From Sphingomonas natans (lineage in GTDB: Bacteria > Pseudomonadota > Alphaproteobacteria > Sphingomonadales > Sphingomonadaceae), in NCBI RefSeq assembly GCF_030546695.1, contig NZ_JAUOTP010000002.1, positions 1 through 64,000 on the forward strand: DNA of 64,000 bases, given 5' to 3'. Under the pieces are notes generated by a model. It searched no databases. It had not been told where the DNA came from and saw nothing but the letters and a program-made list of their open reading frames with translations. How positions within the stretch are numbered: the first letter of the stretch is position 1; every line of letters starts with the position of its first letter. Both the position numbers and the translations under genes were made by a program. Below, one piece after another: positions 1 through 64,000 of the stretch.

Positions 1-457
1 CGGTTGCAGGCGGCGCGGCCTGCTGCGGCTGGCCGGGGGTGCCGGGCTGCGGCGGCGGCGCGGGGCGCGTCTGCGCGGGTCCGACCATCGGCTGCTCTGG
101 AAGCGCGTTGAGGTCGATCGGACTGTCGATGTCCTGCCCGGCGCTGGTGCCGTAGGTCACCTCGCCATTGGCATCGGGCGTCATTCCGCCGGGATTGGGC
201 GGGCGGACCTTGTAGGGGCCGGGCTCGGCCTTGATGATCTGGCCGTTGCCACCCGCGACGCCGCGCTGGCCGCGATACCAGAGGATGCCCGCCGTCAACA
301 AAGCGATCGCGACGAGCACGAGGATCGCGGCGAGGATCAGCCCGCCATAGCCCGCGCCCTCGGCGGCATATGCGTCGTCCTCGTCCTCGACAGGCTCCAG
401 CCACGGCAGGCGCTCGCGTGCCGCGTCGCCCGAACTGCCCCGCCGGATCTCGACCAT
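1..457 (-). CDS. SPOR-type membrane protein, 3' part outside window
   Basis: The ATG at 457 opens a frame that runs off the left edge, leaving about 152 codons. The protein has an acidic cytoplasmic N-terminus (residues about 1-37), one membrane segment at about 39-61 rich in Ala, Ile and Leu, and then a Pro/Gln/Gly-rich periplasmic linker. This is the usual front half of sphingomonad SPOR-domain proteins, which bind denuded peptidoglycan at the division septum, but the SPOR domain itself would lie beyond the edge, so that part is inference. The start is 3 bases after the argS stop, so the two are probably co-transcribed. Confidence 0.7.
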   Translation of the reverse strand, partial: MVEIRRGSSGDAARERLPWLEPVEDEDDAYAAEGAGYGGLILAAILVLVAIALLTAGILWYRGQRGVAGGNGQIIKAEPGPYKVRPPNPGGMTPDANGEVTYGTSAGQDIDSPIDLNALPEQPMVGPAQTRPAPPPQPGTPGQPQQAAPPAT

Positions 458-460
458 CGC

Positions 461-2197
461 CTAGTGCAACTCCTCGGCCGCCTCGACGCCGATGACGCCG
501 AGGCCGTTGCGGATGATCTGCCCGATCGCGTCGGCCAAAGCCAGCCGTGCCGCGCTGAGCGGCGGATTATCGGCGAGAAGGAAACGCCGCCCCGGATCGT
601 CATTCCCGCGATTCCACAGAGCGTGGAAGGCGGCGGCGAGATCGTACAGATAGAAAGCGATGCGATGCGGCTCGCGCGTCGCCGCCGACCCCTCGATCAT
701 GCGCGGGAATTGCGCGGCGAGCTTCACCAGCGCCAGTTCCTCGGCATCGAGCAGGCCGAGATCGGCCTCGGGCAGCACCATCCCCGCTTCGGCCGCGCGC
801 CGGTGGAGCGAGAAGATCCGGGCGTGCGCATATTGCACGTAGAAGACCGGATTGTCCTTCGACGCCTCGACCACCTTGGCGAAATCGAAATCCATCTGCG
901 CATCGGCCTTGCGCGTCAGCATCGTGAAGCGGACGACATCCTTGCCCACTTCGTGGACGACATCGGCGAGCGTCACGAAGCTGCCCGAGCGCTTCGACAT
1001 CTTCACCGGCTCGCCGTTGCGCAGCAGCTTGACCATCTGGACGAGCTTCACGTCGAACTTCTTGTCGCCGCCGGTCAGCGCCTTCACCGCCGCCTGGATA
1101 CGCTTGACCGTGCCGGCATGATCGGCGCCCCAGATGTCGATCAGCTGGTCGGCGCTCTCGGTCTTCTGGAAATGATATGCGAGATCGGTGCCGAAATAAG
1201 TGAGCCCGCCATCCGATTTGCGCACCGGGCGATCCTGATCGTCGCCGAACGCGGTCGAGCGGAAGAGCGTCATCTCGGTCGGCTCCCAATCGTCGGGCAG
1301 CTCGCCCTTGGGCGGCTCCAGCGTGCCCTGGTAGATGAGCCCGTCGGCGCGCAGCCGATCGAACGCCGCCTCGACGCGCCCCTCCGCCTGCACGGCGGCC
1401 TCGGAGGCGAAAACCTCGTGGACGATGCCGAGCAGAGCGAGATCGGCGCGGATCATCTCCATCATCGCCGCGACGGCGCGCGTGCGGAACAGATCGAGCC
1501 AGTCGCTCTCGGGCTTGCCGACATACGCATCGCCATATTCGGCGGCGAGCGCCTGGCCGATAGGGATCAGATAATCGCCGGGATAATAGCCCTCGGGGAT
1601 CGCGCCGATCTGCTCGCCCAGCGCCTCGCGATAGCGCAGATGGACCGAGCGGCCGAGCGTCTGCACCTGCGCGCCGGCATCGTTGATATAATATTCGCGC
1701 GTGACCGCGTAGCCCGCATATTCGAGCAGCCCCGCCAGCGCATCGCCGACAACCGCGCCCCGGCAATGCCCCATATGCATCGGACCCGTCGGATTGGCCG
1801 AGACATATTCGACGTTGACGCGCGTGCCCTGCCCTGTCGTCGAGCGGCCATAAGCCGCGGCCTCGGCCAGGATCGTCGCGAGTTCGCTCCGCCACGTCGC
1901 CTCGGTCAGGCGCAGGTTGATGAAGCCGGGCCCGGCGATCTCGACGCTCTCGACCTGTGCCAGCGCCTCCAGCTTGGGCGCGAGCAAGGCGGCTAGCGCG
2001 CGCGGATTAGTCGCGGCGGGCTTGGCCAGCACCATCGCGGCGTTGGTCGAGAGATCGCCATGCGTCGTGTCGCGCGGCGGCTCCACCGTGATCGCGTCGC
2101 GCTTGAGGCCGGCGGGCAGGCTGCCCTCGGCTTCGAGCGCATCGAGCGCGGCGGCGAGATCGGCGGCGAAACGGGCGTAGAGCGTGAGCAAGGGCAT
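461..2197 (-). CDS. argS: Arginyl-tRNA synthetase
   Basis: Class I aminoacyl-tRNA synthetase that charges tRNA-Arg with arginine using ATP in the cytoplasm. The 578-residue length is normal for the family. The N-terminal additional domain is followed by the HIGH-type signature HMGH at about residues 141-144 (in NPTGPMHMGHCRG). A KMSKR signature at about residue 399 (VKMSKRSGSFV) is followed by the helical DALR anticodon-binding domain at the C-terminus. It is transcribed with a SPOR-type gene just downstream. The region upstream of its start holds a palindromic repeat and then a divergent gene, so its promoter probably lies in or next to the repeat. Confidence 0.97.
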   Translation of the reverse strand: MPLLTLYARFAADLAAALDALEAEGSLPAGLKRDAITVEPPRDTTHGDLSTNAAMVLAKPAATNPRALAALLAPKLEALAQVESVEIAGPGFINLRLTEATWRSELATILAEAAAYGRSTTGQGTRVNVEYVSANPTGPMHMGHCRGAVVGDALAGLLEYAGYAVTREYYINDAGAQVQTLGRSVHLRYREALGEQIGAIPEGYYPGDYLIPIGQALAAEYGDAYVGKPESDWLDLFRTRAVAAMMEMIRADLALLGIVHEVFASEAAVQAEGRVEAAFDRLRADGLIYQGTLEPPKGELPDDWEPTEMTLFRSTAFGDDQDRPVRKSDGGLTYFGTDLAYHFQKTESADQLIDIWGADHAGTVKRIQAAVKALTGGDKKFDVKLVQMVKLLRNGEPVKMSKRSGSFVTLADVVHEVGKDVVRFTMLTRKADAQMDFDFAKVVEASKDNPVFYVQYAHARIFSLHRRAAEAGMVLPEADLGLLDAEELALVKLAAQFPRMIEGSAATREPHRIAFYLYDLAAAFHALWNRGNDDPGRRFLLADNPPLSAARLALADAIGQIIRNGLGVIGVEAAEELH

Positions 2198-2258
2198 GTC
2201 CGGGAGAAGAGTGAGCGCGCGCCTTTAGCGGATGCCCTCCAAAAGTGCATCCCTTGAT

Positions 2259-2384
2259 CCTCCCCGGCACGGGGAGGGGGACCGTGCGCAGCATGGTGGA
2301 GGGGGGCCCGCCACCCTCACGTCGCTAGACTGGTGAACCCCCTCCATCATCGCTCCGCGACGCCACCTCCCCGTGCCGGGGAGG
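2259..2384. repeat. Palindromic repeat, family 1 copy A
   Basis: Both ends carry the small palindrome CCTCCCC-GGCA/TGCC-GGGGAGG in inverted orientation around a less conserved centre, so the whole 126 bases can fold back. Copies at 16988 and 19700 share the ends, including the GGGGGACC flank at one side. It fills the gap between divergent argS and the CcdC-like gene. It looks like a short non-autonomous (MITE/REP-like) element: no ORF is seen. Confidence 0.8.
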
Positions 2385-2419
2385 ATCGACAGCCTCGCCG
2401 CAGGTGATAATCTCGGAAG

Positions 2420-2932
2420 ATGCCCCATTTTTCCCAGCAGACGATCACCTACATCATCACCGGCTGCGTGATCGCTCTGGTCATGCTGGTCCGCCTGCGC
2501 GGCATGAAGCGCGCGAGCCGGCTGCGGCTGGAGACATTGTGGATCATCCCGGCTCTGTTCGGGCTCGCATTCGCGGTCGGCGTGTACGAGGCGCCGCCGC
2601 CGACCGCGCTGGGCTGGCTGTGGCTCGCCCTCGCCGCGGCGGCGGGCGCGCTGCTCGGGTGGCAGCGCGGCAAGCTCATGAAGATCAGCGTCGATCCCGA
2701 TACGCACCAGCTCAACAAGCAGAATTCGCCCGCCGCGATCCTGTTCATCGTCCTGCTGCTCGTCGCCCGCCAGGGGCTGCGCTACGAGGCCGCGCAGGCG
2801 GGGATCAACCTGTTGAAGATCACCGGCATCCTGTTCGCCTTCGGCTTCGGCCTGCTGACCGCGACGCGCGCCGAAATGTTCGTGCGCGCGCGGCGCCTGC
2901 TGGATCAGGCGCGCGCGCCGCGCCCGGCCTGA
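2420..2932 (+). CDS. CcdC/DUF1453-like membrane protein
   Basis: A 170-residue integral membrane protein with about four hydrophobic segments (near residues 9-26, 43-60, 68-84 and 110-150) and a basic RLRGMKRASRLRLET stretch after the first segment. The layout resembles the CcdC/DUF1453 family, named for a Bacillus protein linked to cytochrome c maturation. The function in Proteobacteria is unclear. Its stop codon abuts the stop of the convergent dgt gene with no spacer. The family call rests on overall pattern, not on a diagnostic motif. Confidence 0.65.
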   Translation: MPHFSQQTITYIITGCVIALVMLVRLRGMKRASRLRLETLWIIPALFGLAFAVGVYEAPPPTALGWLWLALAAAAGALLGWQRGKLMKISVDPDTHQLNKQNSPAAILFIVLLLVARQGLRYEAAQAGINLLKITGILFAFGFGLLTATRAEMFVRARRLLDQARAPRPA

Positions 2933-4093
2933 TCAGAGCCCGTCGGGCATCTCCACCGGGCCGACCACCTCGCGATAGCGCGTCAGTGCGTAGCGATCGG
3001 TCATTCCGGCGATGAAATCGCCGATGTGGCGGGTGCGCGCCGGCTCTTCCGCGAAAAGCGCGGCAAGCCACGTCGGCGGGAGCAGCGAGGGATCGCCAAG
3101 ATAGGCGTCGGCAAGGCCGGCGACGATGACGCCGGCTTTCTCCGCGACTTCGATCTGGCGCGGATGATGATAGAGTTCGCGATACATGAAGCGCTTGAGC
3201 GCGCGCTCGCTCGTCGCCATCGCCTCCGAGAAACCGATCAGCGGCTCCGGCGCGGCGCGCACCGCCTCCACCGATGCCGGGCCTGCCGCCGCGATCCGGC
3301 GGCGGCTCTCGGCGATCAGATCGCCGACCATCCGCCCGATCTGGTCGCGGATCAGCTCGCCCGCGAGCCGATCGGCCGGAAGATGCGGCCAGCGATCGCG
3401 CACCGCCGGCCAGCCTTCGGACACCAAAGGGGCGGCGAGCACGTCCTCGAGCGCCAGCAGCCCGGCATGGAGCCCGTCGTCGATATCGTGATTGTCATAG
3501 GCGATATCGTCCGACAGCGCCGCGACCTGCGCCTCGAGCGAGGGCTGGCCGGCCAGCTCGAGCGGGAAATCGCGATCGATCTCGGCCAGCGCCCAGGGTG
3601 GGCTGGAGACCGGGCCATTATGCTTGGCCAGCCCTTCCAGCATCTCCCACGTCAGGTTGAGCCCCTCATGGTCGGGGTATGGCGATTCCAGCCGGTCGAG
3701 CACACGCAGCGTATGCGCATTGTGATCGAAGCCGCCCGCCACCGCCATCGCCGCCTTCAGCGCATCCTCGCCGGCATGGCCGAAGGGCGGATGGCCGATA
3801 TCGTGCGCGAGGCACAGCGCCTCGGTGAGATCCTCGTTGAGCCCCAAGGCGCGCGCGATCGTCCGCCCGATCTGCGCGACTTCGATGCTGTGCGTGAGCC
3901 GCACGCGGAAATGATCGCCGTCGGGCGCGACGAACACCTGCGTCTTGTGGCGCAGCCGGCGGAAGGCGATCGAATGGATGATCCGGTCGCGGTCGCGCTG
4001 GAAGGCGTCGCGCGGCGTGGTCGAGCGGCCGTCGGGCGGACCGAAGCGGCGGCCGCGGCTGCGCGAGGGATCGGAAGCATAAGGGGCAAGCAC
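2933..4093 (-). CDS. dgt: dGTPase-like deoxynucleotide triphosphohydrolase
   Basis: HD-superfamily enzyme hydrolysing dNTPs to the deoxynucleoside and tripolyphosphate. The HD metal site is visible: the H of [13 protein letters not shown], the HD of [13 protein letters not shown], and the later aspartate in [14 protein letters not shown] place the start at a GTG (4093), giving 386 residues that begin [15 protein letters not shown], because family members start at this point. The frame stays open to an ATG at 4225, but those 44 extra codons do not look like family sequence. It lies convergent to the CcdC-like gene with no gap. The length and the [11 protein letters not shown] motif match type 2 dGTPase-like proteins. 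Confidence 0.93.
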
Positions 4094-4223
4094 AAACGCG
4101 CGCCATAAAGCGGCGTTTCGCGAAGTCGAGCGTTCCGCGCTTATGGCGATCAGTCTGACCGAAGAAGCGCGTTGGCGCGAGGCCGACGGATCGGAGATCG
4201 AGGCTCCGAACAGGAGCCCGTCC

Positions 4224-4349
4224 ATGCGCGATCACAGTCTTCCGCCCGCCCCGATCGAAGCCGGGGCCACGAGCCGCCCGGCGATCCGCGCCCGCCTGCG
4301 CGCGCTCAGCGTCGCGCGCCGGATCGAGCTGCGCGACGCCGCGCGCTAG
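4224..4349 (+). CDS. Small hypothetical ORF (41 residues)
   Basis: An ATG at 4224 follows a good AGGAG Shine-Dalgarno with 7 bases between. The product is 41 residues, Arg/Ala-rich with a Pro-rich start, and has no membrane segment. It lies divergent from dgt and its last four bases overlap the end of the convergent SPOR/TPR gene. An in-frame ATG at 4143 would give 68 residues. I do not recognise it. The ribosome binding site is the main support, and a chance ORF in GC-rich DNA cannot be excluded. Confidence 0.35.
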
Positions 4350-5749
4350 AGCTTTTCCACCGCCTCGCCGGACTTGGTCGAGACGCGGAAGGTGGTCATG
4401 CCTTCCTTCTTGCGCTCGCCCACCCAGTCCTGTGCCGCATCGGCGGTCGGGAACGGGCCGATCAGCAGCCGGTTCGTGAAGCGGTAATGCATCGTCCAGG
4501 GCGATCGGCTGCCGAGCTGGCCCGGCCATTTCGCCTTGAGCTGCGTCCAGGCGCGCGGCAAATCCGCCTTGTTGGCGCCACCCGCGACCTGCACCCAGTG
4601 ACGCGCGGGATTGCTCCTGCTCGCCTTGGCCTCCGCCGCCGCCTTCAGCTGGTCGGCTTTCTTCTTCTGCGCGGCGAGTGCCTCGGCGCGCTTCGCGGCC
4701 AAATCTTTCGCGTTCGCGGCGGCGACCGCGCGACGCTGGGCGCGCAGCGCGGGCGAATCGTCGACCGTCGCCGGTAAAGGCGGCGCGGCTTCGGGCTGAG
4801 GTGCGGGTGTCGCGGCCGAAGGCGCCAGCGCGAAGTCCGAACGGAGCGGCGTGGCGGCGGCGATTACTGTCCGCGACGGAGTCACGACAGGCCTGGGCGC
4901 AGGAGGAATCGCCTTTGCGACGAGCGTCCGATTGGCGGGCTGCGGGAAGCGGCCGAGGAAGACCGCCGCGGCCTTCTCGCTGGGCTTCAGCGCTGCGATC
5001 CTGGCCAGATAGGGACGCAGTGTCGCCACCTGGTTGGCCGGCAAGACGGCGGCGGCATCCTGCTCCGCGCCCGCGACGTCACCCGTCACCGCCTTGGCGA
5101 AGGCGCGCGTCCGCCAGGCCGGGATGTCCTGCTTGCGGAGCAAGGGATCGAGCGTCGTCAGCGCCGCAGGAAGATTGCCCGATATCGCCTGGCTGAGCGC
5201 TAGCCGGCGTGTCGTCGTCGGGTCGCCAGGCCGGCCGAGCAAGGCGAGCTGGTAGCTGGCCTGCGCGCGGCGGCTGTCGCCGGTCAGATCGTAAGCGAGG
5301 CCGCGATCCTCGGCGAGGCTCGCCTCCGCAACGCCCAATGACAGCGCCTGCTTGAAATAGCGCAAGGCCGCGCGGCCGTTGCCGGTCTGGACGGTCGCCG
5401 ATCCGAGCCCTGCCTTCACTGCTCCATCATTGGGCGCGAGATCCTCGGCGCGCGCGAAGAAGCCCGTCGCGGCATTGACGTCGCCCACCGCGAGCGCGGC
5501 GCGCCCCGCCCCGGCGAGCGCCTCGACATTGTTGGGCGAGGTGGAGAGCACGCGCAGATATTGCGACAGCGCCTCGGCCTGATCGCCCCGCGTCGCGGCC
5601 GCGCGCGCGATCGAGAGCGCATCGCCCGGGATGATCGCGGGCGCTGGCGCTTCGGACTCGACGCTGTCCTGAGGGATCTGGGCGAAAAGCGGCGCGGCCA
5701 AAGCGGCGGCGAGCAGGAGAATCGGGCGGGCGAACATCCGCGGCGTCAT
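4346..5749 (-). CDS. Secreted TPR and SPOR domain protein
   Basis: A 467-residue exported protein with a signal peptide at residues 1-23 (PILLLAAALAAPLFAQ). TPR-like helical repeats follow from about 45 to 250, for example ALSQYLRVLSTSPNNVEALA and RAALRYFKQALSLG. An Ala/Pro/Lys-rich linker comes next, then a C-terminal SPOR module (HWVQVAGGANK to the end) that should bind septal peptidoglycan. It sits directly downstream of ftsZ on the same strand, where other alphaproteobacteria often have lpxC, so a division or envelope role is likely. The exact function is unknown. Confidence 0.85.
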   Translation of the reverse strand: MTPRMFARPILLLAAALAAPLFAQIPQDSVESEAPAPAIIPGDALSIARAAATRGDQAEALSQYLRVLSTSPNNVEALAGAGRAALAVGDVNAATGFFARAEDLAPNDGAVKAGLGSATVQTGNGRAALRYFKQALSLGVAEASLAEDRGLAYDLTGDSRRAQASYQLALLGRPGDPTTTRRLALSQAISGNLPAALTTLDPLLRKQDIPAWRTRAFAKAVTGDVAGAEQDAAAVLPANQVATLRPYLARIAALKPSEKAAAVFLGRFPQPANRTLVAKAIPPAPRPVVTPSRTVIAAATPLRSDFALAPSAATPAPQPEAAPPLPATVDDSPALRAQRRAVAAANAKDLAAKRAEALAAQKKKADQLKAAAEAKASRSNPARHWVQVAGGANKADLPRAWTQLKAKWPGQLGSRSPWTMHYRFTNRLLIGPFPTADAAQDWVGERKKEGMTTFRVSTKSGEAVEKL

Positions 5750-5832
5750 AGGCCGGATCGGGCAGCGCGGCGATGAATGTGCGCAGGCCGCGACGCCGGG
5801 ACGGTCATGCCATCCGACGAGAAGCCGGGCGA

Positions 5833-5869
5833 GCCTTCGCCATCCCGGCCTTCACCGGGATGGCGAGGC
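5833..5869 (-). terminator. Hairpin after ftsZ
   Basis: GCC(T)TCGCCATCCCGG pairs with CCGGGATGGCGAGGC across a 6-base loop, a 15-pair stem with one bulged base, 6 bases past the ftsZ stop. There is no T-run, so this could be a weak terminator, an mRNA-stabilising hairpin or a REP-type remnant. Confidence 0.5.
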
Positions 5870-5874
5870 GCCGA

Positions 5875-7302
5875 TTACTGGTTGTTCTGGCGATTGAGGA
5901 AGCGCGGGATGTCGAGCGGATCGGAGACCGCCTCATCTTCGTCATCGTCATTGCCGACCTTGGCCGAGCCGCGCGCCATGCTCGACATGCGCTCGAACAA
6001 GGTGCCGCCTTCGCGCGCCGGGGTCGCGGCGCGCGGTGCTTCGCCACGCTCGGCGCGCAGCCAACGGCGCGGGCCGCCGGCGGGCGCCCCTTCGGGGACT
6101 GGTGCCTGGATAGGCGCGGGCGCCTCCTCGACCGTCGCCTCGGCCTCGCCGAGGACGAGTTCGTCCTGCTCGTCGAGCGCCGCTTCGGGTGCGGACGGCG
6201 CCGGCTCGGCAGCCGGCGGATCATAGCTCGCCTCGGGGGCGGGCGGCGCTTCGGCGGCCGGGGTGCGGACTTCGGCGCGGCTGCGCGGCGGGAAGCTGAA
6301 CAGCTTGCTCGGCTCGGGCTGCGGATGCGCGACGCTGTCCGCCTCGATGCCGGTGGCGACGACCGAGACGCGGATGCGCCCTTCCAGATCGTTGTTGAAG
6401 GCCGAGCCCCAGATGATGTTCGCGTCCGGATCGACCAGCTCGCGGATATGATTGGCGGCCTCGTCGACCTCCATCAGGCGCATATCCTCGCCGCCGGTGA
6501 TCGAGACGATGACGCCCTTGGCGCCCTTCATGCTCACGCCATCCAGCAGCGGATTGGCGATCGCCTTCTCGGCCGCCTCGATCGCGCGATTGTCGCCGCC
6601 GGCCTCGCCCGTGCCCATCATCGCCTTGCCCATCTCGCTCATCACCGAGCGGACGTCGGCGAAGTCGAGGTTGATCAGGCCCGGCATGACCATCAGATCG
6701 GTGATGCCGCGCACGCCCTGCTGGAGGACCTCGTCCGCCATCATGAACGCTTCCTTGAAGGTCGTGTTCGGGTTGGCGATCAGGAACAGGTTCTGGTTGG
6801 GGATGACGATCAGCGTGTCGACATGCTTCTGCAGCTCGGCGATGCCCGCGTCGGCGGACTTCATCCGGCGGCTGCCCTCGAAGCTGAACGGCTTGGTGAC
6901 GACGCCGACCGTCAGGATGCCGCGCTCGCGCGCTGCCTTGGCGATGACCGGCGCCGCGCCCGTGCCCGTGCCGCCGCCCATGCCCGCCGCGATGAAGCAC
7001 ATATGCGCGCCGTCCAGCGCCTTCTCGACCTGATCCATCGTCTCTTCGGCCGCCGCGCGCCCGATCTCGGGTCGCGATCCGGCGCCCAAACCCTGGGTGA
7101 TCTTCAGGCCCAGCTGGATGCGCTGCTCGGCGGGCGAGGCGTTGAGCGCCTGCGCGTCCGTATTGGCGACGATGAAATCGACCCCCTGGACCTCGGCCGC
7201 GATCATGTTCGCAACCGCGTTACCGCCGGCGCCGCCGACGCCGATCACGCTGATGCGGGGCTTGAGTTCGTCGATTTCCGGCCGGAGGAATTCGATGGTC
7301 AT
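5875..7302 (-). CDS. ftsZ: Cell division protein FtsZ
   Basis: Tubulin-like GTPase that polymerises into the Z-ring at midcell. The glycine-rich GTP signature [10 protein letters not shown] is at about residues 107-116, and the synergy-loop region follows ([11 protein letters not shown]). After the globular core (to about residue 320) a long Pro/Ala/Glu-rich linker leads to the conserved C-terminal peptide DIPRFLNRQ, which binds FtsA and other anchors. At 475 residues it is longer than the enteric protein because of the linker, as is common in Alphaproteobacteria. A 122-base gap with a DnaA box separates it from ftsA, so it may have its own promoter. Confidence 0.98.
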
Positions 7303-7403
7303 GAGGGCACCCTTACACAGACGAAGCGGCTGGCCGCCAATTGTGTTGAATCTGACAGACTAAAGCCGCTCGTGCGAGCGATTTGTGAGAAATTAACCAC
7401 GTG

Positions 7404-7412
7404 TTATCCACA
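7404..7412. promoter_or_regulatory. Perfect DnaA box in ftsA-ftsZ gap
   Basis: TTATCCACA matches the consensus DnaA box exactly. It lies 102 bases upstream of the ftsZ start (gene on minus strand), overlapping nothing coding. DnaA is known to act on ftsZ transcription in Caulobacter; use here is inferred. Confidence 0.55.
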
Positions 7413-7424
7413 GACTTGTTCACG

Positions 7425-8681
7425 TCAGTACGAACTTTTCACCACCGCCAGCAGCCTCTGGACCAGATTACCGGGCGAAAGCTTGACGATGGTTTGCGGC
7501 GCGGGAGACGGCCGCAGATCGATCGGATCGGACGCGGCGAACTGTACGAGCCCCGCAAGCGTCGAGAAAGCCGGGCCGCTATGCGCTTCGGGCAGTCCGA
7601 TCAGTCCGCGCGGCCGGCCGATGCGGACCGCGCGGCCGAGCGTACTCTGCGCATAATCGGCGATACCCTTCAGCTCCGCGCCGCCGCCGGTCAGCACCAC
7701 CTGCCGCCCGACCGGGCCGACGAAGCCGAGCTTCTTGAGCGCATCCTCGATCTGGCCGAAGATCTGCTCCAGCCGCTGGCGGATCACCGAGGTGAGCTGC
7801 GCGCGGGTGATGCGCGGCGCCTCGCCCGCATCCTGCTCGCCCGAGAGCGGCGCGACCTCGATCATCTCGTGATTGTCGCGCGGGGAGGTCTGCGCGGAGC
7901 CGTGGAAGCATTTCATCCGCTCGGCCTGCGCGCGGCGCGTGCCGAAGGCGGTGGCGATATCGTCGGTGATGTCGGCAGCGCCCAGCGGCACCGAGGTGAG
8001 CCCGACGAGAAGCCCGCCCGCGAAGAGCGAGACGTTCGTCACTTCCGCGCCGAGCTCGACGAGCGCCACGCCCAGCTCGCGCTCCTCGGGCGAGAGGCAG
8101 GCCATCGCGGTCGCGATCGGGCTCGCGACGATCTGGCGGACCGCGAGATGCGCCGAGCGGACGCACAGATCGAGATTGCGCACCGGCGACGGCTCGGCGA
8201 CGACGACATGGATATCGACACCCAGCCGATCGGCATGGAGGCCGAGCGGGTTTTTGACGCCCTTCAGCCCATCCAGCGTGTAGAGTGTCGGCTGCGCGTG
8301 GAGCACCATCCGCCCGTCGGGATCGATCGAGCGGCGTCCGGCCTCCAGCAGTTCATCGATATCGCGCTGCGCGATGCGCTGCCCGCCCAGATCGACTTCG
8401 ACCGAGGCGACGTCGGAATAGAGCCCGCCCGCCGAGAAGCTGAGCCACGTCTCGTCGATCTGCGTGCGCGCGATCCGCTCGGCCTGCTCCACCGCCTCGC
8501 GCACCGCGCCCTCGGTCGCGCCCATGTCGGCGATATAGCCGCGACGGATGCCCCGGCTCTCGCGCTGGCCGGTGCCGAGCACCATCAGCCCATCCGGCGT
8601 CGGCTGCGCGATCAGCGCCGCCACCTTAGACGAGCCGATATCGAGCGCCGTGATCAATCCTTCGCTACGCGTCTGGGCCAT
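7425..8681 (-). CDS. ftsA: Cell division protein FtsA
   Basis: Actin-like ATPase that tethers FtsZ to the membrane and recruits late division proteins. Actin-fold phosphate motifs are visible: phosphate 1 ALDIGSSKVAALI near residues 14-26, an IGG-type element VVLTGGGAELKGI near 310, and the adenosine region. The last residues (GNLVQRLLAVVKSSY) form the amphipathic membrane-targeting helix. At 418 residues it is the usual length. It is separated from ftsQ by a repeat-filled gap of 141 bases, unlike the tight overlaps of the other junctions. Confidence 0.97.
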   Translation of the reverse strand: MAQTRSEGLITALDIGSSKVAALIAQPTPDGLMVLGTGQRESRGIRRGYIADMGATEGAVREAVEQAERIARTQIDETWLSFSAGGLYSDVASVEVDLGGQRIAQRDIDELLEAGRRSIDPDGRMVLHAQPTLYTLDGLKGVKNPLGLHADRLGVDIHVVVAEPSPVRNLDLCVRSAHLAVRQIVASPIATAMACLSPEERELGVALVELGAEVTNVSLFAGGLLVGLTSVPLGAADITDDIATAFGTRRAQAERMKCFHGSAQTSPRDNHEMIEVAPLSGEQDAGEAPRITRAQLTSVIRQRLEQIFGQIEDALKKLGFVGPVGRQVVLTGGGAELKGIADYAQSTLGRAVRIGRPRGLIGLPEAHSGPAFSTLAGLVQFAASDPIDLRPSPAPQTIVKLSPGNLVQRLLAVVKSSY

Positions 8682-8702
8682 GACCGCGCCTCGTTACTGG
8701 AC

Positions 8703-8806
8703 TCCCCTCCCTGGAAGGGAGGGGTTGGGGGTGGGTGGATCCGGTGGCGGCCGCGCGGCGCGCCGATAGCGACCCACCGCTCGATCCCCTCCCTTTCAGG
8801 GAGGGG
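8703..8806. repeat. Palindromic repeat between ftsQ and ftsA
   Basis: CCCCTCCCTGGAAGGGAGGGG at one end and CCCCTCCCTTTCAGGGAGGGG at the other each form a hairpin and are inverted copies of each other around a variable centre. Architecture matches repeat family 1 (short palindrome at each end), but the end sequence differs. Confidence 0.7.
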
Positions 8807-8822
8807 AAGAAGAAGAACGCCC

Positions 8823-9758
8823 TCATATCGGATTGGCCGACTGCGGCGGCGTGACCTTCGCCCCCGGTTCGCTCGACATGCGGACCACCATCCGATCGGG
8901 AACGCGCATGTCGAAGCGGACGATCCCCTGCCCCAGCAGGCGCGCTTCGCTATCCTTGTGCGCGAAAAGCGCGAAGGCGTCGCGCGCCGCCTTGTCGCCC
9001 TCGGGCAGCATCAGCGTCTCGCCCGACTGGAAGCGCACGTCCCAGCGCCGTCCGCCGACCCAGGTCGCGCCCTCGATCAGGGGTTTGAGCACCGGCTGGC
9101 CGGCGATCAGCGTGCCGAATTCGGCGGCATGCAGGTTCGCGCCCTCGCCGATGACAAGGGGCAGCTGGTCGAGCGGCGCGGACGGATCGACCGGCGCGAT
9201 CACGCGGCCCGCGGCATCGATCAGCGAAAGCTTGTAATCGTGCTGCCAGACGCCCGCGGGCTTGCGCTCGACGATATCGACGACGAGCGTATCGGGCAGC
9301 CGCCGCGAGACGCGCGCATCCTCGACCCACGCAAGGCCCAGCAGCGACTGGCGGATGCCCGACAGATCGACGAGCGGCATATCCTGCCCGCGCGAATCCA
9401 TCGCCACGCGATAGACCGCGTCGCGATCGACATGGCTCCGCCCGTTGACCTCGATCGTGTGGACGACGAGCCCCATCCGCCCGAGATTGTGCGCGAGCGA
9501 CAAACCGATCATCCCCGGCACGCCCATCGCGACGACGCCCGCGATCAGCCCGCCTGCGAGGAACAGCCCGAGGCTCCAGTTGCGCACGCTGCGCAGGAAG
9601 CCATCCGGCAGCGGCAAAGCGGCGAAGGCCCGGCCGATCATCGCGCCCGCCTTTGGCGCGGCGGTGCGCGCGGGTGGGCGGACGCGCGTCGGCGCGCGGC
9701 GCGCGGCATTGCCGCTCGTGCCGCGCGACGATCGCTTGGGCAGGGCCTTCGCGCTCAT
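8823..9758 (-). CDS. ftsQ: Cell division protein FtsQ
   Basis: Bitopic division protein linking FtsA/FtsZ to FtsB/L/W/I. It has a basic, Arg-rich cytoplasmic tail (residues 1 to about 60), one membrane segment (about 66-86, LGLFLAGGLIAGVVAMGV), a POTRA domain starting at VVHTIEVNGRSHVDRDAVY, and then the FtsQ beta domain (RLPDTLVVDIVERKPAGVW onward). At 311 residues it is normal for Alphaproteobacteria. The start overlaps the ddl stop (ATGA), indicating coupled translation. Confidence 0.95.
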   Translation of the reverse strand: MSAKALPKRSSRGTSGNAARRAPTRVRPPARTAAPKAGAMIGRAFAALPLPDGFLRSVRNWSLGLFLAGGLIAGVVAMGVPGMIGLSLAHNLGRMGLVVHTIEVNGRSHVDRDAVYRVAMDSRGQDMPLVDLSGIRQSLLGLAWVEDARVSRRLPDTLVVDIVERKPAGVWQHDYKLSLIDAAGRVIAPVDPSAPLDQLPLVIGEGANLHAAEFGTLIAGQPVLKPLIEGATWVGGRRWDVRFQSGETLMLPEGDKAARDAFALFAHKDSEARLLGQGIVRFDMRVPDRMVVRMSSEPGAKVTPPQSANPI

Positions 9759-10699
9759 GCCGGCCTTCCTTGCAGCGCATCGTCGAGGATCGCCTGGACC
9801 AGCGCCTCGTACGAGATGCCGATCGCGCGCGCCTGTTCGGGCACGAGGCTGAGCGGGGTCATGCCGGGCTGGGTGTTGACCTCCAGCGAATAGAGGCCCG
9901 CCTCGCCCTGTTCATCGTCCCACCGGAAATCGGAGCGCGAGACGCCGCGGCAACCGAGCAGCCGGTGGGACTTGACCGCCATCGCCAGCATCGAGGCCGC
10001 GACATCGTCGGGGATGTTCTCGGCCGGGCAGACATGGGTGGTCATCCCGTCCGTATATTTGGCATCGTAATCGTACCATCCGGACTTCGGAATCAGTTCG
10101 GTGATGCCGAGCGCGCGCGGCCCCTCGGCGGTGTCGAGCACCGAAACGGTCAGTTCGCGCCCGCGAATATAGGGCTCGGCGAGCAACGTCTCGAAATGGC
10201 GCCACGGGCCTTCGCTGTCGCGCGCGATCGGATCGCCGACATTGCTTTCCGCCGTCACGATCGCGACGCCCACCGAGGAGCCTTCGTTGACGGGCTTCAG
10301 CACATAGGGCCGCGCGATCGGATCGCGCTCATACAGGGTTTCCGACGCGACGATCGTGCCCTGCGGCATGCGGATCCCGTGGGGGACGAGCGCCTGCTTG
10401 GTCAGCTCCTTGTCGATCGCGACGACCGAGGTGGCGAGCCCCGAATGCGTATAGGTCAGCCCCATCAGATCGAGCATGCCCTGGACGGTGCCGTCCTCGC
10501 CGGGAGAGCCGTGGAGCGCGTTGAAGACGATGTCGGGCGCGGCCGCGGCGAGCTTGAGCGCGACATCGCGGCCCATGTCGATCCGCGTCACGCGATGGCC
10601 AAGGCTCTCGCACGCCTTGGCGCAGCCCTCGCCCGAGACGAGGCTCACCTCGCGCTCGGCCGACCAGCCGCCCATCAGGACCACGACGTGGAGCGTCAT
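9755..10699 (-). CDS. ddl: D-alanine--D-alanine ligase
   Basis: ATP-grasp enzyme joining two D-alanines for the peptidoglycan stem peptide. The N-terminal LMGGWSAEREVSLVSG motif, HGSPGEDGTVQG, the ATP-grasp loop KPVNEGSSVGV and the metal-binding LEVNTQPGMT near the C-terminus are present. I chose the ATG at 10699, which overlaps the murB stop (ATGA) and gives 314 residues, the family length. The frame extends much further upstream only because it stays open behind murB. Confidence 0.96.
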   Translation of the reverse strand: MTLHVVVLMGGWSAEREVSLVSGEGCAKACESLGHRVTRIDMGRDVALKLAAAAPDIVFNALHGSPGEDGTVQGMLDLMGLTYTHSGLATSVVAIDKELTKQALVPHGIRMPQGTIVASETLYERDPIARPYVLKPVNEGSSVGVAIVTAESNVGDPIARDSEGPWRHFETLLAEPYIRGRELTVSVLDTAEGPRALGITELIPKSGWYDYDAKYTDGMTTHVCPAENIPDDVAASMLAMAVKSHRLLGCRGVSRSDFRWDDEQGEAGLYSLEVNTQPGMTPLSLVPEQARAIGISYEALVQAILDDALQGRPA

Positions 10700-11604
10700 T
10701 TCGCCACCCCGACGCGCTGGATTTCCCATTCGAGCTCGACGCCCGACTGCGCCTTGACGCGCGCGCGCACGTCCTCGCCCAGCGCCTCGATGTCGGCCGA
10801 GCTCGCCTTGTCGAGGTTGAGCAGGAAATTGGTGTGCTTCTCGGAGACCTGCGCGTCGCCACGCCGCAAGCCGCGACAGCCGGCGGCATCGACGAGCTGC
10901 CATGCCTTGTGGCCGTCCGGATTCTTGAAGGTCGAGCCGCCCGTACGGCTGCGCAGCGGCTGGCTGGCCTCGCGCTCCGCGGCGATGCGGTCCATCTCCG
11001 CGCCGATCGCCTTGGGATCGCCAGGCCTTCCCTGGAACACAGCCTCGACCACGACCGCGCCTGCGGGCACGTCGGAATGGCGATAGGTATAGCCGAAGCG
11101 CGCGGCGTCCCAGCGCTCGACGCTGCCGTCGCGCAGGACGAGCGTCGCCTCGATCAATATATCGCTCGCGTCGCGGCCATATGCGCCAGCATTCATCCGC
11201 GCCGCGCCGCCGACCGTGCCGGGGATGCCGCGCAGGAATTCGAGACCGGCAATGCCGGCGTCGCGCGCCGCGCTCGCGACGGTGATCCCCATCGCCGCCC
11301 CGCCTGCGCGCACGCGATAGTCCGGCTCGGCGACGACCCGCGCGAACGCCTTGGGCAGGCGCACAACCACGCCGGGAACGCCCCCGTCGCGCACAATCAG
11401 GTTCGAGCCGACGCCGACCGGCAGCACCGGGATCCCAGGATCGAGCGCGGCGAGGAAGCGCGCGAGATCGGCGGTGTCGGCCGGGCGCACGAGCCATTCG
11501 GCCGGGCCGCCGGTGCGGAACCAGATGAAATCGGCCAGCGATCCGCGCGCCTCGACCGTGCCGGCGAGCGCCGGCAGAGCGGACACGGCGGCGGAGGCGG
11601 CCAT
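10696..11604 (-). CDS. murB: UDP-N-acetylenolpyruvoylglucosamine reductase
   Basis: FAD-dependent enzyme reducing UDP-GlcNAc-enolpyruvate to UDP-MurNAc with NADPH. FAD-binding features are LPVGVGSNLIVRDGG and the IPGTVGGAARMNAGAYG segment. The catalytic serine region is RTGGSTFKNPDG. At 302 residues the protein is a type II-like short MurB. The ATG at 11604 is chosen because it starts 2 bases after the stop of the upstream small ORF; an ATG 14 codons earlier exists but would overlap that ORF. Confidence 0.95.
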   Translation of the reverse strand: MAASAAVSALPALAGTVEARGSLADFIWFRTGGPAEWLVRPADTADLARFLAALDPGIPVLPVGVGSNLIVRDGGVPGVVVRLPKAFARVVAEPDYRVRAGGAAMGITVASAARDAGIAGLEFLRGIPGTVGGAARMNAGAYGRDASDILIEATLVLRDGSVERWDAARFGYTYRHSDVPAGAVVVEAVFQGRPGDPKAIGAEMDRIAAEREASQPLRSRTGGSTFKNPDGHKAWQLVDAAGCRGLRRGDAQVSEKHTNFLLNLDKASSADIEALGEDVRARVKAQSGVELEWEIQRVGVAK

Positions 11605-11606
11605 AC

Positions 11607-11804
11607 TCACGGCTTGACCGACCAAAGCTCGAACCAGCTGCGCCACGCTTTCGCGCCTGCATCGAGCGCGGTCAGGCTTTGCTTCTGCGCGGTCGCGGCG
11701 TCACGGCCCGCCGACATCAGCTTGCTCGCCATATCAAGCTGCTGGCGCTGCACGGCCAAAGCCTGTTTCTGCATCGCGATCATCGCCTTCGCCACGTCAT
11801 TCAT
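11607..11804 (-). CDS. Small helical protein in dcw cluster (65 residues)
   Basis: This ORF sits between murC and murB. Its ATG overlaps the murC stop (ATGA) and murB starts 2 bases after its stop, so it is translated as part of the cluster. The product is 65 residues, predicted mostly helical, with Gln/Lys/Ala-rich heptad-like repeats ([15 protein letters not shown]) and a Trp-rich tail (WRSWFELW) that could sit at the membrane. It has no signal peptide. The pattern faintly recalls phasin-like helices. I know no named dcw protein that matches; function unknown. Confidence 0.8.
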
Positions 11805-13207
11805 GCGCGCGCACTCCGGATCGCATCGGCGAGGCCCGCCGCCCACTTCGTGATGTCGCCCGCGCCGAGGCAGACGACCATGTCGTCGGGCCGCGCCGTC
11901 TCCGCCAAAGCCTGCGCGAGCGCCTCGGGGCCGGCGATCGTCTGCGCCGCGCGGTGGCCGCGCTGCTTGAGCCCGTCGACGAGCGCGTCGGCATCGACGC
12001 CCTCGATCGGCTGTTCGCCCGCCGCATAGACGGGGGTCACATAGACGATGTCGGCCTCGTTGAACGCGCTCTGGAAATCGGTCATCAGATCGCGCAGCCG
12101 CGTGAAGCGATGCGGCTGGACGACCGCGATGACGCGCCCGCGCGCGCCCTCGGTCGCGGCCGACAGCACGGCTCTGATCTCGACCGGGTGATGTCCGTAA
12201 TCGTCGATGATCGTGATCCCGTCGACGTCGCCTACCTTGGTGAAGCGCCGCTTGACGCCACCGAACTTGGAGAAGCCGGTGCGGATCACGTCGTCCGGCA
12301 CGCCCAGCTCCAGCGCCACGCCGACCGCCGCCAGCGCATTCTGGACATTGTGGCGGCCCGGCATCGGCAGTTCGATATTCTCGATCGATCGCACGCTGCC
12401 GTCGCGGCTGCGGATCAGCGCCTCGAAGCGGTTGCCGCCCGGCACCGGCGTGACGTTCACGCCGCGCACGTCGGCCTGCGCCGAAAAGCCGTAGGTCACG
12501 ATCTTGCGGTCGCGCACGCGCGGGATGATCGCCTGCACCTCGGGGTGATCGAGGCACAGCAGCGCCGCGCCGTAGAAAGGGACATTCTCGACGAATTCGA
12601 CGAAGCTGTCCTTCACCTTCTCGAAACTGCCGTAATGATCGAGATGCTCGGGATCGATATTGGTGACGACCGCGATCGTGCCGTCGAGCCGCAGGAAGCT
12701 CCCGTCGCTCTCGTCCGCCTCGACGACCATCCAGTCCGACGCACCGAGGCGCGCATTCGATCCGTAGCTGTTGATGATCCCGCCATTGATCACGGTCGGA
12801 TCGACCCCGCCCGCATCCAGCAGCGCCGCGACCATCGAGGTCGTCGTCGTCTTGCCGTGCGTGCCCGCGACCGCGACAGTGGACTTGAGCCGCATCAGCT
12901 CGGCCAGCATCTCGGCGCGGCGCACGACCGGCACGCGCGTCTCCAGCGCCAGCTCGACCTCCGGGTTACCGCGCTTGATCGCGGTAGAGGTCACGACCAC
13001 CGCCGCATCGCCCAGATTTTCGGCCTTGTGCCCGATCGCGACGGGGATGCCGCGCGCGCGCAGCCCTTCGACGACATAGCCTTCGGCCACGTCGGAGCCC
13101 TGCACCTTGTAGCCCAGATTGTGCATCACCTCGGCGATGCCGGACATGCCGATCCCGCCGATCCCGATGAAGTGGATCGTGCCGATATCGGTCGCAACAC
13201 CGCGCAT
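11801..13207 (-). CDS. murC: UDP-N-acetylmuramate--L-alanine ligase
   Basis: Mur ligase adding L-Ala to UDP-MurNAc, the first stem-peptide step. The N-terminal nucleotide motif [18 protein letters not shown], the ATP loop [11 protein letters not shown] near residue 120, and the central motifs [10 protein letters not shown] and [11 protein letters not shown] are present. The C-terminal domain has the DYGHHPVEI motif. The 468 residues are typical. Its Shine-Dalgarno (GGAGGA, 4 bases before the ATG) is buried in a 9-pair hairpin at 13212-13232. Confidence 0.97.
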
Positions 13208-13211
13208 CAGA

Positions 13212-13232
13212 TCCTCCCCCGCAGGGGGAGGA
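13212..13232 (-). promoter_or_regulatory. Hairpin holding murC ribosome binding site
   Basis: TCCTCCCCC and GGGGGAGGA pair perfectly (9 bp, 3-base loop). On the mRNA strand the 3' arm is the murC Shine-Dalgarno. The sequence resembles one end of the family 1 palindromic repeats. It could limit murC translation unless opened by ribosomes or other factors. Confidence 0.6.
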
Positions 13233-13247
13233 ATTTCACGGAATCCT

Positions 13248-14429
13248 TCAAGTCATCTTCCTTCCCATGGCGAGCGCCGCGCCGGCCGGCGCTGCCAGCC
13301 CGCGAACATCGTCGCCGATCGCATCCATCACCGGCGGCCGGCCGAAGCTCTCGACCAGATCGGCAAGATCCTCGGTCGCGCGCGGAAAGCCGCATGCCTT
13401 GGCGCGGTTGGCGGCGACGATCAGCGCCTCCGGATCGCCGAGCAACGCCTCCATCTGCCGCGCCAGCTCCTTCGGCGTGAACTGCGCCTGCGGGATCATC
13501 CGCGCGCCGCCCTCCGAGGCCATTTCCCGCGCATTCCACGTCTGGTGATCGTCCATCGCGCTCGGCAGCGGCACGAGGATCGCGGGGCGCCCCGCTACGG
13601 TCAGCTCGGCGATCGTCGAGGCGCCCGCGCGCGCGATGACGAGGTGCGAGCGATCGAGGATCGCGGGCAGATCCTCCAGATAGGTGGCCAGCTCGGCCGG
13701 GATGCCGAGCTCGCGATAGCGCGCGCGGGGCCCGTCGATATCCTCGGGCCGGCATTGCTGGACGACCTGCAGCCGCATCCGGATCGCATCTGGCAACAGT
13801 CCCAGCCCATCGGGCACGACGGTCGAGAGGATCGTCGCGCCCTGGCTGCCGCCGGTGACGAGGATCCGGAACGGGCCGTTCTCGTCGATCGCCGGGAAGG
13901 GCCGCTCGCCCATCGCCTTGACGATCTCGCGCACGGGATTGCCGACGAGGTGCGTCTTCTTCTTGTAGCGCGGCTTGAGCCGATCGACCGTCGGGTAAGC
14001 GGTCGCGATCGCGCGTACCCGCCCGGCGAGCAGCCGGTTCACCCGGCCGAGCACCGCATTCTGCTCGTGAATGACGGTCGGGATCCCGTCCTTCATCGCA
14101 CCGAGCAAGGCAGGCAGCGAAGGATAGCCGCCGAAGCCGACGACCGCGGTCGGCGCGAAGCCCGCATAAAGCCGCCGCGCCATTGCCCGCCCGTCGCGGA
14201 TCCCGCCCAGCGCCTTCAGCCAGCCCAAGGGGCCGCCGGCGATGCGCCCGGCCGGCATGACATGCGTCTCGACGCCCTCGAACAGGCCAGGGATGCGCGC
14301 GCCGCGCTCATCGGTGATGAGCGCGACATGGTGGCCGCGCGCGGTCAGCTCGGCGGCGAGCGCGTGCGCAGGGACCATGTGGCCGCCCGTGCCCCCGGCG
14401 GCGAGGACGAAATGGCGCACGATGCTCAT
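13248..14429 (-). CDS. murG: Undecaprenyl-PP-MurNAc-pentapeptide GlcNAc transferase
   Basis: GT28 glycosyltransferase at the inner membrane face that converts lipid I to lipid II with UDP-GlcNAc. Signatures are the first G loop [15 protein letters not shown] at the N-terminus, [13 protein letters not shown], and the UDP-GlcNAc region [24 protein letters not shown]. The 393 residues are slightly long. It starts within the ftsW stop (ATGA). A 40-base gap with the SD hairpin separates it from murC. Confidence 0.96.
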
Positions 14430-15700
14430 CTTTGGGCGGTCCGCTCCGGTCCGCCCGCGACACCCGAATTCCAGGTGACGATATAAGGCGAGCGGCTGAG
14501 ATACGGATTCTTGCGCGTGAAGGCGAGCAGCAGCCCGAAGCCGAGGCTCAGCGCGATCATCGACGATCCGCCATAGGAGATGAAGGGCAGCGTCATGCCC
14601 TTCGACGGCGCCAGGTGGACGTTGACCATCATGTTGATCAGCGCCTGCAGCCCGAATTGCGTGGCCAGCCCCGCGCTCGCGAAGAACAGGAACTGGTCCT
14701 CCTCGTGGAGCAGCTTGATGAACACGCGCATCACGATCGCGAGATAGATGAGCGCGATCGCGAGGCAGGCGATCAGCCCGAATTCCTCGCCGATCACCGA
14801 ATAGATATAATCGGTGTGCGGCTCGGGCAGGCGGAACTTCATGATCCCCGCGCCCGGCCCCATGCCGACCAGCCCGCCATTGGTGAGCGTGTTGTAGGCG
14901 CTCTCCACCTGATAGCTATCGACCTGCTTGCCGGCCTCGCCGATCTTGAGGAAGCCATCGATCCGCGTGCGCGCGACCGAATAGAACATGTAGGCGCAGC
15001 CCAGCGCGCCGACGCCGGCCGCGCCGATCACACCGAGCCACTTGAGCGGGAAGCCCGAGAGGGTCAGCAGACACAGCCAGACGCTCGCGAAGATCACGGT
15101 CTGTCCGAGATCGGGCTGCTTCATCAGGAAACCGCCGATCAGCGCGAGATAGCCGAAGGTCATCGGCACGACGGGGAGCTGCTGATCCCGGCTGCGCAGC
15201 GAGAGCACCCACGCGACCGCGACGACGAACATGGGCTTCAGGAATTCGGACGGCTGCACCTGGATCGGCCCGAGGAAGATCCAGCGCTGCGCGCCGTTCT
15301 TCTCCGCCCCGCCCAAGATCGGCACGAGGATCAGCAGGATCGTGAACAGCACCGCGCCGGCCAGCGCGAGCTTGCGCGCGATGTCCTTGGGCAGCATCGA
15401 CGTCGCGATCAGCACGGGCACGGCGAGCGCGGTCCACATCAGCTGCCGCCAGAAATAAAAGAGCGTCGGCATCGTGTGCGTCGCATCGGAATAACGATGC
15501 GCGGCGGCGGGCGCGGCGGCCGCGACCGCGATCAGGCCGATGCCGATCAGCAACGTGACGAGCGCGAGCAGGACGCGATCGATCTCCCAGAACCACACGG
15601 CCAAAGCCGAGCGATCGCCGCGACCGAAGCGATCGCCGCGGCGCTTGGCGGGCAAGGGCCGGCGCGGGGTGGGCGGCGGATCGAATGCGACGCTTGCCAT
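14426..15700 (-). CDS. ftsW: Septal peptidoglycan polymerase FtsW
   Basis: SEDS-family glycosyltransferase acting with FtsI at the septum. The protein has a short Arg/Pro-rich cytoplasmic N-terminus and then about ten membrane segments. Family motifs include GAQRWIFLGPIQVQPSEFLK and the C-terminal PFISYGGSSMIALSLGFGLLL. The ATG at 15700 gives 424 residues; the frame runs on upstream but that part is repeat sequence. It overlaps murG by 4 bases. The 154-base gap before it holds a palindromic repeat. Confidence 0.96.
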   Translation of the reverse strand: MASVAFDPPPTPRRPLPAKRRGDRFGRGDRSALAVWFWEIDRVLLALVTLLIGIGLIAVAAAAPAAAHRYSDATHTMPTLFYFWRQLMWTALAVPVLIATSMLPKDIARKLALAGAVLFTILLILVPILGGAEKNGAQRWIFLGPIQVQPSEFLKPMFVVAVAWVLSLRSRDQQLPVVPMTFGYLALIGGFLMKQPDLGQTVIFASVWLCLLTLSGFPLKWLGVIGAAGVGALGCAYMFYSVARTRIDGFLKIGEAGKQVDSYQVESAYNTLTNGGLVGMGPGAGIMKFRLPEPHTDYIYSVIGEEFGLIACLAIALIYLAIVMRVFIKLLHEEDQFLFFASAGLATQFGLQALINMMVNVHLAPSKGMTLPFISYGGSSMIALSLGFGLLLAFTRKNPYLSRSPYIVTWNSGVAGGPERTAQR

Positions 15701-15730
15701 CAGTGCTTCAGCCCCCAAACATTCCTCATC

Positions 15731-15840
15731 CGCTCGGTTCGAGCGGAGTTCGAGCTCGTCGAGAACGAAGTCGAGAAGGCCGGTGCGGCGGTTCTCGACG
15801 GGCGCTTCTCGACAAGCTCGAAGCTGCTCGAACCCAACGG
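15731..15840. repeat. Palindromic repeat in murD-ftsW gap
   Basis: The two halves are inverted, imperfect copies of about 35-40 bases around GGTTCGAGC, GTTCGAGCTCGTCGAGAA and GTCGAGAAG-type blocks. It separates murD from ftsW, where other junctions of the cluster overlap. It probably belongs to the GAGCTTGTCGA-type intergenic repeats seen again at 26588. Confidence 0.7.
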
Positions 15841-15854
15841 TGATTGCAGGATGC

Positions 15855-17255
15855 TCACAGCCCGGACACCGCATCGCGAAACGCCTGGCCCCGCGCCTCA
15901 TAATCCGTGAACTGATCGAAGCTCGCGCAGGCCGGCGACAGCATCACGACCTCGCCGGGCTTCGCCGCCGCCGCCGCCGCGCGCACGGCCGCCTCGAGCG
16001 TGATGCTCTCTTCGACGCCCAAACCGGCCTCTTTCAGGATCCGCGCGAACATCGGCCCCGCCTCTCCGATCGTGTAGCCCCTTACGACATGATCGAAGTG
16101 CGGAGCGCAATCGTCGAGGTCGTCGGTCTTGGCCAGACCGCCCAGAATCCAGTGGATAAGTGGGTAGGCCGCGAGCGCGGGCGCGGTCGCGGTCGCGTTG
16201 GTCGCCTTGCTGTCGTTCACGAACAGCACGCCGTCCTTCTCGGCAACGCGCTCCATCCGGTGCGGCAGGCCGGGATAGGTGCGCAGGCCCTGCTCGATCA
16301 CGTCCTCGTCGAGGCCGAGGATCCGGCACGTCGCGACCGCGCAGCGGACGTTCTGGGCGTTGTGCGGCCCCTGCAGCGCCGGCCAGTTCGCCTGATCGCC
16401 GATCGCCACCTCGTCGCTCAGCATGAAGCCGAGCCCGTCGGGGGCATCGTCGAGCACCGCATATTCGGCCTCGGACCAGGCATCGACGACCGCGGCATGG
16501 CCTTCGCTCTGCATCGCGAACAGCCGCGCCTTGGAGGCGGCATAGCCTTCGAACCCGTCATAGCGATCGAGATGGTCGGGGGTGATGTTGGTCAGCACCG
16601 CGACGTCGCAGTCGAGCGTGAAGGTCAGGTCGATCTGGTAGCTCGACAGTTCCAGCACATAGACGCCGCCTTCGGCGAGCGGATCGCGCGAGAGGATGGG
16701 CAGGCCGATATTGCCGCCCATCAGGCTGGGGATGCGGGCCGTCTCGAGGATATGGTGGATGAGCGCGGTCGTCGTCGATTTGCCGTTGGTGCCAGTGATG
16801 CCGACGACCCGGTGCGCGGGCAGCGCGGCGCGGGCCCGCGCGAAAAGCTCGATGTCGCCGATGATCGGCACGCGCGCCTTGTGCGCGTGGGCGACGATCG
16901 GGTGGCGGTTGAGCGGCACGCCGGGGGAGACGATCACCGCGTCATAACCGGCGAGATCGATCGCCAGCGGATCGGCGAAATCCAATTCCTCCCCGGCACG
17001 GGGAGGGGGACCATCCGCAGGATGGTGGAGGGGGCTGACAACCGGCGTGGCGCTGGAGGCAGAGCCCCCTCCACCGGCTTCGCCGGTCCCCCTCCCCGTA
17101 CCGGGGAGGATCAGCGCATCCCGCTTCGCTTCGTCCGAATCCCACGCCGTCACGCGCGCACCGCTCGCCAGCAGCGCCTCGACGGTTGCGACGCCGCTCC
17201 GCGCCAGCCCGAGGACGGCGTAACGCTTCCCCGCAAAGGCCGGAGACGTGATCAC
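15855..17255 (-). CDS. murD: UDP-MurNAc-L-Ala--D-Glu ligase with in-frame repeat insert
   Basis: Mur ligase adding D-glutamate. The GTG start at 17255 overlaps the mraY stop (GTGA). Motifs include [16 protein letters not shown] at the N-terminus, the ATP loop [15 protein letters not shown] near residue 157, [12 protein letters not shown], and [12 protein letters not shown]. The 466-residue protein carries an odd Gly/Pro/Ser-rich stretch at about residues 48-90, between the Rossmann-like first strands and the conserved [16 protein letters not shown]. That stretch is exactly the copy B family 1 repeat (16988-17109), read in frame without a stop. The rest looks intact, so the enzyme is probably active with a surface loop. 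Confidence 0.95.
16988..17109. repeat. Palindromic repeat family 1 copy B inside murD
   Basis: Ends with the same CCTCCCCGGCACGGGGAGG / CCTCCCCGTACCGGGGAGG palindromes as copies A and C, with matching GGGGGACC and GGTCCCCC flanks. The full 122 bases lie inside murD codons 48-90. Confidence 0.85.
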
Positions 17256-18322
17256 CGCAGCTTCAGCGTCGCGAGGCCGGCCAGCGCCAGCACGAAGCTG
17301 ATGATCCAGAAGCGGATCACCACCGTCGGCTCGCTCCAGCCCAGTTGCTCGAAATGGTGGTGGATCGGCGCCATCTTGAAGATGCGCTTGCCGGTGCGCT
17401 TGTAGAAGAAGACCTGCAGGATCACCGAGACGGTCTCCAGCACGAACAGCCCGCCGACGATCAGCAGCACGATCTCGTGATGATCGACCACCGCGATCGC
17501 CCCCAAGGCGCCGCCCAAAGCCAGCGATCCGGTATCGCCCATGAACACCGCCGCCGGCGGCGCATTGAACCACAGGAAGGCGAGCCCGCCGCCGATGATG
17601 CACGCGGTCAGGATCGTCAGGTCGCCCGCGCCCGGCACGTGCGGGATGCCGAGATAGGTCGCGAACTTGATGTTGCCGACCATGTAGCTGATCACGAAGA
17701 AAGCGAGGCTGGCGATCACGACCGGCATCGTCGCGAGCCCGTCGAGCCCGTCGGTCAGGTTCACGGCATTGCCGAAGCCGACGATGATGAACGCCGCGAA
17801 GAAGATATAGAGCGGCCCCAGATCGATGACCGGCCCGTTATAAAACGGCAGATACAATACGGTCGAGTTGCCGCTGGTGATGATCCACGCCGCCACGCCC
17901 GCGATCGCGAACTCCATCCCCAGCCGCGCCTTGCCCGACAGGCCATTGTGGCTGCGCTTGGTGACCTTGTCGTAATCGTCGAGGAAGCCGATCAGCCCGA
18001 AGCCCAGCGTCACGAGCATGCACGCCCAGGTGTAGCGGTTGTTGAGATCCATCCACAAAAGCATCGAGATGCTGACGGTCGTCAGGATCATCAGCCCGCC
18101 CATCGTCGGCGTGCCGGCCTTCTTGAGGTGCGTCTGCGGCCCGTCGGCGCGGATCGGCTGGCCCTTGCCCTGCTTGATCCGCAGCCAGCCGATGAAGCGC
18201 GGCCCGATCAGCAGGCCGAGGAACAGGGCCGTCATCGCCGCCGCGCCCGCGCGGAAGGTGATGTAGCGGATCAGGTTCAGGACATGCGGAAAGCCGAGCG
18301 AGTCGGCGAGTACGTACAGCAT
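17252..18322 (-). CDS. mraY: Phospho-MurNAc-pentapeptide transferase
   Basis: Integral membrane enzyme transferring phospho-MurNAc-pentapeptide to undecaprenyl phosphate (lipid I). About ten membrane segments and the catalytic Asp motifs are visible: [12 protein letters not shown] near residue 117, [13 protein letters not shown], and the [12 protein letters not shown] loop. The conserved HHHFEQ near the C-terminus is the loop E histidine cluster. The 356 residues are typical. It lies 3 bases after murF and overlaps murD. Confidence 0.97.
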
Positions 18323-18325
18323 CGG

Positions 18326-19693
18326 TTATGCGGTCCCCGCCAGCGCGTCCACGACACGCGCCAGCCCGATCGAGTTGGATCCCTTGACGAGTACCGCGTC
18401 GCCGACCCCGATCAGCGCACGCGCCCGGGTCGCCGCGGCGGCGGCGTCGGCCACATGCGCGAATTCGGTCCGCCCCTCAAGCGCTTCGGCCAGCGGACCC
18501 ATCTCCGATCCGACGAGCAGCGCGAAATCGACGTTGGCCGCGGCGATCGGCCCGGCAAGCGCGGCATGTTCGCTGGCCTCGGACGGGCCGAGCTCGCGCA
18601 TCGATCCCAGGATCGCGATCCGCCGCGTCGCCTTTTCCTGGCCGAGCACCGCGAGCGTCGCGCGCATAGAAGCGGGATTGGCGTTGTACGCCTCGTCGAT
18701 CAGCAGCGCCTCGCCGTCGGCGAACGCGATCGGCAGGCGGCGGCCGCGCCCGGCGAGCCCGGCCATCTCGGCAAGCGCCACGCCCGCCGCGGGCAGATCG
18801 CCGCCGACCGCCTCGACCGCGGCGAGGATCGCGAGCGCGTTCGAGACCCAGTGCGCGCCGGGCTGGCCCAAAGTGAAGGTCAGTTCGGCATCGCGCAGCC
18901 GCGCGACGATCAGCGTCCCCGCCGCCTGACTTATCGATTCGCGCGCCCAGACGTCCGCCGCCTTGTCGTGCCCGAAGGTGACGATGTCGGACGCGAAAGG
19001 CCGCGCGGCGGCGATCAGCCGCTCGCGATGCGGGCTGTCATAGGGGATGATCGCGGTGCCGCCGGGCTTCAGGCCTTCGAAGATCTCGGCCTTCGCATCG
19101 GCGATCGCGCCTTCATCGGCGAAGAAGGCGCCGTGCGCGAGCGCGACCGCGGTGACGATTCCGACATGCGGGCGGACGAGCCGCGTCAGCACCGCCAGTT
19201 CGCCGGCATGGTTCATCCCCATCTCGAAGATGCCGAAGCGCGTCGCGGCGGGCATCCGCGCGAGGCTCAGCGGCACGCCGACATGGTTGTTGTAGCTCTT
19301 GAGGCTGCGATGCGCTGAGCCCGGCGCACCGCGATCGAGCGCCGCGAACAGCGCTTCCTTGACGCTCGTCTTGCCGACCGAGCCGGTCACGCCGATCACG
19401 TGCCCGACCATCCGCGCGCGCGACGCCATGCCCAGCGCGTCGAGCGCGCGTGCCGTATCGGCGACGCGGACATGCGGGCCCTCGACGGGATCGGAGGCCA
19501 GCACCCCGGCCGCGCCCTGCGCGAACGCCTGCGCGACGAAGCGATGCCCATCGGTCGTCTCGCCCTTGAGCGCGACGAACAGATCGCCCGGACCGACCTC
19601 GCGGCTGTCGAAGGCGACGCCCGAGACGGCGAAGTCGGCCGAGGCCGAACCGCCGGTGGCGGCGGCGATCTCGGCGGAGGTCCAGAGGGACAT
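18326..19693 (-). CDS. murF: UDP-MurNAc-tripeptide--D-Ala-D-Ala ligase
   Basis: Last cytoplasmic Mur ligase, adding D-Ala-D-Ala from Ddl. ATP loop GVTGSVGKTSVKEALF near residue 106, EMGMNHAGELAVLT, and DEAYNANPASMRATL are present. The 455 residues are normal. Its Shine-Dalgarno (GGAGG, 6 bases before the ATG) is part of the end of the palindromic repeat that fills the murE-murF gap. Confidence 0.97.
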   Translation of the reverse strand: MSLWTSAEIAAATGGSASADFAVSGVAFDSREVGPGDLFVALKGETTDGHRFVAQAFAQGAAGVLASDPVEGPHVRVADTARALDALGMASRARMVGHVIGVTGSVGKTSVKEALFAALDRGAPGSAHRSLKSYNNHVGVPLSLARMPAATRFGIFEMGMNHAGELAVLTRLVRPHVGIVTAVALAHGAFFADEGAIADAKAEIFEGLKPGGTAIIPYDSPHRERLIAAARPFASDIVTFGHDKAADVWARESISQAAGTLIVARLRDAELTFTLGQPGAHWVSNALAILAAVEAVGGDLPAAGVALAEMAGLAGRGRRLPIAFADGEALLIDEAYNANPASMRATLAVLGQEKATRRIAILGSMRELGPSEASEHAALAGPIAAANVDFALLVGSEMGPLAEALEGRTEFAHVADAAAAATRARALIGVGDAVLVKGSNSIGLARVVDALAGTA

Positions 19694-19699
19694 CTAGTT

Positions 19700-19841
19700 C
19701 CTCCCCGGCACGGGGAGGGGGACCGCGCGAAGCGGGGTGAAGGGGGCTCGCAAAGCGCGTGCTCCTCTCCCCAGCCGTTGCGTGTCGCCGCACGCCCCCT
19801 CCACCGTCCTGCGGACGGTCCCCCTCCCCGTGCCGGGGAGG
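19700..19841. repeat. Palindromic repeat family 1 copy C (murE-murF gap)
   Basis: Inverted ends CCTCCCCGGCACGGGGAGG and CCTCCCCGTGCCGGGGAGG, same flanks as copies A and B, variable centre. The end facing murF supplies the murF Shine-Dalgarno. The other end stops 10 bases from the murE stop codon, filling almost the whole gap. Confidence 0.85.
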
Positions 19842-19851
19842 AACAGGCGGC

Positions 19852-21285
19852 TCACCCCGCGCATTCGCGCGCCACCTGCACATCGTCGAACGGCAGCACC
19901 AAATCGCCGACGATCTGGCCCTGCTCATGGCCCTTGCCGGCGAGCAGGACGATATCGTCCGCCCCCGCTTCGGCGATCGCCGCGCCGATCGCCGCGCGGC
20001 GGTCGCCGATCTCGATCGCGCCGGGGGCGCCCACCAGCACGTCGCGGCGGATCGCGCCCGGATCCTCGCTGCGCGGATTGTCGTCGGTGACGATGACGTG
20101 ATCGGCGTCACGCGTGGCGATCGCGCCCATCTCCGGGCGCTTGCCCTTGTCGCGATCGCCGCCCGCGCCGAACAGGACGATCAGCCGCTTGGCGGCGTGC
20201 GGGCGCAGCGCCGCGATCGCCGCCTCAAGCCCGTCGGGCGTATGCGCATAATCGACGTAGACAGGCGCGCCCGCCTTGCTGATCGCGGCACGCTCCAGCC
20301 GCCCGCGCACCGGCTGGACCCGCGCCAATGCCGCGAACGTCTGCTGGAGATCGCCCCCCGTCGCCAACACGAGGCCCGCCGCGGTCAAAGCATTGGCCGC
20401 CTGATAGGCGCCGATCAGCGGCAGCTTGACGATGTGCGTCGCGCCCTCGGCCTCGATCGTCAGCGTCTGGCCGAGCTGGCTCGGCTCGCGCTTGACGAGC
20501 CGCAGCGTATCGCCCGCCGCGCCGACGCCGATCACGCGCAGCCCGCGCTCGGTCGCAATCTCGGCGACGCGCGTCGCATAAGGATCGTCCATCCACACGA
20601 CCGCCGCGCCGCCCGGCGCGATGACCTCAGAGAAGAGTCGCAGCTTGGCCTCGAGATAGGCCTCCATCGTCCCGTGATAATCGAGATGGTCGCGGGACAG
20701 GTTGGTGAAGGCGCCCGCCTGGACGGGCAGGCCTTCGGTGCGGAATTGCGACAGACCGTGGCTCGACGCCTCGAACGCGACATGCGTGACGCCCTCGCGC
20801 CGCAGCCCCGCGACGTTCGACAGGAAGGTGACGATGTCGGGCGTCGTCAGTCCGGTCGAGACGCTCTCGTCCGAGGTCGTGACGCCGAGCGTGCCGATCG
20901 AGGCGGCGTTGAAACCTGCGATCCGCCACAGCTGGCGGGCCAGCTCCACGGTCGATGTCTTGCCGTTGGTGCCCGTGACCGCGACGACCGCCTCGGGAAA
21001 GGGCGCGAAAAACTGGGCGGCGGCGCGTGCGAAGGCGCGGCGCGGTTCGGGCTCGGAGATGTGGATCGCGCCCTCGACGATCGCCTCGGGCCGCGCGACG
21101 ACCGCGATCGCGCCCGCGGCGATCGCCGCCTTGATATAATCCTCGCCATTCTGGACGACGCCGCGGAACGCGCCGAACACCGTCCCCGGCGCGACCTTGC
21201 GGCTGTCGATGGCGAAGCCGGTGACGCGAGCGTCCCCGTTTGCCGATCCCATCAGTGTACCGCCGAACAGATCACTCATACGCAT
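19852..21285 (-). CDS. murE: UDP-MurNAc-tripeptide synthetase (meso-DAP type)
   Basis: Mur ligase adding the third stem residue. Motifs are GTNGKTSTVELARQLWR (ATP loop near residue 117), FEASSHGLSQFRTEG, NLSRDHLDYHGTMEAY and VDYAHTPDGLEAAI. The DNPRSEDP motif near residue 415 is the meso-diaminopimelate specificity signature, expected for a Gram-negative. The 477 residues are normal. The start overlaps the ftsI end by 14 bases. Confidence 0.97.
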   Translation of the reverse strand: MRMSDLFGGTLMGSANGDARVTGFAIDSRKVAPGTVFGAFRGVVQNGEDYIKAAIAAGAIAVVARPEAIVEGAIHISEPEPRRAFARAAAQFFAPFPEAVVAVTGTNGKTSTVELARQLWRIAGFNAASIGTLGVTTSDESVSTGLTTPDIVTFLSNVAGLRREGVTHVAFEASSHGLSQFRTEGLPVQAGAFTNLSRDHLDYHGTMEAYLEAKLRLFSEVIAPGGAAVVWMDDPYATRVAEIATERGLRVIGVGAAGDTLRLVKREPSQLGQTLTIEAEGATHIVKLPLIGAYQAANALTAAGLVLATGGDLQQTFAALARVQPVRGRLERAAISKAGAPVYVDYAHTPDGLEAAIAALRPHAAKRLIVLFGAGGDRDKGKRPEMGAIATRDADHVIVTDDNPRSEDPGAIRRDVLVGAPGAIEIGDRRAAIGAAIAEAGADDIVLLAGKGHEQGQIVGDLVLPFDDVQVARECAG

Positions 21286-23029
21286 TCTTGCCGGGCACCT
21301 TCTTCTCGAGGAGTAGCGGCATCAGATCGGACACGTCGATATCGCGATTGAGTTCGGGGCGCACGCCGAGCAGCGGCCCGACGCGGCGGATGACCCGTTT
21401 GGCAAGCGGCGCGGTCATCCAGCCCGCAGTCTTGAAGCCATAAGTGCTCTGCACGCCCGGCGCCGCCTTGATCGCCTTCGCATCGTCCATCACAACCAGC
21501 ACGACATATTGCGGATCGTCCATCGGGAAGGCGCCCGAGAAGGTCGTGACGTTGGCATTCTTCACATAGCGGCCGTTGACGACCTTCTCGGCGGTGCCCG
21601 TCTTGCCGCCGACGCGCAGGCCCGGCGCATCGGCATTGGTGCCGGTGCCCTGCAGCACGACGAGCCGCATCAGCTGGCGCATCCGCGCGCTCGTCGCCTC
21701 GGAGATGACGCGCTTGGCGGCGATCTTCTCGCCCGGCTTGTGCTTCACCAAGGTCGCGGGATGCAGGATGCCGCCGTTAACGAGCGCGGCATAAGCCTGC
21801 GCCAGATGCAGCGGGGTCACGGCCAGGCCGTGGCCGAAGGCCGTAGTCATGATCGTCGAGCGGCCCCAGTCGCGCGGCACGATCGGCGCGCCGCGCTCGC
21901 GCAGCTCGATGCCCGTGCGGTCGAAGAAGCCCAGCTCGCGGAAGAAATGCTTGATCCGCTCCTCGCCGATCTGCTCGGCGATCTTGGCCGTGCCGATATT
22001 GGACGAATAGGTCATCACCTCGGGCGTGGTGATCGCGCGGTGCATCGGCTCGTCGTCATGGATCGCGTGGCTGCCGATCTGGATGACGTGAGTCACGTCC
22101 CATTTCTGGCTCATGTCGCTCAGCACGCCATGCTCGATCGCATTGGCGAAGGTCAGCATCTTGAAGGTCGAGCCCAGCTCGAACGCGGACTGAGTGACCT
22201 TATTGGCCATATCGACATTGTTGTAATGCGCGTGCGCGTTGGGATTGATGTCGGGCAGCGAGGCGAGCGCCATCACCTCGCCGGTATGCACGTCGAGGAT
22301 CACGCCGGCGCCGCCCGCGGCCGACGTCTCGGCGATGCGCCTGGCGATTTCGCTTTCGAGCGCCGCCTGCACGCGCGTGTCGATCGAGAGCTGGATGCTC
22401 TCGCCGCTCGACAATTGCTTGTCGAAATAGCGCTCGATGCCGATCCCGGTCAGCTCTTCCTTGCCCTTGGCGTCCGCGACCTGCTGCGAATAGCCGAGCA
22501 GATGCCCGGCCAGCGCCGCCTGCGGGAAGAGCCGCTCGGGCACGCGCAATTCCATGATCCCCGGCTCGCCCAGCGCGTGGATCTGCGCGACGAGCGCGGG
22601 CACGGCCTCCTCCTTGAGAAAAACGAATTTCTTCTTGGAGAACAGGATCTTTCGGTAATCCGCCTCGCTCTTCTCGGGGATCAGGCGGGCGAGATCGCGC
22701 GCGAGCTGGTTCTTGTCGCCGAGGATCTGCTGCGGGTTGATCGCGATCGACCAGGCCTTGATCGTCGTTGCCAGCGGGATACCGTTGCGATCGAAGATGT
22801 CCGCGCGCGGGCGGACCGGCGCGCCGACATTCGCCTCGTCATCCCCGCCGAAGATCGCGAACTGGGTCAGCCGCAGCGCCACCGCGAGCGTCACCAGCAT
22901 GAACAGCATCATCACCACCATCAGGCGGAACTGCGATTGCTGGAGCCGCCCGGGCGCGATCACGGGATCCGGCGCGCGAAAGAGCGGCCGGTGTGCGGGA
23001 TCGATGCGAATGCCGGCCGGTGCGTTCAC
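21272..23029 (-). CDS. ftsI: Penicillin-binding protein FtsI (PBP3)
   Basis: Class B septal transpeptidase. A short cytoplasmic tail precedes one membrane anchor (about residues 33-52, LMVVMMLFMLVTLAVALRL). The dimerisation domain follows and then the transpeptidase with the SxxK motif STFK at about 286, SxN in TYSSNIGTAKI at about 343 and KTG in GGKTGTAEKV at about 475. The 585 residues are normal. The start overlaps the ftsL stop (ATGA). Confidence 0.97.
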   Translation of the reverse strand: MNAPAGIRIDPAHRPLFRAPDPVIAPGRLQQSQFRLMVVMMLFMLVTLAVALRLTQFAIFGGDDEANVGAPVRPRADIFDRNGIPLATTIKAWSIAINPQQILGDKNQLARDLARLIPEKSEADYRKILFSKKKFVFLKEEAVPALVAQIHALGEPGIMELRVPERLFPQAALAGHLLGYSQQVADAKGKEELTGIGIERYFDKQLSSGESIQLSIDTRVQAALESEIARRIAETSAAGGAGVILDVHTGEVMALASLPDINPNAHAHYNNVDMANKVTQSAFELGSTFKMLTFANAIEHGVLSDMSQKWDVTHVIQIGSHAIHDDEPMHRAITTPEVMTYSSNIGTAKIAEQIGEERIKHFFRELGFFDRTGIELRERGAPIVPRDWGRSTIMTTAFGHGLAVTPLHLAQAYAALVNGGILHPATLVKHKPGEKIAAKRVISEATSARMRQLMRLVVLQGTGTNADAPGLRVGGKTGTAEKVVNGRYVKNANVTTFSGAFPMDDPQYVVLVVMDDAKAIKAAPGVQSTYGFKTAGWMTAPLAKRVIRRVGPLLGVRPELNRDIDVSDLMPLLLEKKVPGKNAYE

Positions 23030-23799
23030 CGATCGGTCGCGGTGCGGGCGGGTTTGGCGCCCTTCTTCTCGGCGGCGATGAGCTTGCCGAGATCGGAAGG
23101 CAGCAGACTGGCGGTCAGCGCCTGTGTCTTCGCGGGCTTGGCCTTGGCGACGACGACGGGCTTCTCGATCGTTGCGGCGGCAGGCTTGGCCTTCGGCTTC
23201 GCTGCGACGACGGGCTCCGGCTTAGACCTGGTCACGACCGGCTCCGGCTTGGGCGTGTCCGCCGGCGCATCGAGATCCAGCGTGAAGCTCTTCGTGCGGA
23301 CGAAGCTCGCCTTGACGATTCCCGTCGCGGGCGCGTCCATCGCCGCCGCCTTCGGGCGGACGAAGGTCGCCGTGCGCAGCAGCGGCTGTGGAGCGGTAGC
23401 CGGCGTCTGCACCGACGGCGTCGGCGCGGCGGGCTGCGGCGCCTGATAGGCGACGGTCTGCACCGCGCCCTTCGAGGCGACGATCGCCGGATCCAGCTGG
23501 AGCGGCTTGCCGCCGGCCAGGCTCGCAAGCTGGACCTCGTTGGCGACGAACTGGCCGGGCGCGGGCGCCTGCAAGGCGAGGACTTCGCGGTTCCAGCGCT
23601 CGATCTGGCCCATCCGGCCGCGCGCGGCGATCTCGGTGTTCAGCCGGTGGATCTCGCCGGTTGTCGCCGCGATCTCGCGATCGATTCGCGCGAGCCCGGC
23701 GCGCTCGGAGGCGACCGATTGCGAGGCCAAATAGCAGCACAGGGCGGCGGCGGCACAGCCGGCGACCCAGCCGATCGAGCGAAAACGCTGCGCGATCAT
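23026..23799 (-). CDS. ftsL: FtsL-like division protein with long C-terminal tail
   Basis: Placed between rsmH and ftsI, where FtsL is found. The ATG at 23799 overlaps the rsmH stop. The N-terminus has one membrane segment (about residues 8-28), then a helical, coiled-coil-like stretch ([20 protein letters not shown]) as in FtsL, a partner of FtsB and FtsQ. The protein is 257 residues, roughly twice a normal FtsL. The extra part is a low-complexity Ala/Pro/Lys/Val-rich periplasmic tail with repeated KPEPVV and AKPKAKP units. Position and layout support the name; sequence conservation in FtsL is weak. Confidence 0.75.
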
Positions 23800-24758
23800 G
23801 AGGAACGACCTTTCACGGGCGCCCAAGCACTGGCCTCCGTGCGCCGGGCGACGCGCAGGGTGGCAGAACGCGAACGGGGATTGCGGGCGAGCTCCGCCTC
23901 GCCGGCCTTGATCGGCTTCGCGACCGAATCGAAGCTCGGGGCATGCGTCGCCGCGATCGTCGGCAGGTGCCGCGAGCCGCCGGGCGTGGCACCCGACCTT
24001 TCCTTCAGGAAACGCTTGACGATCCGGTCCTCCAGCGAATGGAAGGAGACGATCGCGAGGCGACCGCCCGGCTTCAGCACGCGCTCGGCGGCGGCGAGGC
24101 CGTCCTCCAGCTCTTCCAGTTCGCGATTGAGGAAGATGCGGATCGCCTGGAAGGTGCGGGTCGCCGGATCCTTCTTGTCATGCTCGCGATAGCCGAGCGC
24201 CTTGCGGACGATCCCGGCGAGCTGCGCGGTCGTCTCCACCGGGCGCGCGGCGACGATCGCGCGCGCGACGCGGCGCGACTGGCGCTCCTCGCCAAGATTG
24301 AACAGCACGTCGGCGATCTCGTCCTCGTCCGCCTCGTTGCAGAAATCGGCGGCGGACACGCCGGCCTGCTCCATCCGCATGTCGAGCGGGCCATCGGCCT
24401 GGAACGAAAAGCCGCGCTCGGCGCGATCGAGCTGCATCGAGGAAACGCCGATATCGAGCGTGACGCCATCGACCGTATCGAGCCCCAGCGCCTCGAGCGC
24501 CTCGCCCATTTCGGAGAAGCGATCGGGCACGAGCCGCAACCGCCCCTCGGCCTCGGCAACGAGGGGCGCGCCCTCCGCGATCGCATCGGGATCGCGATCG
24601 AAGGCGACGACATCGGCGCCGGCGGCGAGCAGGGCGCGCGTATAGCCGCCCGCGCCGAACGTGCCGTCGACATGCGTCTCGCCCGGCAGCGGGGCGAGGC
24701 CGGCGATGACCTCATCGAGCAGGACCGGCGCGTGGCGGGGATCGGCGAGCGGGGCCAT
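23796..24758 (-). CDS. rsmH: 16S rRNA m4C1402 methyltransferase
   Basis: SAM-dependent methyltransferase (also MraW) that modifies C1402 of 16S rRNA. The N-terminal [14 protein letters not shown] and SAM motif [31 protein letters not shown] and the [32 protein letters not shown] block are all family signatures. The 320 residues are normal. Its start overlaps the mraZ stop (TGATG) and its end overlaps ftsL, so translation is coupled on both sides. Confidence 0.97.
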
Positions 24759-25267
24759 CAGCTGCGCTGCCCGAGATAGAAATCGATCATCCGCACGAGC
24801 ATCGGATCGTCGGACAGCGCCTCGCGCGCCTTCAGCGGGTTCCAGATCTCGAAATAGGTATCGACGCCGAGGAACAGCGCGGTGTCGCCGATGCCCGCCA
24901 GATCGCGCAGCAGCGGCGGCAGCACCATGCGGCCCGCACTGTCGTAGGAGACGGGCATCAACGTCGAGATTTCGGAGCGCTTGGCGCGGGTCAGCGCCTC
25001 GCGACGCTCGCGCGCGGGCAGATCTGCGACGCCCTCGGTGATTTCCTCGATCAGCTGCCGCGCGCCGATCGCGTCATAAGCACGCAGGCGATCGCCGTCC
25101 GAATGCACGCCGATCATCAGCTCGCTCGCGCGGACTTCGTCGCCGGCAATGCCATAGGTCCGGATCCGCAGATCGACCGTCGCGCGGAAAGACGACGGGA
25201 CCGACACTCTGCCCTTCGCGTCTACCGCGTTCAGCGCATGGCTGAGGAAGGCATGGTCAATCTGCAC
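24758..25267 (-). CDS. mraZ: Transcriptional regulator MraZ
   Basis: First gene of the dcw cluster, an AbrB-like DNA-binding protein that represses its own operon in other bacteria. Both MraZ motifs are present: [16 protein letters not shown] near the N-terminus and [20 protein letters not shown] at about residues 108-127. I chose the GTG at 25267 (169 residues, [13 protein letters not shown]), which has AGGGG 6 bases upstream. An ATG at 25354 would add 29 codons that look unlike the family. Phased TATGG boxes lie in the upstream region. Confidence 0.93.
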
Positions 25268-25366
25268 GCGGGCCCCTGTCCGAGCAGGCAGCGGCACCCC
25301 GACCCCTGCCCTCTCCCCGGGACGAACGGCGCGGACGAACGCCACCCTTCCCAAGGTTCGATCGGG

Positions 25367-25420
25367 ACTATCATGGTATAAGTATGGGTTTCAATACCGC
25401 TGTATGGGTTTCTATGGTGC
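25367..25420 (-). promoter_or_regulatory. Candidate mraZ promoter and MraZ operator
   Basis: On the minus strand TTGAAA (25394-25389) is followed after 16 bases by GATAGT (25372-25367), a plausible sigma-70 promoter 100 bases before the mraZ GTG. On the plus strand TATGGGTTTC occurs exactly twice (25383-25392 and 25403-25412) and TATGG again at 25413, all in phase with a 10-base period. MraZ in other bacteria binds TGGG-type boxes at 10-base spacing, so this may be the autoregulatory operator. The 308 non-coding bases 25268-25575 hold this, the DnaA box and nothing else I recognise. Confidence 0.5.
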
Positions 25421-25493
25421 ACAATCCCATGCGGCATCACGGGCAAAAGCTGAAATTCCGCTGTAATCCCAAACGGTTGAGGCAAAACAAGCC

Positions 25494-25502
25494 TGTGGAT
25501 AA
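25494..25502. promoter_or_regulatory. Perfect DnaA box upstream of mraZ
   Basis: TGTGGATAA is the exact complement of the DnaA consensus TTATCCACA. It lies 227 bases upstream of the mraZ start and 74 bases from the end of the small membrane protein gene. Confidence 0.5.
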
Positions 25503-25575
25503 AGCTGTGTGGGCAAAAATTGTTGGCGCATGTCGATGGTTTTTCGAGGGAAAGGATGGCGGATGGCCATCCGTC

Positions 25576-25824
25576 TCACTGTGCCGGAACAGATGAGGGA
25601 GCAGGGCCGGGCTTCGCAGCGGGCGCCGGATCAGCCTGCTGCGGATTGCCCGGGACCACGCCAAGCTGCGCCAGCGGCTCGCTGGGCGCGGTGCTGTTGG
25701 TCGGCGCCAGCGTGGCGTTGCCCGTCGCCTCCGATCCGCCCGCCATCCGCAGGAATGCCGTCGCCAGCATGACCAGCAGGAAGACGAAGGCGAGCCCGGT
25801 CAGGCCGACGCGAACGCGCTGCAT
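25576..25824 (-). CDS. Small single-pass membrane protein
   Basis: The 82-residue product from the ATG at 25824 has a hydrophobic segment at about residues 7-27 (GLTGLAFVFLLVMLATAFL) and a Pro/Ala/Gly/Ser-rich outside tail ending PAPSSVPAQ. It could be a membrane protein or an uncleaved exported one. It points toward mraZ on the same strand but is separated by 308 bases. The frame is open upstream to 26010, but those codons look non-coding. I do not recognise a family. Confidence 0.6.
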   Translation of the reverse strand: MQRVRVGLTGLAFVFLLVMLATAFLRMAGGSEATGNATLAPTNSTAPSEPLAQLGVVPGNPQQADPAPAAKPGPAPSSVPAQ

Positions 25825-26032
25825 GACCGTTTTCGGAAAAAGCGGGGACCTGTCATCCCGCGCAAGATAGTGCGACGAGCCGGGCTTGTGAACCGTCGAG
25901 TCGCCGGAGCGGCGCAGCGGCTTCGGAACGAACCCGCCGGGCAGGACCGGTCGGCAACCCGATTTTAACCGGATTTGCGCCAAACTGGTTCTGTTTCGGA
26001 GATTTTCCATCGCCAGTGTCGCCTACAATCTG

Positions 26033-26539
26033 GTGGAAAAGGTGCGCGCGGGCTTTCGGCCGCGCGAAGCGCGGATCCGCGTCTGCGTGCCTGCACGGAT
26101 GCGCGCGGGCGAGGCATGGACCGACGTCACGATCCTCAACATCTCTTCGCGCGGGCTGATGGCGCGCGTCAACGCGGCCCCGCCGGTCCGCTCCTATGTC
26201 GAGATCCGGCGCGGCGCCGAGGTCGTGATCGTCGGCAAGGTCGTGTGGCACGACGATCGCCATTTCGGCATCCGCACGCAGGATCGGATCGACATCGAGA
26301 TGCTGGGCGGGGTCACGAAAGGCGCCTGCCCGCCGGATCCGGCGATCGACCGCCGCACCCTACCGCGCGGCCACCGGCCCGATCCCGCCGAAGCCTTCGA
26401 GCGCAGCCGGCAGAAAGCGGCGATCTTCCAGTTCGTGGTGCTGACCGCGTGCGGCGTTGCCGGCGCGATCCTGGTCGCCAGTGCCGTCCGCGATATGCTC
26501 GGCGCGCCGCTCGCGATCGTCGCGAGCCACCTGGGCTGA
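26033..26539 (+). CDS. PilZ domain protein with C-terminal membrane segment
   Basis: The PilZ cyclic-di-GMP pattern is visible: Arg-rich RPREARIR at about residues 9-16, then NISSRG (the D/NxSxxG motif) at about 36-41. A hydrophobic segment near residues 135-157 (FQFVVLTACGVAGAILVASAV) suggests a membrane anchor. The start taken is a GTG at 26033 with no clear ribosome binding site. The frame is open a few codons further upstream (reading SVAYNL), so a rarer start there is possible. c-di-GMP binding is inferred from the motifs. Confidence 0.75.
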   Translation: MEKVRAGFRPREARIRVCVPARMRAGEAWTDVTILNISSRGLMARVNAAPPVRSYVEIRRGAEVVIVGKVVWHDDRHFGIRTQDRIDIEMLGGVTKGACPPDPAIDRRTLPRGHRPDPAEAFERSRQKAAIFQFVVLTACGVAGAILVASAVRDMLGAPLAIVASHLG

Positions 26540-26587
26540 TCTTCCCCTCCCCGGAAGGGAACGTTGAAGAACGCGAAACCCCTATCC

Positions 26588-26676
26588 CGTTTGCCCTGAG
26601 CTTGTCGAAGGGCCGTGTTGTTCTCTCGACCATATTCGAGAGAAGGACGATGCTTCGACAGGCTCAGCACGAACGG
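26588..26676. repeat. Palindromic intergenic repeat (GAGCTTGTCGAAG type)
   Basis: CCCTGAGCTTGTCGAAGGG and CTTCGACAGGCTCAGCACG are inverted imperfect copies at the two ends, and an inner TTCTCTCGA/TTCGAGAGAA hairpin fills the centre. It lies between the PilZ gene and convergent cysK, so it may also end transcription. Confidence 0.7.
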
Positions 26677-26728
26677 TTTTGGGGTTGGCCCGATATTGGC
26701 AACGGCCCCTGGACGGGAGAGGCAAATC

Positions 26729-27721
26729 TCAGCGCGTCAGCCAGTCCGGCTTCGGCAGCCCCTTCGCATCCAGCCATGCCGGATTGAACAGCGTCGAGAG
26801 GTAACGCATCCCGCTGTCGCACAGGATCGTCACGATCCTTTTGCCCGGCCCCAGCTCGCGCGCCAGCGCGATCGCGCCCGCCACGTTGATGCCCGACGAA
26901 AGCCCGAGGCACAGCCCCTCCTCGCGCAGCAGGGAAAAGACCTGCGCCAGCCCCTCCTCGTCGCCGATCCGGAATTGCGTGTCGATCGGCGCGCTTTCCA
27001 GATTGGCGGTGATCCGGCTCTGGCCGATCCCCTCGGCGACCGAGCTGCCCTCGGCGTGAAGCTCTCCGCGCGCATAATAATCATAGAGCGAGGCGCCGTG
27101 CGGATCGGTCAGCGCGATCGTCACGCCCGGGCTCATTTCCTTGAGTCCGAGACCCACGCCGGCGAGCGTGCCGCCGGTGCCTACCGCGCAGGTGAAGCCG
27201 TCGATCCGGCCTTCGGTCTGCGCCCAGATTTCGGGTGCGGTGCCGCGAATATGCGCCATCCGGTTGGCAATATTGTCGAACTGGTTGGACCAGAGCGCAT
27301 TGGGCGTTTCTTCCGCAATGCGGCGAGACGTGTGCACATAATGGGCGGGGTTGGAATAGCTCGTCGGCGCGACCTCGACGAGCTCGGCGCCCAGCGCGCG
27401 CAGCGTGTCCTTCTTCTCCTGGCTCTGCGTCTCGGGAATCACGATGATCGTGCGATAGCCCTTGGCGGCCCCGATCAGCGCGAGGCCGATCCCGGTATTG
27501 CCCGCCGTCCCCTCGACGATCGTCCCGCCCGTCCGGAGCGTCCCCTGTGCCTCGGCATCCTCGATGATGTATCTCGCGGCACGGTCTTTTACTGATCCGC
27601 CGGGGTTCATGAACTCGCATTTGGCGAGGATCTCGCAGCCGGTCTCCTCGCTCGCGCGCTGGAGCCGGACGAGCGGCGTATTGCCGACGAGCGCGAGGAC
27701 GTCATGGGCGATTTTTGTCAT
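26729..27721 (-). CDS. cysK: Cysteine synthase A
   Basis: PLP-dependent O-acetylserine sulfhydrylase making L-cysteine from O-acetylserine and sulfide. The PLP lysine motif NPGGSVKDRAARY, the asparagine/threonine substrate loop EGTAGNTGIGLAL and the phosphate-binding GTGGTLAGVG are present. The serine near the C-terminus that binds the PLP ring nitrogen is in ILCDSGMRYLST. The ATG at 27721 gives 330 residues, slightly longer than the E. coli enzyme. A cystathionine beta-synthase-like role cannot be fully excluded by eye. Confidence 0.9.
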   Translation of the reverse strand: MTKIAHDVLALVGNTPLVRLQRASEETGCEILAKCEFMNPGGSVKDRAARYIIEDAEAQGTLRTGGTIVEGTAGNTGIGLALIGAAKGYRTIIVIPETQSQEKKDTLRALGAELVEVAPTSYSNPAHYVHTSRRIAEETPNALWSNQFDNIANRMAHIRGTAPEIWAQTEGRIDGFTCAVGTGGTLAGVGLGLKEMSPGVTIALTDPHGASLYDYYARGELHAEGSSVAEGIGQSRITANLESAPIDTQFRIGDEEGLAQVFSLLREEGLCLGLSSGINVAGAIALARELGPGKRIVTILCDSGMRYLSTLFNPAWLDAKGLPKPDWLTR

Positions 27722-27895
27722 CGCCGCCCGAGATAGCAGACGGCCCGCTCCCGGCAAGGAGCCTCGGCTTGGCCGCCGGAAACCCCGCCTTTCGTCTCGC
27801 TTCGGACCTGTTTTTCATCGCATCCGCAGCAAAAATGTTGCGATTGCGTGATAGTGCGCTTGACGAGGCTCGATCCGCCCGCAAAAGAACGGGTC

Positions 27896-28276
27896 ATGCA
27901 GAAAATCGTCCTCGCCCCCCTCGTCCTTCTCCTGGCGCTCTCGGCTTGCGGCAAGCCCGAGACCATCACGGCCGGAAACCTGATGGATCCCGATGCCGAG
28001 AAGATCAAAGCCGCGCCGCCGGTAAAGCTGCCGCCGGCGATGCTCGCGAGCACGACCTATCGCTGCAAGGACAATAGCGTCGTCTCGGTCGACTGGTTCA
28101 ACGATGGCACGACCGCCTCGATCAAGCCGAAGAAGGACGCCACCGCGATCTCGCTGACCGCCCCGGCCCCCGGCCAGCCTTATGTCGGCAGCGACTATGA
28201 GGTGACCGGCACGGCCGACGCCAAGTCGATCACGGTCAAGAAGCCCGGCGGCAGCGCCCAGGCCTGCGACGCCTGA
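27896..28276 (+). CDS. MliC-like lipoprotein
   Basis: A 126-residue lipoprotein. The signal peptide ends in a lipobox LSAC with Cys at about residue 18. The mature part has a TYRCKDNSVVSVDWFNDG segment, a KKPGGSAQACDA end and beta-strand-like alternation in between. This resembles the MliC/PliC fold (inhibitors of C-type lysozyme), including the two cysteines that could form a disulfide. The similarity is of layout only. The ATG at 27896 is preferred because it starts the signal peptide; the frame opens earlier. A strong terminator follows 19 bases after the stop. Confidence 0.65.
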   Translation: MQKIVLAPLVLLLALSACGKPETITAGNLMDPDAEKIKAAPPVKLPPAMLASTTYRCKDNSVVSVDWFNDGTTASIKPKKDATAISLTAPAPGQPYVGSDYEVTGTADAKSITVKKPGGSAQACDA

Positions 28277-28295
28277 TCTTCCAACCGAATCGAAG

Positions 28296-28335
28296 AACGA
28301 AACGGGCGGGGAGCGATCCCCGCCCGTTTCGTTTT
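28296..28335 (+). terminator. Strong intrinsic terminator
   Basis: A 17-pair perfect stem (A/T-rich base, GGGCGGGG core) with a GCGA tetraloop, followed by GTTTT. It ends the MliC-like gene. On the other strand the arm begins with AAAAC, so it may also serve the convergent DUF1203 gene. Confidence 0.9.
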
Positions 28336-28342
28336 AAAGACC

Positions 28343-28810
28343 TCAGGCGCGCACGATCCGCGCCGCATAGCAGCCGCGCTTGGCATAATGGGCGTGGAGA
28401 TAGGCCACGTCGGGCCTGGCGAAGAGCCGTTCGATGAGCGGCGAGAGATCATGCCCGTCTGCCAGATCCGCATCCAGCATTTCGCCGAACGCGGTAAAGG
28501 CGCGGAGCGAGATCGGGCGGATGCGGATCACCTCCGGAATCTCGTCCACCATATCCAGCGCTTCGCTCGCCCCCTCCGCGACAAAGATCGCATGACGCGA
28601 TCGATAGGGCGTATCCGCCGGCTGATGCTCGTAATTGAGCAGGATGGCGGTCTCACCCGGATCGAGGTCGCGCACCATGATCCGATCGGGACAGCCCGGC
28701 TTGGCATCCACGACGTGGCGCCGGGCCCCGAATCCGGCCAGTGCCTCGTTCGACAGTCCCCAGAGATGACGGAACGGCGCGGGATCGAGCCCCTGGATGC
28801 GGAACGACAT
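28343..28810 (-). CDS. DUF1203 domain protein
   Basis: A 155-residue cytoplasmic protein beginning [20 protein letters not shown]. It carries the DUF1203 pattern: GLDPxxF at the start, [28 protein letters not shown] in the middle, SRHAIFV, and [14 protein letters not shown] at the end. The molecular function is unknown. It is divergent from purL with about 120 bases between the starts, and convergent to the lipoprotein gene with which it shares the terminator hairpin. Confidence 0.85.
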
Positions 28811-28931
28811 GGCACGTCTCCTTTTCTGGCGACGATCATGGGCGCCTCAGGGTGTGTCCGCTTCCCGATCCTTGCGGCCAAAGCTGCCTTCCTGCGCTGA
28901 CAAGCCCGTTCGCCTCCGCTATCGGCGGCGC

Positions 28932-31166
28932 ATGACCAGCGCCGCCTCCGCCATCACTCCCGAAACCGTCGCCGAACATGGCCTCTCCCCGGAGGAATAT
29001 GCGCGCGTCCTGTCCGCGCTCGGTCGCGAGCCCAATCTCGTCGAGCTCGGCATCTTCTCGGTCATGTGGTCCGAGCATTGCTCTTACAAATCCAGCCGCA
29101 TCCACCTGAAGAAGCTCCCCACCACCGGCCCGCAGGTGATCTGCGGCCCGGGCGAGAATGCGGGCGTCGTCGATATCGGCGACGGCCAGGCGGCGATCTT
29201 CAAGATGGAGAGCCACAACCATCCGAGCTATATCGAGCCCTATCAGGGCGCGGCGACGGGCGTCGGCGGGATCCTGCGCGACGTGTTCACGATGGGCGCG
29301 CGCCCGATCGCCAATCTCAATGCGCTCCGCTTCGGCCGCCCCGATCATCCCAAGATGCGCCACCTGATCGCGGGCGTCGTCCACGGCATCGGCGGCTACG
29401 GCAATTGCGTCGGCGTGCCGACCGTCGGCGGGGAGGTGAACTTCCACCCCGCCTATGACGGCAACATCCTCGTCAACGCGATGACGGTCGGCGTCGCCGA
29501 TGTGGACAAGATCTTCTATTCGGCCGCTTCGGGCATCGGCAATTCGATCGTCTATGTTGGCTCGAAGACCGGGCGCGACGGCATCCACGGCGCAACGATG
29601 GCCTCGGCCGATTTCGGCGGGGATTCGGACGAGAAGCGCCCGACCGTGCAGGTCGGCGATCCCTTCACCGAGAAACTGCTGATCGAGGCGTGCCTCGAGC
29701 TGATGGCGTCGGACGCGATCGTCGCGATCCAGGACATGGGCGCGGCGGGCCTGACCTCCTCGGCGGTCGAGATGGCGAGCAAGGGCGGCGTCGGCATCGA
29801 GCTCGACATGAACGCCGTGCCCCAGCGCGAAACGGGCATGACGCCGTACGAGATGATGCTGAGCGAAAGCCAGGAGCGCATGCTCATGGTCCTGAAGCCC
29901 GGCCGCGAGGATTTCGCAGAAGCGATCTTCCGTAAGTGGGAGCTGGATTTCGCGGTCATCGGAGCCGTCACCGAGACCGGCCATATGGTGCTGAAGTTCA
30001 ATGGCGAGACGGTCTGCGACATTCCGCTCGGCCCGCTCGCCGACGATGCCCCGCTCTACGATCGCCCGCACGTGCCGACGCCCACGCCCGCGCCGCTTGC
30101 GGACGTGCCCGAATGCACCGACATCGCCGCCGATCTGATCGCGCTGATGGGCTCGCCCGATATCGCCTCGCGCCGCTGGATCTGGGAGCAATATGATACG
30201 CAGGTCGGTGGCGACACCGTCCAGCGCCCCGGCGGCGACGCCGCGGTCGTGCGCGTCCATGGCACGCAGAAGGCGCTGGCGATGACGACCGACTGCACGC
30301 CGCGCTACTGCTTCGCCGATCCCGTCATGGGCGGCCGGCAGGCGGTGGCCGAGGCGTGGCGCAACCTTACCGCGGTCGGCGCGACGCCGCTTGCCGTCAC
30401 CAACTGCCTCAACTTCGCCAATCCGCAGCGCCCCGAGATCATGGGGCAGATCGTCGGCGCGCTCGAGGGGATGAGCGACGCGTGCGTCGTGCTCGATTTC
30501 CCGATCGTGAGCGGCAATGTCAGCCTCTACAACGAGAGCAAGGCGACCGGCGGCGGATCGGCGATCCTGCCGACGCCCGCGATCGGCGCGATCGGCCTGC
30601 TCAAGGACTGGACGCGCACCGTCGGCATCGGCTTCCGCAACGCCGGCGACGTCATCGTCCTCGTTGGCGCGCGCAAGGGCGAGCTCGGCCAGTCCTTGTG
30701 GCTGCGCGAGCTGCACGGCCGCGAGGAGGGCGCGCCCCCCACCGTCGATCTCGCCGAGACGCGCCGCACGGGCGACTATATCCGCAACGCGATCGAGCAG
30801 GGCTGGATCAGCGCCTGCCACGATGTCGCCGACGGCGGGCTCGCCGTCGCGATCGCGGAGATGGCGCTCGCCGGCAATATCGGCGCGCTCATCGACGCGC
30901 CCGCCCCCTTCGGTCTGGCCGGCTCCTTCTTCGCCGAGGATCAGGACCTCTACGTCGTCACGGTCGACGATCACGCGTTGCTCGGCTTCCTCGCCGGCGC
31001 GCAGGCGGGCGGGATCGAGGTCGAGCCGATCGGCCGGACGACCGCGGGCAAGCGCGTAATCTTCGAGCTCGACGCGGGCGATCATTGCGCGACGCTGGAC
31101 GCGCTGCGATCGGCGCATGAGGGCTTCTTCCCGACGCTGATGGGCGCGGACGCGGCGCTGGCGTGA
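28932..31166 (+). CDS. purL: Phosphoribosylformylglycinamidine synthase subunit II
   Basis: Purine synthesis enzyme converting FGAR to FGAM with ATP and glutamine-derived ammonia. The protein has 744 residues, so it is the small PurL, which needs PurS and PurQ (not in the window). Signatures include [18 protein letters not shown] near the N-terminus, [23 protein letters not shown], and the duplicated AIR-synthase-like halves (second half starts [15 protein letters not shown]). The ATG at 28932 fits the family start; an earlier frame overlaps DUF1203 antisense and is not used. Confidence 0.97.
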
Positions 31167-31193
31167 CTTCGACCGGATCAAATCACCTCCAAC

Positions 31194-31307
31194 CCGCTCA
31201 TGCTGAGGAGAGACTGAGCTTGGCGAAGGCTCGTCTCGAAGCACCTGTCCGGCCCTGTCCTTCGAGACGCCACTTCGCCAAGCTCAGTGGCTCCTCAGGA
31301 TGAGCGG
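31194..31307. repeat. Palindromic repeat family 2 copy A (supplies EamA start codon)
   Basis: Starts CCGCTCATGCTGAGGAG and ends CTCCTCAGGATGAGCGG, inverted copies, with a second nested pair GAGCTTGGCGAAGG / CTTCGCCAAGCTCAG and GTCTCGAAG / CTTCGAGAC inside. The ATG in the right end is the start codon used for the EamA gene at 31300. Other copies are at 32231 and 47235. Confidence 0.8.
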
Positions 31308-32220
31308 TCCGGGTATAATCGGACGGCCTTCGCCCACCCGCCTCCTCCCCTTCCTCGCTCTCACCCTCTCGGGCCTGTGCTGGGGCATGGGCTTTCCCCT
31401 GGGCAAGCTCGCGCTCCACGAAGTCGGCGCGGCGCACATGATTTTGCTGCGCTTCGCGGTCGCCAGCCTCGTCGCGCTCCCCTTCGCGCTGCGCGCCGAG
31501 GCGCGCGCCTTGTTCCGCTCGCCGCCGGTCCTGCTCGCGGGTTTCCTCTACGGTGTCGCCTTCCTGATCCAGTTCGAGGGCTTGACGCAGGTTACCGTCA
31601 GCCTCGCCGCGCTTCTCGTCGGCGCGATGCCCGCGCTCGTCGCCGTCGCCGCGTGGATCCTGCGCGAGAAGGTCAGCCGCGCCTCGTGGATCGGCGTCGT
31701 CGCCGCCACCGCCGGCGCCGCGCTCATCGCCGGCAAACCCGAGGGCGCGGGCACGCCCTACGGCATCGCGCTCTCGCTCCTCTCGCTGCTCGTCTTCCTC
31801 GCCTGGCTGATGGTCCTCAAGCGCGCGCCCGCGACCAAGGATCCGATGGCGGTTCCAGCGGTGACTGTGCTCGTCGCGGTCGCGACGATCCTGCCGATCG
31901 CGCTCTTCCTCCACGGCGCGCCGCCGCTCGCGCTCGGCCCCGTCGCCTGGGCGGGGATCATCGGCCAGGGCGTGTTCGCGACCTTCGTCGCCACTGCCGC
32001 CTGGGCCTATGGCTCGTCGCGCGTCGGCAGCGCGGCGGCGGGCGTGTTCATCAATATCGAGCCGCTGATCGGCGCGATCGTCGGCATCACCCTATTCGGC
32101 GATCCGGCGGGGGTGGGACTGATCGGCGGCGGACTGCTGATCATTATCGGCAGCGTCATCGTCGTGCTGGGCGAGCGGCAGGCACCCGCGACGGTGAGCC
32201 ACGGATTGGGGACGGATTAG
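31300..32220 (+). CDS. EamA (DMT) family transporter
   Basis: A 306-residue membrane protein with ten hydrophobic segments in two EamA repeats (about 17-150 and 158-292). Typical segments are LSGLCWGMGFPLGKLAL at the start and VGSAAAGVFINIEPLIGAIVG in the second half. DMT proteins export amino acids, nucleosides or drugs; the substrate is not evident. The start ATG at 31300 lies in the inverted-repeat end of family 2. A TTG/GTG start a few codons later would also keep the first helix, so the true start is not certain. Repeats flank the gene on both sides. Confidence 0.88.
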   Translation: MSGPGIIGRPSPTRLLPFLALTLSGLCWGMGFPLGKLALHEVGAAHMILLRFAVASLVALPFALRAEARALFRSPPVLLAGFLYGVAFLIQFEGLTQVTVSLAALLVGAMPALVAVAAWILREKVSRASWIGVVAATAGAALIAGKPEGAGTPYGIALSLLSLLVFLAWLMVLKRAPATKDPMAVPAVTVLVAVATILPIALFLHGAPPLALGPVAWAGIIGQGVFATFVATAAWAYGSSRVGSAAAGVFINIEPLIGAIVGITLFGDPAGVGLIGGGLLIIIGSVIVVLGERQAPATVSHGLGTD

Positions 32221-32230
32221 CCTGCCGCAA

Positions 32231-32405
32231 CCGCTCATCCTGAGGAGGGACTGAGCTTTGGCGAAGGCCCGTCTCGAAGGACGGTTACTGTCGGTGCTGG
32301 TCCTTCGAGACGCCATTTCGACTTCGTGCCTATGGCACGAAGTTCATGCTGAGCGCCTGCCTTGGCAGGCAGTCGAAGGGCTCAATGGCTCCTCAGGATG
32401 AGCGG
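32231..32405. repeat. Palindromic repeat family 2 copy B
   Basis: Begins CCGCTCATCCTGAGGAGGG and ends CTCCTCAGGATGAGCGG. It includes a nested GTGCCTATGGCAC hairpin and GCCTGCCTTGGCAGGC hairpin in the right half, so it is a composite of several small palindromes. It fills the gap between the EamA gene and convergent recN. Confidence 0.8.
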
Positions 32406-32419
32406 GTACGATATGAGCG

Positions 32420-34078
32420 CTAAGCCGCCAGCAGACGATCCGCCTGCGCGCGCGCCTCGTCGGTGATTTCCGCGCCCGAGAGCATCCGCGCAATTTCCTC
32501 GCGCCGCTGCGCTTCGTCCAGCACATGCACGCCGGTCCGCGCGACGAGCCCGTCCGATCTCTTCTCGATCAGCCAGTGCCGGTCGGCCCTCGCCGCCACC
32601 TGGGGGCTGTGCGTCACGACCAGCAATTGCGTGGCGCCCGCAAGCCGCGCCAGCCGCTCGCCGATCGCGCTGGCGACCGCACCGCCGACGCCGCGATCCA
32701 CCTCGTCGAAAATCATCGTCCCCGCCCCGCCCTCTTCGGCCAGCGCGACCTTCAGCGCGAGGATGAAGCGCGACAATTCGCCGCCGCTCGCGATCTTCAT
32801 CATCGGCGCGAAGGGCGCGCCCGGGTTGGTCGAAATCTCGAATTCGACCCGGTCGCGCCCCGCCGGACCCCATTGCCCCTCGGGCAAGGTCTCGACGACG
32901 GTGCGGAAGCGTGCCGAATCCAGCTTGAGCGGCGCGAGCTCGCTGGCGACCGCAGCATCGAGCCGCGCCGCCGCCGCGGTACGTGCCGCCGACAGCGCGC
33001 CGGCCGCCTCCACATACTCCTCGCGCGCGAGCTTCACCTCGCGTGCCAGCGCGGCGATGCCCGCCCCGCCCGCCTCGATCCGCTCCAGCCGCGCCGACAG
33101 CTCCTGCGTCAGCGCCGCCAGATCGTCGGGCTCGACGCGATGCTTGCGGGCGAGCGCGCGCAGATCGAACAGGCGAGTCTCGATCGTCTCAAGCCGCGTA
33201 GGATCGAAGGCGAAAGCATTGCCCGCCGCCGCGAGCAGATCCTCGGCCTCGCCCGCCTCGACGAGCGCGCGATCAAGCGAGGCCAGCGCCTCGGCGAGCC
33301 GCTCGTCCTCGGCCGCGATCCGGTCGAGCCGCCGCGTCGCCTGGCGCAATTGCGCGAGCGCGCCGTCCGATCCGTCGAGATGCGTACTCACCGCCGACAA
33401 TTCTTCGGCCAGCCGCGCGCCCTTCTGCATGTCGGCGCGCGCTTCGGCGAGGCTCGCTTCCTCGCCGGGCTCGGGCGCGGCCTTGGTCAGCTCGGCGACG
33501 GCATGCTCGAGCCATTCCTGGTCGCGCGCGGCGCTTTCGATCTCGGCCTGCGCCTGCGCCAGCGCCTCCTCGCTCGCCTTCCAGCGCGCATGCGCGGCCA
33601 AGACCGCACCGGTCTGCGAACGCGCGAACGCATCGAGCAGCGCCCGATGCCCGCGCGGATTGAGCAGGCCGCGATCGTCATGCTGGCCGTGGATCTCGAC
33701 CAACGTCCCGCCCAGCGCCCGCAGCAACCCCGCCGAGGCGGGCTGATCGTTGACGAAGGCGCGGCTGCCGCCGTCGGCGCGCAGCTGGCGGCGGATGACG
33801 AGCGGCTCGCCCGGCTCGCTCTCCAGCCCGCCTTCCTCGAGGATCGCCAGCGCAGGATGATCGGCGGGCAGATCGAAGCTGGCCGCGACGCTCGCCTGCG
33901 CCGCGCCGCTGCGGACGAGTCCGGTCTCGGCACGCGCGCCGAGCGCGAGGCCCAGCGCATCCAGCAATATGGATTTGCCCGCGCCGGTCTCGCCGGTCAG
34001 CGTCGCGAGGCCCGGCCCGAAATCGAGGTCCAGCGCCTCGATCAGCACGACGTCGCGGATGGCGAGGCGGGTCAGCAT
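32420..34078 (-). CDS. recN: DNA repair protein RecN
   Basis: SMC-like ATPase acting early in double-strand break repair. The Walker A GETGAGKSILLDAL is near residue 30, long coiled-coil arms fill about 150-370, the ABC signature ASGGELSRF is near 431, and the Walker B TMIFDEVDRGVGG follows. The 552 residues are normal. It lies downstream of bamD on the same strand, separated by a perfect 29-base inverted repeat. This bamD-recN pairing is common in Alphaproteobacteria. Confidence 0.96.
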   Translation of the reverse strand: MLTRLAIRDVVLIEALDLDFGPGLATLTGETGAGKSILLDALGLALGARAETGLVRSGAAQASVAASFDLPADHPALAILEEGGLESEPGEPLVIRRQLRADGGSRAFVNDQPASAGLLRALGGTLVEIHGQHDDRGLLNPRGHRALLDAFARSQTGAVLAAHARWKASEEALAQAQAEIESAARDQEWLEHAVAELTKAAPEPGEEASLAEARADMQKGARLAEELSAVSTHLDGSDGALAQLRQATRRLDRIAAEDERLAEALASLDRALVEAGEAEDLLAAAGNAFAFDPTRLETIETRLFDLRALARKHRVEPDDLAALTQELSARLERIEAGGAGIAALAREVKLAREEYVEAAGALSAARTAAAARLDAAVASELAPLKLDSARFRTVVETLPEGQWGPAGRDRVEFEISTNPGAPFAPMMKIASGGELSRFILALKVALAEEGGAGTMIFDEVDRGVGGAVASAIGERLARLAGATQLLVVTHSPQVAARADRHWLIEKRSDGLVARTGVHVLDEAQRREEIARMLSGAEITDEARAQADRLLAA

Positions 34079-34148
34079 CGCGCCCTCTCTACGAGAGCCG
34101 CGCGGAGAACGGAAGGTGGCCGTTCTTGCCCGCTAGCGCGGGGGCGAA

Positions 34149-34220
34149 ACCGGCCCGCTCCCCCACCCGACCTCCCACAGAGTATCCTGATTGGGAGGTC
34201 GGGTGGGGGAGCGGGCCGGT
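34149..34220. repeat. Perfect 29-base inverted repeat between bamD and recN
   Basis: Positions 34149-34177 and 34192-34220 are perfect reverse complements (29 pairs, C-rich arm starting ACCGGCCCGCTCCCCC) with a 14-base loop. No T-run follows on either strand, so it is not a canonical terminator. It lies in the 183 bases between bamD and recN. Confidence 0.85.
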
Positions 34221-34261
34221 GCCGCACGCAATTCAGCATCGCTGAATTGCCCAAAAAGCGA

Positions 34262-35047
34262 TCAGCCCGCCTTCGTCTTCTTCTGGATCAGCTGATAGGC
34301 ATGCTGATAATAATCGGTGCCCGGATAGTTCGCACCCAGCACCGCCGCGGATTTCTTCGCCTCGTCGATCACGCCCAGCGCCAGATAGCTCTCGGTCAGC
34401 CGCATCAGCGCCTCGGGCGTGTGGCTCGACGACTGATATTGATCGATCACGGTGCGGAAGCGGATCACCGAGCCCAGCCATTCGCCGCGCCGCTGATAGA
34501 AGCGCCCGATCTCCATCTCCTTGCCGGCGAGATGATCGTTGATCAGATCGACCTTGAGCCGCGCATCGGCCGCATATTTGCTGTCGGGATAGCGGCGGAT
34601 CAGTTCGCCCATCGCATCGAGCGCCTGCGCCGTGATCTTCTGGTCGCGCGTGACGTCGGCGATTTGCTCGTAATAGTCGACCGCGATCAGATACAGCGCA
34701 TAAGGCGCGTCGCGATTGCCGGGGTGGATCGAGAGGAAGCGCTGCGAGGCCGATATCGACTCCGGATAATTGTGCGCGAGATAATAAGCGAAGGCGCTCA
34801 TCAGCTCGGCGCGGCGCGCCCAGGGCGAATAAGGATGCTGGCGCTCGACCTCGTCGAACAGCCCGGCCGCGAAGCGATACTGGCGCTTCGCCAGCGCGTC
34901 GTTCGCCGCATTGTAGAGCGTATCGACGTCACGGGCGACGTAGCGATTGCTGTCCTGCCCCTTCTTCGAACGCCCCGCGCAGCCGGCGAGCGGCAGGGTG
35001 GCAAGGGCGATGCCGATGAGGGCGGCGGAGCGAAGGGACACGCGCAT
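34262..35047 (-). CDS. bamD: Outer membrane assembly lipoprotein BamD
   Basis: Essential lipoprotein of the BAM complex that inserts beta-barrel proteins. The signal peptide ends in lipobox LAGC (Cys near residue 23). TPR repeats follow: YNAANDALAKRQYRFAAGLF, RRAELMSAFAYYLAHNYPES and later helices to the end. The ATG at 35047 gives 261 residues, the family length. The frame opens further upstream only because of GC-rich DNA. It is upstream of recN. Confidence 0.94.
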   Translation of the reverse strand: MRVSLRSAALIGIALATLPLAGCAGRSKKGQDSNRYVARDVDTLYNAANDALAKRQYRFAAGLFDEVERQHPYSPWARRAELMSAFAYYLAHNYPESISASQRFLSIHPGNRDAPYALYLIAVDYYEQIADVTRDQKITAQALDAMGELIRRYPDSKYAADARLKVDLINDHLAGKEMEIGRFYQRRGEWLGSVIRFRTVIDQYQSSSHTPEALMRLTESYLALGVIDEAKKSAAVLGANYPGTDYYQHAYQLIQKKTKAG

Positions 35048-35117
35048 GACGGCGGGCCTTAGCCGAGGGATCGGGCGGCTGGAAGGGGGATGCGCCAGAG
35101 CGTGGAGCGAAGCGATG

Positions 35118-35498
35118 TCAGGCGATCGGCAGCAGGGCGGCCGCGATGTTCCGCCCCTCGGCGCGGAGCAGACCCCAGGTGCGCGCGGCGGCGCGGCTGT
35201 CCATCGGCTCGAGGAACAGGCCCTTCGCCTCCAGCGCAGCGGTGAGTGCAGGCGCGGGCCGGCGCAGCGTCGCGCCGGTGCCGAGCAGGACAAATTCGGG
35301 CAGCGGCTTCAGCACAAGCAGCGGCGCGAAATCCGCCTCGGCGAGCGCGTCGAATGAGCCAGCCTCCCAATCGAGCGCATCGTCGGGCGTCAGGATCAGC
35401 CCGCCCGGCACCATCCGGTCGCCGACGCGAAAGCCGCTGGGGCCGACGGCGGCGACGAGCGGGCCGATCGCGGCGGGGGTCTGGTCGAGCTTGGACAT
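35118..35498 (-). CDS. Mth938-like (DUF498) domain protein
   Basis: A 126-residue single-domain protein. Family features are GFRVGDRMVPGGLILTPDDALDWE near the N-terminus, VLLGTGATLRRP in the middle and an EPMDSRAAARTWGLLRAEGRNIAAALLP end. Members are cytoplasmic and small; in mammals the family (NDUFAF3/AAMDC) helps assemble respiratory complex I, but the bacterial role is unclear. It lies just upstream of bamD on the same strand (70 bases apart). Confidence 0.85.
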   Translation of the reverse strand: MSKLDQTPAAIGPLVAAVGPSGFRVGDRMVPGGLILTPDDALDWEAGSFDALAEADFAPLLVLKPLPEFVLLGTGATLRRPAPALTAALEAKGLFLEPMDSRAAARTWGLLRAEGRNIAAALLPIA

Positions 35499-35547
35499 GT
35501 GCGCGCCCTACCGGGGCGGGCTAGGCGGCGGAACAGCAAATTCTCGG

Positions 35548-35642
35548 CCGTCACCCCAGCGCAGGCTGGGGTCCATGTCTCTGACCATCAGCGGACAGCT
35601 TGCTGCGAGAGGCATGGATCCCAGCCTCCGCTGGGATGACGG
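35548..35642. repeat. Palindromic repeat (CCGTCACCCCAGC type)
   Basis: CCGTCACCCCAGCGCAGGC at one end and CCTCCGCTGGGATGACGGG at the other form an imperfect long hairpin, with GTCCATG/CATGGAT pairing just inside. It lies between the divergently flanked Mth938-like and hemerythrin genes, both on the minus strand. Confidence 0.7.
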
Positions 35643-35648
35643 GACATC

Positions 35649-36209
35649 TCAAACGTGCGCGATCTCTTCCGCGTCGGCCTCATTGGTCGGCCCGAGATCG
35701 CCCGATTCCTCGATCTTCTGGTAGAGCTCGGCCTGCCGCGCGCGCAATTTTTCGCCGAGCGCGTCGAGATCGATCTTGCCGGCGACGTGAGCCTCCCTCA
35801 TCTCCTCGAACAATTCCTCATCCTCCTCGTCGATATGGTGGATGGTCTGTTCGCCGAGCACATGGACCTTGCTCTTGTAGAGCTCCTCGGTGCCGTTGAG
35901 CTGCGCGATCTCGGCGGCGAGCTGCTTGCCGGCGGCATGCTCGACGATGCCCTCGTCGACTTCCTCGGTCTCGCCGACTTCCTTGCCCGTCGGGTAGAGC
36001 AATTCCTCCTCGATCGTCATGTGGACGTCGAGCCGCAGGCACAATTCGTCGGCTACATGCTTGAGCCGCTCGCCTTCGGCGTCGTTCGCCTCGGTGAAGA
36101 GCTCGCGGAAGCGATGATGCTCCTCCTTCAGCAGCGCGATCGCGAGCGGATCGTCCTCGGCGATCCGGTGGAGGCCTTGAGTATTTCGCGCTGCATAATT
36201 CTCGGCCAT
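35649..36209 (-). CDS. Hemerythrin HHE domain protein
   Basis: A 186-residue acidic cytoplasmic protein. The di-iron ligand pattern is visible: EEHHRFREL (His), RLDVHMTIEEELLYP (His and Glu), EHAAGK (His) and KVHVLGEQTIHHIDEEDEELF (His and Glu/Asp). Such proteins bind oxygen or nitric oxide or act in iron and stress responses. A candidate EcfG-type promoter lies upstream (see separate entry), fitting a stress role. The gene is divergent from a winged-helix regulator. Confidence 0.9.
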   Translation of the reverse strand: MAENYAARNTQGLHRIAEDDPLAIALLKEEHHRFRELFTEANDAEGERLKHVADELCLRLDVHMTIEEELLYPTGKEVGETEEVDEGIVEHAAGKQLAAEIAQLNGTEELYKSKVHVLGEQTIHHIDEEDEELFEEMREAHVAGKIDLDALGEKLRARQAELYQKIEESGDLGPTNEADAEEIAHV

Positions 36210-36237
36210 CGTGCTGCTCCCGAAGCGTGTCCTGCAA

Positions 36238-36263
36238 AGCGCGCCAGGAAGCGGCCCGGTTCC
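36238..36263 (-). promoter_or_regulatory. Candidate EcfG-type stress promoter for hemerythrin gene
   Basis: On the minus strand GGAAC (36263-36259) is followed after 17 bases by CGCT (36241-36238), close to the alphaproteobacterial general-stress sigma pattern GGAAC-N16/17-CGTT. It is 28 bases before the hemerythrin start. One mismatch in the -10 leaves this unsure. Confidence 0.35.
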
Positions 36264-36375
36264 CGGCTCGAGAAATCTCCAGATCGGATCGGAATGGCCG
36301 CGAATCGTCCGGTTCCGAAACGGATTCGGTTGAACGCGCGGATTGCGTTTCGTAGCTTTTTTCGGGGATTGAATC

Positions 36376-37296
36376 GTGAGGGGAATGCCCGTGGGCCTGG
36401 CGGACAGCTATCGATCCTCACCGTCGATCCTGCTCTTCGCCGATAGCCCGGCCGGTTTCTCCGAACAGGAACGCGCGATCTCGGGACTGGACGGCAGGAT
36501 CGCCGGCTCCGGGCCGGTCGGCAGCGCGCTCGCCCGGATCGACGAGGCCTGCGATATCGGGGTCGTCGTCGTCGATGCCAGCCGGGACGATCCCGCGCTG
36601 GATCGGCTGCTCGACCGACTCGATCTCGCTGCGCGCGACGATCGCTTCATGAGCCTGGTCACGGTCACGCCCGATCTCATCGATCTGGCCGCGGCGCGCT
36701 GCCCGCATCCGCATGTCGTCCTTCAGTGCGGCGCAAGCGAGGTGGAGCGCGTCGCCGCGCTCGCGCTCGCTCTGGCCGGCGCGGCGCGCGTGCCGCAGCT
36801 CGCCGGCGAGCTCGGCCATGCGCGTCTCAAGCAGTTGAGCGAGGAGGTCGGACGGATCGCGCAGACGCTCGCGGCCCTTTCGGAGAGCGACGCGCTGGCC
36901 CGCCCGTTGCGGCGGGCGCAGCCCGACGACGACGGAAGCGCCTTTCCGGACGCCTCCGCCGCGATGATCCGCGGCTACATCCGCGCGCGCCGGCTGCGCG
37001 AACATTATTTCTCGGCCGAGCTGTTCGCGGATCCGGCATGGGACATGCTGCTCGATCTGATGGCGGCGCGGATCGAGGGGCGCACCGTCGCCGTCTCCAG
37101 CCTCTGCATCGCCGCGGCCGTCCCGGCGACGACGGGATTGCGCTGGATCAAGACGCTCACCGACGAGGGCCTATTCGTCCGCGTCGATGATCCGCAGGAC
37201 GGGCGTCGCGTCTTCATCGAGCTGTCGGAGACGGCAGCGGCGGGCATGACCGCCTATTTCCACGCGCTCCAGCGCGCAGGCTTGACCGGCATCTGA
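36376..37296 (+). CDS. Winged-helix (MarR-like) regulator with N-terminal receiver-like region
   Basis: A 306-residue protein. Residues about 20-150 look like an alpha/beta domain (PSILLFADSPAGF, DIGVVVVDASRD, FMSLVTVTPDLIDLAA), possibly a degenerate receiver. The C-terminal part (about 205-300) is a winged helix: AVPATTGLRWIKTLTDEGLFVRVDDPQDGRRVFIELSE. The start is either GTG 36376 (GGGGA 7 bases upstream) or GTG 36391 (AGGGG 7 bases upstream), or ATG 36385. Targets are unknown. It diverges from the hemerythrin gene. Confidence 0.7.
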   Translation: MRGMPVGLADSYRSSPSILLFADSPAGFSEQERAISGLDGRIAGSGPVGSALARIDEACDIGVVVVDASRDDPALDRLLDRLDLAARDDRFMSLVTVTPDLIDLAAARCPHPHVVLQCGASEVERVAALALALAGAARVPQLAGELGHARLKQLSEEVGRIAQTLAALSESDALARPLRRAQPDDDGSAFPDASAAMIRGYIRARRLREHYFSAELFADPAWDMLLDLMAARIEGRTVAVSSLCIAAAVPATTGLRWIKTLTDEGLFVRVDDPQDGRRVFIELSETAAAGMTAYFHALQRAGLTGI

Positions 37297-37396
37297 GTGG
37301 GGTCATCGCCCCAGTCGATCTGAGTGAAGGGATCACATTGTTGGATCGATCAATCGGCCCCGATTAGTCGCCCTGTAGCGGACCGGGGGGACGACA

Positions 37397-37498
37397 ATGG
37401 ATGAGCTTGGCAATTCGGCGGAAGGATTGGTGCGCGGCATCCAGTTCGGCAGCCTGATATGGATCGCGATCGGCCTCGCCACGATCCTGCTGCGCTGA
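37397..37498 (+). CDS. 33-residue single-pass membrane peptide
   Basis: An ATG at 37397 is preceded by GGGGGG at good spacing. It opens MDELGNSAEGLVRGIQFGSL and continues with a hydrophobic stretch rich in Ile, Leu and Ala to the TGA at 37498. The predicted product is a tiny membrane protein with an acidic N-terminus and one helix. It lies 47 bases before tRNA-Val. I know no named family. Confidence 0.5.
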   Translation: MDELGNSAEGLVRGIQFGSLIWIAIGLATILLR

Positions 37499-37545
37499 TC
37501 CGCCGCTTGAGCACCGCGCGCACATTGGCTAGGGCGCGCTCCGGC

Positions 37546-37621
37546 GGTGGCTTAGCTCAGTTGGTAGAGCATCTCGTTTACACCGAGAGGGTCGGCGGTT
37601 CGAGCCCGTCAGCCACTACCA
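37546..37621 (+). tRNA. tRNA-Val (anticodon TAC)
   Basis: Full 76-base cloverleaf with encoded CCA. The acceptor GGTGGCT pairs with AGCCACT (first pair G-U). The D-arm is AGCTCAGTTGGTAGAGC, the anticodon arm TCTCG-TTTACAC-CGAGA, and the T-arm carries GGTTCGAGCC. Confidence 0.96.
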
Positions 37622-37649
37622 GCCGCGCGACGAGACTTGCCGCCAAGCG

Positions 37650-37731
37650 ATCGTGCTCGGGCGAAGGCCGGAGCCCCGGCGTCAGGCGATGCCGATCGCT
37701 GCCAACGCTCCGGCTTTCGCCGGAGCACGAT
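37650..37731. repeat. Palindromic repeat after tRNA-Val
   Basis: ATCGTGCTCGGGCGAAGGCCGG at the left pairs imperfectly with CCGGCTTTCGCCGGAGCACGAT at the right, leaving a GCGTCAGGCGATGCCGATCGCT-type centre. It lies 28 bases past the tRNA and may also end its transcript. Confidence 0.65.
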
Positions 37732-37775
37732 GGTCCCCGGATGGACAAGGACCGCAACAGTCGTCCCCACGAGCC

Positions 37776-38342
37776 TTACCGCAAATCCCGCACCAGCTTG
37801 CGCGCCACGCCGATCCACGCCGGATCGGCGACGACGACCGATTTCGCGCCCGGCGTCGGCGGCAGCAGGAGCAATTTGCCCGCCTCGCGCTGGATCAGCC
37901 GGCCGAAGCCGAAGCGCCCCGCCGGGCGCGGCGCGACGATGTCGCGGTTCATCGCCTCTCCGAAGCGCGCCGGATCCAGCCGCTCGCACCAGATGATGTC
38001 CCCAGCGCGATAATCACCGACCCCGCCGACGACGCGCACCGCTACCATCCCCGGCAGCGCTTCGGGCAGCGGCAATTGCACCGGATGCGAAAGCGCGCGC
38101 GCGCCCTCCAGGCCGAGATCGGCGACGATCGGCAGGTCGGCGCGCGTCGGTAGCCGCACCAGATCGGCGGCGGCGACGCCCAGCGCGTCCGCGATCCGGT
38201 TGAGCCAGCCGACCGAGACGGTGCGCGTCCCCATTTCCAGCCGGCCGATCGTCTGCGCGGTCGTCGGCGGCGCGCAGCGTTCGGCGACATCCAGCAGCGT
38301 CAGCCCCTTGGCGCGTCGTATCTCGCGAATGCAGGTGATCAT
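37776..38342 (-). CDS. XRE family regulator with C-terminal peptidase S24-like region
   Basis: A 188-residue protein. An N-terminal helix-turn-helix is seen in about residues 5-60 (IREIRRAKGLTLLDVAERC to QTIGRLEMGTRTVSVGWLNRIADALGV). The C-terminal half (about 75-188) resembles the LexA/CI-type beta domain (GDYRAGDIIWCERLD, LLLPPTP), but I cannot make out the catalytic Ser/Lys pair clearly, so cleavage is unproven. It diverges from the DUF6456 gene; paired short palindromes lie between. Confidence 0.8.
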   Translation of the reverse strand: MITCIREIRRAKGLTLLDVAERCAPPTTAQTIGRLEMGTRTVSVGWLNRIADALGVAAADLVRLPTRADLPIVADLGLEGARALSHPVQLPLPEALPGMVAVRVVGGVGDYRAGDIIWCERLDPARFGEAMNRDIVAPRPAGRFGFGRLIQREAGKLLLLPPTPGAKSVVVADPAWIGVARKLVRDLR

Positions 38343-38358
38343 CGTCGCCCCCAGTACC

Positions 38359-38383
38359 AGATAGGTTATCTACTGTCCTACAG
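38359..38383. promoter_or_regulatory. Twin palindromes between XRE and DUF6456 genes
   Basis: AGATA-GGT-TATCT (38359-38371) and CTGT-CCT-ACAG (38373-38383) lie side by side with centres 13 bases apart, 17 bases before the XRE start codon. They could be operator half-pairs for the XRE protein. Confidence 0.45.
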
Positions 38384-38431
38384 ATGCGCCTTCGTGGCAA
38401 GGGCCGCGACTCAGCAACGAAGGGATGTCCC

Positions 38432-38995
38432 ATGCCGCACGCGCCTTTGCCCGATGCCCGCCCCAACCGCCTGCTTGTCGAACGATCGATCTGCGACGCG
38501 TCGCACGCCTTGGCCACCGGGCAGAGCGCCCGGGCAGAGAGCGCCGCGTCCGCCGCTCGTACTCCTGCCGCGCGCCGCGCCCCGCGCCGCAGCGTCACCG
38601 TCAATCTCGCCGAATCGCCGCTCGGCTGGCTCCACGCGCGCGGCCTCGTCTCGACGCGCCAGTTCGATGCGGGCGAGCGACTGCGCGCCGACTGGACGAT
38701 GGCGCAGCTCGGGCCGCGCGTGACGATGCGCTGGGATCCGAGCCCCGTCGCCCGCGGCCGGCGCGCGGCGGACGCCCCGCTCGATCCGACGCTCGCCGGC
38801 ATCGCGGCCAAGCGCCGCTTCGACGCGGCCATCGCCGCCGCCGGCACCGGTCTGGCCGACATCCTCTGGCGCGTTGTGTGCGACGGGAGCGGACTGGAGG
38901 CGGCCGAGGGTGCGCTCGGCTGGCCCAAAAGATCGGGCAAGCTCGTCCTGCTCATGGCGCTCGATCGGGTCGCCGACTATTACCGGCTCCCGTGA
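38432..38995 (+). CDS. DUF6456 domain protein
   Basis: A 187-residue protein. The conserved part starts at ESPLGWLHARGLVSTRQFDAG and continues through RLRADWTMAQLGPRVTMRWD to DILWRVVCDGSGLEAAEGAL and LMALDRVADYY near the end. This is the DUF6456 pattern, thought to be a DNA-binding helical domain related to phage-like regulators. The ATG at 38432 has AAGGGA 7 bases upstream. It overlaps tlyA by 4 bases (GTGA), so they are co-translated. Confidence 0.85.
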   Translation: MPHAPLPDARPNRLLVERSICDASHALATGQSARAESAASAARTPAARRAPRRSVTVNLAESPLGWLHARGLVSTRQFDAGERLRADWTMAQLGPRVTMRWDPSPVARGRRAADAPLDPTLAGIAAKRRFDAAIAAAGTGLADILWRVVCDGSGLEAAEGALGWPKRSGKLVLLMALDRVADYYRLP

Positions 38996-39732
38996 GCCCC
39001 CCGAAAAAGTCCCGCGTCGATCAGGCGCTCGTCGATCGCGGCCTCGTCGAAAGCCGCGCGCGTGCGCAGGCGCTGATCCTCGCGGGCCTCGTCTATGCGG
39101 GCGAGCGCAAGATCGCCAAGGCGGGCGAGGCCATCGCCGACGATGTCCCGCTCGATGTGCGCGGCCGCGATCATCCCTGGGTCTCGCGCGGGGGGATCAA
39201 GCTGGATCATGCACTCGCGCATTTCGGCTGGGACGTGACCGGCGCCGTGGCGATGGACGTCGGCTCGTCGACGGGCGGCTTCACCGACGTGCTGCTGACG
39301 CGCGGCGCGGCCAAGGTCTATGCGATCGATGTCGGCACCAACCAGCTCGCCTGGAAGATCCGCCAGGACGAGCGCGTCATCGTCCACGAAAAGACCAACG
39401 CCCGCGCCATCACCGATGCGCAGGTGCCCGAGCCCATCGACATCCTCGTCTGCGACGCGAGCTTCATCGCGCTCGCCAAGGTGATGGATCGCCCGCTCGA
39501 TTTCGCGAAGCCCGATGCGCGCGCGGTGATGCTCATTAAGCCGCAGTTCGAGGCGGGGCGCGAGGAAGTCGGCAAGGGCGGCGTGATCCGCGATTCCGAC
39601 GTCCACGCCCGCGTCTGCGCCGAGGCGCGCGCGTGGATCGAAGGCAAGGGCTGGACGGTTGAGGGGATCGTCCCGAGCCCGATCACCGGGCCTGAGGGCA
39701 ATGTCGAATTCCTGATGGCGGCGAGGCGATAA
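38992..39732 (+). CDS. tlyA: TlyA family rRNA methyltransferase
   Basis: A 246-residue protein with an S4 RNA-binding domain at the N-terminus (RVDQALVDRGLVESRARAQA) and an FtsJ-like SAM methyltransferase domain (AMDVGSSTGGFTDVLLTRGA, DILVCDASFIALA). TlyA methylates ribose sites on 16S and 23S rRNA and confers capreomycin sensitivity in mycobacteria. The start is a GTG overlapping the DUF6456 stop. The C-terminal motif VEGIVPSPITGPEGNVEF is repeated in a broken form 1.46 kb downstream, beyond the hydrolase gene. Confidence 0.93.
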   Translation: MSPPKKSRVDQALVDRGLVESRARAQALILAGLVYAGERKIAKAGEAIADDVPLDVRGRDHPWVSRGGIKLDHALAHFGWDVTGAVAMDVGSSTGGFTDVLLTRGAAKVYAIDVGTNQLAWKIRQDERVIVHEKTNARAITDAQVPEPIDILVCDASFIALAKVMDRPLDFAKPDARAVMLIKPQFEAGREEVGKGGVIRDSDVHARVCAEARAWIEGKGWTVEGIVPSPITGPEGNVEFLMAARR

Positions 39733-39761
39733 GCGCTCCTGCCGCGCGACGGAGACGAAGC

Positions 39762-41183
39762 ATGCTGCGAACCGCATCAGCGTTCCTGCTCTTTGTATTA
39801 TTCGCCGCGACGGCCGTATCGCCCGGCAGCGCTGCCTCGGCCGGGCGCATCGCGTTGCAGACCTGCACCCTACCCGACGCGAGCCGCCCTGGTCGGTGCG
39901 GGACCTTGACCGTTCCGGAAGATCCGACGCGGCCCAGCGGACGTCGCATCGACATTGCGGTCGCGGTTCTGCCCGCCCGCAGCGGCCGCGCCTTACCCGA
40001 TCCGGTCGTCATCCTGCTGGGCGGGCCCGGCGAGAGTGCGATCGATGCAGCCGGTATCCACGAACGCTGGCTGGATCCGCTGCTGGGCGATCACGATCTC
40101 GTTCTGGTCGATCAGCGCGGCGCGGGCCGATCGCACCCGCTCGCGTGCGACATGACGCCGGGCGGCGACGATCGCGCGCTGCTTACCGACATCTTCCCGC
40201 CCGCCGCTGTCGCCGCCTGCGCGAAGACGCTGCGCCAGCGCACCGACCTGACCCGCTATGGCTATGCCGATTTCGCGCGCGACCTGGAGCAGGTGCGGCG
40301 CGGCCTCGGCTACGGGCGGCTCAACCTCTTCGCCGGATCCTATGGCACGCGGGCGCTGCAGGTCTTTCTACGCGCCTATCCGGCGAGCGTGCGGACCGCC
40401 TATTTCAGTTCGGTCGTACCCATCGACATCGTAGCGCCGCAGACGATGGCGGCTACAGCCGCGAAACAGCTCGACCGGATGTTCGAGTCCTGCGCTGCCG
40501 ATGCTGCGTGCCGTGAACAGCATCCGGAGCTTCGCGCGCATTTCGCCGCTCTGCTCGATCGTCTCGAACGCGGAGCGGTGCGGGTCGCGCTACCCGGCCA
40601 GCCCGGGATCCATACGATGCGACGCGGGCCCGTCGCCGCCTGGATCCGCTCGCGTTTGTATCGCCCGTCGTCGGCGGCAGCCCTGCCCGCTGCGATCGAC
40701 CGCGCTTATGCCGGCGACTGGCAGCCGATCGTCGCCGGCATCCGCGCCAGCGCGCATCCCGATCTGAGCTTCGGCCTGCTTTTCGCGATCACCTGCAACG
40801 AGGACATGCGCTTCTGGAGGCCGGTCGCTTCGGCCAGGCCCGTGGGCTTTCTCGGCGATTTCCGCGTCGATCAGCAACGGGCGGCCTGCCGCTTCTGGCC
40901 CGGGTCGAAGCTGCCGGATGGGTATCGCACGCCGATCCGATCGGTCGTGCCCGCCCTGTTCTCGACGGGACAGGACGATGGCGGAACACCCGTGTGGTTC
41001 ACCGATCACGCGGCGCGCGGCTTCTCCCACGCGGCGATCATCGTAACCCCGATGCAGGGCCACACCGAATGGAATGCCTGCATCGCCGCGCGCTATTTCG
41101 CCTTGGTGCGCGAGGCGCGGATTCGCGGACCGAGGCGGCAGCTTTGCACTGCTGCCCCCCGGCCCGCCTTCGCGATCGACTGA
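39762..41183 (+). CDS. Secreted alpha/beta hydrolase (TAP/S33 peptidase family)
   Basis: A 473-residue exported protein. A signal peptide covers about residues 1-25. Family features are VVILLGGPGESAID (oxyanion region, about 82-95), VLVDQRGAGRSHP, the nucleophile motif AGSYGTR with Ser at about 193, the acid in STGQDDGGTPV and the histidine in MQGHTEWN near 440. This fits tripeptidyl-aminopeptidase-like hydrolases. Codon use includes TTA and CTA, uncommon in its neighbours. It lies between tlyA and a tlyA 3' fossil, which suggests it was acquired by recombination at tlyA. Confidence 0.85.
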   Translation: MLRTASAFLLFVLFAATAVSPGSAASAGRIALQTCTLPDASRPGRCGTLTVPEDPTRPSGRRIDIAVAVLPARSGRALPDPVVILLGGPGESAIDAAGIHERWLDPLLGDHDLVLVDQRGAGRSHPLACDMTPGGDDRALLTDIFPPAAVAACAKTLRQRTDLTRYGYADFARDLEQVRRGLGYGRLNLFAGSYGTRALQVFLRAYPASVRTAYFSSVVPIDIVAPQTMAATAAKQLDRMFESCAADAACREQHPELRAHFAALLDRLERGAVRVALPGQPGIHTMRRGPVAAWIRSRLYRPSSAAALPAAIDRAYAGDWQPIVAGIRASAHPDLSFGLLFAITCNEDMRFWRPVASARPVGFLGDFRVDQQRAACRFWPGSKLPDGYRTPIRSVVPALFSTGQDDGGTPVWFTDHAARGFSHAAIIVTPMQGHTEWNACIAARYFALVREARIRGPRRQLCTAAPRPAFAID

Positions 41184-41192
41184 CAGGCTGCA

Positions 41193-41276
41193 ATCGCGGA
41201 CGCGTCGCACCGCGTCCGGTGGATCGAAGCGCGCGACTGGCGGGTTGAGGGCGTCGCGCCTAGCCCGATCAGGGGC
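41193..41276 (+). pseudogene. Fossil of a tlyA 3' end
   Basis: Read in one frame this stretch gives WIEARDWRVEGVAPSPIRG, matching the tlyA C-terminus WIEGKGWTVEGIVPSPITG at 39643-39699 in 13 of 19 positions. Before it, DASHRV resembles the DVHARV of tlyA, with a few codons deleted. The nucleotide match is strong around TGGATCGAAG and AGCCCGATCA. There is no upstream part, so it is a decayed fragment. It diverges from the intact copy enough to come from a related strain or an old duplication. Confidence 0.7.
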
Positions 41277-41345
41277 CGGAGCGCTGATCACATTCCCGAT
41301 AGCGGCCGTGACGACTGGCTGCATCCAAACCGAAGAGTCCACCCG

Positions 41346-41816
41346 ATGCGTCTCCGCCTTCCGATCGTGACCGCCTTGGTCGTCCTGCTCCTCGGCCTCG
41401 CCTCGGGCTGGCTCAGTGGCTCGGGCGCCGGCAACGCCTGGTTCGATGCGCTCGCCAAGCCCGGCTTCATGCCGCCGGGCTGGGCTTTCCCGGTCGCCTG
41501 GACGACGCTCTATCTGATGATCGGCACAGCCTTCGGCCTCATCCTCGAGACCCGGCATCCCCTGCGCAGCCGCGCGATCCTGCTGTTCGTCGCGCAGCTC
41601 CTGCTCAATTATGCCTGGTCGCCGGTGTTCTTCGCGCTTCATCAGCCGCTGCGCGCGCTCGCGATCATCGTCCTGATGGTGATCCTGACCGCGCTGACCG
41701 CGCTCGATTTCCACCGGATTCGGCCGCTCGCCGCCTGGCTGCTGCTGCCCTATCTCGCCTGGCTGATCTTCGCGGCGACGCTGAACGGCGCGATCGTGGC
41801 GCTCAACCCTGCCTGA
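41346..41816 (+). CDS. tspO: TspO/MBR family protein
   Basis: A 156-residue protein with five hydrophobic segments, matching the TspO fold that binds porphyrins and cholesterol-like ligands. Family signatures are WFDALAKPGFMPPGWAFPVAWTTLY (the Px(3)PPxW region) and LLLNYAWSPVFFALHQP with conserved Trp and Asn. TspO helps regulate photosynthesis and tetrapyrrole or stress responses in other Alphaproteobacteria. The ATG at 41346 sits 69 bases past the tlyA fossil. Confidence 0.92.
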   Translation: MRLRLPIVTALVVLLLGLASGWLSGSGAGNAWFDALAKPGFMPPGWAFPVAWTTLYLMIGTAFGLILETRHPLRSRAILLFVAQLLLNYAWSPVFFALHQPLRALAIIVLMVILTALTALDFHRIRPLAAWLLLPYLAWLIFAATLNGAIVALNPA

Positions 41817-41873
41817 GCTTGCGGGCGAGCCTATCCGGCCCCATCTAGCGCCCCGACGAAGGAGCTTTCCCCA

Positions 41874-42164
41874 ATGCAGACCGAAAATCGCCTGTTCGAG
41901 GATTTCGTGAAGATGGCGAACGGCGTCGCCGGCACCTTCGCCGGCATGGCGCGCGAGGGCGAGGCCGGCGCGCGCGAGAAGTTCAAGGGCTGGCTCGGCG
42001 GCATGGATTTCGTCAGCCGCGAGGAATTCGAGGCGGTCAAGGCGATGGCGGCCGCCGCGCGCGACGAGGTCGATGCGCTTCGCGCCGAGATCGCCGCGCT
42101 GAAGCCCGCCACGGGCGCCAAGTCGCGGGGCAAGGCCGAAACTCCTCCTCCCATTCAGGATTGA
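41874..42164 (+). CDS. UbiK/YqiC (BMFP) family accessory factor
   Basis: A 96-residue protein. The BMFP pattern is present: QTENRLFEDFVKMANGVAGTFAGM, GWLGGMDFVSREEFEAVKAMA, then a C-terminal coiled coil (RDEVDALRAEIAALKP). In E. coli UbiK binds the ubiquinone-synthesis complex and lipids. GGAG lies 10 bases before the ATG. It is followed by a 95-base gap, so it may be a single-gene unit. Confidence 0.88.
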   Translation: MQTENRLFEDFVKMANGVAGTFAGMAREGEAGAREKFKGWLGGMDFVSREEFEAVKAMAAAARDEVDALRAEIAALKPATGAKSRGKAETPPPIQD

Positions 42165-42259
42165 GTCACGCTCTATCCACAGCTTTATGCCCATATGTGC
42201 ATGGGCGCGCTTGCACAAAGGCAGGCGACCGCTAACCCTCGGCGGAACCGGAGGGCGGG

Positions 42260-42775
42260 ATGACGATGCTGGCGGACGAATATGAGGCGGATCGCGACGG
42301 CGGCGCCCCCATCGATACGCTCGAACAATATTGCGAGGCGCATGGCTGGTCGTTCGAGCGGCTCGGCGACGACGAGCTGATCGCCACCGTTCAGGGCAGC
42401 TGGGCCAAATATGAGCTGCGCGGCGTCTGGCGCGAGGAGGATCGCGTCCTCCAGATCCTCGCGCTTCCCGACATCCGCGTCCCCGCCGACCGCCGCCCCC
42501 AGCTCTACGAGACGATCGGGCTCGTCAACGAGCAGCTCTGGATCGGCCATTTCGAACTGTGGTCGTCGAGCGGCATCCTCCTTTTCCGCCACGGCGCGCT
42601 GCTGGATCTGGCGAACGACGCCGCGCTGACGATCGACCAGGCCGAGACGTTGATCGAGGCCGCGATCGAGGAGTGCGAGCGCTTCTACCCCGTCTTCCAG
42701 TTCGTCCTGTGGGGCGGCAAGTCCCCGACCGAAGCGATCGCTGCCGCTTTGATCGAGACGCACGGCGAGGCCTGA
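42260..42775 (+). CDS. YbjN domain protein
   Basis: A 171-residue acidic cytoplasmic protein with the YbjN/DUF1790 pattern (GWSFERLGDDELIATVQGSWAKYELRGVW, VPADRRPQLYETIGLVNEQLWIGHFEL, and FVLWGGKSPTEAIAAALIETHGEA at the C-terminus). The fold is shared with type III secretion chaperones, but the role is unknown. It precedes proC by 7 bases, a pairing seen in many Alphaproteobacteria. Confidence 0.9.
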   Translation: MTMLADEYEADRDGGAPIDTLEQYCEAHGWSFERLGDDELIATVQGSWAKYELRGVWREEDRVLQILALPDIRVPADRRPQLYETIGLVNEQLWIGHFELWSSSGILLFRHGALLDLANDAALTIDQAETLIEAAIEECERFYPVFQFVLWGGKSPTEAIAAALIETHGEA

Positions 42776-42782
42776 AGCCGTC

Positions 42783-43592
42783 ATGCCCTTTCCGATCAAA
42801 GGGCCGATCTGGTTCATGGGCTGCGGCAATATGGGCGGCGCGATGCTGTCGTGCTGGCTGGAGGCTGGGCTGGATCCGGCTCGCGTCACCGTCATCCGCA
42901 AATCGGGCGAGGCCGTCGCGATGGGCGTGACCGTGCTGACCGCGCCTCCGCCCGACGGCCCGGTCCCATCCCTCGTCGTGCTCGCGGTCAAGCCGCAGAT
43001 GCTGGATCTGGTCGCGCCCGCGCTGGCGCCGATGCTCGATCCCACGACCCTGCTCGTCTCGATCCTCGCCGGGGTCGAGACGGAGGCGCTGCGCCGCCGC
43101 TTCCCGGCACCCCGCGCCGTGCTTCGCGCGATGCCCAACACACCGATCGCGATCGGCCGCGGTGTCGTCGCGCTCCACGGCGACGGGCTCGATCATGCCG
43201 GCCGCGAGCATGCCGAAGCGCTGATGGCGCCGCTCGGCACGGTCGAATGGGTCGATGAAAGCCTGTTCGACGTCGTCACCGCGCTCGCCGGCTCGGGCCC
43301 CGCTTTCCTCTTCCGTTTCGTCGATGCGCTCGCCGCAGCCGGCGCCGATGCCGGGCTCGACGCGGCTCAGGCCGCGCGGCTCGCTCTCGCCACCGTCACC
43401 GGCGCGGGCCTTCTCGCCGAGGGCAGCACCGAAAGTCTCGCCGCGCTCGCCAATCGCGTCGCCAGCAAGGGCGGCAGCACGCGCGCCGGGCTCGACATCC
43501 TCGACGAGCCGAGCGCACTGAAGGCGCTGATCCGCGACACGATCGACGCCGCGATCCTGCGCAATCGCGAGATGGCGGCGGCGGCGCGATGA
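42783..43592 (+). CDS. proC: Pyrroline-5-carboxylate reductase
   Basis: Last step of proline synthesis, NAD(P)H-dependent. The N-terminal Rossmann motif FMGCGNMGGAMLSCW and the substrate region LAGSGPAFLFRFVDALAAAGADAG are present. The 269 residues are the family length. It is flanked by ybjN (7 bases) and the AI-2E gene, which starts inside its stop (ATGA). Confidence 0.95.
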   Translation: MPFPIKGPIWFMGCGNMGGAMLSCWLEAGLDPARVTVIRKSGEAVAMGVTVLTAPPPDGPVPSLVVLAVKPQMLDLVAPALAPMLDPTTLLVSILAGVETEALRRRFPAPRAVLRAMPNTPIAIGRGVVALHGDGLDHAGREHAEALMAPLGTVEWVDESLFDVVTALAGSGPAFLFRFVDALAAAGADAGLDAAQAARLALATVTGAGLLAEGSTESLAALANRVASKGGSTRAGLDILDEPSALKALIRDTIDAAILRNREMAAAAR

Positions 43593-44701
43593 AGCCGGCA
43601 ATCGATCCGGCGCGGACGCATCGCATCTCAAAGATAGTCCTCTCGATCGGGCTGGCGGTGCTCGGCCTGTGGATCGGCGGCACCTTCCTGCCTGCCTTGG
43701 TCTGGGCGGCGATCATCGGGATCGCGATCGATCCGCTCTATCGCCGCGCCGAGGCGCGCTGGCCGCGCGCGCGTGGCCTGCTACTGCCGCTCGTCGCGAC
43801 GACTTTGATCGCGTTGCTCGTGCTCGTGCCGCTGGCGATGGGCGCGATCGAGGCGGCGCGCGAGGCCAAATATCTGTTCGCCTGGCTCGCCGACGCGCAG
43901 GAAAACGGCATGCCCGAGCCCGCCTGGCTCGCGCGCCTGCCGCTCTTCTCCGATCAGGTCACGATCTGGTGGCACGACAATCTCGCGACGCCCGAAGGCG
44001 CGGGCCAGCAGCTCCACCGCCTGCGCAGCACGGTGCTGATCCAGCAGTCGCAACTGCTGGGCAAGGGGCTGATCCTGCGCAGCATCATCTTCGGCTTCAC
44101 GTTGATGGCGCTCTTCTTCGTGCTGCGCGATCGCGACGTGATCGTCGCGCAATTCGCGCGCGCCGGAGAACGGCTCCTGGGCCCCGCCGGCAAGCGCCTC
44201 GGCGGTCAGGTGATCCTGTCGGTGCGCGGCACGATCGATGGGCTGGTGCTGGTCGGCATCGGCGAGGGCGCGGTGATGGCGGTCGTCTATCTGATCGCGG
44301 GCGTCCCCCACCCGCTGCTGCTCGGCTCGATCACCGCGGTCGCGGCGATGATCCCGTTCGGCGCCGCCGCCATCTTCCTGATCGCGGGCGCGCTGCTCGT
44401 GGGCGAAGGCGCGGTCGGATGGGCGATCGCCGTGTTCGCGATCGGCATGGGTGTGGTGTTCATCGCCGATCATTTCATCCGCCCGGTGCTGATCGGCGGC
44501 GCGACGCGCCTGCCCTTTCTGCTCGTACTGATCGGCATCTTGGGCGGGGTCGAAATGCTGGGCCTGCTCGGTCTGTTCGTCGGCCCGGCGACGATGGCGG
44601 TGCTGATGATGCTGTGGCGCGATTATGTCGGCGCCAATCTCAGCGCGACACCTCCACCACATGAGTCGCGAGCCGCGCCACCTCCGCCGGATTATGGCTG
44701 A
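43589..44701 (+). CDS. AI-2E family transporter
   Basis: A 370-residue membrane protein with about eight segments. Paired hydrophobic helices lie at about 15-50 and 62-82, a periplasmic part at about 95-150, and six helices follow to about 345. The conserved region GSITAVAAMIPFGAAAIFLIAGALL and LGLFVGPATMAVLMMLWRDY are typical. Members include TqsA and Na+/H+ antiporter-like proteins; substrate unknown. The Pro-rich C-terminus (PPPHESRAAPPPPDYG) overlaps the 3' end of antisense modC by 62 bases. Confidence 0.88.
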   Translation: MKPAIDPARTHRISKIVLSIGLAVLGLWIGGTFLPALVWAAIIGIAIDPLYRRAEARWPRARGLLLPLVATTLIALLVLVPLAMGAIEAAREAKYLFAWLADAQENGMPEPAWLARLPLFSDQVTIWWHDNLATPEGAGQQLHRLRSTVLIQQSQLLGKGLILRSIIFGFTLMALFFVLRDRDVIVAQFARAGERLLGPAGKRLGGQVILSVRGTIDGLVLVGIGEGAVMAVVYLIAGVPHPLLLGSITAVAAMIPFGAAAIFLIAGALLVGEGAVGWAIAVFAIGMGVVFIADHFIRPVLIGGATRLPFLLVLIGILGGVEMLGLLGLFVGPATMAVLMMLWRDYVGANLSATPPPHESRAAPPPPDYG

Positions 44702-45251
44702 CATAGAGGATCGGCAGGCCGACCTCGTCGCGGATCCGCTCGATCACCACCATGATCTCGTCCGCCCGCGCGCGATCCAGCGCGACGAGCGGCTCGTCCA
44801 TCAGCAGGAAGCGCGGGCCTGACAGCAAGGCGCGGCCGATCGCGACGCGCTGCGCCTCCCCGCCCGAAAGCGAGGCGGGCCGGCGATCGAGCAGATGGCC
44901 GATGCCAAGGAAAGTCGCCGCCTCGTCGAGCCCCATCAGCGCCGCCTCTTCGCGCCGCCCGTAAGCGAGATTGGCCCGGACGCTGAGGTGCGGGAACAGC
45001 CGCCGATCCTGAAACACATAGCCCGCGCGCCGCGTCTCGGGCGGCACGTCGATGCCGTCGCCGAACAGAGTCTCGCCGGCGACGACGATCCGCCCCCGAT
45101 CGGGCCGCAGGAGCCCTGCGACCATGTTCAAGACGCTCGTCTTGCCGCAGCCCGACGGCCCGAACAGAGCCGTCAGCCCCGGTCCCGACGAGAAAGCGAG
45201 CCGGATCTCCGCCTCGCCGATCCGCCGTACGACATCGACCTCAAAGGACAT
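44640..45251 (-). CDS. modC: Molybdate ABC transporter ATP-binding protein (short form)
   Basis: ATPase of the molybdate importer. Walker A GPSGCGKTSVLNM is near residue 32, the Q-loop VFQDRRLFPHLSV near 80, the signature LSGGEAQRVAIGRALL near 128 and the Walker B FLLMDEPLVALDRAR next to it. At 203 residues it lacks the C-terminal MOP/TOBE domain (usual ModC about 350 residues), so it may not sense molybdate itself. It overlaps modB by 11 bases and the AI-2E gene at its 3' end. Confidence 0.9.
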   Translation of the reverse strand: MSFEVDVVRRIGEAEIRLAFSSGPGLTALFGPSGCGKTSVLNMVAGLLRPDRGRIVVAGETLFGDGIDVPPETRRAGYVFQDRRLFPHLSVRANLAYGRREEAALMGLDEAATFLGIGHLLDRRPASLSGGEAQRVAIGRALLSGPRFLLMDEPLVALDRARADEIMVVIERIRDEVGLPILYVSHNPAEVARLATHVVEVSR

Positions 45252-45927
45252 GGGCGCGGGGGTTGGCGCGGCGGATCATCAGCTCCGAGGCGATCAGCGC
45301 GCCGAGCGACAGGATCACCGAGACGATGGCGAGCCGCACAACACGGCCTTCTCCGCCCGGGACCTGCATCGCCGCATAGATGGCGATCGGCAGCGTCCCG
45401 GTTTCGCCCGGTATGTTCGAGACGAAGCTGATCGTCGCGCCGAACTCGCCGAGCGAGCGCGCGAAACCGAGCACGAGCCCGGCGAGGATCCCCGGCAGGG
45501 CCAGCGGCAGGCTGATCGTCCGGAACACGCGCACGCGGCTCGCGCCCAAAGTCCGCGCCGCCTCCTCCAGCCGGGCGTCGATCGCCTCGATCGAAAGCCG
45601 GATCGCGCGGACCATCAGCGGCAGCGCCATCACCGCCGCGGCGATCACCGCGCCCGTCCAGCGGAACATCACCGTCACCCCGAACCAGCGATCGAGCAAC
45701 CCGCCGATCGGCCCCATCCGCCCGAAGAGCAGCAACAACGCCCAGCCCGTCACGACCGGCGGCAGCACGAGGGGCAGATGGACGAGCGCATCGACGAGGA
45801 TCCGCCCCGGAAAGCGCTTGCGCGCCAACAGCCAGGCCAAAGCGAAGGCGATCGGCAAAACAAGCAGCACCGCCGTGATCGCGACCTTCAGCGAGAGCAG
45901 GACGATCCCCCAGTCTTCGCCGGTCAT
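45241..45927 (-). CDS. modB: Molybdate ABC transporter permease
   Basis: Inner membrane subunit with about five or six helices. The EAA loop EEAARTLGASRVRVFRTISLPLALPG (about residues 140-165) binds ModC. The ATG at 45927 gives 228 residues, the family length, and starts 8 bases past the modA stop. The gene order modA-modB-modC on the minus strand supports molybdate. Confidence 0.93.
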   Translation of the reverse strand: MTGEDWGIVLLSLKVAITAVLLVLPIAFALAWLLARKRFPGRILVDALVHLPLVLPPVVTGWALLLLFGRMGPIGGLLDRWFGVTVMFRWTGAVIAAAVMALPLMVRAIRLSIEAIDARLEEAARTLGASRVRVFRTISLPLALPGILAGLVLGFARSLGEFGATISFVSNIPGETGTLPIAIYAAMQVPGGEGRVVRLAIVSVILSLGALIASELMIRRANPRAHVL

Positions 45928-45934
45928 ATGCGCG

Positions 45935-46687
45935 TCATCGCGTACCGAAGCCGTAGCGGCGGAAGATCGCCTTGGCTGGCACCGAGCCGAGGAAGCGCAG
46001 GAAGGGCGCCGCATCCGCGCTCTTGGCCGCACTCAGCACCGCGGCAGGATAGAGGATCGGCGCATGGCTGTCGGCGGGGAAGGTGCCGACCACCTTCACC
46101 TTCGGCGAGGCGAGCGCGTCGGTCAGATAGACGATCCCGTACGGCGCTTCGCCACGCTCGACCAAGGCCAGCGCCGCGCGGACATTCTCGGCGCGCGCCA
46201 CCTTCGGCGCGACCCCCGCCCACACGCCGAGCTTCGTCAGCGCCTCGCGACCGTACAGCCCCGCGGGCACCGCATCGGGATCCGCCATCGCCAATTTCTC
46301 GCGGCCCAGGGCCGCCGCCAGCGGAAAGCCGCGCCGGATCGGCATCGGCCGCGTCGGCCCCGCCGGTGCGATCAGCACGAGCTGGTTGGTCAGCAAGGCA
46401 ATGCGCGTGCCGGGCGCGACCAGCTTGCGCTGTTCGACATAGTCCATCCACGGAATGTCGGCCGAGACGAACAGATCGGCCGGCGCACCTGCCGCGATCT
46501 GGCGGGCCAGCGCCGAGGAGGCCGCAAAGGAGAGCGTCGGCCGCTCGTGCCCGGCCTTGGCCCAGGCATCGGCGGCGGCGTTCAATGATTCCTGCAGGCT
46601 GGCGGCGGCCAGCACGATCGGCGGCGCGGCGGCGGCTTGCCCGGAGAAGCCGAGCAACAGGAGCAGGACGAAGACGAAGCGGCGCAT
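45935..46687 (-). CDS. modA: Molybdate-binding periplasmic protein
   Basis: Extracytoplasmic binding protein with a signal peptide at about residues 1-21 (FVFVLLLLLGFSGQAAA). Family features are VLAAASLQESLNAAAD, FAASSALARQIAAGAPADLFVSAD and the C-terminal FLRFLGSVPAKAIFRRYGF. The 250 residues are typical. It is divergent from the DNA glycosylase gene with only 43 bases between the starts. Confidence 0.93.
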   Translation of the reverse strand: MRRFVFVLLLLLGFSGQAAAAPPIVLAAASLQESLNAAADAWAKAGHERPTLSFAASSALARQIAAGAPADLFVSADIPWMDYVEQRKLVAPGTRIALLTNQLVLIAPAGPTRPMPIRRGFPLAAALGREKLAMADPDAVPAGLYGREALTKLGVWAGVAPKVARAENVRAALALVERGEAPYGIVYLTDALASPKVKVVGTFPADSHAPILYPAAVLSAAKSADAAPFLRFLGSVPAKAIFRRYGFGTR

Positions 46688-46730
46688 GATGCTCCCCTTG
46701 AGGGCCAGGCACGTCTATGCACGAGCGGAT

Positions 46731-47228
46731 ATGGCGATGACAATCAAGACCGCCTTCCCGCCCAGCGTCGCGCCCGATGCGCGCCTGCTCGTCCTGGGCT
46801 CGCTGCCCGGCGAGGAATCGCTGCGGCAGGGGCGCTATTATGCGCACCCCACCAACGCCTTCTGGTGGCTGATCGGCGAGGTGATCGGCGAGCCGCTCCC
46901 CTCGCTCGCCTATGAGAAGCGGCTGGCACGGCTGAGGGCGCACCGCATCGGCCTGTGGGACGTGATCGCGACCGCGCAGCGGCAGGGCAGTCTCGATCAG
47001 GCGATCCGCGAGGCCGAGCTGCGCGATCTGGCGGGGTTCGTGGAAGCGCTCCCGGAGTTGCGCGCGGTGGCGTTCAACGGCCAGACCTCGGCGCGGCATG
47101 GGCGCAAGCAATTGGCGGGCGAGGCGCGACTGACGTTGCTGGACCTGCCCTCGTCCAGCGCAGCGCATGCGGGAATGGCGCGCGACGCGAAGCGGGAGGC
47201 GTGGCTGGAGTTGCGGGAATTTCTGTAA
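46731..47228 (+). CDS. DNA-deoxyinosine glycosylase (UDG superfamily)
   Basis: A 165-residue base-excision repair enzyme. The family start LVLGSLPGEESLRQGRYYAH and PTNAFWWLIGEVIG is clear, with RIGLWDVIATAQRQGS and VAFNGQTSARHG also conserved. Members remove hypoxanthine or mispaired uracil from DNA. The ATG at 46731 is followed by a second in-frame ATG (46737), both possible. The frame open upstream lies antisense to modA and is not used. Confidence 0.85.
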   Translation: MAMTIKTAFPPSVAPDARLLVLGSLPGEESLRQGRYYAHPTNAFWWLIGEVIGEPLPSLAYEKRLARLRAHRIGLWDVIATAQRQGSLDQAIREAELRDLAGFVEALPELRAVAFNGQTSARHGRKQLAGEARLTLLDLPSSSAAHAGMARDAKREAWLELREFL

Positions 47229-47234
47229 TCCCAA

Positions 47235-47409
47235 CCGCTCATCCTGAGGAGCCATTGAGCCCTTCGACTGCCTGCTAAGGCAGGCGCTCAGGATAAACTT
47301 CGTGCCGCAGGCACGAAGCCGAAATGGCGTCTCGAAGGACCAGACCAGACGTCGCCAGTCCTTCGAGACGGGCCTTCGCCTTCGCTCAGTCCCTCCTCAG
47401 GATGAGCGG
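47235..47409. repeat. Palindromic repeat family 2 copy C
   Basis: Begins CCGCTCATCCTGAGGAG and ends CTCCTCAGGATGAGCGGG, with nested CCTGCTAAGGCAGG and GTGCCGCAGGCAC hairpins, as in copy B. It fills the convergent gap between the glycosylase gene and thiD. Confidence 0.8.
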
Positions 47410-47426
47410 GGGAATATTTGCCGCCC

Positions 47427-48260
47427 TCAAATCCGCAGCGACGGCTTGCTCCGGAAATGTTCGCGCCCCAGCCCATGCCCCATCGGCCCGTGCCCCAGGC
47501 CCAGACCCGGCGCCGCCTCGATCGCGCTGCGCACATAGAAGCGCGCGCGCGTGATCGCCGCCTCGGGCTCCAGCCCCGCGCCTAGTCCCGTCGCGATTGC
47601 GCTCGACAAGGTGCAGCCCGTGCCGTGCGTGTTGCGCGATTCGATCCGCTCACCCGACCATTCGGCGACCGTCCCGTTCCAGCCGACGAGCCGATCGACG
47701 AGCTTCGGCCCCTCGGCATGGCCGCCTTTCACGAGGAAGGCGGCCTGATGATCGCGCACGAGCCCGATCGCCGCCGCGACCTGCGCGCCTTCGTCGGCGA
47801 GCGCTGAAACACCCGCCAGGGCGGCCAGTTCGGGCAGATTGGGCGTGACCAGCACCGACAGGCTCATCAGCCTGCCGAATGCCGCGATCGTCGCGGGATC
47901 GGCCAGCACCGCGCCGCTGGATGCGATCATCACCGGATCGAACACGATCGGCACGATCTCGCGCCCCTGGAACAAGGCCGCCAGCCGCTCCGCCACCGCC
48001 TCGGCGACGTCGGGCGAGCCGATCATCCCGATCTTGATCGCGTCGACGCCGATGTCGGAGACGACCGCATCGATCTGCGCGACGACCATCTCGGGCGGGA
48101 CCGGCATCACCGCGCTCACGTCGAGCGTGTTCTGCGCGGTGATCGCGGTGATCGCGGTCAGCGCATGCCCGCCCAGCATCGTGATCGTCTTGATGTCGGC
48201 CTGGATGCCCGCGCCGCCGCCCGAATCCGAGCCGGCGATCGAGAGGATGCGGGGTATCAC
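47427..48260 (-). CDS. thiD: HMP/HMP-phosphate kinase
   Basis: Ribokinase-like enzyme phosphorylating hydroxymethylpyrimidine and its phosphate for thiamine synthesis. The N-terminal [22 protein letters not shown] and the C-terminal [20 protein letters not shown] anion-hole motif are clear. The GTG at 48260 overlaps the glmM stop (GTGA) and gives 277 residues; the frame is open 8 codons further up. No thiamine riboswitch is seen, in keeping with its place as the second gene of a glmM operon. Confidence 0.93.
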
Positions 48261-49594
48261 GCCGCCTTGCGAACCGCGTCGCAAATGCCGTCGACGACCT
48301 CACCGACGAGTTTCGCATCCTCGCCCTCGGCCATCACCCGGATCAGGGGCTCGGTGCCCGATTTGCGGATGACGAGCCGGCCGGTGCCGTCGAGCCGCTT
48401 CTCCGCGTCGGCGATCACGGCCTTGACCTTATCATCCTCCAGCGGCTGCCCGCCGGTGAAGCGGACATTCTTGAGCAATTGCGGCAAGGGATCGAACTGG
48501 CGCAGCAGCGTATGCGCGGGCTTGCCCGATTGGACGAGCTCGGCCAGCACCTGCAGCGCCGCGATCAGCCCGTCACCCGTCGTCGCATGATCGGCCAGCA
48601 CGATATGCCCCGATTGCTCGCCACCGACATTGTAGCCGCCCGCGCGCATCGCCTCGACGACGTAGCGATCCCCCACCGGCGTCCGGTGGAGCGCGATGCC
48701 TTGCCCCCACAGTAAGCGCTCCAGCCCGAGATTGGACATCACCGTCGCGACGATCCCGTCGCCCTTGAGCGCGCCGGTGCGCGCCTGCGCGATCGCGATC
48801 AGCGCCATCAGCTGATCCCCGTCCACGATCTGCGCGCGATCATCGACAAGGATCAGGCGATCGGCGTCGCCGTCCAGCGCGATGCCGATATCGGCGCGCG
48901 TCTCCAGCACCTTGGCCTGCAGCGCGCTCGGATCGGTCGAGCCGACATGGTCGTTGATGTTGATGCCGTTGGGCGAAACGCCCAGCGCGATCACATCCGC
49001 GCCCAGCTCCCACAAAGCCTCGGGTGCGACCTTGTAGGCGGCGCCATTCGCGCAATCGACGACGATCCGCAGCCCATCCAGCCGGAGATGATCGGGAAAG
49101 GTCGATTTGGCGGCGGCAATATAGCGCCCCGCCGCATCCTCAATCCGCCGCGCGCGGCCAATCTGTTCGGCCGGCGGCAGCGACACGCGACCATCGATCC
49201 CGGCCTCGATCGCCTTCTCGGTCTCGTCCGAAAGCTTGTAGCCGTCCGGCCCGAACAGCTTGATGCCATTGTCGGCGAAGGGATTGTGGCTGGCCGAGAT
49301 CATCACGCCGATATCGGCGCGCATCGATCGCGTCAGCATCGCCACCGCGGGCGTCGGCATCGGCCCGACCAGCACGACATCCATGCCGACGCTCGTGAAG
49401 CCCGCGACCAGCGCGCTTTCCATCATATAGCCGGAGAGCCGCGTATCCTTGCCGATCAGCACGCGATGGCGATGCGTGCCGCGCATGAAATGCGCGCCCG
49501 CCGCCTGGCCGACGCGCATCGCGATCTCGGCGGTCATCGCGCCTTCGTTGGTGCGGCCGCGTATGCCGTCGGTGCCGAAATATTTGCGGGGCAT
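48257..49594 (-). CDS. glmM: Phosphoglucosamine mutase
   Basis: Converts glucosamine-6-P to glucosamine-1-P for UDP-GlcNAc, upstream of peptidoglycan and LPS. The N-terminal [16 protein letters not shown], the phosphoserine loop [17 protein letters not shown] at about residues 97-113, the metal loop [13 protein letters not shown] and the C-terminal [15 protein letters not shown] are all present. The 445 residues are normal. The ATG at 49594 starts the family N-terminus. Confidence 0.96.
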
Positions 49595-49709
49595 GAGCCT
49601 TCTTTCATCACGCAGTGTCGGGCCGAACCCGCCAGTCTTGGCCGTTCCGGTCGAGCAGGGTTCGGGCGAAGCGGATGGCTCCGCAAAGCCTGCAGACACC
49701 TGAACGAAC

Positions 49710-50996
49710 TTACTGATCGTAGGCCTTGGGCAACGCCCCCTCAACCGGGTTCGCATAGCGATCGCGCAGGCGCGTCTGGCGGCTGCCCGCTGGCTGCTGG
49801 ACCCCGTCGATCCACACGGAGAGCGCCGCCGAGGCCACCTCCAGCGGATCGCCGTCCCAGACGACCACGTCGGCGCGACGCCCGGGGCGAAGCGATCCGA
49901 TCTCGCCGTCGAGGCCCAGAGCTAGCGCCGGCCTGGAGGTGATCGTCGCGAAGGCCTGTCCCCAGTCTAGCCCGGTCGCGCCGTCCACCCGCGTCAGCGC
50001 GACGAGGTTGCCGGCATATTGCTTGAGATAGCTCTCATAGGGTCCCTCGCTCGCATCCTGCGTCGAGATGGCGACGCTGACGCCCGCTTTCGCCATCCGC
50101 CCGACATTGGATTGCGTCGCGGCGAGCTGCTCGAAATTCTCGGGAAGGTCGGTCAGCGCGGCGGCGATCACGGGCACGCGCGCGGCGGCGATCCGATCGG
50201 CCACGAGCCAGCCTTCGGTGGCGCCGAGCAGGACCAGCTTCAGCTTCGGAAATTCGCGCACCAGCGCGAGCGCGGCGAGGATGTCCGTCGCCCGCTCGGC
50301 ATGGACCAGCAGCGGCGTCCGGCCCTCTACGACCGGGAGCAGGGCCGCGGCATCGGCGCGCGTGACCAGAACGTCCTTTTCCAGTCCGCTCGCGAGCGCG
50401 GGATTGCGTGCCGCCTCGAGCGCCGCACGAAGCAGGACATGCGCCGCCGGCCGGCTGCCCCCGCCCGTTTTCGTCGCGGCCTCGCCCAGCTCGACATACT
50501 GGAAAGCCCGCGCGCGCGTGACCGGATCCAGGTCCGCGCCCAAATCGATGACCGCACCCTGCCCGCCGAACATCGTATTGCCCGCCGCCGGGATCACAAC
50601 CGCGCGCGTCACGCCCTTCGATCGTTCGACGCCGAGGCGCATCTGGGTGGGGTTGAGCGAGGTGGCAATGTCGATCGCCGCCGAGAAGGGCGAGCCCTTC
50701 GTCGTCGTATCGTTGGTTTCCTCCATTCCATAGCCATCGAGCAAGGCGAGCGTGCTCGCGCCCGAGACGATGCCCGCGGTCACCCACTTGCCCGTCGCAT
50801 CGACGGTGCGCGCGCCCGCGGGGACGGCGACGCCGGTGCCCGCGGCGATCACGCGCCCGTCGCGGATCACGACCGTGCCGTTCGGGATCGGCTGCGATCC
50901 GTCGCCGATCGCGACGGTCCCGCCGGTGAAGGCGACCGTTTCGGCGACAGCGGGGCCGGCGAGCAGCGCCGCGACGAGAAGCGCGAGAGACTTCAT
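49710..50996 (-). CDS. Amidohydrolase-like protein lacking metal-site histidines
   Basis: A 428-residue exported protein with a signal peptide at about 1-18. It has the amidohydrolase frame: N-terminal beta sandwich ([20 protein letters not shown]), TIM-barrel part, and C-terminal [27 protein letters not shown]. Where the neighbour has GIIDIHSHLGD, this one has [13 protein letters not shown], so the HxH pair is gone; the FQHSVEAYK His is also replaced (GATEGWL). HAERATD and [10 protein letters not shown] keep one His and one Asp. It is therefore probably not a normal metal-dependent hydrolase. It overlaps the neighbour by ATGA and may form a complex with it. Confidence 0.85.
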
Positions 50997-52402
50997 TTCA
51001 CGTCTCCCTCGCCGATCTGGCCCAGCTCGAAATCGGATACGGGCCGCCGCTTGGGATCGTGCATGTCGTACAGCAAGGCACCGTCGATCCAGACCTTTTC
51101 CGGGCGCGTATAACTGCTGAACGGATCGCCGTTCCACAGCACGACGTCCGCCATCTTGCCCGGCTTCAGGCTGCCCGTGCGATCGGCGATGCCGAGCGCC
51201 TTGGCCGGATTGTAGCTCGCCCATTTCCAGGCGACCTCGCGCGGGATGTCGATCCCCATGCGCAGGCCCGAAGCGCGCGCCTTGGCGATCTCCTGGTTCA
51301 GATGCTGGATGCCGTTCGGATCGTCCGAATGGATCGTCGCGCAGGCCCCGCTCCGCTCCAGCAGAGCGAGATTCTCGGGGATGCCGTCATAGCTTTCCAT
51401 CTTGAAGCCGTACCAGTCGGCCCAGACGGAGGCGCAGGTGTCTGCCGCCTTCAGCAAATCCGGAATTTTGTAGGCCTCCACCGAGTGCTGGAAGCTCGCG
51501 ACATGGTATCCGAACTCCTTCGCCATATCGAGGACGATGGCCATTTCGTCGGCGCGATAGCAGTGATTGTGGACGAGGATCTTGCCCGCCAGCACGCCGG
51601 CGAGCGTATCCATGCCGATATCGCGCGCGGGCGCCTCGCCGCCGTCCTTCTCATATTTGTCCCACTTGCGGCGATATTCGACCGCCTTCGCCCAGGTCGC
51701 GCGATCCACCGCGATATTGCCCATGCGGGTCGAGGGCTCACGGCCCTTGCCGCCATAGACGCGCTTCGGATTCTCGCCGCATGCCATCTTGAGCCCGTAG
51801 GCCGCGCCGGGGAATTTCATTCCCTGGACCGTGCGCGAATAGACATTCTTGATCACCGCCGATCGACCGCCCATCAGATTGGCCGAGCCGGGCAGGATCT
51901 GCAGCGTCGTCACGCCGCCATTCGCCAGCGCGCGGCTGAAGCCCGGATCCTGCGGCCAGATGCTATGTTCGGCCCACACGTCCGGCGTGGTCGGCGCGGT
52001 CGCTTCGTTGCCGTCCGAGAGCGCCTTCACCCCCGGCGACGGATAGTCGCCGAGATGGCTGTGGATGTCGATGATGCCGGGCGTAACCCATTTGCCCTTG
52101 CCGTCGATCACGGTCGCGCCCGCGGGCGCGGGCACGCTCTGCCCCAACGCGACCACCTTGCCGTCGGCGAAGAGGATCTGGCCATCGTCGATCCGCGCGC
52201 CCTCGCCGTCGAGGATCGTGACGTCGGTGACGAGCGTCGGCACGCCGGGATAGGCGTGGTAGGTCGACGGATAGGGATCGCCCGTCCACGGCTCGGCGAT
52301 CTTGGGTCCGGACGAGGCCGATTTGGGCTTGGCGCCCGACTGCGCCGAGCAGGCGGCAAGCCCGAGCAAAGCGAGCGCGGCAAGCTTCTTAATTGACGCC
52401 AT
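50993..52402 (-). CDS. Amidohydrolase lipoprotein (metal-dependent)
   Basis: A 469-residue lipoprotein. The signal peptide ends in lipobox LAAC (Cys near residue 18). The metal ligands are visible: HSH at about 114-116 in GIIDIHSHLGD, the His in ILVHNHCYRADE, FQHSVEAYK, and the Asp in TIHSDDPNG. The C-terminal GSLKPGKMADVVLWNGDPF is typical. Related pairs are annotated as imidazolonepropionase-like or peptidase-like amidohydrolases. It overlaps the POT transporter by 14 bases, which suggests it handles imported or extracellular dipeptide-like compounds (inference). Confidence 0.88.
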   Translation of the reverse strand: MASIKKLAALALLGLAACSAQSGAKPKSASSGPKIAEPWTGDPYPSTYHAYPGVPTLVTDVTILDGEGARIDDGQILFADGKVVALGQSVPAPAGATVIDGKGKWVTPGIIDIHSHLGDYPSPGVKALSDGNEATAPTTPDVWAEHSIWPQDPGFSRALANGGVTTLQILPGSANLMGGRSAVIKNVYSRTVQGMKFPGAAYGLKMACGENPKRVYGGKGREPSTRMGNIAVDRATWAKAVEYRRKWDKYEKDGGEAPARDIGMDTLAGVLAGKILVHNHCYRADEMAIVLDMAKEFGYHVASFQHSVEAYKIPDLLKAADTCASVWADWYGFKMESYDGIPENLALLERSGACATIHSDDPNGIQHLNQEIAKARASGLRMGIDIPREVAWKWASYNPAKALGIADRTGSLKPGKMADVVLWNGDPFSSYTRPEKVWIDGALLYDMHDPKRRPVSDFELGQIGEGDVK

Positions 52403-54197
52403 GCATCCACCTCTTGAGCAAGGGCGAACAGACAAACAGCCCGACGCCGATCGCCACCGCCGCGATGCCGATGATCGTGAACGTGTGCAGATAGGTATCG
52501 AGCGCGAGCTTGGGATTGGTGACCTCGCCCCCGACCGTCGCCACCGAGGTCAGCTGCGTGATCAGCCCGCCCGCATAATTGGCCATCGAGATCGACAGGA
52601 ACCACACGCCCATCATCATGCCGACGACGCGCGCCATCGACAGCTTGGTGATCATCGACAGGCCCACGGGCGACAGGCACAGCTCGCCGATCGAGTGCAG
52701 CAGGTAGAGCAGCACCATCCAGATGAGCGCCACGCGCGACTGCCCGTCCACGAACAGCGCGCCCAATGGCAGGACGAGGAAGCCGAGCCCGACGAGCGTC
52801 AGCCCGATCGAGAACTTCACCGGGATCGAGGGCTCCGCGCGTCGTCGGCCGAGCCACACCCAGAGGGCCGCCATTACCGGCGCCAGCAGGACGATGAAGA
52901 TCGGATTGAACACCTGCACCGATCCGCCCGGCATATCCCAGCCGAAGATCGATCGATCCACTGACCGCTCGGCGAACAGGGTCAGCGCCGAGCCGGCCAG
53001 CTCGAACAGCGTCCAGAACACCACCGCCATCACGATCAGGATCGAGGCGACGAGCATCATCTGGAATTCGGCACGCGAGCCCGCGCGATACGCCCAGATC
53101 GGCATGCCGAACGCGGCGCCGACGAAGCAGGCGAGCAAAGCCTTGCCGAGCAAGGGCAGCGCGGCGAGATAGCCGATCACGCCCGTGCCCGCCGCGGCCG
53201 CCTCGCTCGCCGCCGCCGCCGAATCGAGCGTGTTGTGGAGCAGCAGCCACGAGATCGGCACCGCCACCGCCATCAGAACATAGCTGATCAGCCGCGCCCG
53301 CGGCGTCGAGGAGGCCGGCCGCTCGCCATAGCCGGCGAGCCGGCCCTTATCGAACTGGAACAGGCTGAAAGCGACGAGCATGCCGAGCGCGACGATGCCG
53401 AAGCCCGCCCACCAGCCGACCGACCGCGCGAGCAGAGGCGCGATCAGCTGGCTGCCGATCGAGCCGAGATTGATGCCCATGTAGAAGATCGTGAAGCCCG
53501 CATCGCGGCGCGGATCGCCCGGCGGATAGAGCGAGCCGACCATCGTCGAGATGTTTGGCTTGAACAGGCCGTTGCCGACGATGATTAGCGACATCGAGAG
53601 CAGCATCAGCGAGACCCACAGGGGATGGCGGATGCCGTCGGTTCGATATTCGCCCTTGGCGATAACGGCGGGCAGCGGCTGCCCGGTCGCGCCTTCCAGA
53701 TGGATCGAGCCGTCCTCCTGCCCGCGGATCACGAAGCTGCCCGCGGAGGTCACGACATATTGCTCTTCTCGGCCGTTGACCGCGGTAGATACCGTCACCG
53801 GATAGGTCTGGCCGCCATAGAGGAAGACGGGCTTGGCCTGCTCGCCACCGAAGCACAGGCCGAGATAGCCGAGCGACATGATGATCGCCCCGGTCTTGAC
53901 CGCGCTCTTGGAGCCCAGAATGCGATCGGCGATCAGCCCGCCGATGACGGGGGTCAGATAAGCGAGGCCGATGAAGGCGCCGTAGAGACCGCCCGCGGCG
54001 ACATCGTCGAACAGGAAGAATTTGGTGAGATAGACGACGAGCAGCGCGCGGATGCCGTAATAGCCGAACCGCTCCCACATCTCGGTCGTGAACAAGCGGG
54101 CGAGCTGGCGGGGGTGGCCGAACCAGACATCGGCATCGGCCGGATTGATATGGCTGATGTCGGGCTGCGCCGGCGAGGACTCGGTTGCGGTCTCCAT
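52389..54197 (-). CDS. POT family peptide:H+ symporter
   Basis: A 602-residue MFS transporter importing di- and tripeptides with protons. The POT signature EMWERFGYYGIRALLVVYL lies near residues 38-56 with the conserved ExxER. FKPNISTMVGSLYPPGDPRRDAGFTIFYMGINLGS is the second POT signature. About 12-14 membrane segments are seen. The extra hydrophilic loop between about 115 and 190 is a bacterial feature. It leads the unit that ends in the two amidohydrolases. Confidence 0.93.
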   Translation of the reverse strand: METATESSPAQPDISHINPADADVWFGHPRQLARLFTTEMWERFGYYGIRALLVVYLTKFFLFDDVAAGGLYGAFIGLAYLTPVIGGLIADRILGSKSAVKTGAIIMSLGYLGLCFGGEQAKPVFLYGGQTYPVTVSTAVNGREEQYVVTSAGSFVIRGQEDGSIHLEGATGQPLPAVIAKGEYRTDGIRHPLWVSLMLLSMSLIIVGNGLFKPNISTMVGSLYPPGDPRRDAGFTIFYMGINLGSIGSQLIAPLLARSVGWWAGFGIVALGMLVAFSLFQFDKGRLAGYGERPASSTPRARLISYVLMAVAVPISWLLLHNTLDSAAAASEAAAAGTGVIGYLAALPLLGKALLACFVGAAFGMPIWAYRAGSRAEFQMMLVASILIVMAVVFWTLFELAGSALTLFAERSVDRSIFGWDMPGGSVQVFNPIFIVLLAPVMAALWVWLGRRRAEPSIPVKFSIGLTLVGLGFLVLPLGALFVDGQSRVALIWMVLLYLLHSIGELCLSPVGLSMITKLSMARVVGMMMGVWFLSISMANYAGGLITQLTSVATVGGEVTNPKLALDTYLHTFTIIGIAAVAIGVGLFVCSPLLKRWMHGVN

Positions 54198-54321
54198 GCG
54201 ACTCTTTTCTGTGATTTCGTTGGCACCGGGATGCGCCCGGCTGGATGGCGCGCGAGACTAGCGACGAAATGGCGCGTGGGAAGTGATTGTTGCCCGCACC
54301 GCGCGCTGGTAGCGGACCGCC

Positions 54322-54906
54322 ATGTTCAACGATCTCGCGACTCCCGCCTCGCTGCTCGCTACCCGCCGTTCGGGCAAGGCGCGCGATCTGGCCGCGCCCG
54401 GCCCCGATGCGGCGCAGCTCGATCGCATTCTCGCCGCCGCGACGCGCGTCCCCGATCATGGCAAGCTCGCACCTTGGCGCTTCGTGATCGTGCCCTTGGA
54501 AAAGCGCGCCGATTTCGCGGCCCTGCTCCACGATGCCTATGCGGCGCAGAAGGACAGCGTCGGCCGGATCGAGCGCGAGGCGATCGACCAGTTCGCGCAT
54601 CAGGCGCCATGCCTGATCGTCGCGGTCTCGAACCCCGCCCATGCCAGCCATATCCCGATCTGGGAGCAGGAACTGTCGGTCGGCGCCGCCTGCCAGAATC
54701 TCGTTCTCGCCGCGCATGCGGAGGGCTTCCTCGTCAATTGGCTGAGTACCTGGGCCGCCTTTTCGAGCATCGTCTGCGCGGCGTTCGGCGGCGGGCGTGA
54801 CGCGCGTATCGCCGGCTTCTTCTTCATCGGCACGTCGGCGAAGGAACTGGAAGAGCGCCCTCGTCCGGACCGCGACGCAGTCATCGCGATATGGCAGGGT
54901 CGCTGA
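54322..54906 (+). CDS. Nitroreductase family protein
   Basis: A 194-residue FMN-dependent oxidoreductase of the YdjA/TdsD type. The N-terminal RRSGKARDLAAPGPDAAQLD, RVPDHGKLAPWRFVIVP and the ELSVGAACQNLVLAAHAEGF helix fit the family. The substrate is unknown. It is divergent from the POT transporter and 61 bases before the GntR regulator. Confidence 0.88.
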   Translation: MFNDLATPASLLATRRSGKARDLAAPGPDAAQLDRILAAATRVPDHGKLAPWRFVIVPLEKRADFAALLHDAYAAQKDSVGRIEREAIDQFAHQAPCLIVAVSNPAHASHIPIWEQELSVGAACQNLVLAAHAEGFLVNWLSTWAAFSSIVCAAFGGGRDARIAGFFFIGTSAKELEERPRPDRDAVIAIWQGR

Positions 54907-54941
54907 CATAACGCCGTGCAAGACGGGTTGCCGATCGCGCC

Positions 54942-54961
54942 ATGCTGTGTTACCACAGCAT
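54942..54961 (+). promoter_or_regulatory. Perfect palindromic operator before GntR gene
   Basis: ATGCTGTG-TTAC-CACAGCAT is a perfect 8-base inverted repeat with a 4-base spacer, ending 6 bases before the GntR ATG. Its position over the start region points to autorepression. Confidence 0.65.
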
Positions 54962-54967
54962 AACGCA

Positions 54968-55315
54968 ATGCCCAGTGCCGATCGCCCTGTCTATCTCCGC
55001 CTGCGCGATCATGTGATCGCGATGATCCTCGACGGCCGCATCGCCGAGGGCTCGGCGCTTCCCTCGGTCCGCGCGCTCGCCGCCGAACATGGCGCAAATC
55101 CGCTGACCGTGGCCAAGGCCTATCAGACCTTCCAGGAAGACGGGATCGTCACCGTGCGCCGCGGCGTCGGCATGTTCGTCGTCGAAGGCGCCGCGTTCCA
55201 GCTGCGTCAGGCCGCGCGCGCGCATTTCCTCGAGCAGGAATGGCCCGAAATTTCCGCGCGCATGCGCCGGCTCGATATCGACCCAGCCGATCTGCTCGAT
55301 CACCTGCCCGCCTGA
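54968..55315 (+). CDS. GntR family regulator (YtrA-like)
   Basis: A 115-residue protein. The winged helix-turn-helix covers residues about 5-75 (PVYLRLRDHVIAMILDGRIAEGSALPSVRALAAEHGANPLTVAKAYQTFQEDG). The short C-terminal tail fits the YtrA subgroup, which usually controls ABC transporters, none of which is adjacent. The ATG at 54968 follows a perfect palindrome that is probably its own operator. Confidence 0.88.
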   Translation: MPSADRPVYLRLRDHVIAMILDGRIAEGSALPSVRALAAEHGANPLTVAKAYQTFQEDGIVTVRRGVGMFVVEGAAFQLRQAARAHFLEQEWPEISARMRRLDIDPADLLDHLPA

Positions 55316-55352
55316 TCTTTCCGGGCCGTCGCCCGGCTGATAGGCCGCAGCC

Positions 55353-56297
55353 GTGATCGAGACCCGCCGCCTCCCCTTCTCGCCCGAGGCGATCGCCGAG
55401 GCCGCCGACCTGATCCGCACCGGCCAGCCGGTCGCGGTCCCCACCGAAACGGTCTATGGCCTCGCCGCCGACGCGAGCGACGCAGCGGCGGTCGCACGGA
55501 TCTACGCCGCCAAGGGCCGCCCGTCCTTCAATCCGCTGATCGTCCACGTGCCGGATAGCGCCGCCGCCGAGGCTTTAGCCGATCTCGGCCCGATCGGCGC
55601 AGCGCTGGCGCGCGCCTTCTGGCCCGGCCCGCTGACGATCGTAGCACCCCTCCGCGCCGGTGCGCCGATCGCATCGCTCGTCACCGCCGGCCTGCCGACG
55701 ATCGCGCTGCGCGTCCCCGCCCATCCTGCGATGCAGGCGCTGCTCGCGGCCTCTGGCCGTCCGCTGGCCGCGCCCTCGGCCAATGCGAGCGGTACGATCA
55801 GCCCGACGCGCGCCGAGCATGTCCTGCGTTCTCTCGGCAGCCGGATCGCGCTGATCATCGATGGCGGCGCGACGGGACTGGGGCTCGAATCGACGATCGT
55901 CGCGGTCGCGCCAGACGGTGCTCGCCTGCTCCGGCCCGGCCCGATCGATGCCGAAGCCTTGTCAGCGGCCGCCGGCGTCCCGGTCACGACCGCCGACGGC
56001 GGCACGATCGAAGCGCCCGGCCAGCTCGCCAGCCATTATGCTCCGGCGCACCCCCTGCGCCTCGACGCGAGCGAACGACGCGCGAACGAATGGCTGATCG
56101 GCTTCGGCGCGGTCGCGGGCGATCGGTCGCTCTCGCTCGCCGGCGATCTGACCGAAGCCGCCGCCAACCTGTTCGACGCGCTGCACGAGGCGGACGCCGC
56201 GACGACAAGCGGGATCGCCGTGGCGCCCATCCCCGAGCGGGGTCTGGGCATCGCCATCAACGATCGCCTGCGCCGCGCCGCCGCACCCCGCCCTTAA
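55353..56297 (+). CDS. Threonylcarbamoyl-AMP synthase (Sua5/YrdC)
   Basis: A 314-residue protein. It forms threonylcarbamoyl-AMP from threonine, bicarbonate and ATP for tRNA t6A37. The YrdC part is residues about 10-200 with AVPTETVYGLAADASD, AAKGRPSFNPLIVHV and RPLAAPSANASGTISPT. A C-terminal Sua5-type domain (GQLASHYAPAHPLRLDASE onward) follows. The start is a GTG. It is convergent with msrA and overlaps it by 4 bases. Confidence 0.93.
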   Translation: MIETRRLPFSPEAIAEAADLIRTGQPVAVPTETVYGLAADASDAAAVARIYAAKGRPSFNPLIVHVPDSAAAEALADLGPIGAALARAFWPGPLTIVAPLRAGAPIASLVTAGLPTIALRVPAHPAMQALLAASGRPLAAPSANASGTISPTRAEHVLRSLGSRIALIIDGGATGLGLESTIVAVAPDGARLLRPGPIDAEALSAAAGVPVTTADGGTIEAPGQLASHYAPAHPLRLDASERRANEWLIGFGAVAGDRSLSLAGDLTEAAANLFDALHEADAATTSGIAVAPIPERGLGIAINDRLRRAAAPRP

Positions 56298-56839
56298 GCC
56301 GCCGCGCTCGCCTTCAGCCGCGCCTGATAGCTCTTGCGCAGCTTCATCAGCTTGGGCGGGATCGTCGCCAGGCAATAGGGATTGCGCTGGCCTTCGCTCT
56401 CCCAATAGGCCTGGTGATAATCCTCGGCCGGATACCAGGTGTCATCGGGCTCGATCGTCGTGACGATCGGCGCAGGCCAGTCGGCCGCCGCCCGCTCCTT
56501 GGCGACGCGTGCTTCGGCGTCCTGCTCGGGCGAGTTGGGGAAGATCGCCGAGCGATATTGCGTGCCCACGTCGTTGCCCTGGCGATTCAGCTGAGTCGGG
56601 TCGTGCGTGTGGAAAAAGATGTCGAGCAGGGTCGCATAATCGATCACCGCGGGATCGAAGCGCACCCGGATCGCCTCGGCATGGCCGGTCTTGCCGCCGC
56701 ACACCTGCTTGTAGGTCGGGTTGACGACCTCGCCGCCGATATAGCCGCTCTCGACATGCGAAACGCCGGCGACGTCGTTGAACACCGCCTCCACACACCA
56801 AAAGCACCCACCCGCGAGCGTCGCGATCTCTTCGGCCAT
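56294..56839 (-). CDS. msrA: Peptide methionine (S)-S-oxide reductase
   Basis: Repairs oxidised methionine. The catalytic motif TLAGGCFWCVEAVFNDVAG begins the core. YIGGEVVNPTYKQVCGGKTGHAEAI and DIFFHTHDPTQLNRQGNDVGTQYRSAIF are family blocks. The 181 residues match cytosolic MsrA. No msrB is adjacent. Confidence 0.95.
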   Translation of the reverse strand: MAEEIATLAGGCFWCVEAVFNDVAGVSHVESGYIGGEVVNPTYKQVCGGKTGHAEAIRVRFDPAVIDYATLLDIFFHTHDPTQLNRQGNDVGTQYRSAIFPNSPEQDAEARVAKERAAADWPAPIVTTIEPDDTWYPAEDYHQAYWESEGQRNPYCLATIPPKLMKLRKSYQARLKASAAA

Positions 56840-57093
56840 CTTCGTCTCCTCAGCGCGCCGAGATGGGGCGCGGAATCGGGCGTTTCAATCGCATCACGGG
56901 GCAGACTCCTTACCGACGGGTGAGCGCGAGGAGACTCGGCACAGCTTATGGCGCAATTTTGCTGGGGCGTACCTGGATCGAAAGGATTTCGCAGCTATCT
57001 GCAGGCAGAGACGGGCTCCAGTGCGGCGCAGTCGCCAAGTCGGGCCAACGCTGCTAGCAGGCGGCACAGCGCAAAGAGGGAACGTCGCGAGCA
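56840..57093. other. Non-coding gap before exopolysaccharide locus
   Basis: The 254 bases between the msrA start and the O-antigen ligase-like start hold no convincing ORF, repeat or hairpin. The composition drops in GC (for example a TTTTGCTGGGG stretch near 56957), as would fit promoters for both divergent genes. Confidence 0.4.
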
Positions 57094-58632
57094 ATGCTGG
57101 GCACGCTTTCGATCGTCGTTCAGACCTCGGTGATCCTGTTCATCAGCGGCAATCTGTTTGCGGCCCTTCTCACGCGTCAGGATGCGATCTGGGTCCGGAC
57201 GACTCTGCTGCCGATCATGATCGGGCTCTACGCCTTCGCCATGCTGCTCCCCAACCGGTGGGTGATCTTCGCCGTGCTCGCGGCCATCATCCCTCTGATG
57301 TCACGCAGCCGGGCGGCGATGCCGCCCATCTATCTCGTGACCGTCCTGGCACTGCCGCAGATGACCACGCAGGTCGCGATCGGCAGCATGTATCTTCTCG
57401 ATATCGACAAATGGCTCATCACGGCGATCGGCGCCGCGATCGCGTTTGCGTTACGGCCCGCACGGAGAGGCTTGACCAACGGCACTCGCTTCGACGTCCC
57501 GTTCTTCCTGCTCTTCGCGCTTGAGGCCGCTCAGGCACGAGGTAACAACTTTACCAGCATTCTTCGCGTCGAGACGAACGTCGTTCTGTCCTACCTGCTG
57601 CCCTATTACGTCATCAGCCGATCCTTGACCCGGCCCGAAGACATTCGCCGCCTGCTGCTGGCGCTCGCATTCGTGGCTTTCGTCTTCTCGGGCATAGCGA
57701 TCTATGAATCACGACGCGGCGTTCTGTTGTACAACGTCCTGAGCCAGCGCGTGGGCGTGATCGAGTTGCTCAGCGCCTATGCCCATCAACGCGGCGGTTA
57801 CCTGCGGGCAGCCGCTTCATTCTACGAGGCCACGTCATTCGGCAGCTTTCTGTGCACCGGCTATTTGTCGATGCTCGCGCTGGGCGACACATTCCGCACC
57901 AGGCAGCGACGCCTGCTCGGGTTCGCGGGCATTCTGGTGGGTATCTATATGGCCAATACGCGTGGCGCCTTGCTGGGGCTCGTCCTCGGCACCTTGGCTT
58001 TCGATCTCTTCCGAAGGCGCTGGAGCCACTTCGCCCGCAACGCTGCCATCCTCGGTACGATCGGGTCCGTCGCGCTCGTGATCGCGCAATTCTCGACAAG
58101 CATGGCGACGCGCCTGGGGCTGGCCGGCGATGCGGCGGACACGACGGGCTATCGGAAATTGCTGATCACTCGCGGCTGGGAAGAAATCCGCAAGCACCCT
58201 TTGACGGGCGTCGATCCCGGACAGGCCTATGCATCTCTCATCGACCTGCGCACCGGCGAAGGTATCATCGATTTCGTCAATACCTATATCTGGATGGGGT
58301 TGACCACCGGGATCGTCGGAATGGCCGCGTTCTTCCTTGCGTTTACCCTGCTTCCGATGCGGCTGGTCACGATTCGCAGGCGATTGCGCAATTTCACCGG
58401 CCAGCAGGAGGTTGCCGCAGCGGTCTTCGCTGTCGCCATCTATTACACCGTAGCCGCCGGCACGTCGGGATTCTCGGGACGAGGCACCACGATATTCTAT
58501 CTTTTCCTTGCCGTCGGATCATCCCTTTGCGCCCTCCGGCTGCCGCGCGCGCCTGCTCAGCCGTCGGGCGGACGGATCGATCCGCCGTTGCCGTTCGGCC
58601 CATCGCAACCACTCGTCGCCCATCCCGCATGA
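57094..58632 (+). CDS. O-antigen ligase/polymerase-like membrane protein
   Basis: A 512-residue protein with about 11-12 membrane segments and a large periplasmic loop near residues 330-400 that carries RGWEEIRKHPLTGVDPG, the pattern seen in Wzy/WaaL-type proteins. The loop motif HPLTG is common in this family. Such proteins join or polymerise glycans on lipid carriers. Placement before exosortase genes suggests exopolysaccharide export. Base use is a bit more AT-rich than its neighbours. Confidence 0.8.
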   Translation: MLGTLSIVVQTSVILFISGNLFAALLTRQDAIWVRTTLLPIMIGLYAFAMLLPNRWVIFAVLAAIIPLMSRSRAAMPPIYLVTVLALPQMTTQVAIGSMYLLDIDKWLITAIGAAIAFALRPARRGLTNGTRFDVPFFLLFALEAAQARGNNFTSILRVETNVVLSYLLPYYVISRSLTRPEDIRRLLLALAFVAFVFSGIAIYESRRGVLLYNVLSQRVGVIELLSAYAHQRGGYLRAAASFYEATSFGSFLCTGYLSMLALGDTFRTRQRRLLGFAGILVGIYMANTRGALLGLVLGTLAFDLFRRRWSHFARNAAILGTIGSVALVIAQFSTSMATRLGLAGDAADTTGYRKLLITRGWEEIRKHPLTGVDPGQAYASLIDLRTGEGIIDFVNTYIWMGLTTGIVGMAAFFLAFTLLPMRLVTIRRRLRNFTGQQEVAAAVFAVAIYYTVAAGTSGFSGRGTTIFYLFLAVGSSLCALRLPRAPAQPSGGRIDPPLPFGPSQPLVAHPA

Positions 58633-58926
58633 AACCGCTCCCCGTCATGCCTGGCCGCGTGGGGCATCGGCCCGAAGAGCGAGCTAGGAACGCCCGGTGC
58701 GGCGCGATTGCGCGCGCGTTCGGCATCGGCCACTTCTATACGGATGTCCCGGCAGGCCGGCAGACAAGGAACAACGTTCTGCTTATTGTTTCCAACAGGA
58801 CAAGTGCGCGCGCAGATGGACACGAGAACATGCCGGACAACCGGTCTTGGGGAGGCCCGCTTCGCGGTGCTGCTGGGGTGCATCCCGCAACAGCAGCCAT
58901 GATGAGCGGCACGTACGACGAACAGG

Positions 58927-59844
58927 ATGGCCGGCGGGATGCCTGACGTCTCCACCAGTGCCCCGCTACGGCCCGAAGCGGCCGTCGGCGCGCGCGTCGC
59001 CGGCTTCGCGTTGCGCCACTGGCTGCTGCTGCTCGGCCTCGCGGCGCTGATCATCCCGACGTTCGCCGCGGTGGCGCGGGAATCCTGGTCGACCGAGCAG
59101 GGTGCGCACGGGCCGGTCGTGCTGGCGACCGGCATCTGGCTCGTGCTGCGGATGCGGCCCGCTTTCGTGCCGCTCGCCCGCCCCGGATCGCCCGTGCTGG
59201 CGACGATCGGTCTTTTTATCTCGCTGACCATCTACGCGCTCGGGCGGATCAGCGGCACGACCGAAATGGAGGGCTTCGCGCTCTATGCGGCGATGGTCAC
59301 GGTCACCTACGCCTATATCGGCACGCGGGCGATGCGGGTGCTGTGGTTCCCGATCCTCTATTTCGCCTTCCTGTTCCCGCCGCCGGACTCGCTGGTCGCC
59401 GCGATCACGCAGCCGCTAAAGCTCGGCATCTCGCGCGAGGCGGTCAACCTGCTCAGCCTGTTCGGCATGTCCGTGTCCCGCACCGGGGTGATCATTCAGG
59501 TCGATCAGTATGACATTCTCGTCGCCGCCGCCTGCGCGGGGATGAACTCGATCATCAGCCTGTCGGCGATCGGTCTGTTCTACATCTACATCCGGCACAA
59601 TGCGAACTGGCGCTATTCGGCATTGCTGATCCTGGCGATCCTGCCGGTGGCGGTGCTCGCCAATTTCGTCCGCGTGCTGGTGCTGATCCTGATCACCTAC
59701 TTTTTCGGCGATGCCGCGGCGCAAGGCTTCCTTCACGGATTTGCCGGCATGACGATGTTCACCGTGGCTTTGCTGGGCATCTTCGCGATCGATACGCTCG
59801 CCAGTCCGCTCCGCACGCGCCTCGCACGCGAGGGCGAGTCATGA
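58927..59844 (+). CDS. Exosortase
   Basis: A 305-residue membrane protein with about eight helices. The exosortase catalytic triad is visible: Cys in VAAACAGMNSIIS, Arg in LANFVRVLVLILITY and His in FLHGFAGMTMF. Exosortases cut CTERM tails and anchor proteins or act in exopolysaccharide loci. Sphingomonad loci of this layout are sometimes called exosortase V; I cannot prove the type. The ATG at 58927 has weak SD; ATG 58939 is also possible. The 294 bases before it hold no other gene I trust. Confidence 0.9.
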   Translation: MAGGMPDVSTSAPLRPEAAVGARVAGFALRHWLLLLGLAALIIPTFAAVARESWSTEQGAHGPVVLATGIWLVLRMRPAFVPLARPGSPVLATIGLFISLTIYALGRISGTTEMEGFALYAAMVTVTYAYIGTRAMRVLWFPILYFAFLFPPPDSLVAAITQPLKLGISREAVNLLSLFGMSVSRTGVIIQVDQYDILVAAACAGMNSIISLSAIGLFYIYIRHNANWRYSALLILAILPVAVLANFVRVLVLILITYFFGDAAAQGFLHGFAGMTMFTVALLGIFAIDTLASPLRTRLAREGES

Positions 59845-60563
59845 ACGACATGAATGATGAAGACGCCTCCGCGATGAAGCCCGATCTGCGTCCTTCGCGC
59901 CGCGATCTCCTGATCGGCGGCGCCTGCCTGATTACCGCGGGCGGCGCCTTCGCCCAGATGCCCCGTCACAGGCTGGCGAGCATCCCGAAAGGGCGGCTCG
60001 AGGCGCTCGCGCCCGATCGGATCGGGGACTGGCGTTACGAGACGACGAGCGGCATCGTCCTGCCGCCCCCCGACGAGCTCGCCCGCTTGCTCTACGATCA
60101 GCAGGTGACGCGCGCTTATGTAAGCGAAAGGCATCCGCCCGTGATGCTCGTCATGGCCTATGGCAGCAGCCAGGGCGGGATGCTTCAGGTCCATCGCCCC
60201 GAAATCTGCTATCCGGCGAGCGGGTTCCGCCTGACCGGGACGGTGACGGGCGAGCTGCCGATCGGCGGCGGTCGCGTCATTCCGGTGCGATCGTTCACCG
60301 CGACCGGCGACACGCGGGTGGAACAGGTCATGTACTGGACGCGCATCGCCGATGCGCTGCCGACGAGCTGGACCAGCCAGCGCATCGCGATCATGGAAAG
60401 CAATCTGAAGGGCGCCGTACCGGACGGGCTTCTCGTCCGTTTGTCCACCGTGGGCGAGGCTCAGGACGCCGCGCGGCGCACGCTCGAAACCTTCGCACAG
60501 GCCATGTTGACCATCGTCGGGCCGGCCGGTCGGCGGCAATTGTTGGGCGCGAGCGTGGCTTGA
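59841..60563 (+). CDS. epsI: EpsI family protein with twin-arginine-like signal
   Basis: A 240-residue exported protein that overlaps the exosortase stop by ATGA. The N-terminus has SRRDLLIGGACLI followed by a hydrophobic stretch, a twin-arginine (Tat) pattern. The core has IGDWRYETTSG, VMLVMAYGSSQGGMLQVHRP and HRPEICYPASGFRLTG, typical of EpsI, which often partners an exosortase. EpsI is usually required for exopolysaccharide secretion or CTERM processing; its chemistry is not known. Confidence 0.88.
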   Translation: MNDMNDEDASAMKPDLRPSRRDLLIGGACLITAGGAFAQMPRHRLASIPKGRLEALAPDRIGDWRYETTSGIVLPPPDELARLLYDQQVTRAYVSERHPPVMLVMAYGSSQGGMLQVHRPEICYPASGFRLTGTVTGELPIGGGRVIPVRSFTATGDTRVEQVMYWTRIADALPTSWTSQRIAIMESNLKGAVPDGLLVRLSTVGEAQDAARRTLETFAQAMLTIVGPAGRRQLLGASVA

Positions 60564-60622
60564 CGCTATATCATCGGCACAATCGGGGCAGGCTTCGCGC
60601 TACCCAGGAGAAGGAACGAGAC

Positions 60623-61483
60623 GTGGGTAACAGGAAGATCATGGCGTTTGCGGGGCTGCTCGCGACGACGGCGCTGATCGGCGGCTGCAGCAAGGATGCG
60701 CCCGCAGGGCAGGTCGCCGCGGTCGTCAACGGCAAGGAAGTGACGCTGCAGGAGATCAACGCCGAGCTCCAGGCCTCGAACCTGCCGGCGACCGCCGACA
60801 AGAAGACGGTGCAGCGCGATCTGCTCCAGCGGATCATCGAGCGCAAATTGCTCGTCGGCGCCGCCGAAGAGAAGGGCATCGACAAGACGCCCGAATATCA
60901 GACGCAGAAGCGCCGCGCCGACGAACTCCTGCTCGTCCAGCTCTATGCCAAGCAGCAGCTGACGGCGGTGCCGGTGCCGTCGGGCACGGACATTTCGACC
61001 TTCATGACCCAGCACGGCAACGTCTTCGGCGCGCGCGAGCAGCTGACGCTCGATCAGATCCGCTTCCAGACTCCGGCGGACCTGACCAAGCTGAAGACGC
61101 TCGAGAAGGATCATACGATGGACGCCGTCGCCCAGACTTTGGGTGGCATGGGCATCAAGCTGGAACGCTCGCAGGTCGGCCTCGACAGCGGCAGCGTGCC
61201 GACCGATCTGATGAAGAAGATCGACAGCCTGCCCCAGGGCGAGCCGTTCGTGATCCCGCAGCCGGGCTTCATGACCGTCAACGTCATCGTCTCGCGCAAG
61301 CCGTTGCCGATCGACGACGCGAAGGCGCGCCCTGCGGCCGTCAGCGCCTGGCGCCAGGAGAAGTTCGGCGAGCTGCTCACCAAGCAGATCGAAGCGCTCA
61401 AGTCGGGTGCGAAGATCAGCTACCAGAATGGCTTCGATGCGCCTGCGAAGCCGGCTGGCGCGCCGGCGGCGGCCAAGCCCTGA
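60623..61483 (+). CDS. EpsD-like peptidyl-prolyl isomerase lipoprotein
   Basis: A 286-residue lipoprotein. The GTG at 60623 has AAGGA 7 bases upstream. The signal peptide ends in lipobox IGGC. A SurA-type N-terminal chaperone region (AVVNGKEVTLQEINAEL, LLQRIIERKLLVGAAEEKG) is followed by a parvulin-like part (DQIRFQTPADLTKLK). EpsD-family proteins are common in exosortase/exopolysaccharide loci and are thought to help fold or secrete periplasmic components. It ends the EPS run seen here. Confidence 0.82.
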   Translation: MGNRKIMAFAGLLATTALIGGCSKDAPAGQVAAVVNGKEVTLQEINAELQASNLPATADKKTVQRDLLQRIIERKLLVGAAEEKGIDKTPEYQTQKRRADELLLVQLYAKQQLTAVPVPSGTDISTFMTQHGNVFGAREQLTLDQIRFQTPADLTKLKTLEKDHTMDAVAQTLGGMGIKLERSQVGLDSGSVPTDLMKKIDSLPQGEPFVIPQPGFMTVNVIVSRKPLPIDDAKARPAAVSAWRQEKFGELLTKQIEALKSGAKISYQNGFDAPAKPAGAPAAAKP

Positions 61484-61503
61484 CGCCGCTCAAACGCTGA
61501 CGA

Positions 61504-61535
61504 CCAACGGGGCGGGCCATGCGGCTCGCCCCGTT
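61504..61535. terminator. GC hairpin between convergent genes
   Basis: CAACGGGGCG at the left pairs with CGCCCCGTTG at the right, with an inner GCC/GGC extension and ATGC loop. It sits between epsD and the convergent ABC permease. No T-run is seen. Confidence 0.6.
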
Positions 61536-61559
61536 GCGTATCCGACGCCCGCGATATCG

Positions 61560-64000
61560 TCAGAGTTGCCGAAGCGCGCGCGCCGGTCGCGCGGTCAGGA
61601 CGGGCCACGATCCCGCCAGCCCCAGCCCCATCGTCACCGCAATGCCCGCCAGCAGGGTCGCACCGATCGCGACCGGATCGGGGAGCCACGCGAAGCGGAA
61701 CAGCCGGACGACCACGTACCACGCCCCGCCCAGGCCGAGCACGAGCGCCAGCGCGGCGAGGACCGCGCTCAGGATCGCATATTCCAGCGCCTGGACGATC
61801 AGCACCTGCCGGCGCGTCGCGCCCAACGTCTTCAGGACCACGCTGTCGTAGATCCGCACCTCGCGCGCCGCCGCGATCGCGCCGACGAGCACGGCGATGC
61901 CTGCGAGGATCGCGACCGACGCCGCCGCCGTGATCGCCGCCGCCATCCCCGAGACGATCGTCCGGATTTGCGCGAGCACGCCGCCGACCTCGATCACCGA
62001 GACCGACGGGAAAACCGGGAGCAGCGCGCGCGTGACCGCGCTCTCGCGCCCCTTCGGCAGATCGATCGTCGCGGCGAGATTGTGCGGCGCGTCCGCAATC
62101 GCGTTGGGCGAGAAGACGAGCACGTAATTGAAGCCCAAAGTCTCCCAGTCGATCCGCCGGAACGAGGCGATCCGCGCGCTCCGCTCGACGCCAAGCAGGC
62201 TGTAGTCGAGCATATCGCCGATCTTGAGATGGAGCGCGTCGGCGAGGCGCTGGTCGATCGAGACGAGCGGCGGCCCCGCATAATGTTCGGGCCACCAGGC
62301 GCCGGCGACGATCGTGCTGCCCTCGGGCAGTGTCTCCGCATAGGTCAGGCCGCGCTCGCCGCGCAGCGCCCAGGCCTCTTCGGGGATCGCCTTCAGATCG
62401 GCGACGCGCGTTCCCGCATAGCCCGTGATCGTCCCGCGCATCGCCGGGATCGCCTTGATCACCGCGGCGGGCTCGACGCGACGCACGACCGCACGGAACT
62501 CGGCCTCCCGCGCCGAGGGGATGTCGAGCGCGAACAAGGCCGGTGCACGGGCGGGGACGGTCTGAGCGATGTTCGCGGCGATGCTCGTGCGGATCGCGGC
62601 TAGCAGCACGAAGAGCGTGAGCCCGAGTCCTAGCGCGACGATCAGCGTGCTGGTCCGCGCGCCGGGCCGGTGGAGCGCGGCGAGCGCGAGCCGGACGAGC
62701 GGTCGGCGCGGCCTCGGCAGCGCGGCGGCCAGAGCGTGCACGCCCCGTCCGAACGCGGCGAGGATCAGCAGCACGCCCGCCACCGACGCGAGGAACCACG
62801 CGGTCAAGCGCGGCTGGTCCGAGGTCAGAAGCGCCAGCATGACCACCGCGATTCCCGCGCCCGCGATCCAGATCCAGCTGCGCCGATCGGTCGTGCGTGG
62901 GCCGAACGTGCCCCGCAGCAGGCCGGCGGCGGGCACGCTGCGCGCCTCGCTGAGCGGCCCGGCGGTGAAGGCCAAGGCGATCAGCAGGCCATAGGTCGCC
63001 GCCAGCAGCAAGGGCGCGATCTCGATCCGGAAGCCAGGCGTCACCGGCAGCACGTCTCCCGCTGCCCAGATGATCAGCGGTCCGGCGGCGATCCCCGCCA
63101 CCAGCCCGGCGGCGATGCCCGCCGCTGCGACGATCCCGATCTGGAGCAGGTAGATCCGCGCGATCAGGCCAGACGTCGCCCCGAGCACCTTGAGCGCGGC
63201 GATGCTGCTTCGCCGGCCCGCGAGATAGGAAGAGACGCCATTGGCGATCCCGATCCCGGCGATGACGAGCGCCGCGAGCCCGACGAGCAGCAGGAACTGC
63301 CCCATCCGCTCGATGAAGCGCGCCGCGCCCGGCGAGGCGGCGTCGCGCGTCTTCGTCTCCCACCCGGCCGTCGCGAAGGCGCGCTTGAAGCCGGCGATCG
63401 CGTCGGCGGGCTTCGTCGCCTCGGCGAGCCGGATGCGATATTTGCTCTTGTAGAGGCTTCCCGGCTGGACGAGCCCCGTCCGCGCCATCCCGTCCGCCGA
63501 CACGATCGCGACCGGCCCCAGCGTGAAGCCCTCGCCGAGCCGGTCGGGCTCGTCGAGGATCGTCCCCGCGACGCGGAAGCTCGCCGTGCCGAATCGCAGG
63601 CTCTGGCCGACCTTGGCGTCGATCCGCTCGGCGAGCGCCTGCCCGATCCAGACGCTGTCCACCGCGGGCGCGCCGACGCTCCGCCCACCGATGATCGTGA
63701 GCTGGCCGTAAAGCGGATAGGCGCCGTCGACGCTCTTCAGCTCCACCGGCACGGCGCGCCCGCTGGCACCTCCACCGACGACTGCATTTGCGGGCATGCC
63801 GACGGTGAGCGAGACCGTGCCCAGCCGGCGCATCGCCCCAAGCTCGGCAGGCGTGGCGGCGCGCTGCGAGACCGCGAACTCGACGTCGCCGCCCAGCAGC
63901 GAGCTGCCCCCCGCGGCCAGTTCGCGCTGCATGCTCTGGGTGAGGCTGCCGATCGCGGCGAGCGCGCCGACGCCGAGGAACAGGCAGGCCAGCAGCAGCC
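61560..64000 (-). CDS. ABC transporter permease (FtsX/YbbP-like), 5' end outside window
   Basis: A long membrane permease running off the right edge; the visible part is about 813 codons. It has repeated FtsX-type blocks: the LLLACLFLGVGALAAIG helix at the edge, a MacB-type periplasmic part, the four-helix core FLLLVGLAALVIAGIGIANG, and a second FtsX block near the C-terminus (VAILAGIAVLVGAIAAAREVRIYDS). This is the YbbP layout, paired with a YbbA ATPase, expected just beyond the edge. Substrate is not known; export of hydrophobic compounds or lipids is proposed for the family. Confidence 0.85.
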   Translation of the reverse strand, partial: LLLACLFLGVGALAAIGSLTQSMQRELAAGGSSLLGGDVEFAVSQRAATPAELGAMRRLGTVSLTVGMPANAVVGGGASGRAVPVELKSVDGAYPLYGQLTIIGGRSVGAPAVDSVWIGQALAERIDAKVGQSLRFGTASFRVAGTILDEPDRLGEGFTLGPVAIVSADGMARTGLVQPGSLYKSKYRIRLAEATKPADAIAGFKRAFATAGWETKTRDAASPGAARFIERMGQFLLLVGLAALVIAGIGIANGVSSYLAGRRSSIAALKVLGATSGLIARIYLLQIGIVAAAGIAAGLVAGIAAGPLIIWAAGDVLPVTPGFRIEIAPLLLAATYGLLIALAFTAGPLSEARSVPAAGLLRGTFGPRTTDRRSWIWIAGAGIAVVMLALLTSDQPRLTAWFLASVAGVLLILAAFGRGVHALAAALPRPRRPLVRLALAALHRPGARTSTLIVALGLGLTLFVLLAAIRTSIAANIAQTVPARAPALFALDIPSAREAEFRAVVRRVEPAAVIKAIPAMRGTITGYAGTRVADLKAIPEEAWALRGERGLTYAETLPEGSTIVAGAWWPEHYAGPPLVSIDQRLADALHLKIGDMLDYSLLGVERSARIASFRRIDWETLGFNYVLVFSPNAIADAPHNLAATIDLPKGRESAVTRALLPVFPSVSVIEVGGVLAQIRTIVSGMAAAITAAASVAILAGIAVLVGAIAAAREVRIYDSVVLKTLGATRRQVLIVQALEYAILSAVLAALALVLGLGGAWYVVVRLFRFAWLPDPVAIGATLLAGIAVTMGLGLAGSWPVLTARPARALRQL

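Follow-up and report, generated by a model that had tools for sequence, protein, structure and literature searches.

A hydrolase gene acquired between tlyA and tspO in Sphingomonas natans and followed by a degraded second tlyA 3' end

Introduction

How does a hydrolase gene come to stand directly behind an intact tlyA gene, with a stretch resembling the tlyA 3' end on its other side? This arrangement occurs in the window, a 64 kb stretch of DNA (64,000 nucleotides) from the 4.56 Mb genome of Sphingomonas natans. Its genes and spacers were compared with those of six congeners and of more distant relatives. Three points are taken up below: what the gene order was before the hydrolase arrived, whether the tlyA-like stretch is a genuine remnant, and by which route the present layout may have been produced.

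The tlyA-tspO junction

The intact tlyA gene (38992..39732, + strand) encodes a TlyA family rRNA 2'-O-methyltransferase (TIGR00478, 231 bits, above the cut-off). The product also scores above the cut-off for Pfam FtsJ and just below it for S4, and the GTG start at 38992 overlaps the stop of a DUF6456 gene. The sole tRNA gene in the window, a tRNA-Val(TAC) at 37546-37621, lies about 1.4 kb upstream of tlyA. On the same strand, beyond the hydrolase, are tspO (41346..41816, TspO/MBR family, PF03073, 138 bits) and a BMFP gene (41874..42164, PF04380). The order tlyA-tspO-BMFP-YbjN on one strand is found in 64 of 80 named relatives, in 44 of which tspO starts no more than 240 bp from tlyA. This order is ancestral: tspO is the original downstream neighbor of tlyA, and the BMFP gene, judged by synteny, is the next. 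In one congener, G003, the stop of tlyA even overlaps the start of tspO.

The tlyA fossil upstream of tspO

Just upstream of tspO, where tlyA ends in relatives, a degraded second version of the tlyA 3' end lies at 41196..41314 (+ strand). This fossil is homologous to about 39604-39729 of tlyA, with several small indels. Its core spans 41219-41309; the start is weak at ~41196 and solid at 41219, and the end falls at 41309-41314. A preliminary description of this DNA had read bases 41193-41276 as a diverged copy of the tlyA C-terminus. The profile, shuffle and control-locus tests given below bear this out, the limits having been drawn slightly too tightly. Pairwise alignment of fossil and tlyA gives 118 aligned bases, 90 of them identical (76%), with 10 gap columns, and extends to the last codons of tlyA, nearly to the stop. 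The small indels are mostly of non-codon length, so the frame is broken and the coding capacity lost. In an unsupervised repeat search, no direct repeat in the region was longer than 39633-39685 / 41219-41271 (53 nt without gaps, 75% identity).

When 30 tlyA genes were combined into a DNA profile and run with nhmmer against the 64 kb window, 41219-41309 matched profile positions 642-734 (E 2.5e-6). This match ranked second after tlyA itself, and the third had an E value of 0.025. With the TlyA protein profile, the fossil was the top non-tlyA match among 1328 reading frames (E 1e-3). When the final 156 nt of tlyA were aligned locally with the spacer, the score was 245, against a maximum of 172 in 20,000 first-order shuffles. 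In none of 21 relatives that have different inserts downstream of tlyA is there a comparable tlyA match (p 0.10-0.98, versus 5.5e-6 for the window). Simple pairwise DNA scoring, judged against GC-rich coding DNA of the window itself, gave a weaker result (p 0.004), which indicates that composition matters and that the profile and control-locus tests are needed; the profile and shuffle results hold despite this effect. The pairwise value is what speaks for a chance resemblance in GC-rich DNA. Against it stand the profile E value, the 0 of 20,000 shuffles and 0 of 21 control intervals, and the correct position and orientation of the match. These tests reject chance as the source of the fossil, a reading that we regard as exceedingly improbable.

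The position of the fossil can also be read from relatives. It aligns collinearly with the tlyA-tspO junction of G003 (p about 1e-4 for that junction alone), and this, together with the tlyA-tspO order in relatives, places it where the 3' end of tlyA stood in the ancestor. Among the relatives examined, none was found that keeps the same order with a stretch here dissimilar to tlyA. When 107 tlyA genes were compared with the fossil, the window's own tlyA was among the two best matches; a tree of the 120-nt tlyA 3' end including the fossil gave no useful support. The frame of the first part of the fossil is stop-free (41184-41345) into tspO, forming a 210-codon frame, so that in principle TspO could carry a leader derived from TlyA. 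Since TspO of G003 starts at the usual place, the open frame from 41184 is read as a probable coincidence, and the fossil was rejected as an N-terminal extension of TspO.

The inserted hydrolase gene

The hydrolase gene (39762..41183, + strand) is an intact ORF of 473 aa lying exactly between tlyA and the fossil, as previously described. The product is a predicted S33-type alpha/beta hydrolase with matches to Abhydrolase_1 and Abhydrolase_4. The alpha/beta hydrolase domain, the TAP-like C-terminal domain and a Ser-Asp-His triad are all recognizable; the putative catalytic residues, Ser193/Asp406/His434, are common to two homologues. The N-terminus is hydrophobic and signal-peptide-like, and the protein is probably secreted. 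In fold family, signal-peptide-like N-terminus and triad it resembles the S33 TAP-like hydrolases (Hip1, carboxylesterase A and the prolyl aminopeptidases). It differs from them in being only distantly similar in sequence, the best match to their chains having an E value of 2.5e-11 over the first half only.

The hydrolase gene was acquired by insertion between tlyA and tspO, as the preliminary description had supposed. Beyond the ancestral order already described, its distribution is patchy. No close counterpart occurs in the six congeners, where the sole match, in G001, is 27% identical and lies elsewhere in that genome. The search was extended to about 1,150 further genomes (family, order and class samples). 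Of 397 genomes of the family, one (G196) has a homologue above 40% identity, at 62%; the order and class samples have none above 38%. The locus in G196 is a different one, between a filamentous-haemagglutinin/CdiA-like region and RNase J/coaX/birA-like genes (read from translations), and four sampled genus mates of G196 do not have the homologue. The DNA flanking and downstream of the 62% homologue has no similarity to tlyA, and the idea that fossil and hydrolase travelled together was dropped on this ground. In a plasmid search every match was below 60% identity (24-32% among the matches listed), and a scan of genome contigs with the hydrolase gave no match. A donor arrangement of tlyA followed by the hydrolase was not found in any genome searched.

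Codon usage also sets the gene apart, and here too the earlier remark on TTA/CTA codons proved sound. Of its 43 leucine codons 5 are TTA or CTA, whereas the remaining ORFs of the window have 26 among 1833 (Fisher p 5e-4); across all 48 window ORFs these codons number 31. In codon score the gene ranks near the bottom of the 48, leaving aside a lower-scoring ORF (38425-39732) that is partly out of frame and is to be ignored. In codon use the extreme case is a long ORF at 7401-9893 (830 aa), more atypical than any other in the window.

The gap between tlyA and the hydrolase is 29 bp, with a purine-rich GGAGACG just ahead of the hydrolase ATG and no terminator-like site in between. These features suggest that the hydrolase is likely to be expressed by read-through from the tlyA operon.

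The tlyA-tspO interval in other Sphingomonadaceae

Extra DNA at this place is not confined to the window. Among the loci examined (L137-L216), 64 relatives have the tlyA-tspO order, and 20 of these carry 0.65-4.4 kb of additional DNA in the gap, twelve of them about 4.3 kb. Both 4.3-kb inserts inspected contain an RND-type efflux pair; other inserts contain a TauE/SafE-like transporter, an MFS transporter, an ankyrin-repeat lipoprotein, a GFA-type protein or a TonB-dependent receptor (all named by eye). The window is like several relatives in which different genes occupy one place, and differs from them in its tlyA remnant, which none of 21 further inserts studied here shows. A search across the family for second tlyA C-termini gave weak second matches in many genomes and was left out of the argument. 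One can imagine the conserved tlyA 3' end as a recurrent landing strip, where accessory genes repeatedly enter by tlyA-anchored recombination and the window is the sole case with a readable displaced end; we consider this generalization doubtful.

Routes of insertion

On balance, we favor an origin of the layout by tlyA-anchored recombination whose downstream joint was illegitimate, or by single-crossover insertion of a circle. A piece of DNA carrying the 3' part of a tlyA and then the hydrolase would have entered the cell and recombined homologously inside tlyA, which would have remained whole. At its other end an illegitimate joint would have formed, either inside the old 3' end of tlyA or immediately ahead of it (homology-facilitated illegitimate recombination). 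Alternatively, the piece may have been a circle that entered through one crossover. In both cases the old 3' end of tlyA, displaced 1.6 kb downstream and useless, would then have decayed. The non-homologous joint, with the microhomology expected at it, would fall between 41184 and 41219, in sequence too heavily decayed to show it. Inspection of ORFs and repeats between tlyA and tspO found no integrase and no attachment-like repeat. For this reason a mobile element was rejected as the carrier, and the illegitimate-join and single-crossover routes are preferred over a site-specific element. The two routes are not separable here, and the hydrolase and the scar need not stem from one event.

The preliminary description had held that a foreign segment recombined at tlyA and that the displaced 3' end decayed. 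Fossil and insertion agree with this; a foreign origin of the intact end does not emerge. The last 144 nt of the intact tlyA are 84.7% identical to those of the sister species G001, the next best being 77.8%, and the gene as a whole, including its last 90-144 nt, is nearest to G001. No recombinant foreign tract was detected in tlyA, although such a tract would escape notice had the donor been close or had the event preceded the split. The grouping with G001 means that the exchange predates the split from it, or that the donor was a near relative or the cell's own tlyA. Probably, then, the event is an old one that preceded the split from the closest sequenced species, or the incoming tlyA piece was supplied by a near relative or by a circular form of nearly native sequence. 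Points against our preferred explanation are an intact 3' end that is not detectably foreign, the rearranged interval of G001, which hides the timing, the failure of the searches to turn up a tlyA-hydrolase donor, and the lack of a scar in the 21 other inserts.

The main rival supposes two events, a tandem duplication of the tlyA 3' end before tspO (by slippage or unequal crossover) and a later insertion of the hydrolase between the copies. The native-like end of the intact tlyA, the high ranking of the cell's own tlyA among matches to the fossil and the frequency of inserts in this interval (20 of 64 loci) are all in its favor. However, none of the 80 named loci, whether it carries an insert or not, showed a second tlyA fragment, and two events are required where one suffices; we hold it to be unlikely. 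In a further alternative, a site-specific integrative element entered at the 3' end of tlyA, which it thereby restored; the insert would be what is left of it, the integrase and att sites having since been lost and the hydrolase kept as cargo. The model is the e14 prophage in E. coli icd, where the gene is whole and its old 3' end (163 bp) lies beyond the insert (PMC6379469). The end product is alike, with an intact gene, an insert and a displaced ~160-bp 3' end surviving on its far side, and inserts do recur at the tlyA-tspO spot. In contrast to e14, the window has no integrase, recombinase or perfect att-like repeat (the 53-nt repeat being only 75% identical), its insert is a single gene of about 1.4 kb, its remnant is heavily decayed, and other inserts have no tlyA remnants. 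Such an element is therefore an improbable source. It is also conceivable that the foreign side consists of the tlyA 3' fragment together with a tspO regained from a relative, with the hydrolase arriving alongside or later. G001, G002, G004 and G006 do lack tspO at the equivalent place, but the window tspO is nearest to that of G003 (61%), with a synonymous divergence in line with vertically inherited genes, and this history is judged highly improbable.

The preferred reading, a tlyA-anchored insertion, has precedents. Homology-facilitated illegitimate recombination has been described at other loci (PMC3240628) and was proposed for effector displacement in the V. cholerae T6SS, where the old effector 3' end is shifted downstream (PMC5361080). 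On this reading the window shares with these cases a single homologous anchor in a conserved gene, a gene added behind it and an old 3' end displaced downstream. It differs in being anchored in a housekeeping gene, that of an rRNA methyltransferase, in the addition of one gene only, and in that no donor or recombination point was found. The displaced end can be read as a single-gene insertion scar: the ancestor had tlyA-tspO, the hydrolase came later, and no mobile element is needed. The scar is well supported, yet as a horizontal-transfer footprint it is of an ordinary, known kind and alone changes no general idea. A wider sample could help explain how accessory genes collect behind the housekeeping tlyA in the family.

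Age of the event and rearrangement in the sister species

Synonymous divergence (dS) between the window and G001 is 0.57 for tlyA, 0.57 for proC and 0.51 for YbjN; the divergence of tlyA is thus ordinary and vertical. The fossil, at 76% identity (24% divergence plus indels), would be roughly as old as the split from G001, to which this dS of 0.57 refers, with a large error. Timing cannot be read from G001 itself, which is rearranged and no longer has any of the interval: similarity between G001 and the window breaks off just past the tlyA stop and picks up again beyond tspO, where the downstream block is inverted. At this locus (L079, G001:C1:1738000-1757000) the block from BMFP through YbjN and proC onward (window 41840-48002) lies inverted about 6 kb from tlyA. 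A repeat like window 26585-26681 is found near two edges of the inverted block in opposite orientations and is possibly the cause of the inversion. Another short repeat, REP-like and palindromic (window 34142-34246), matches the congener loci L084 and L085 in both orientations.
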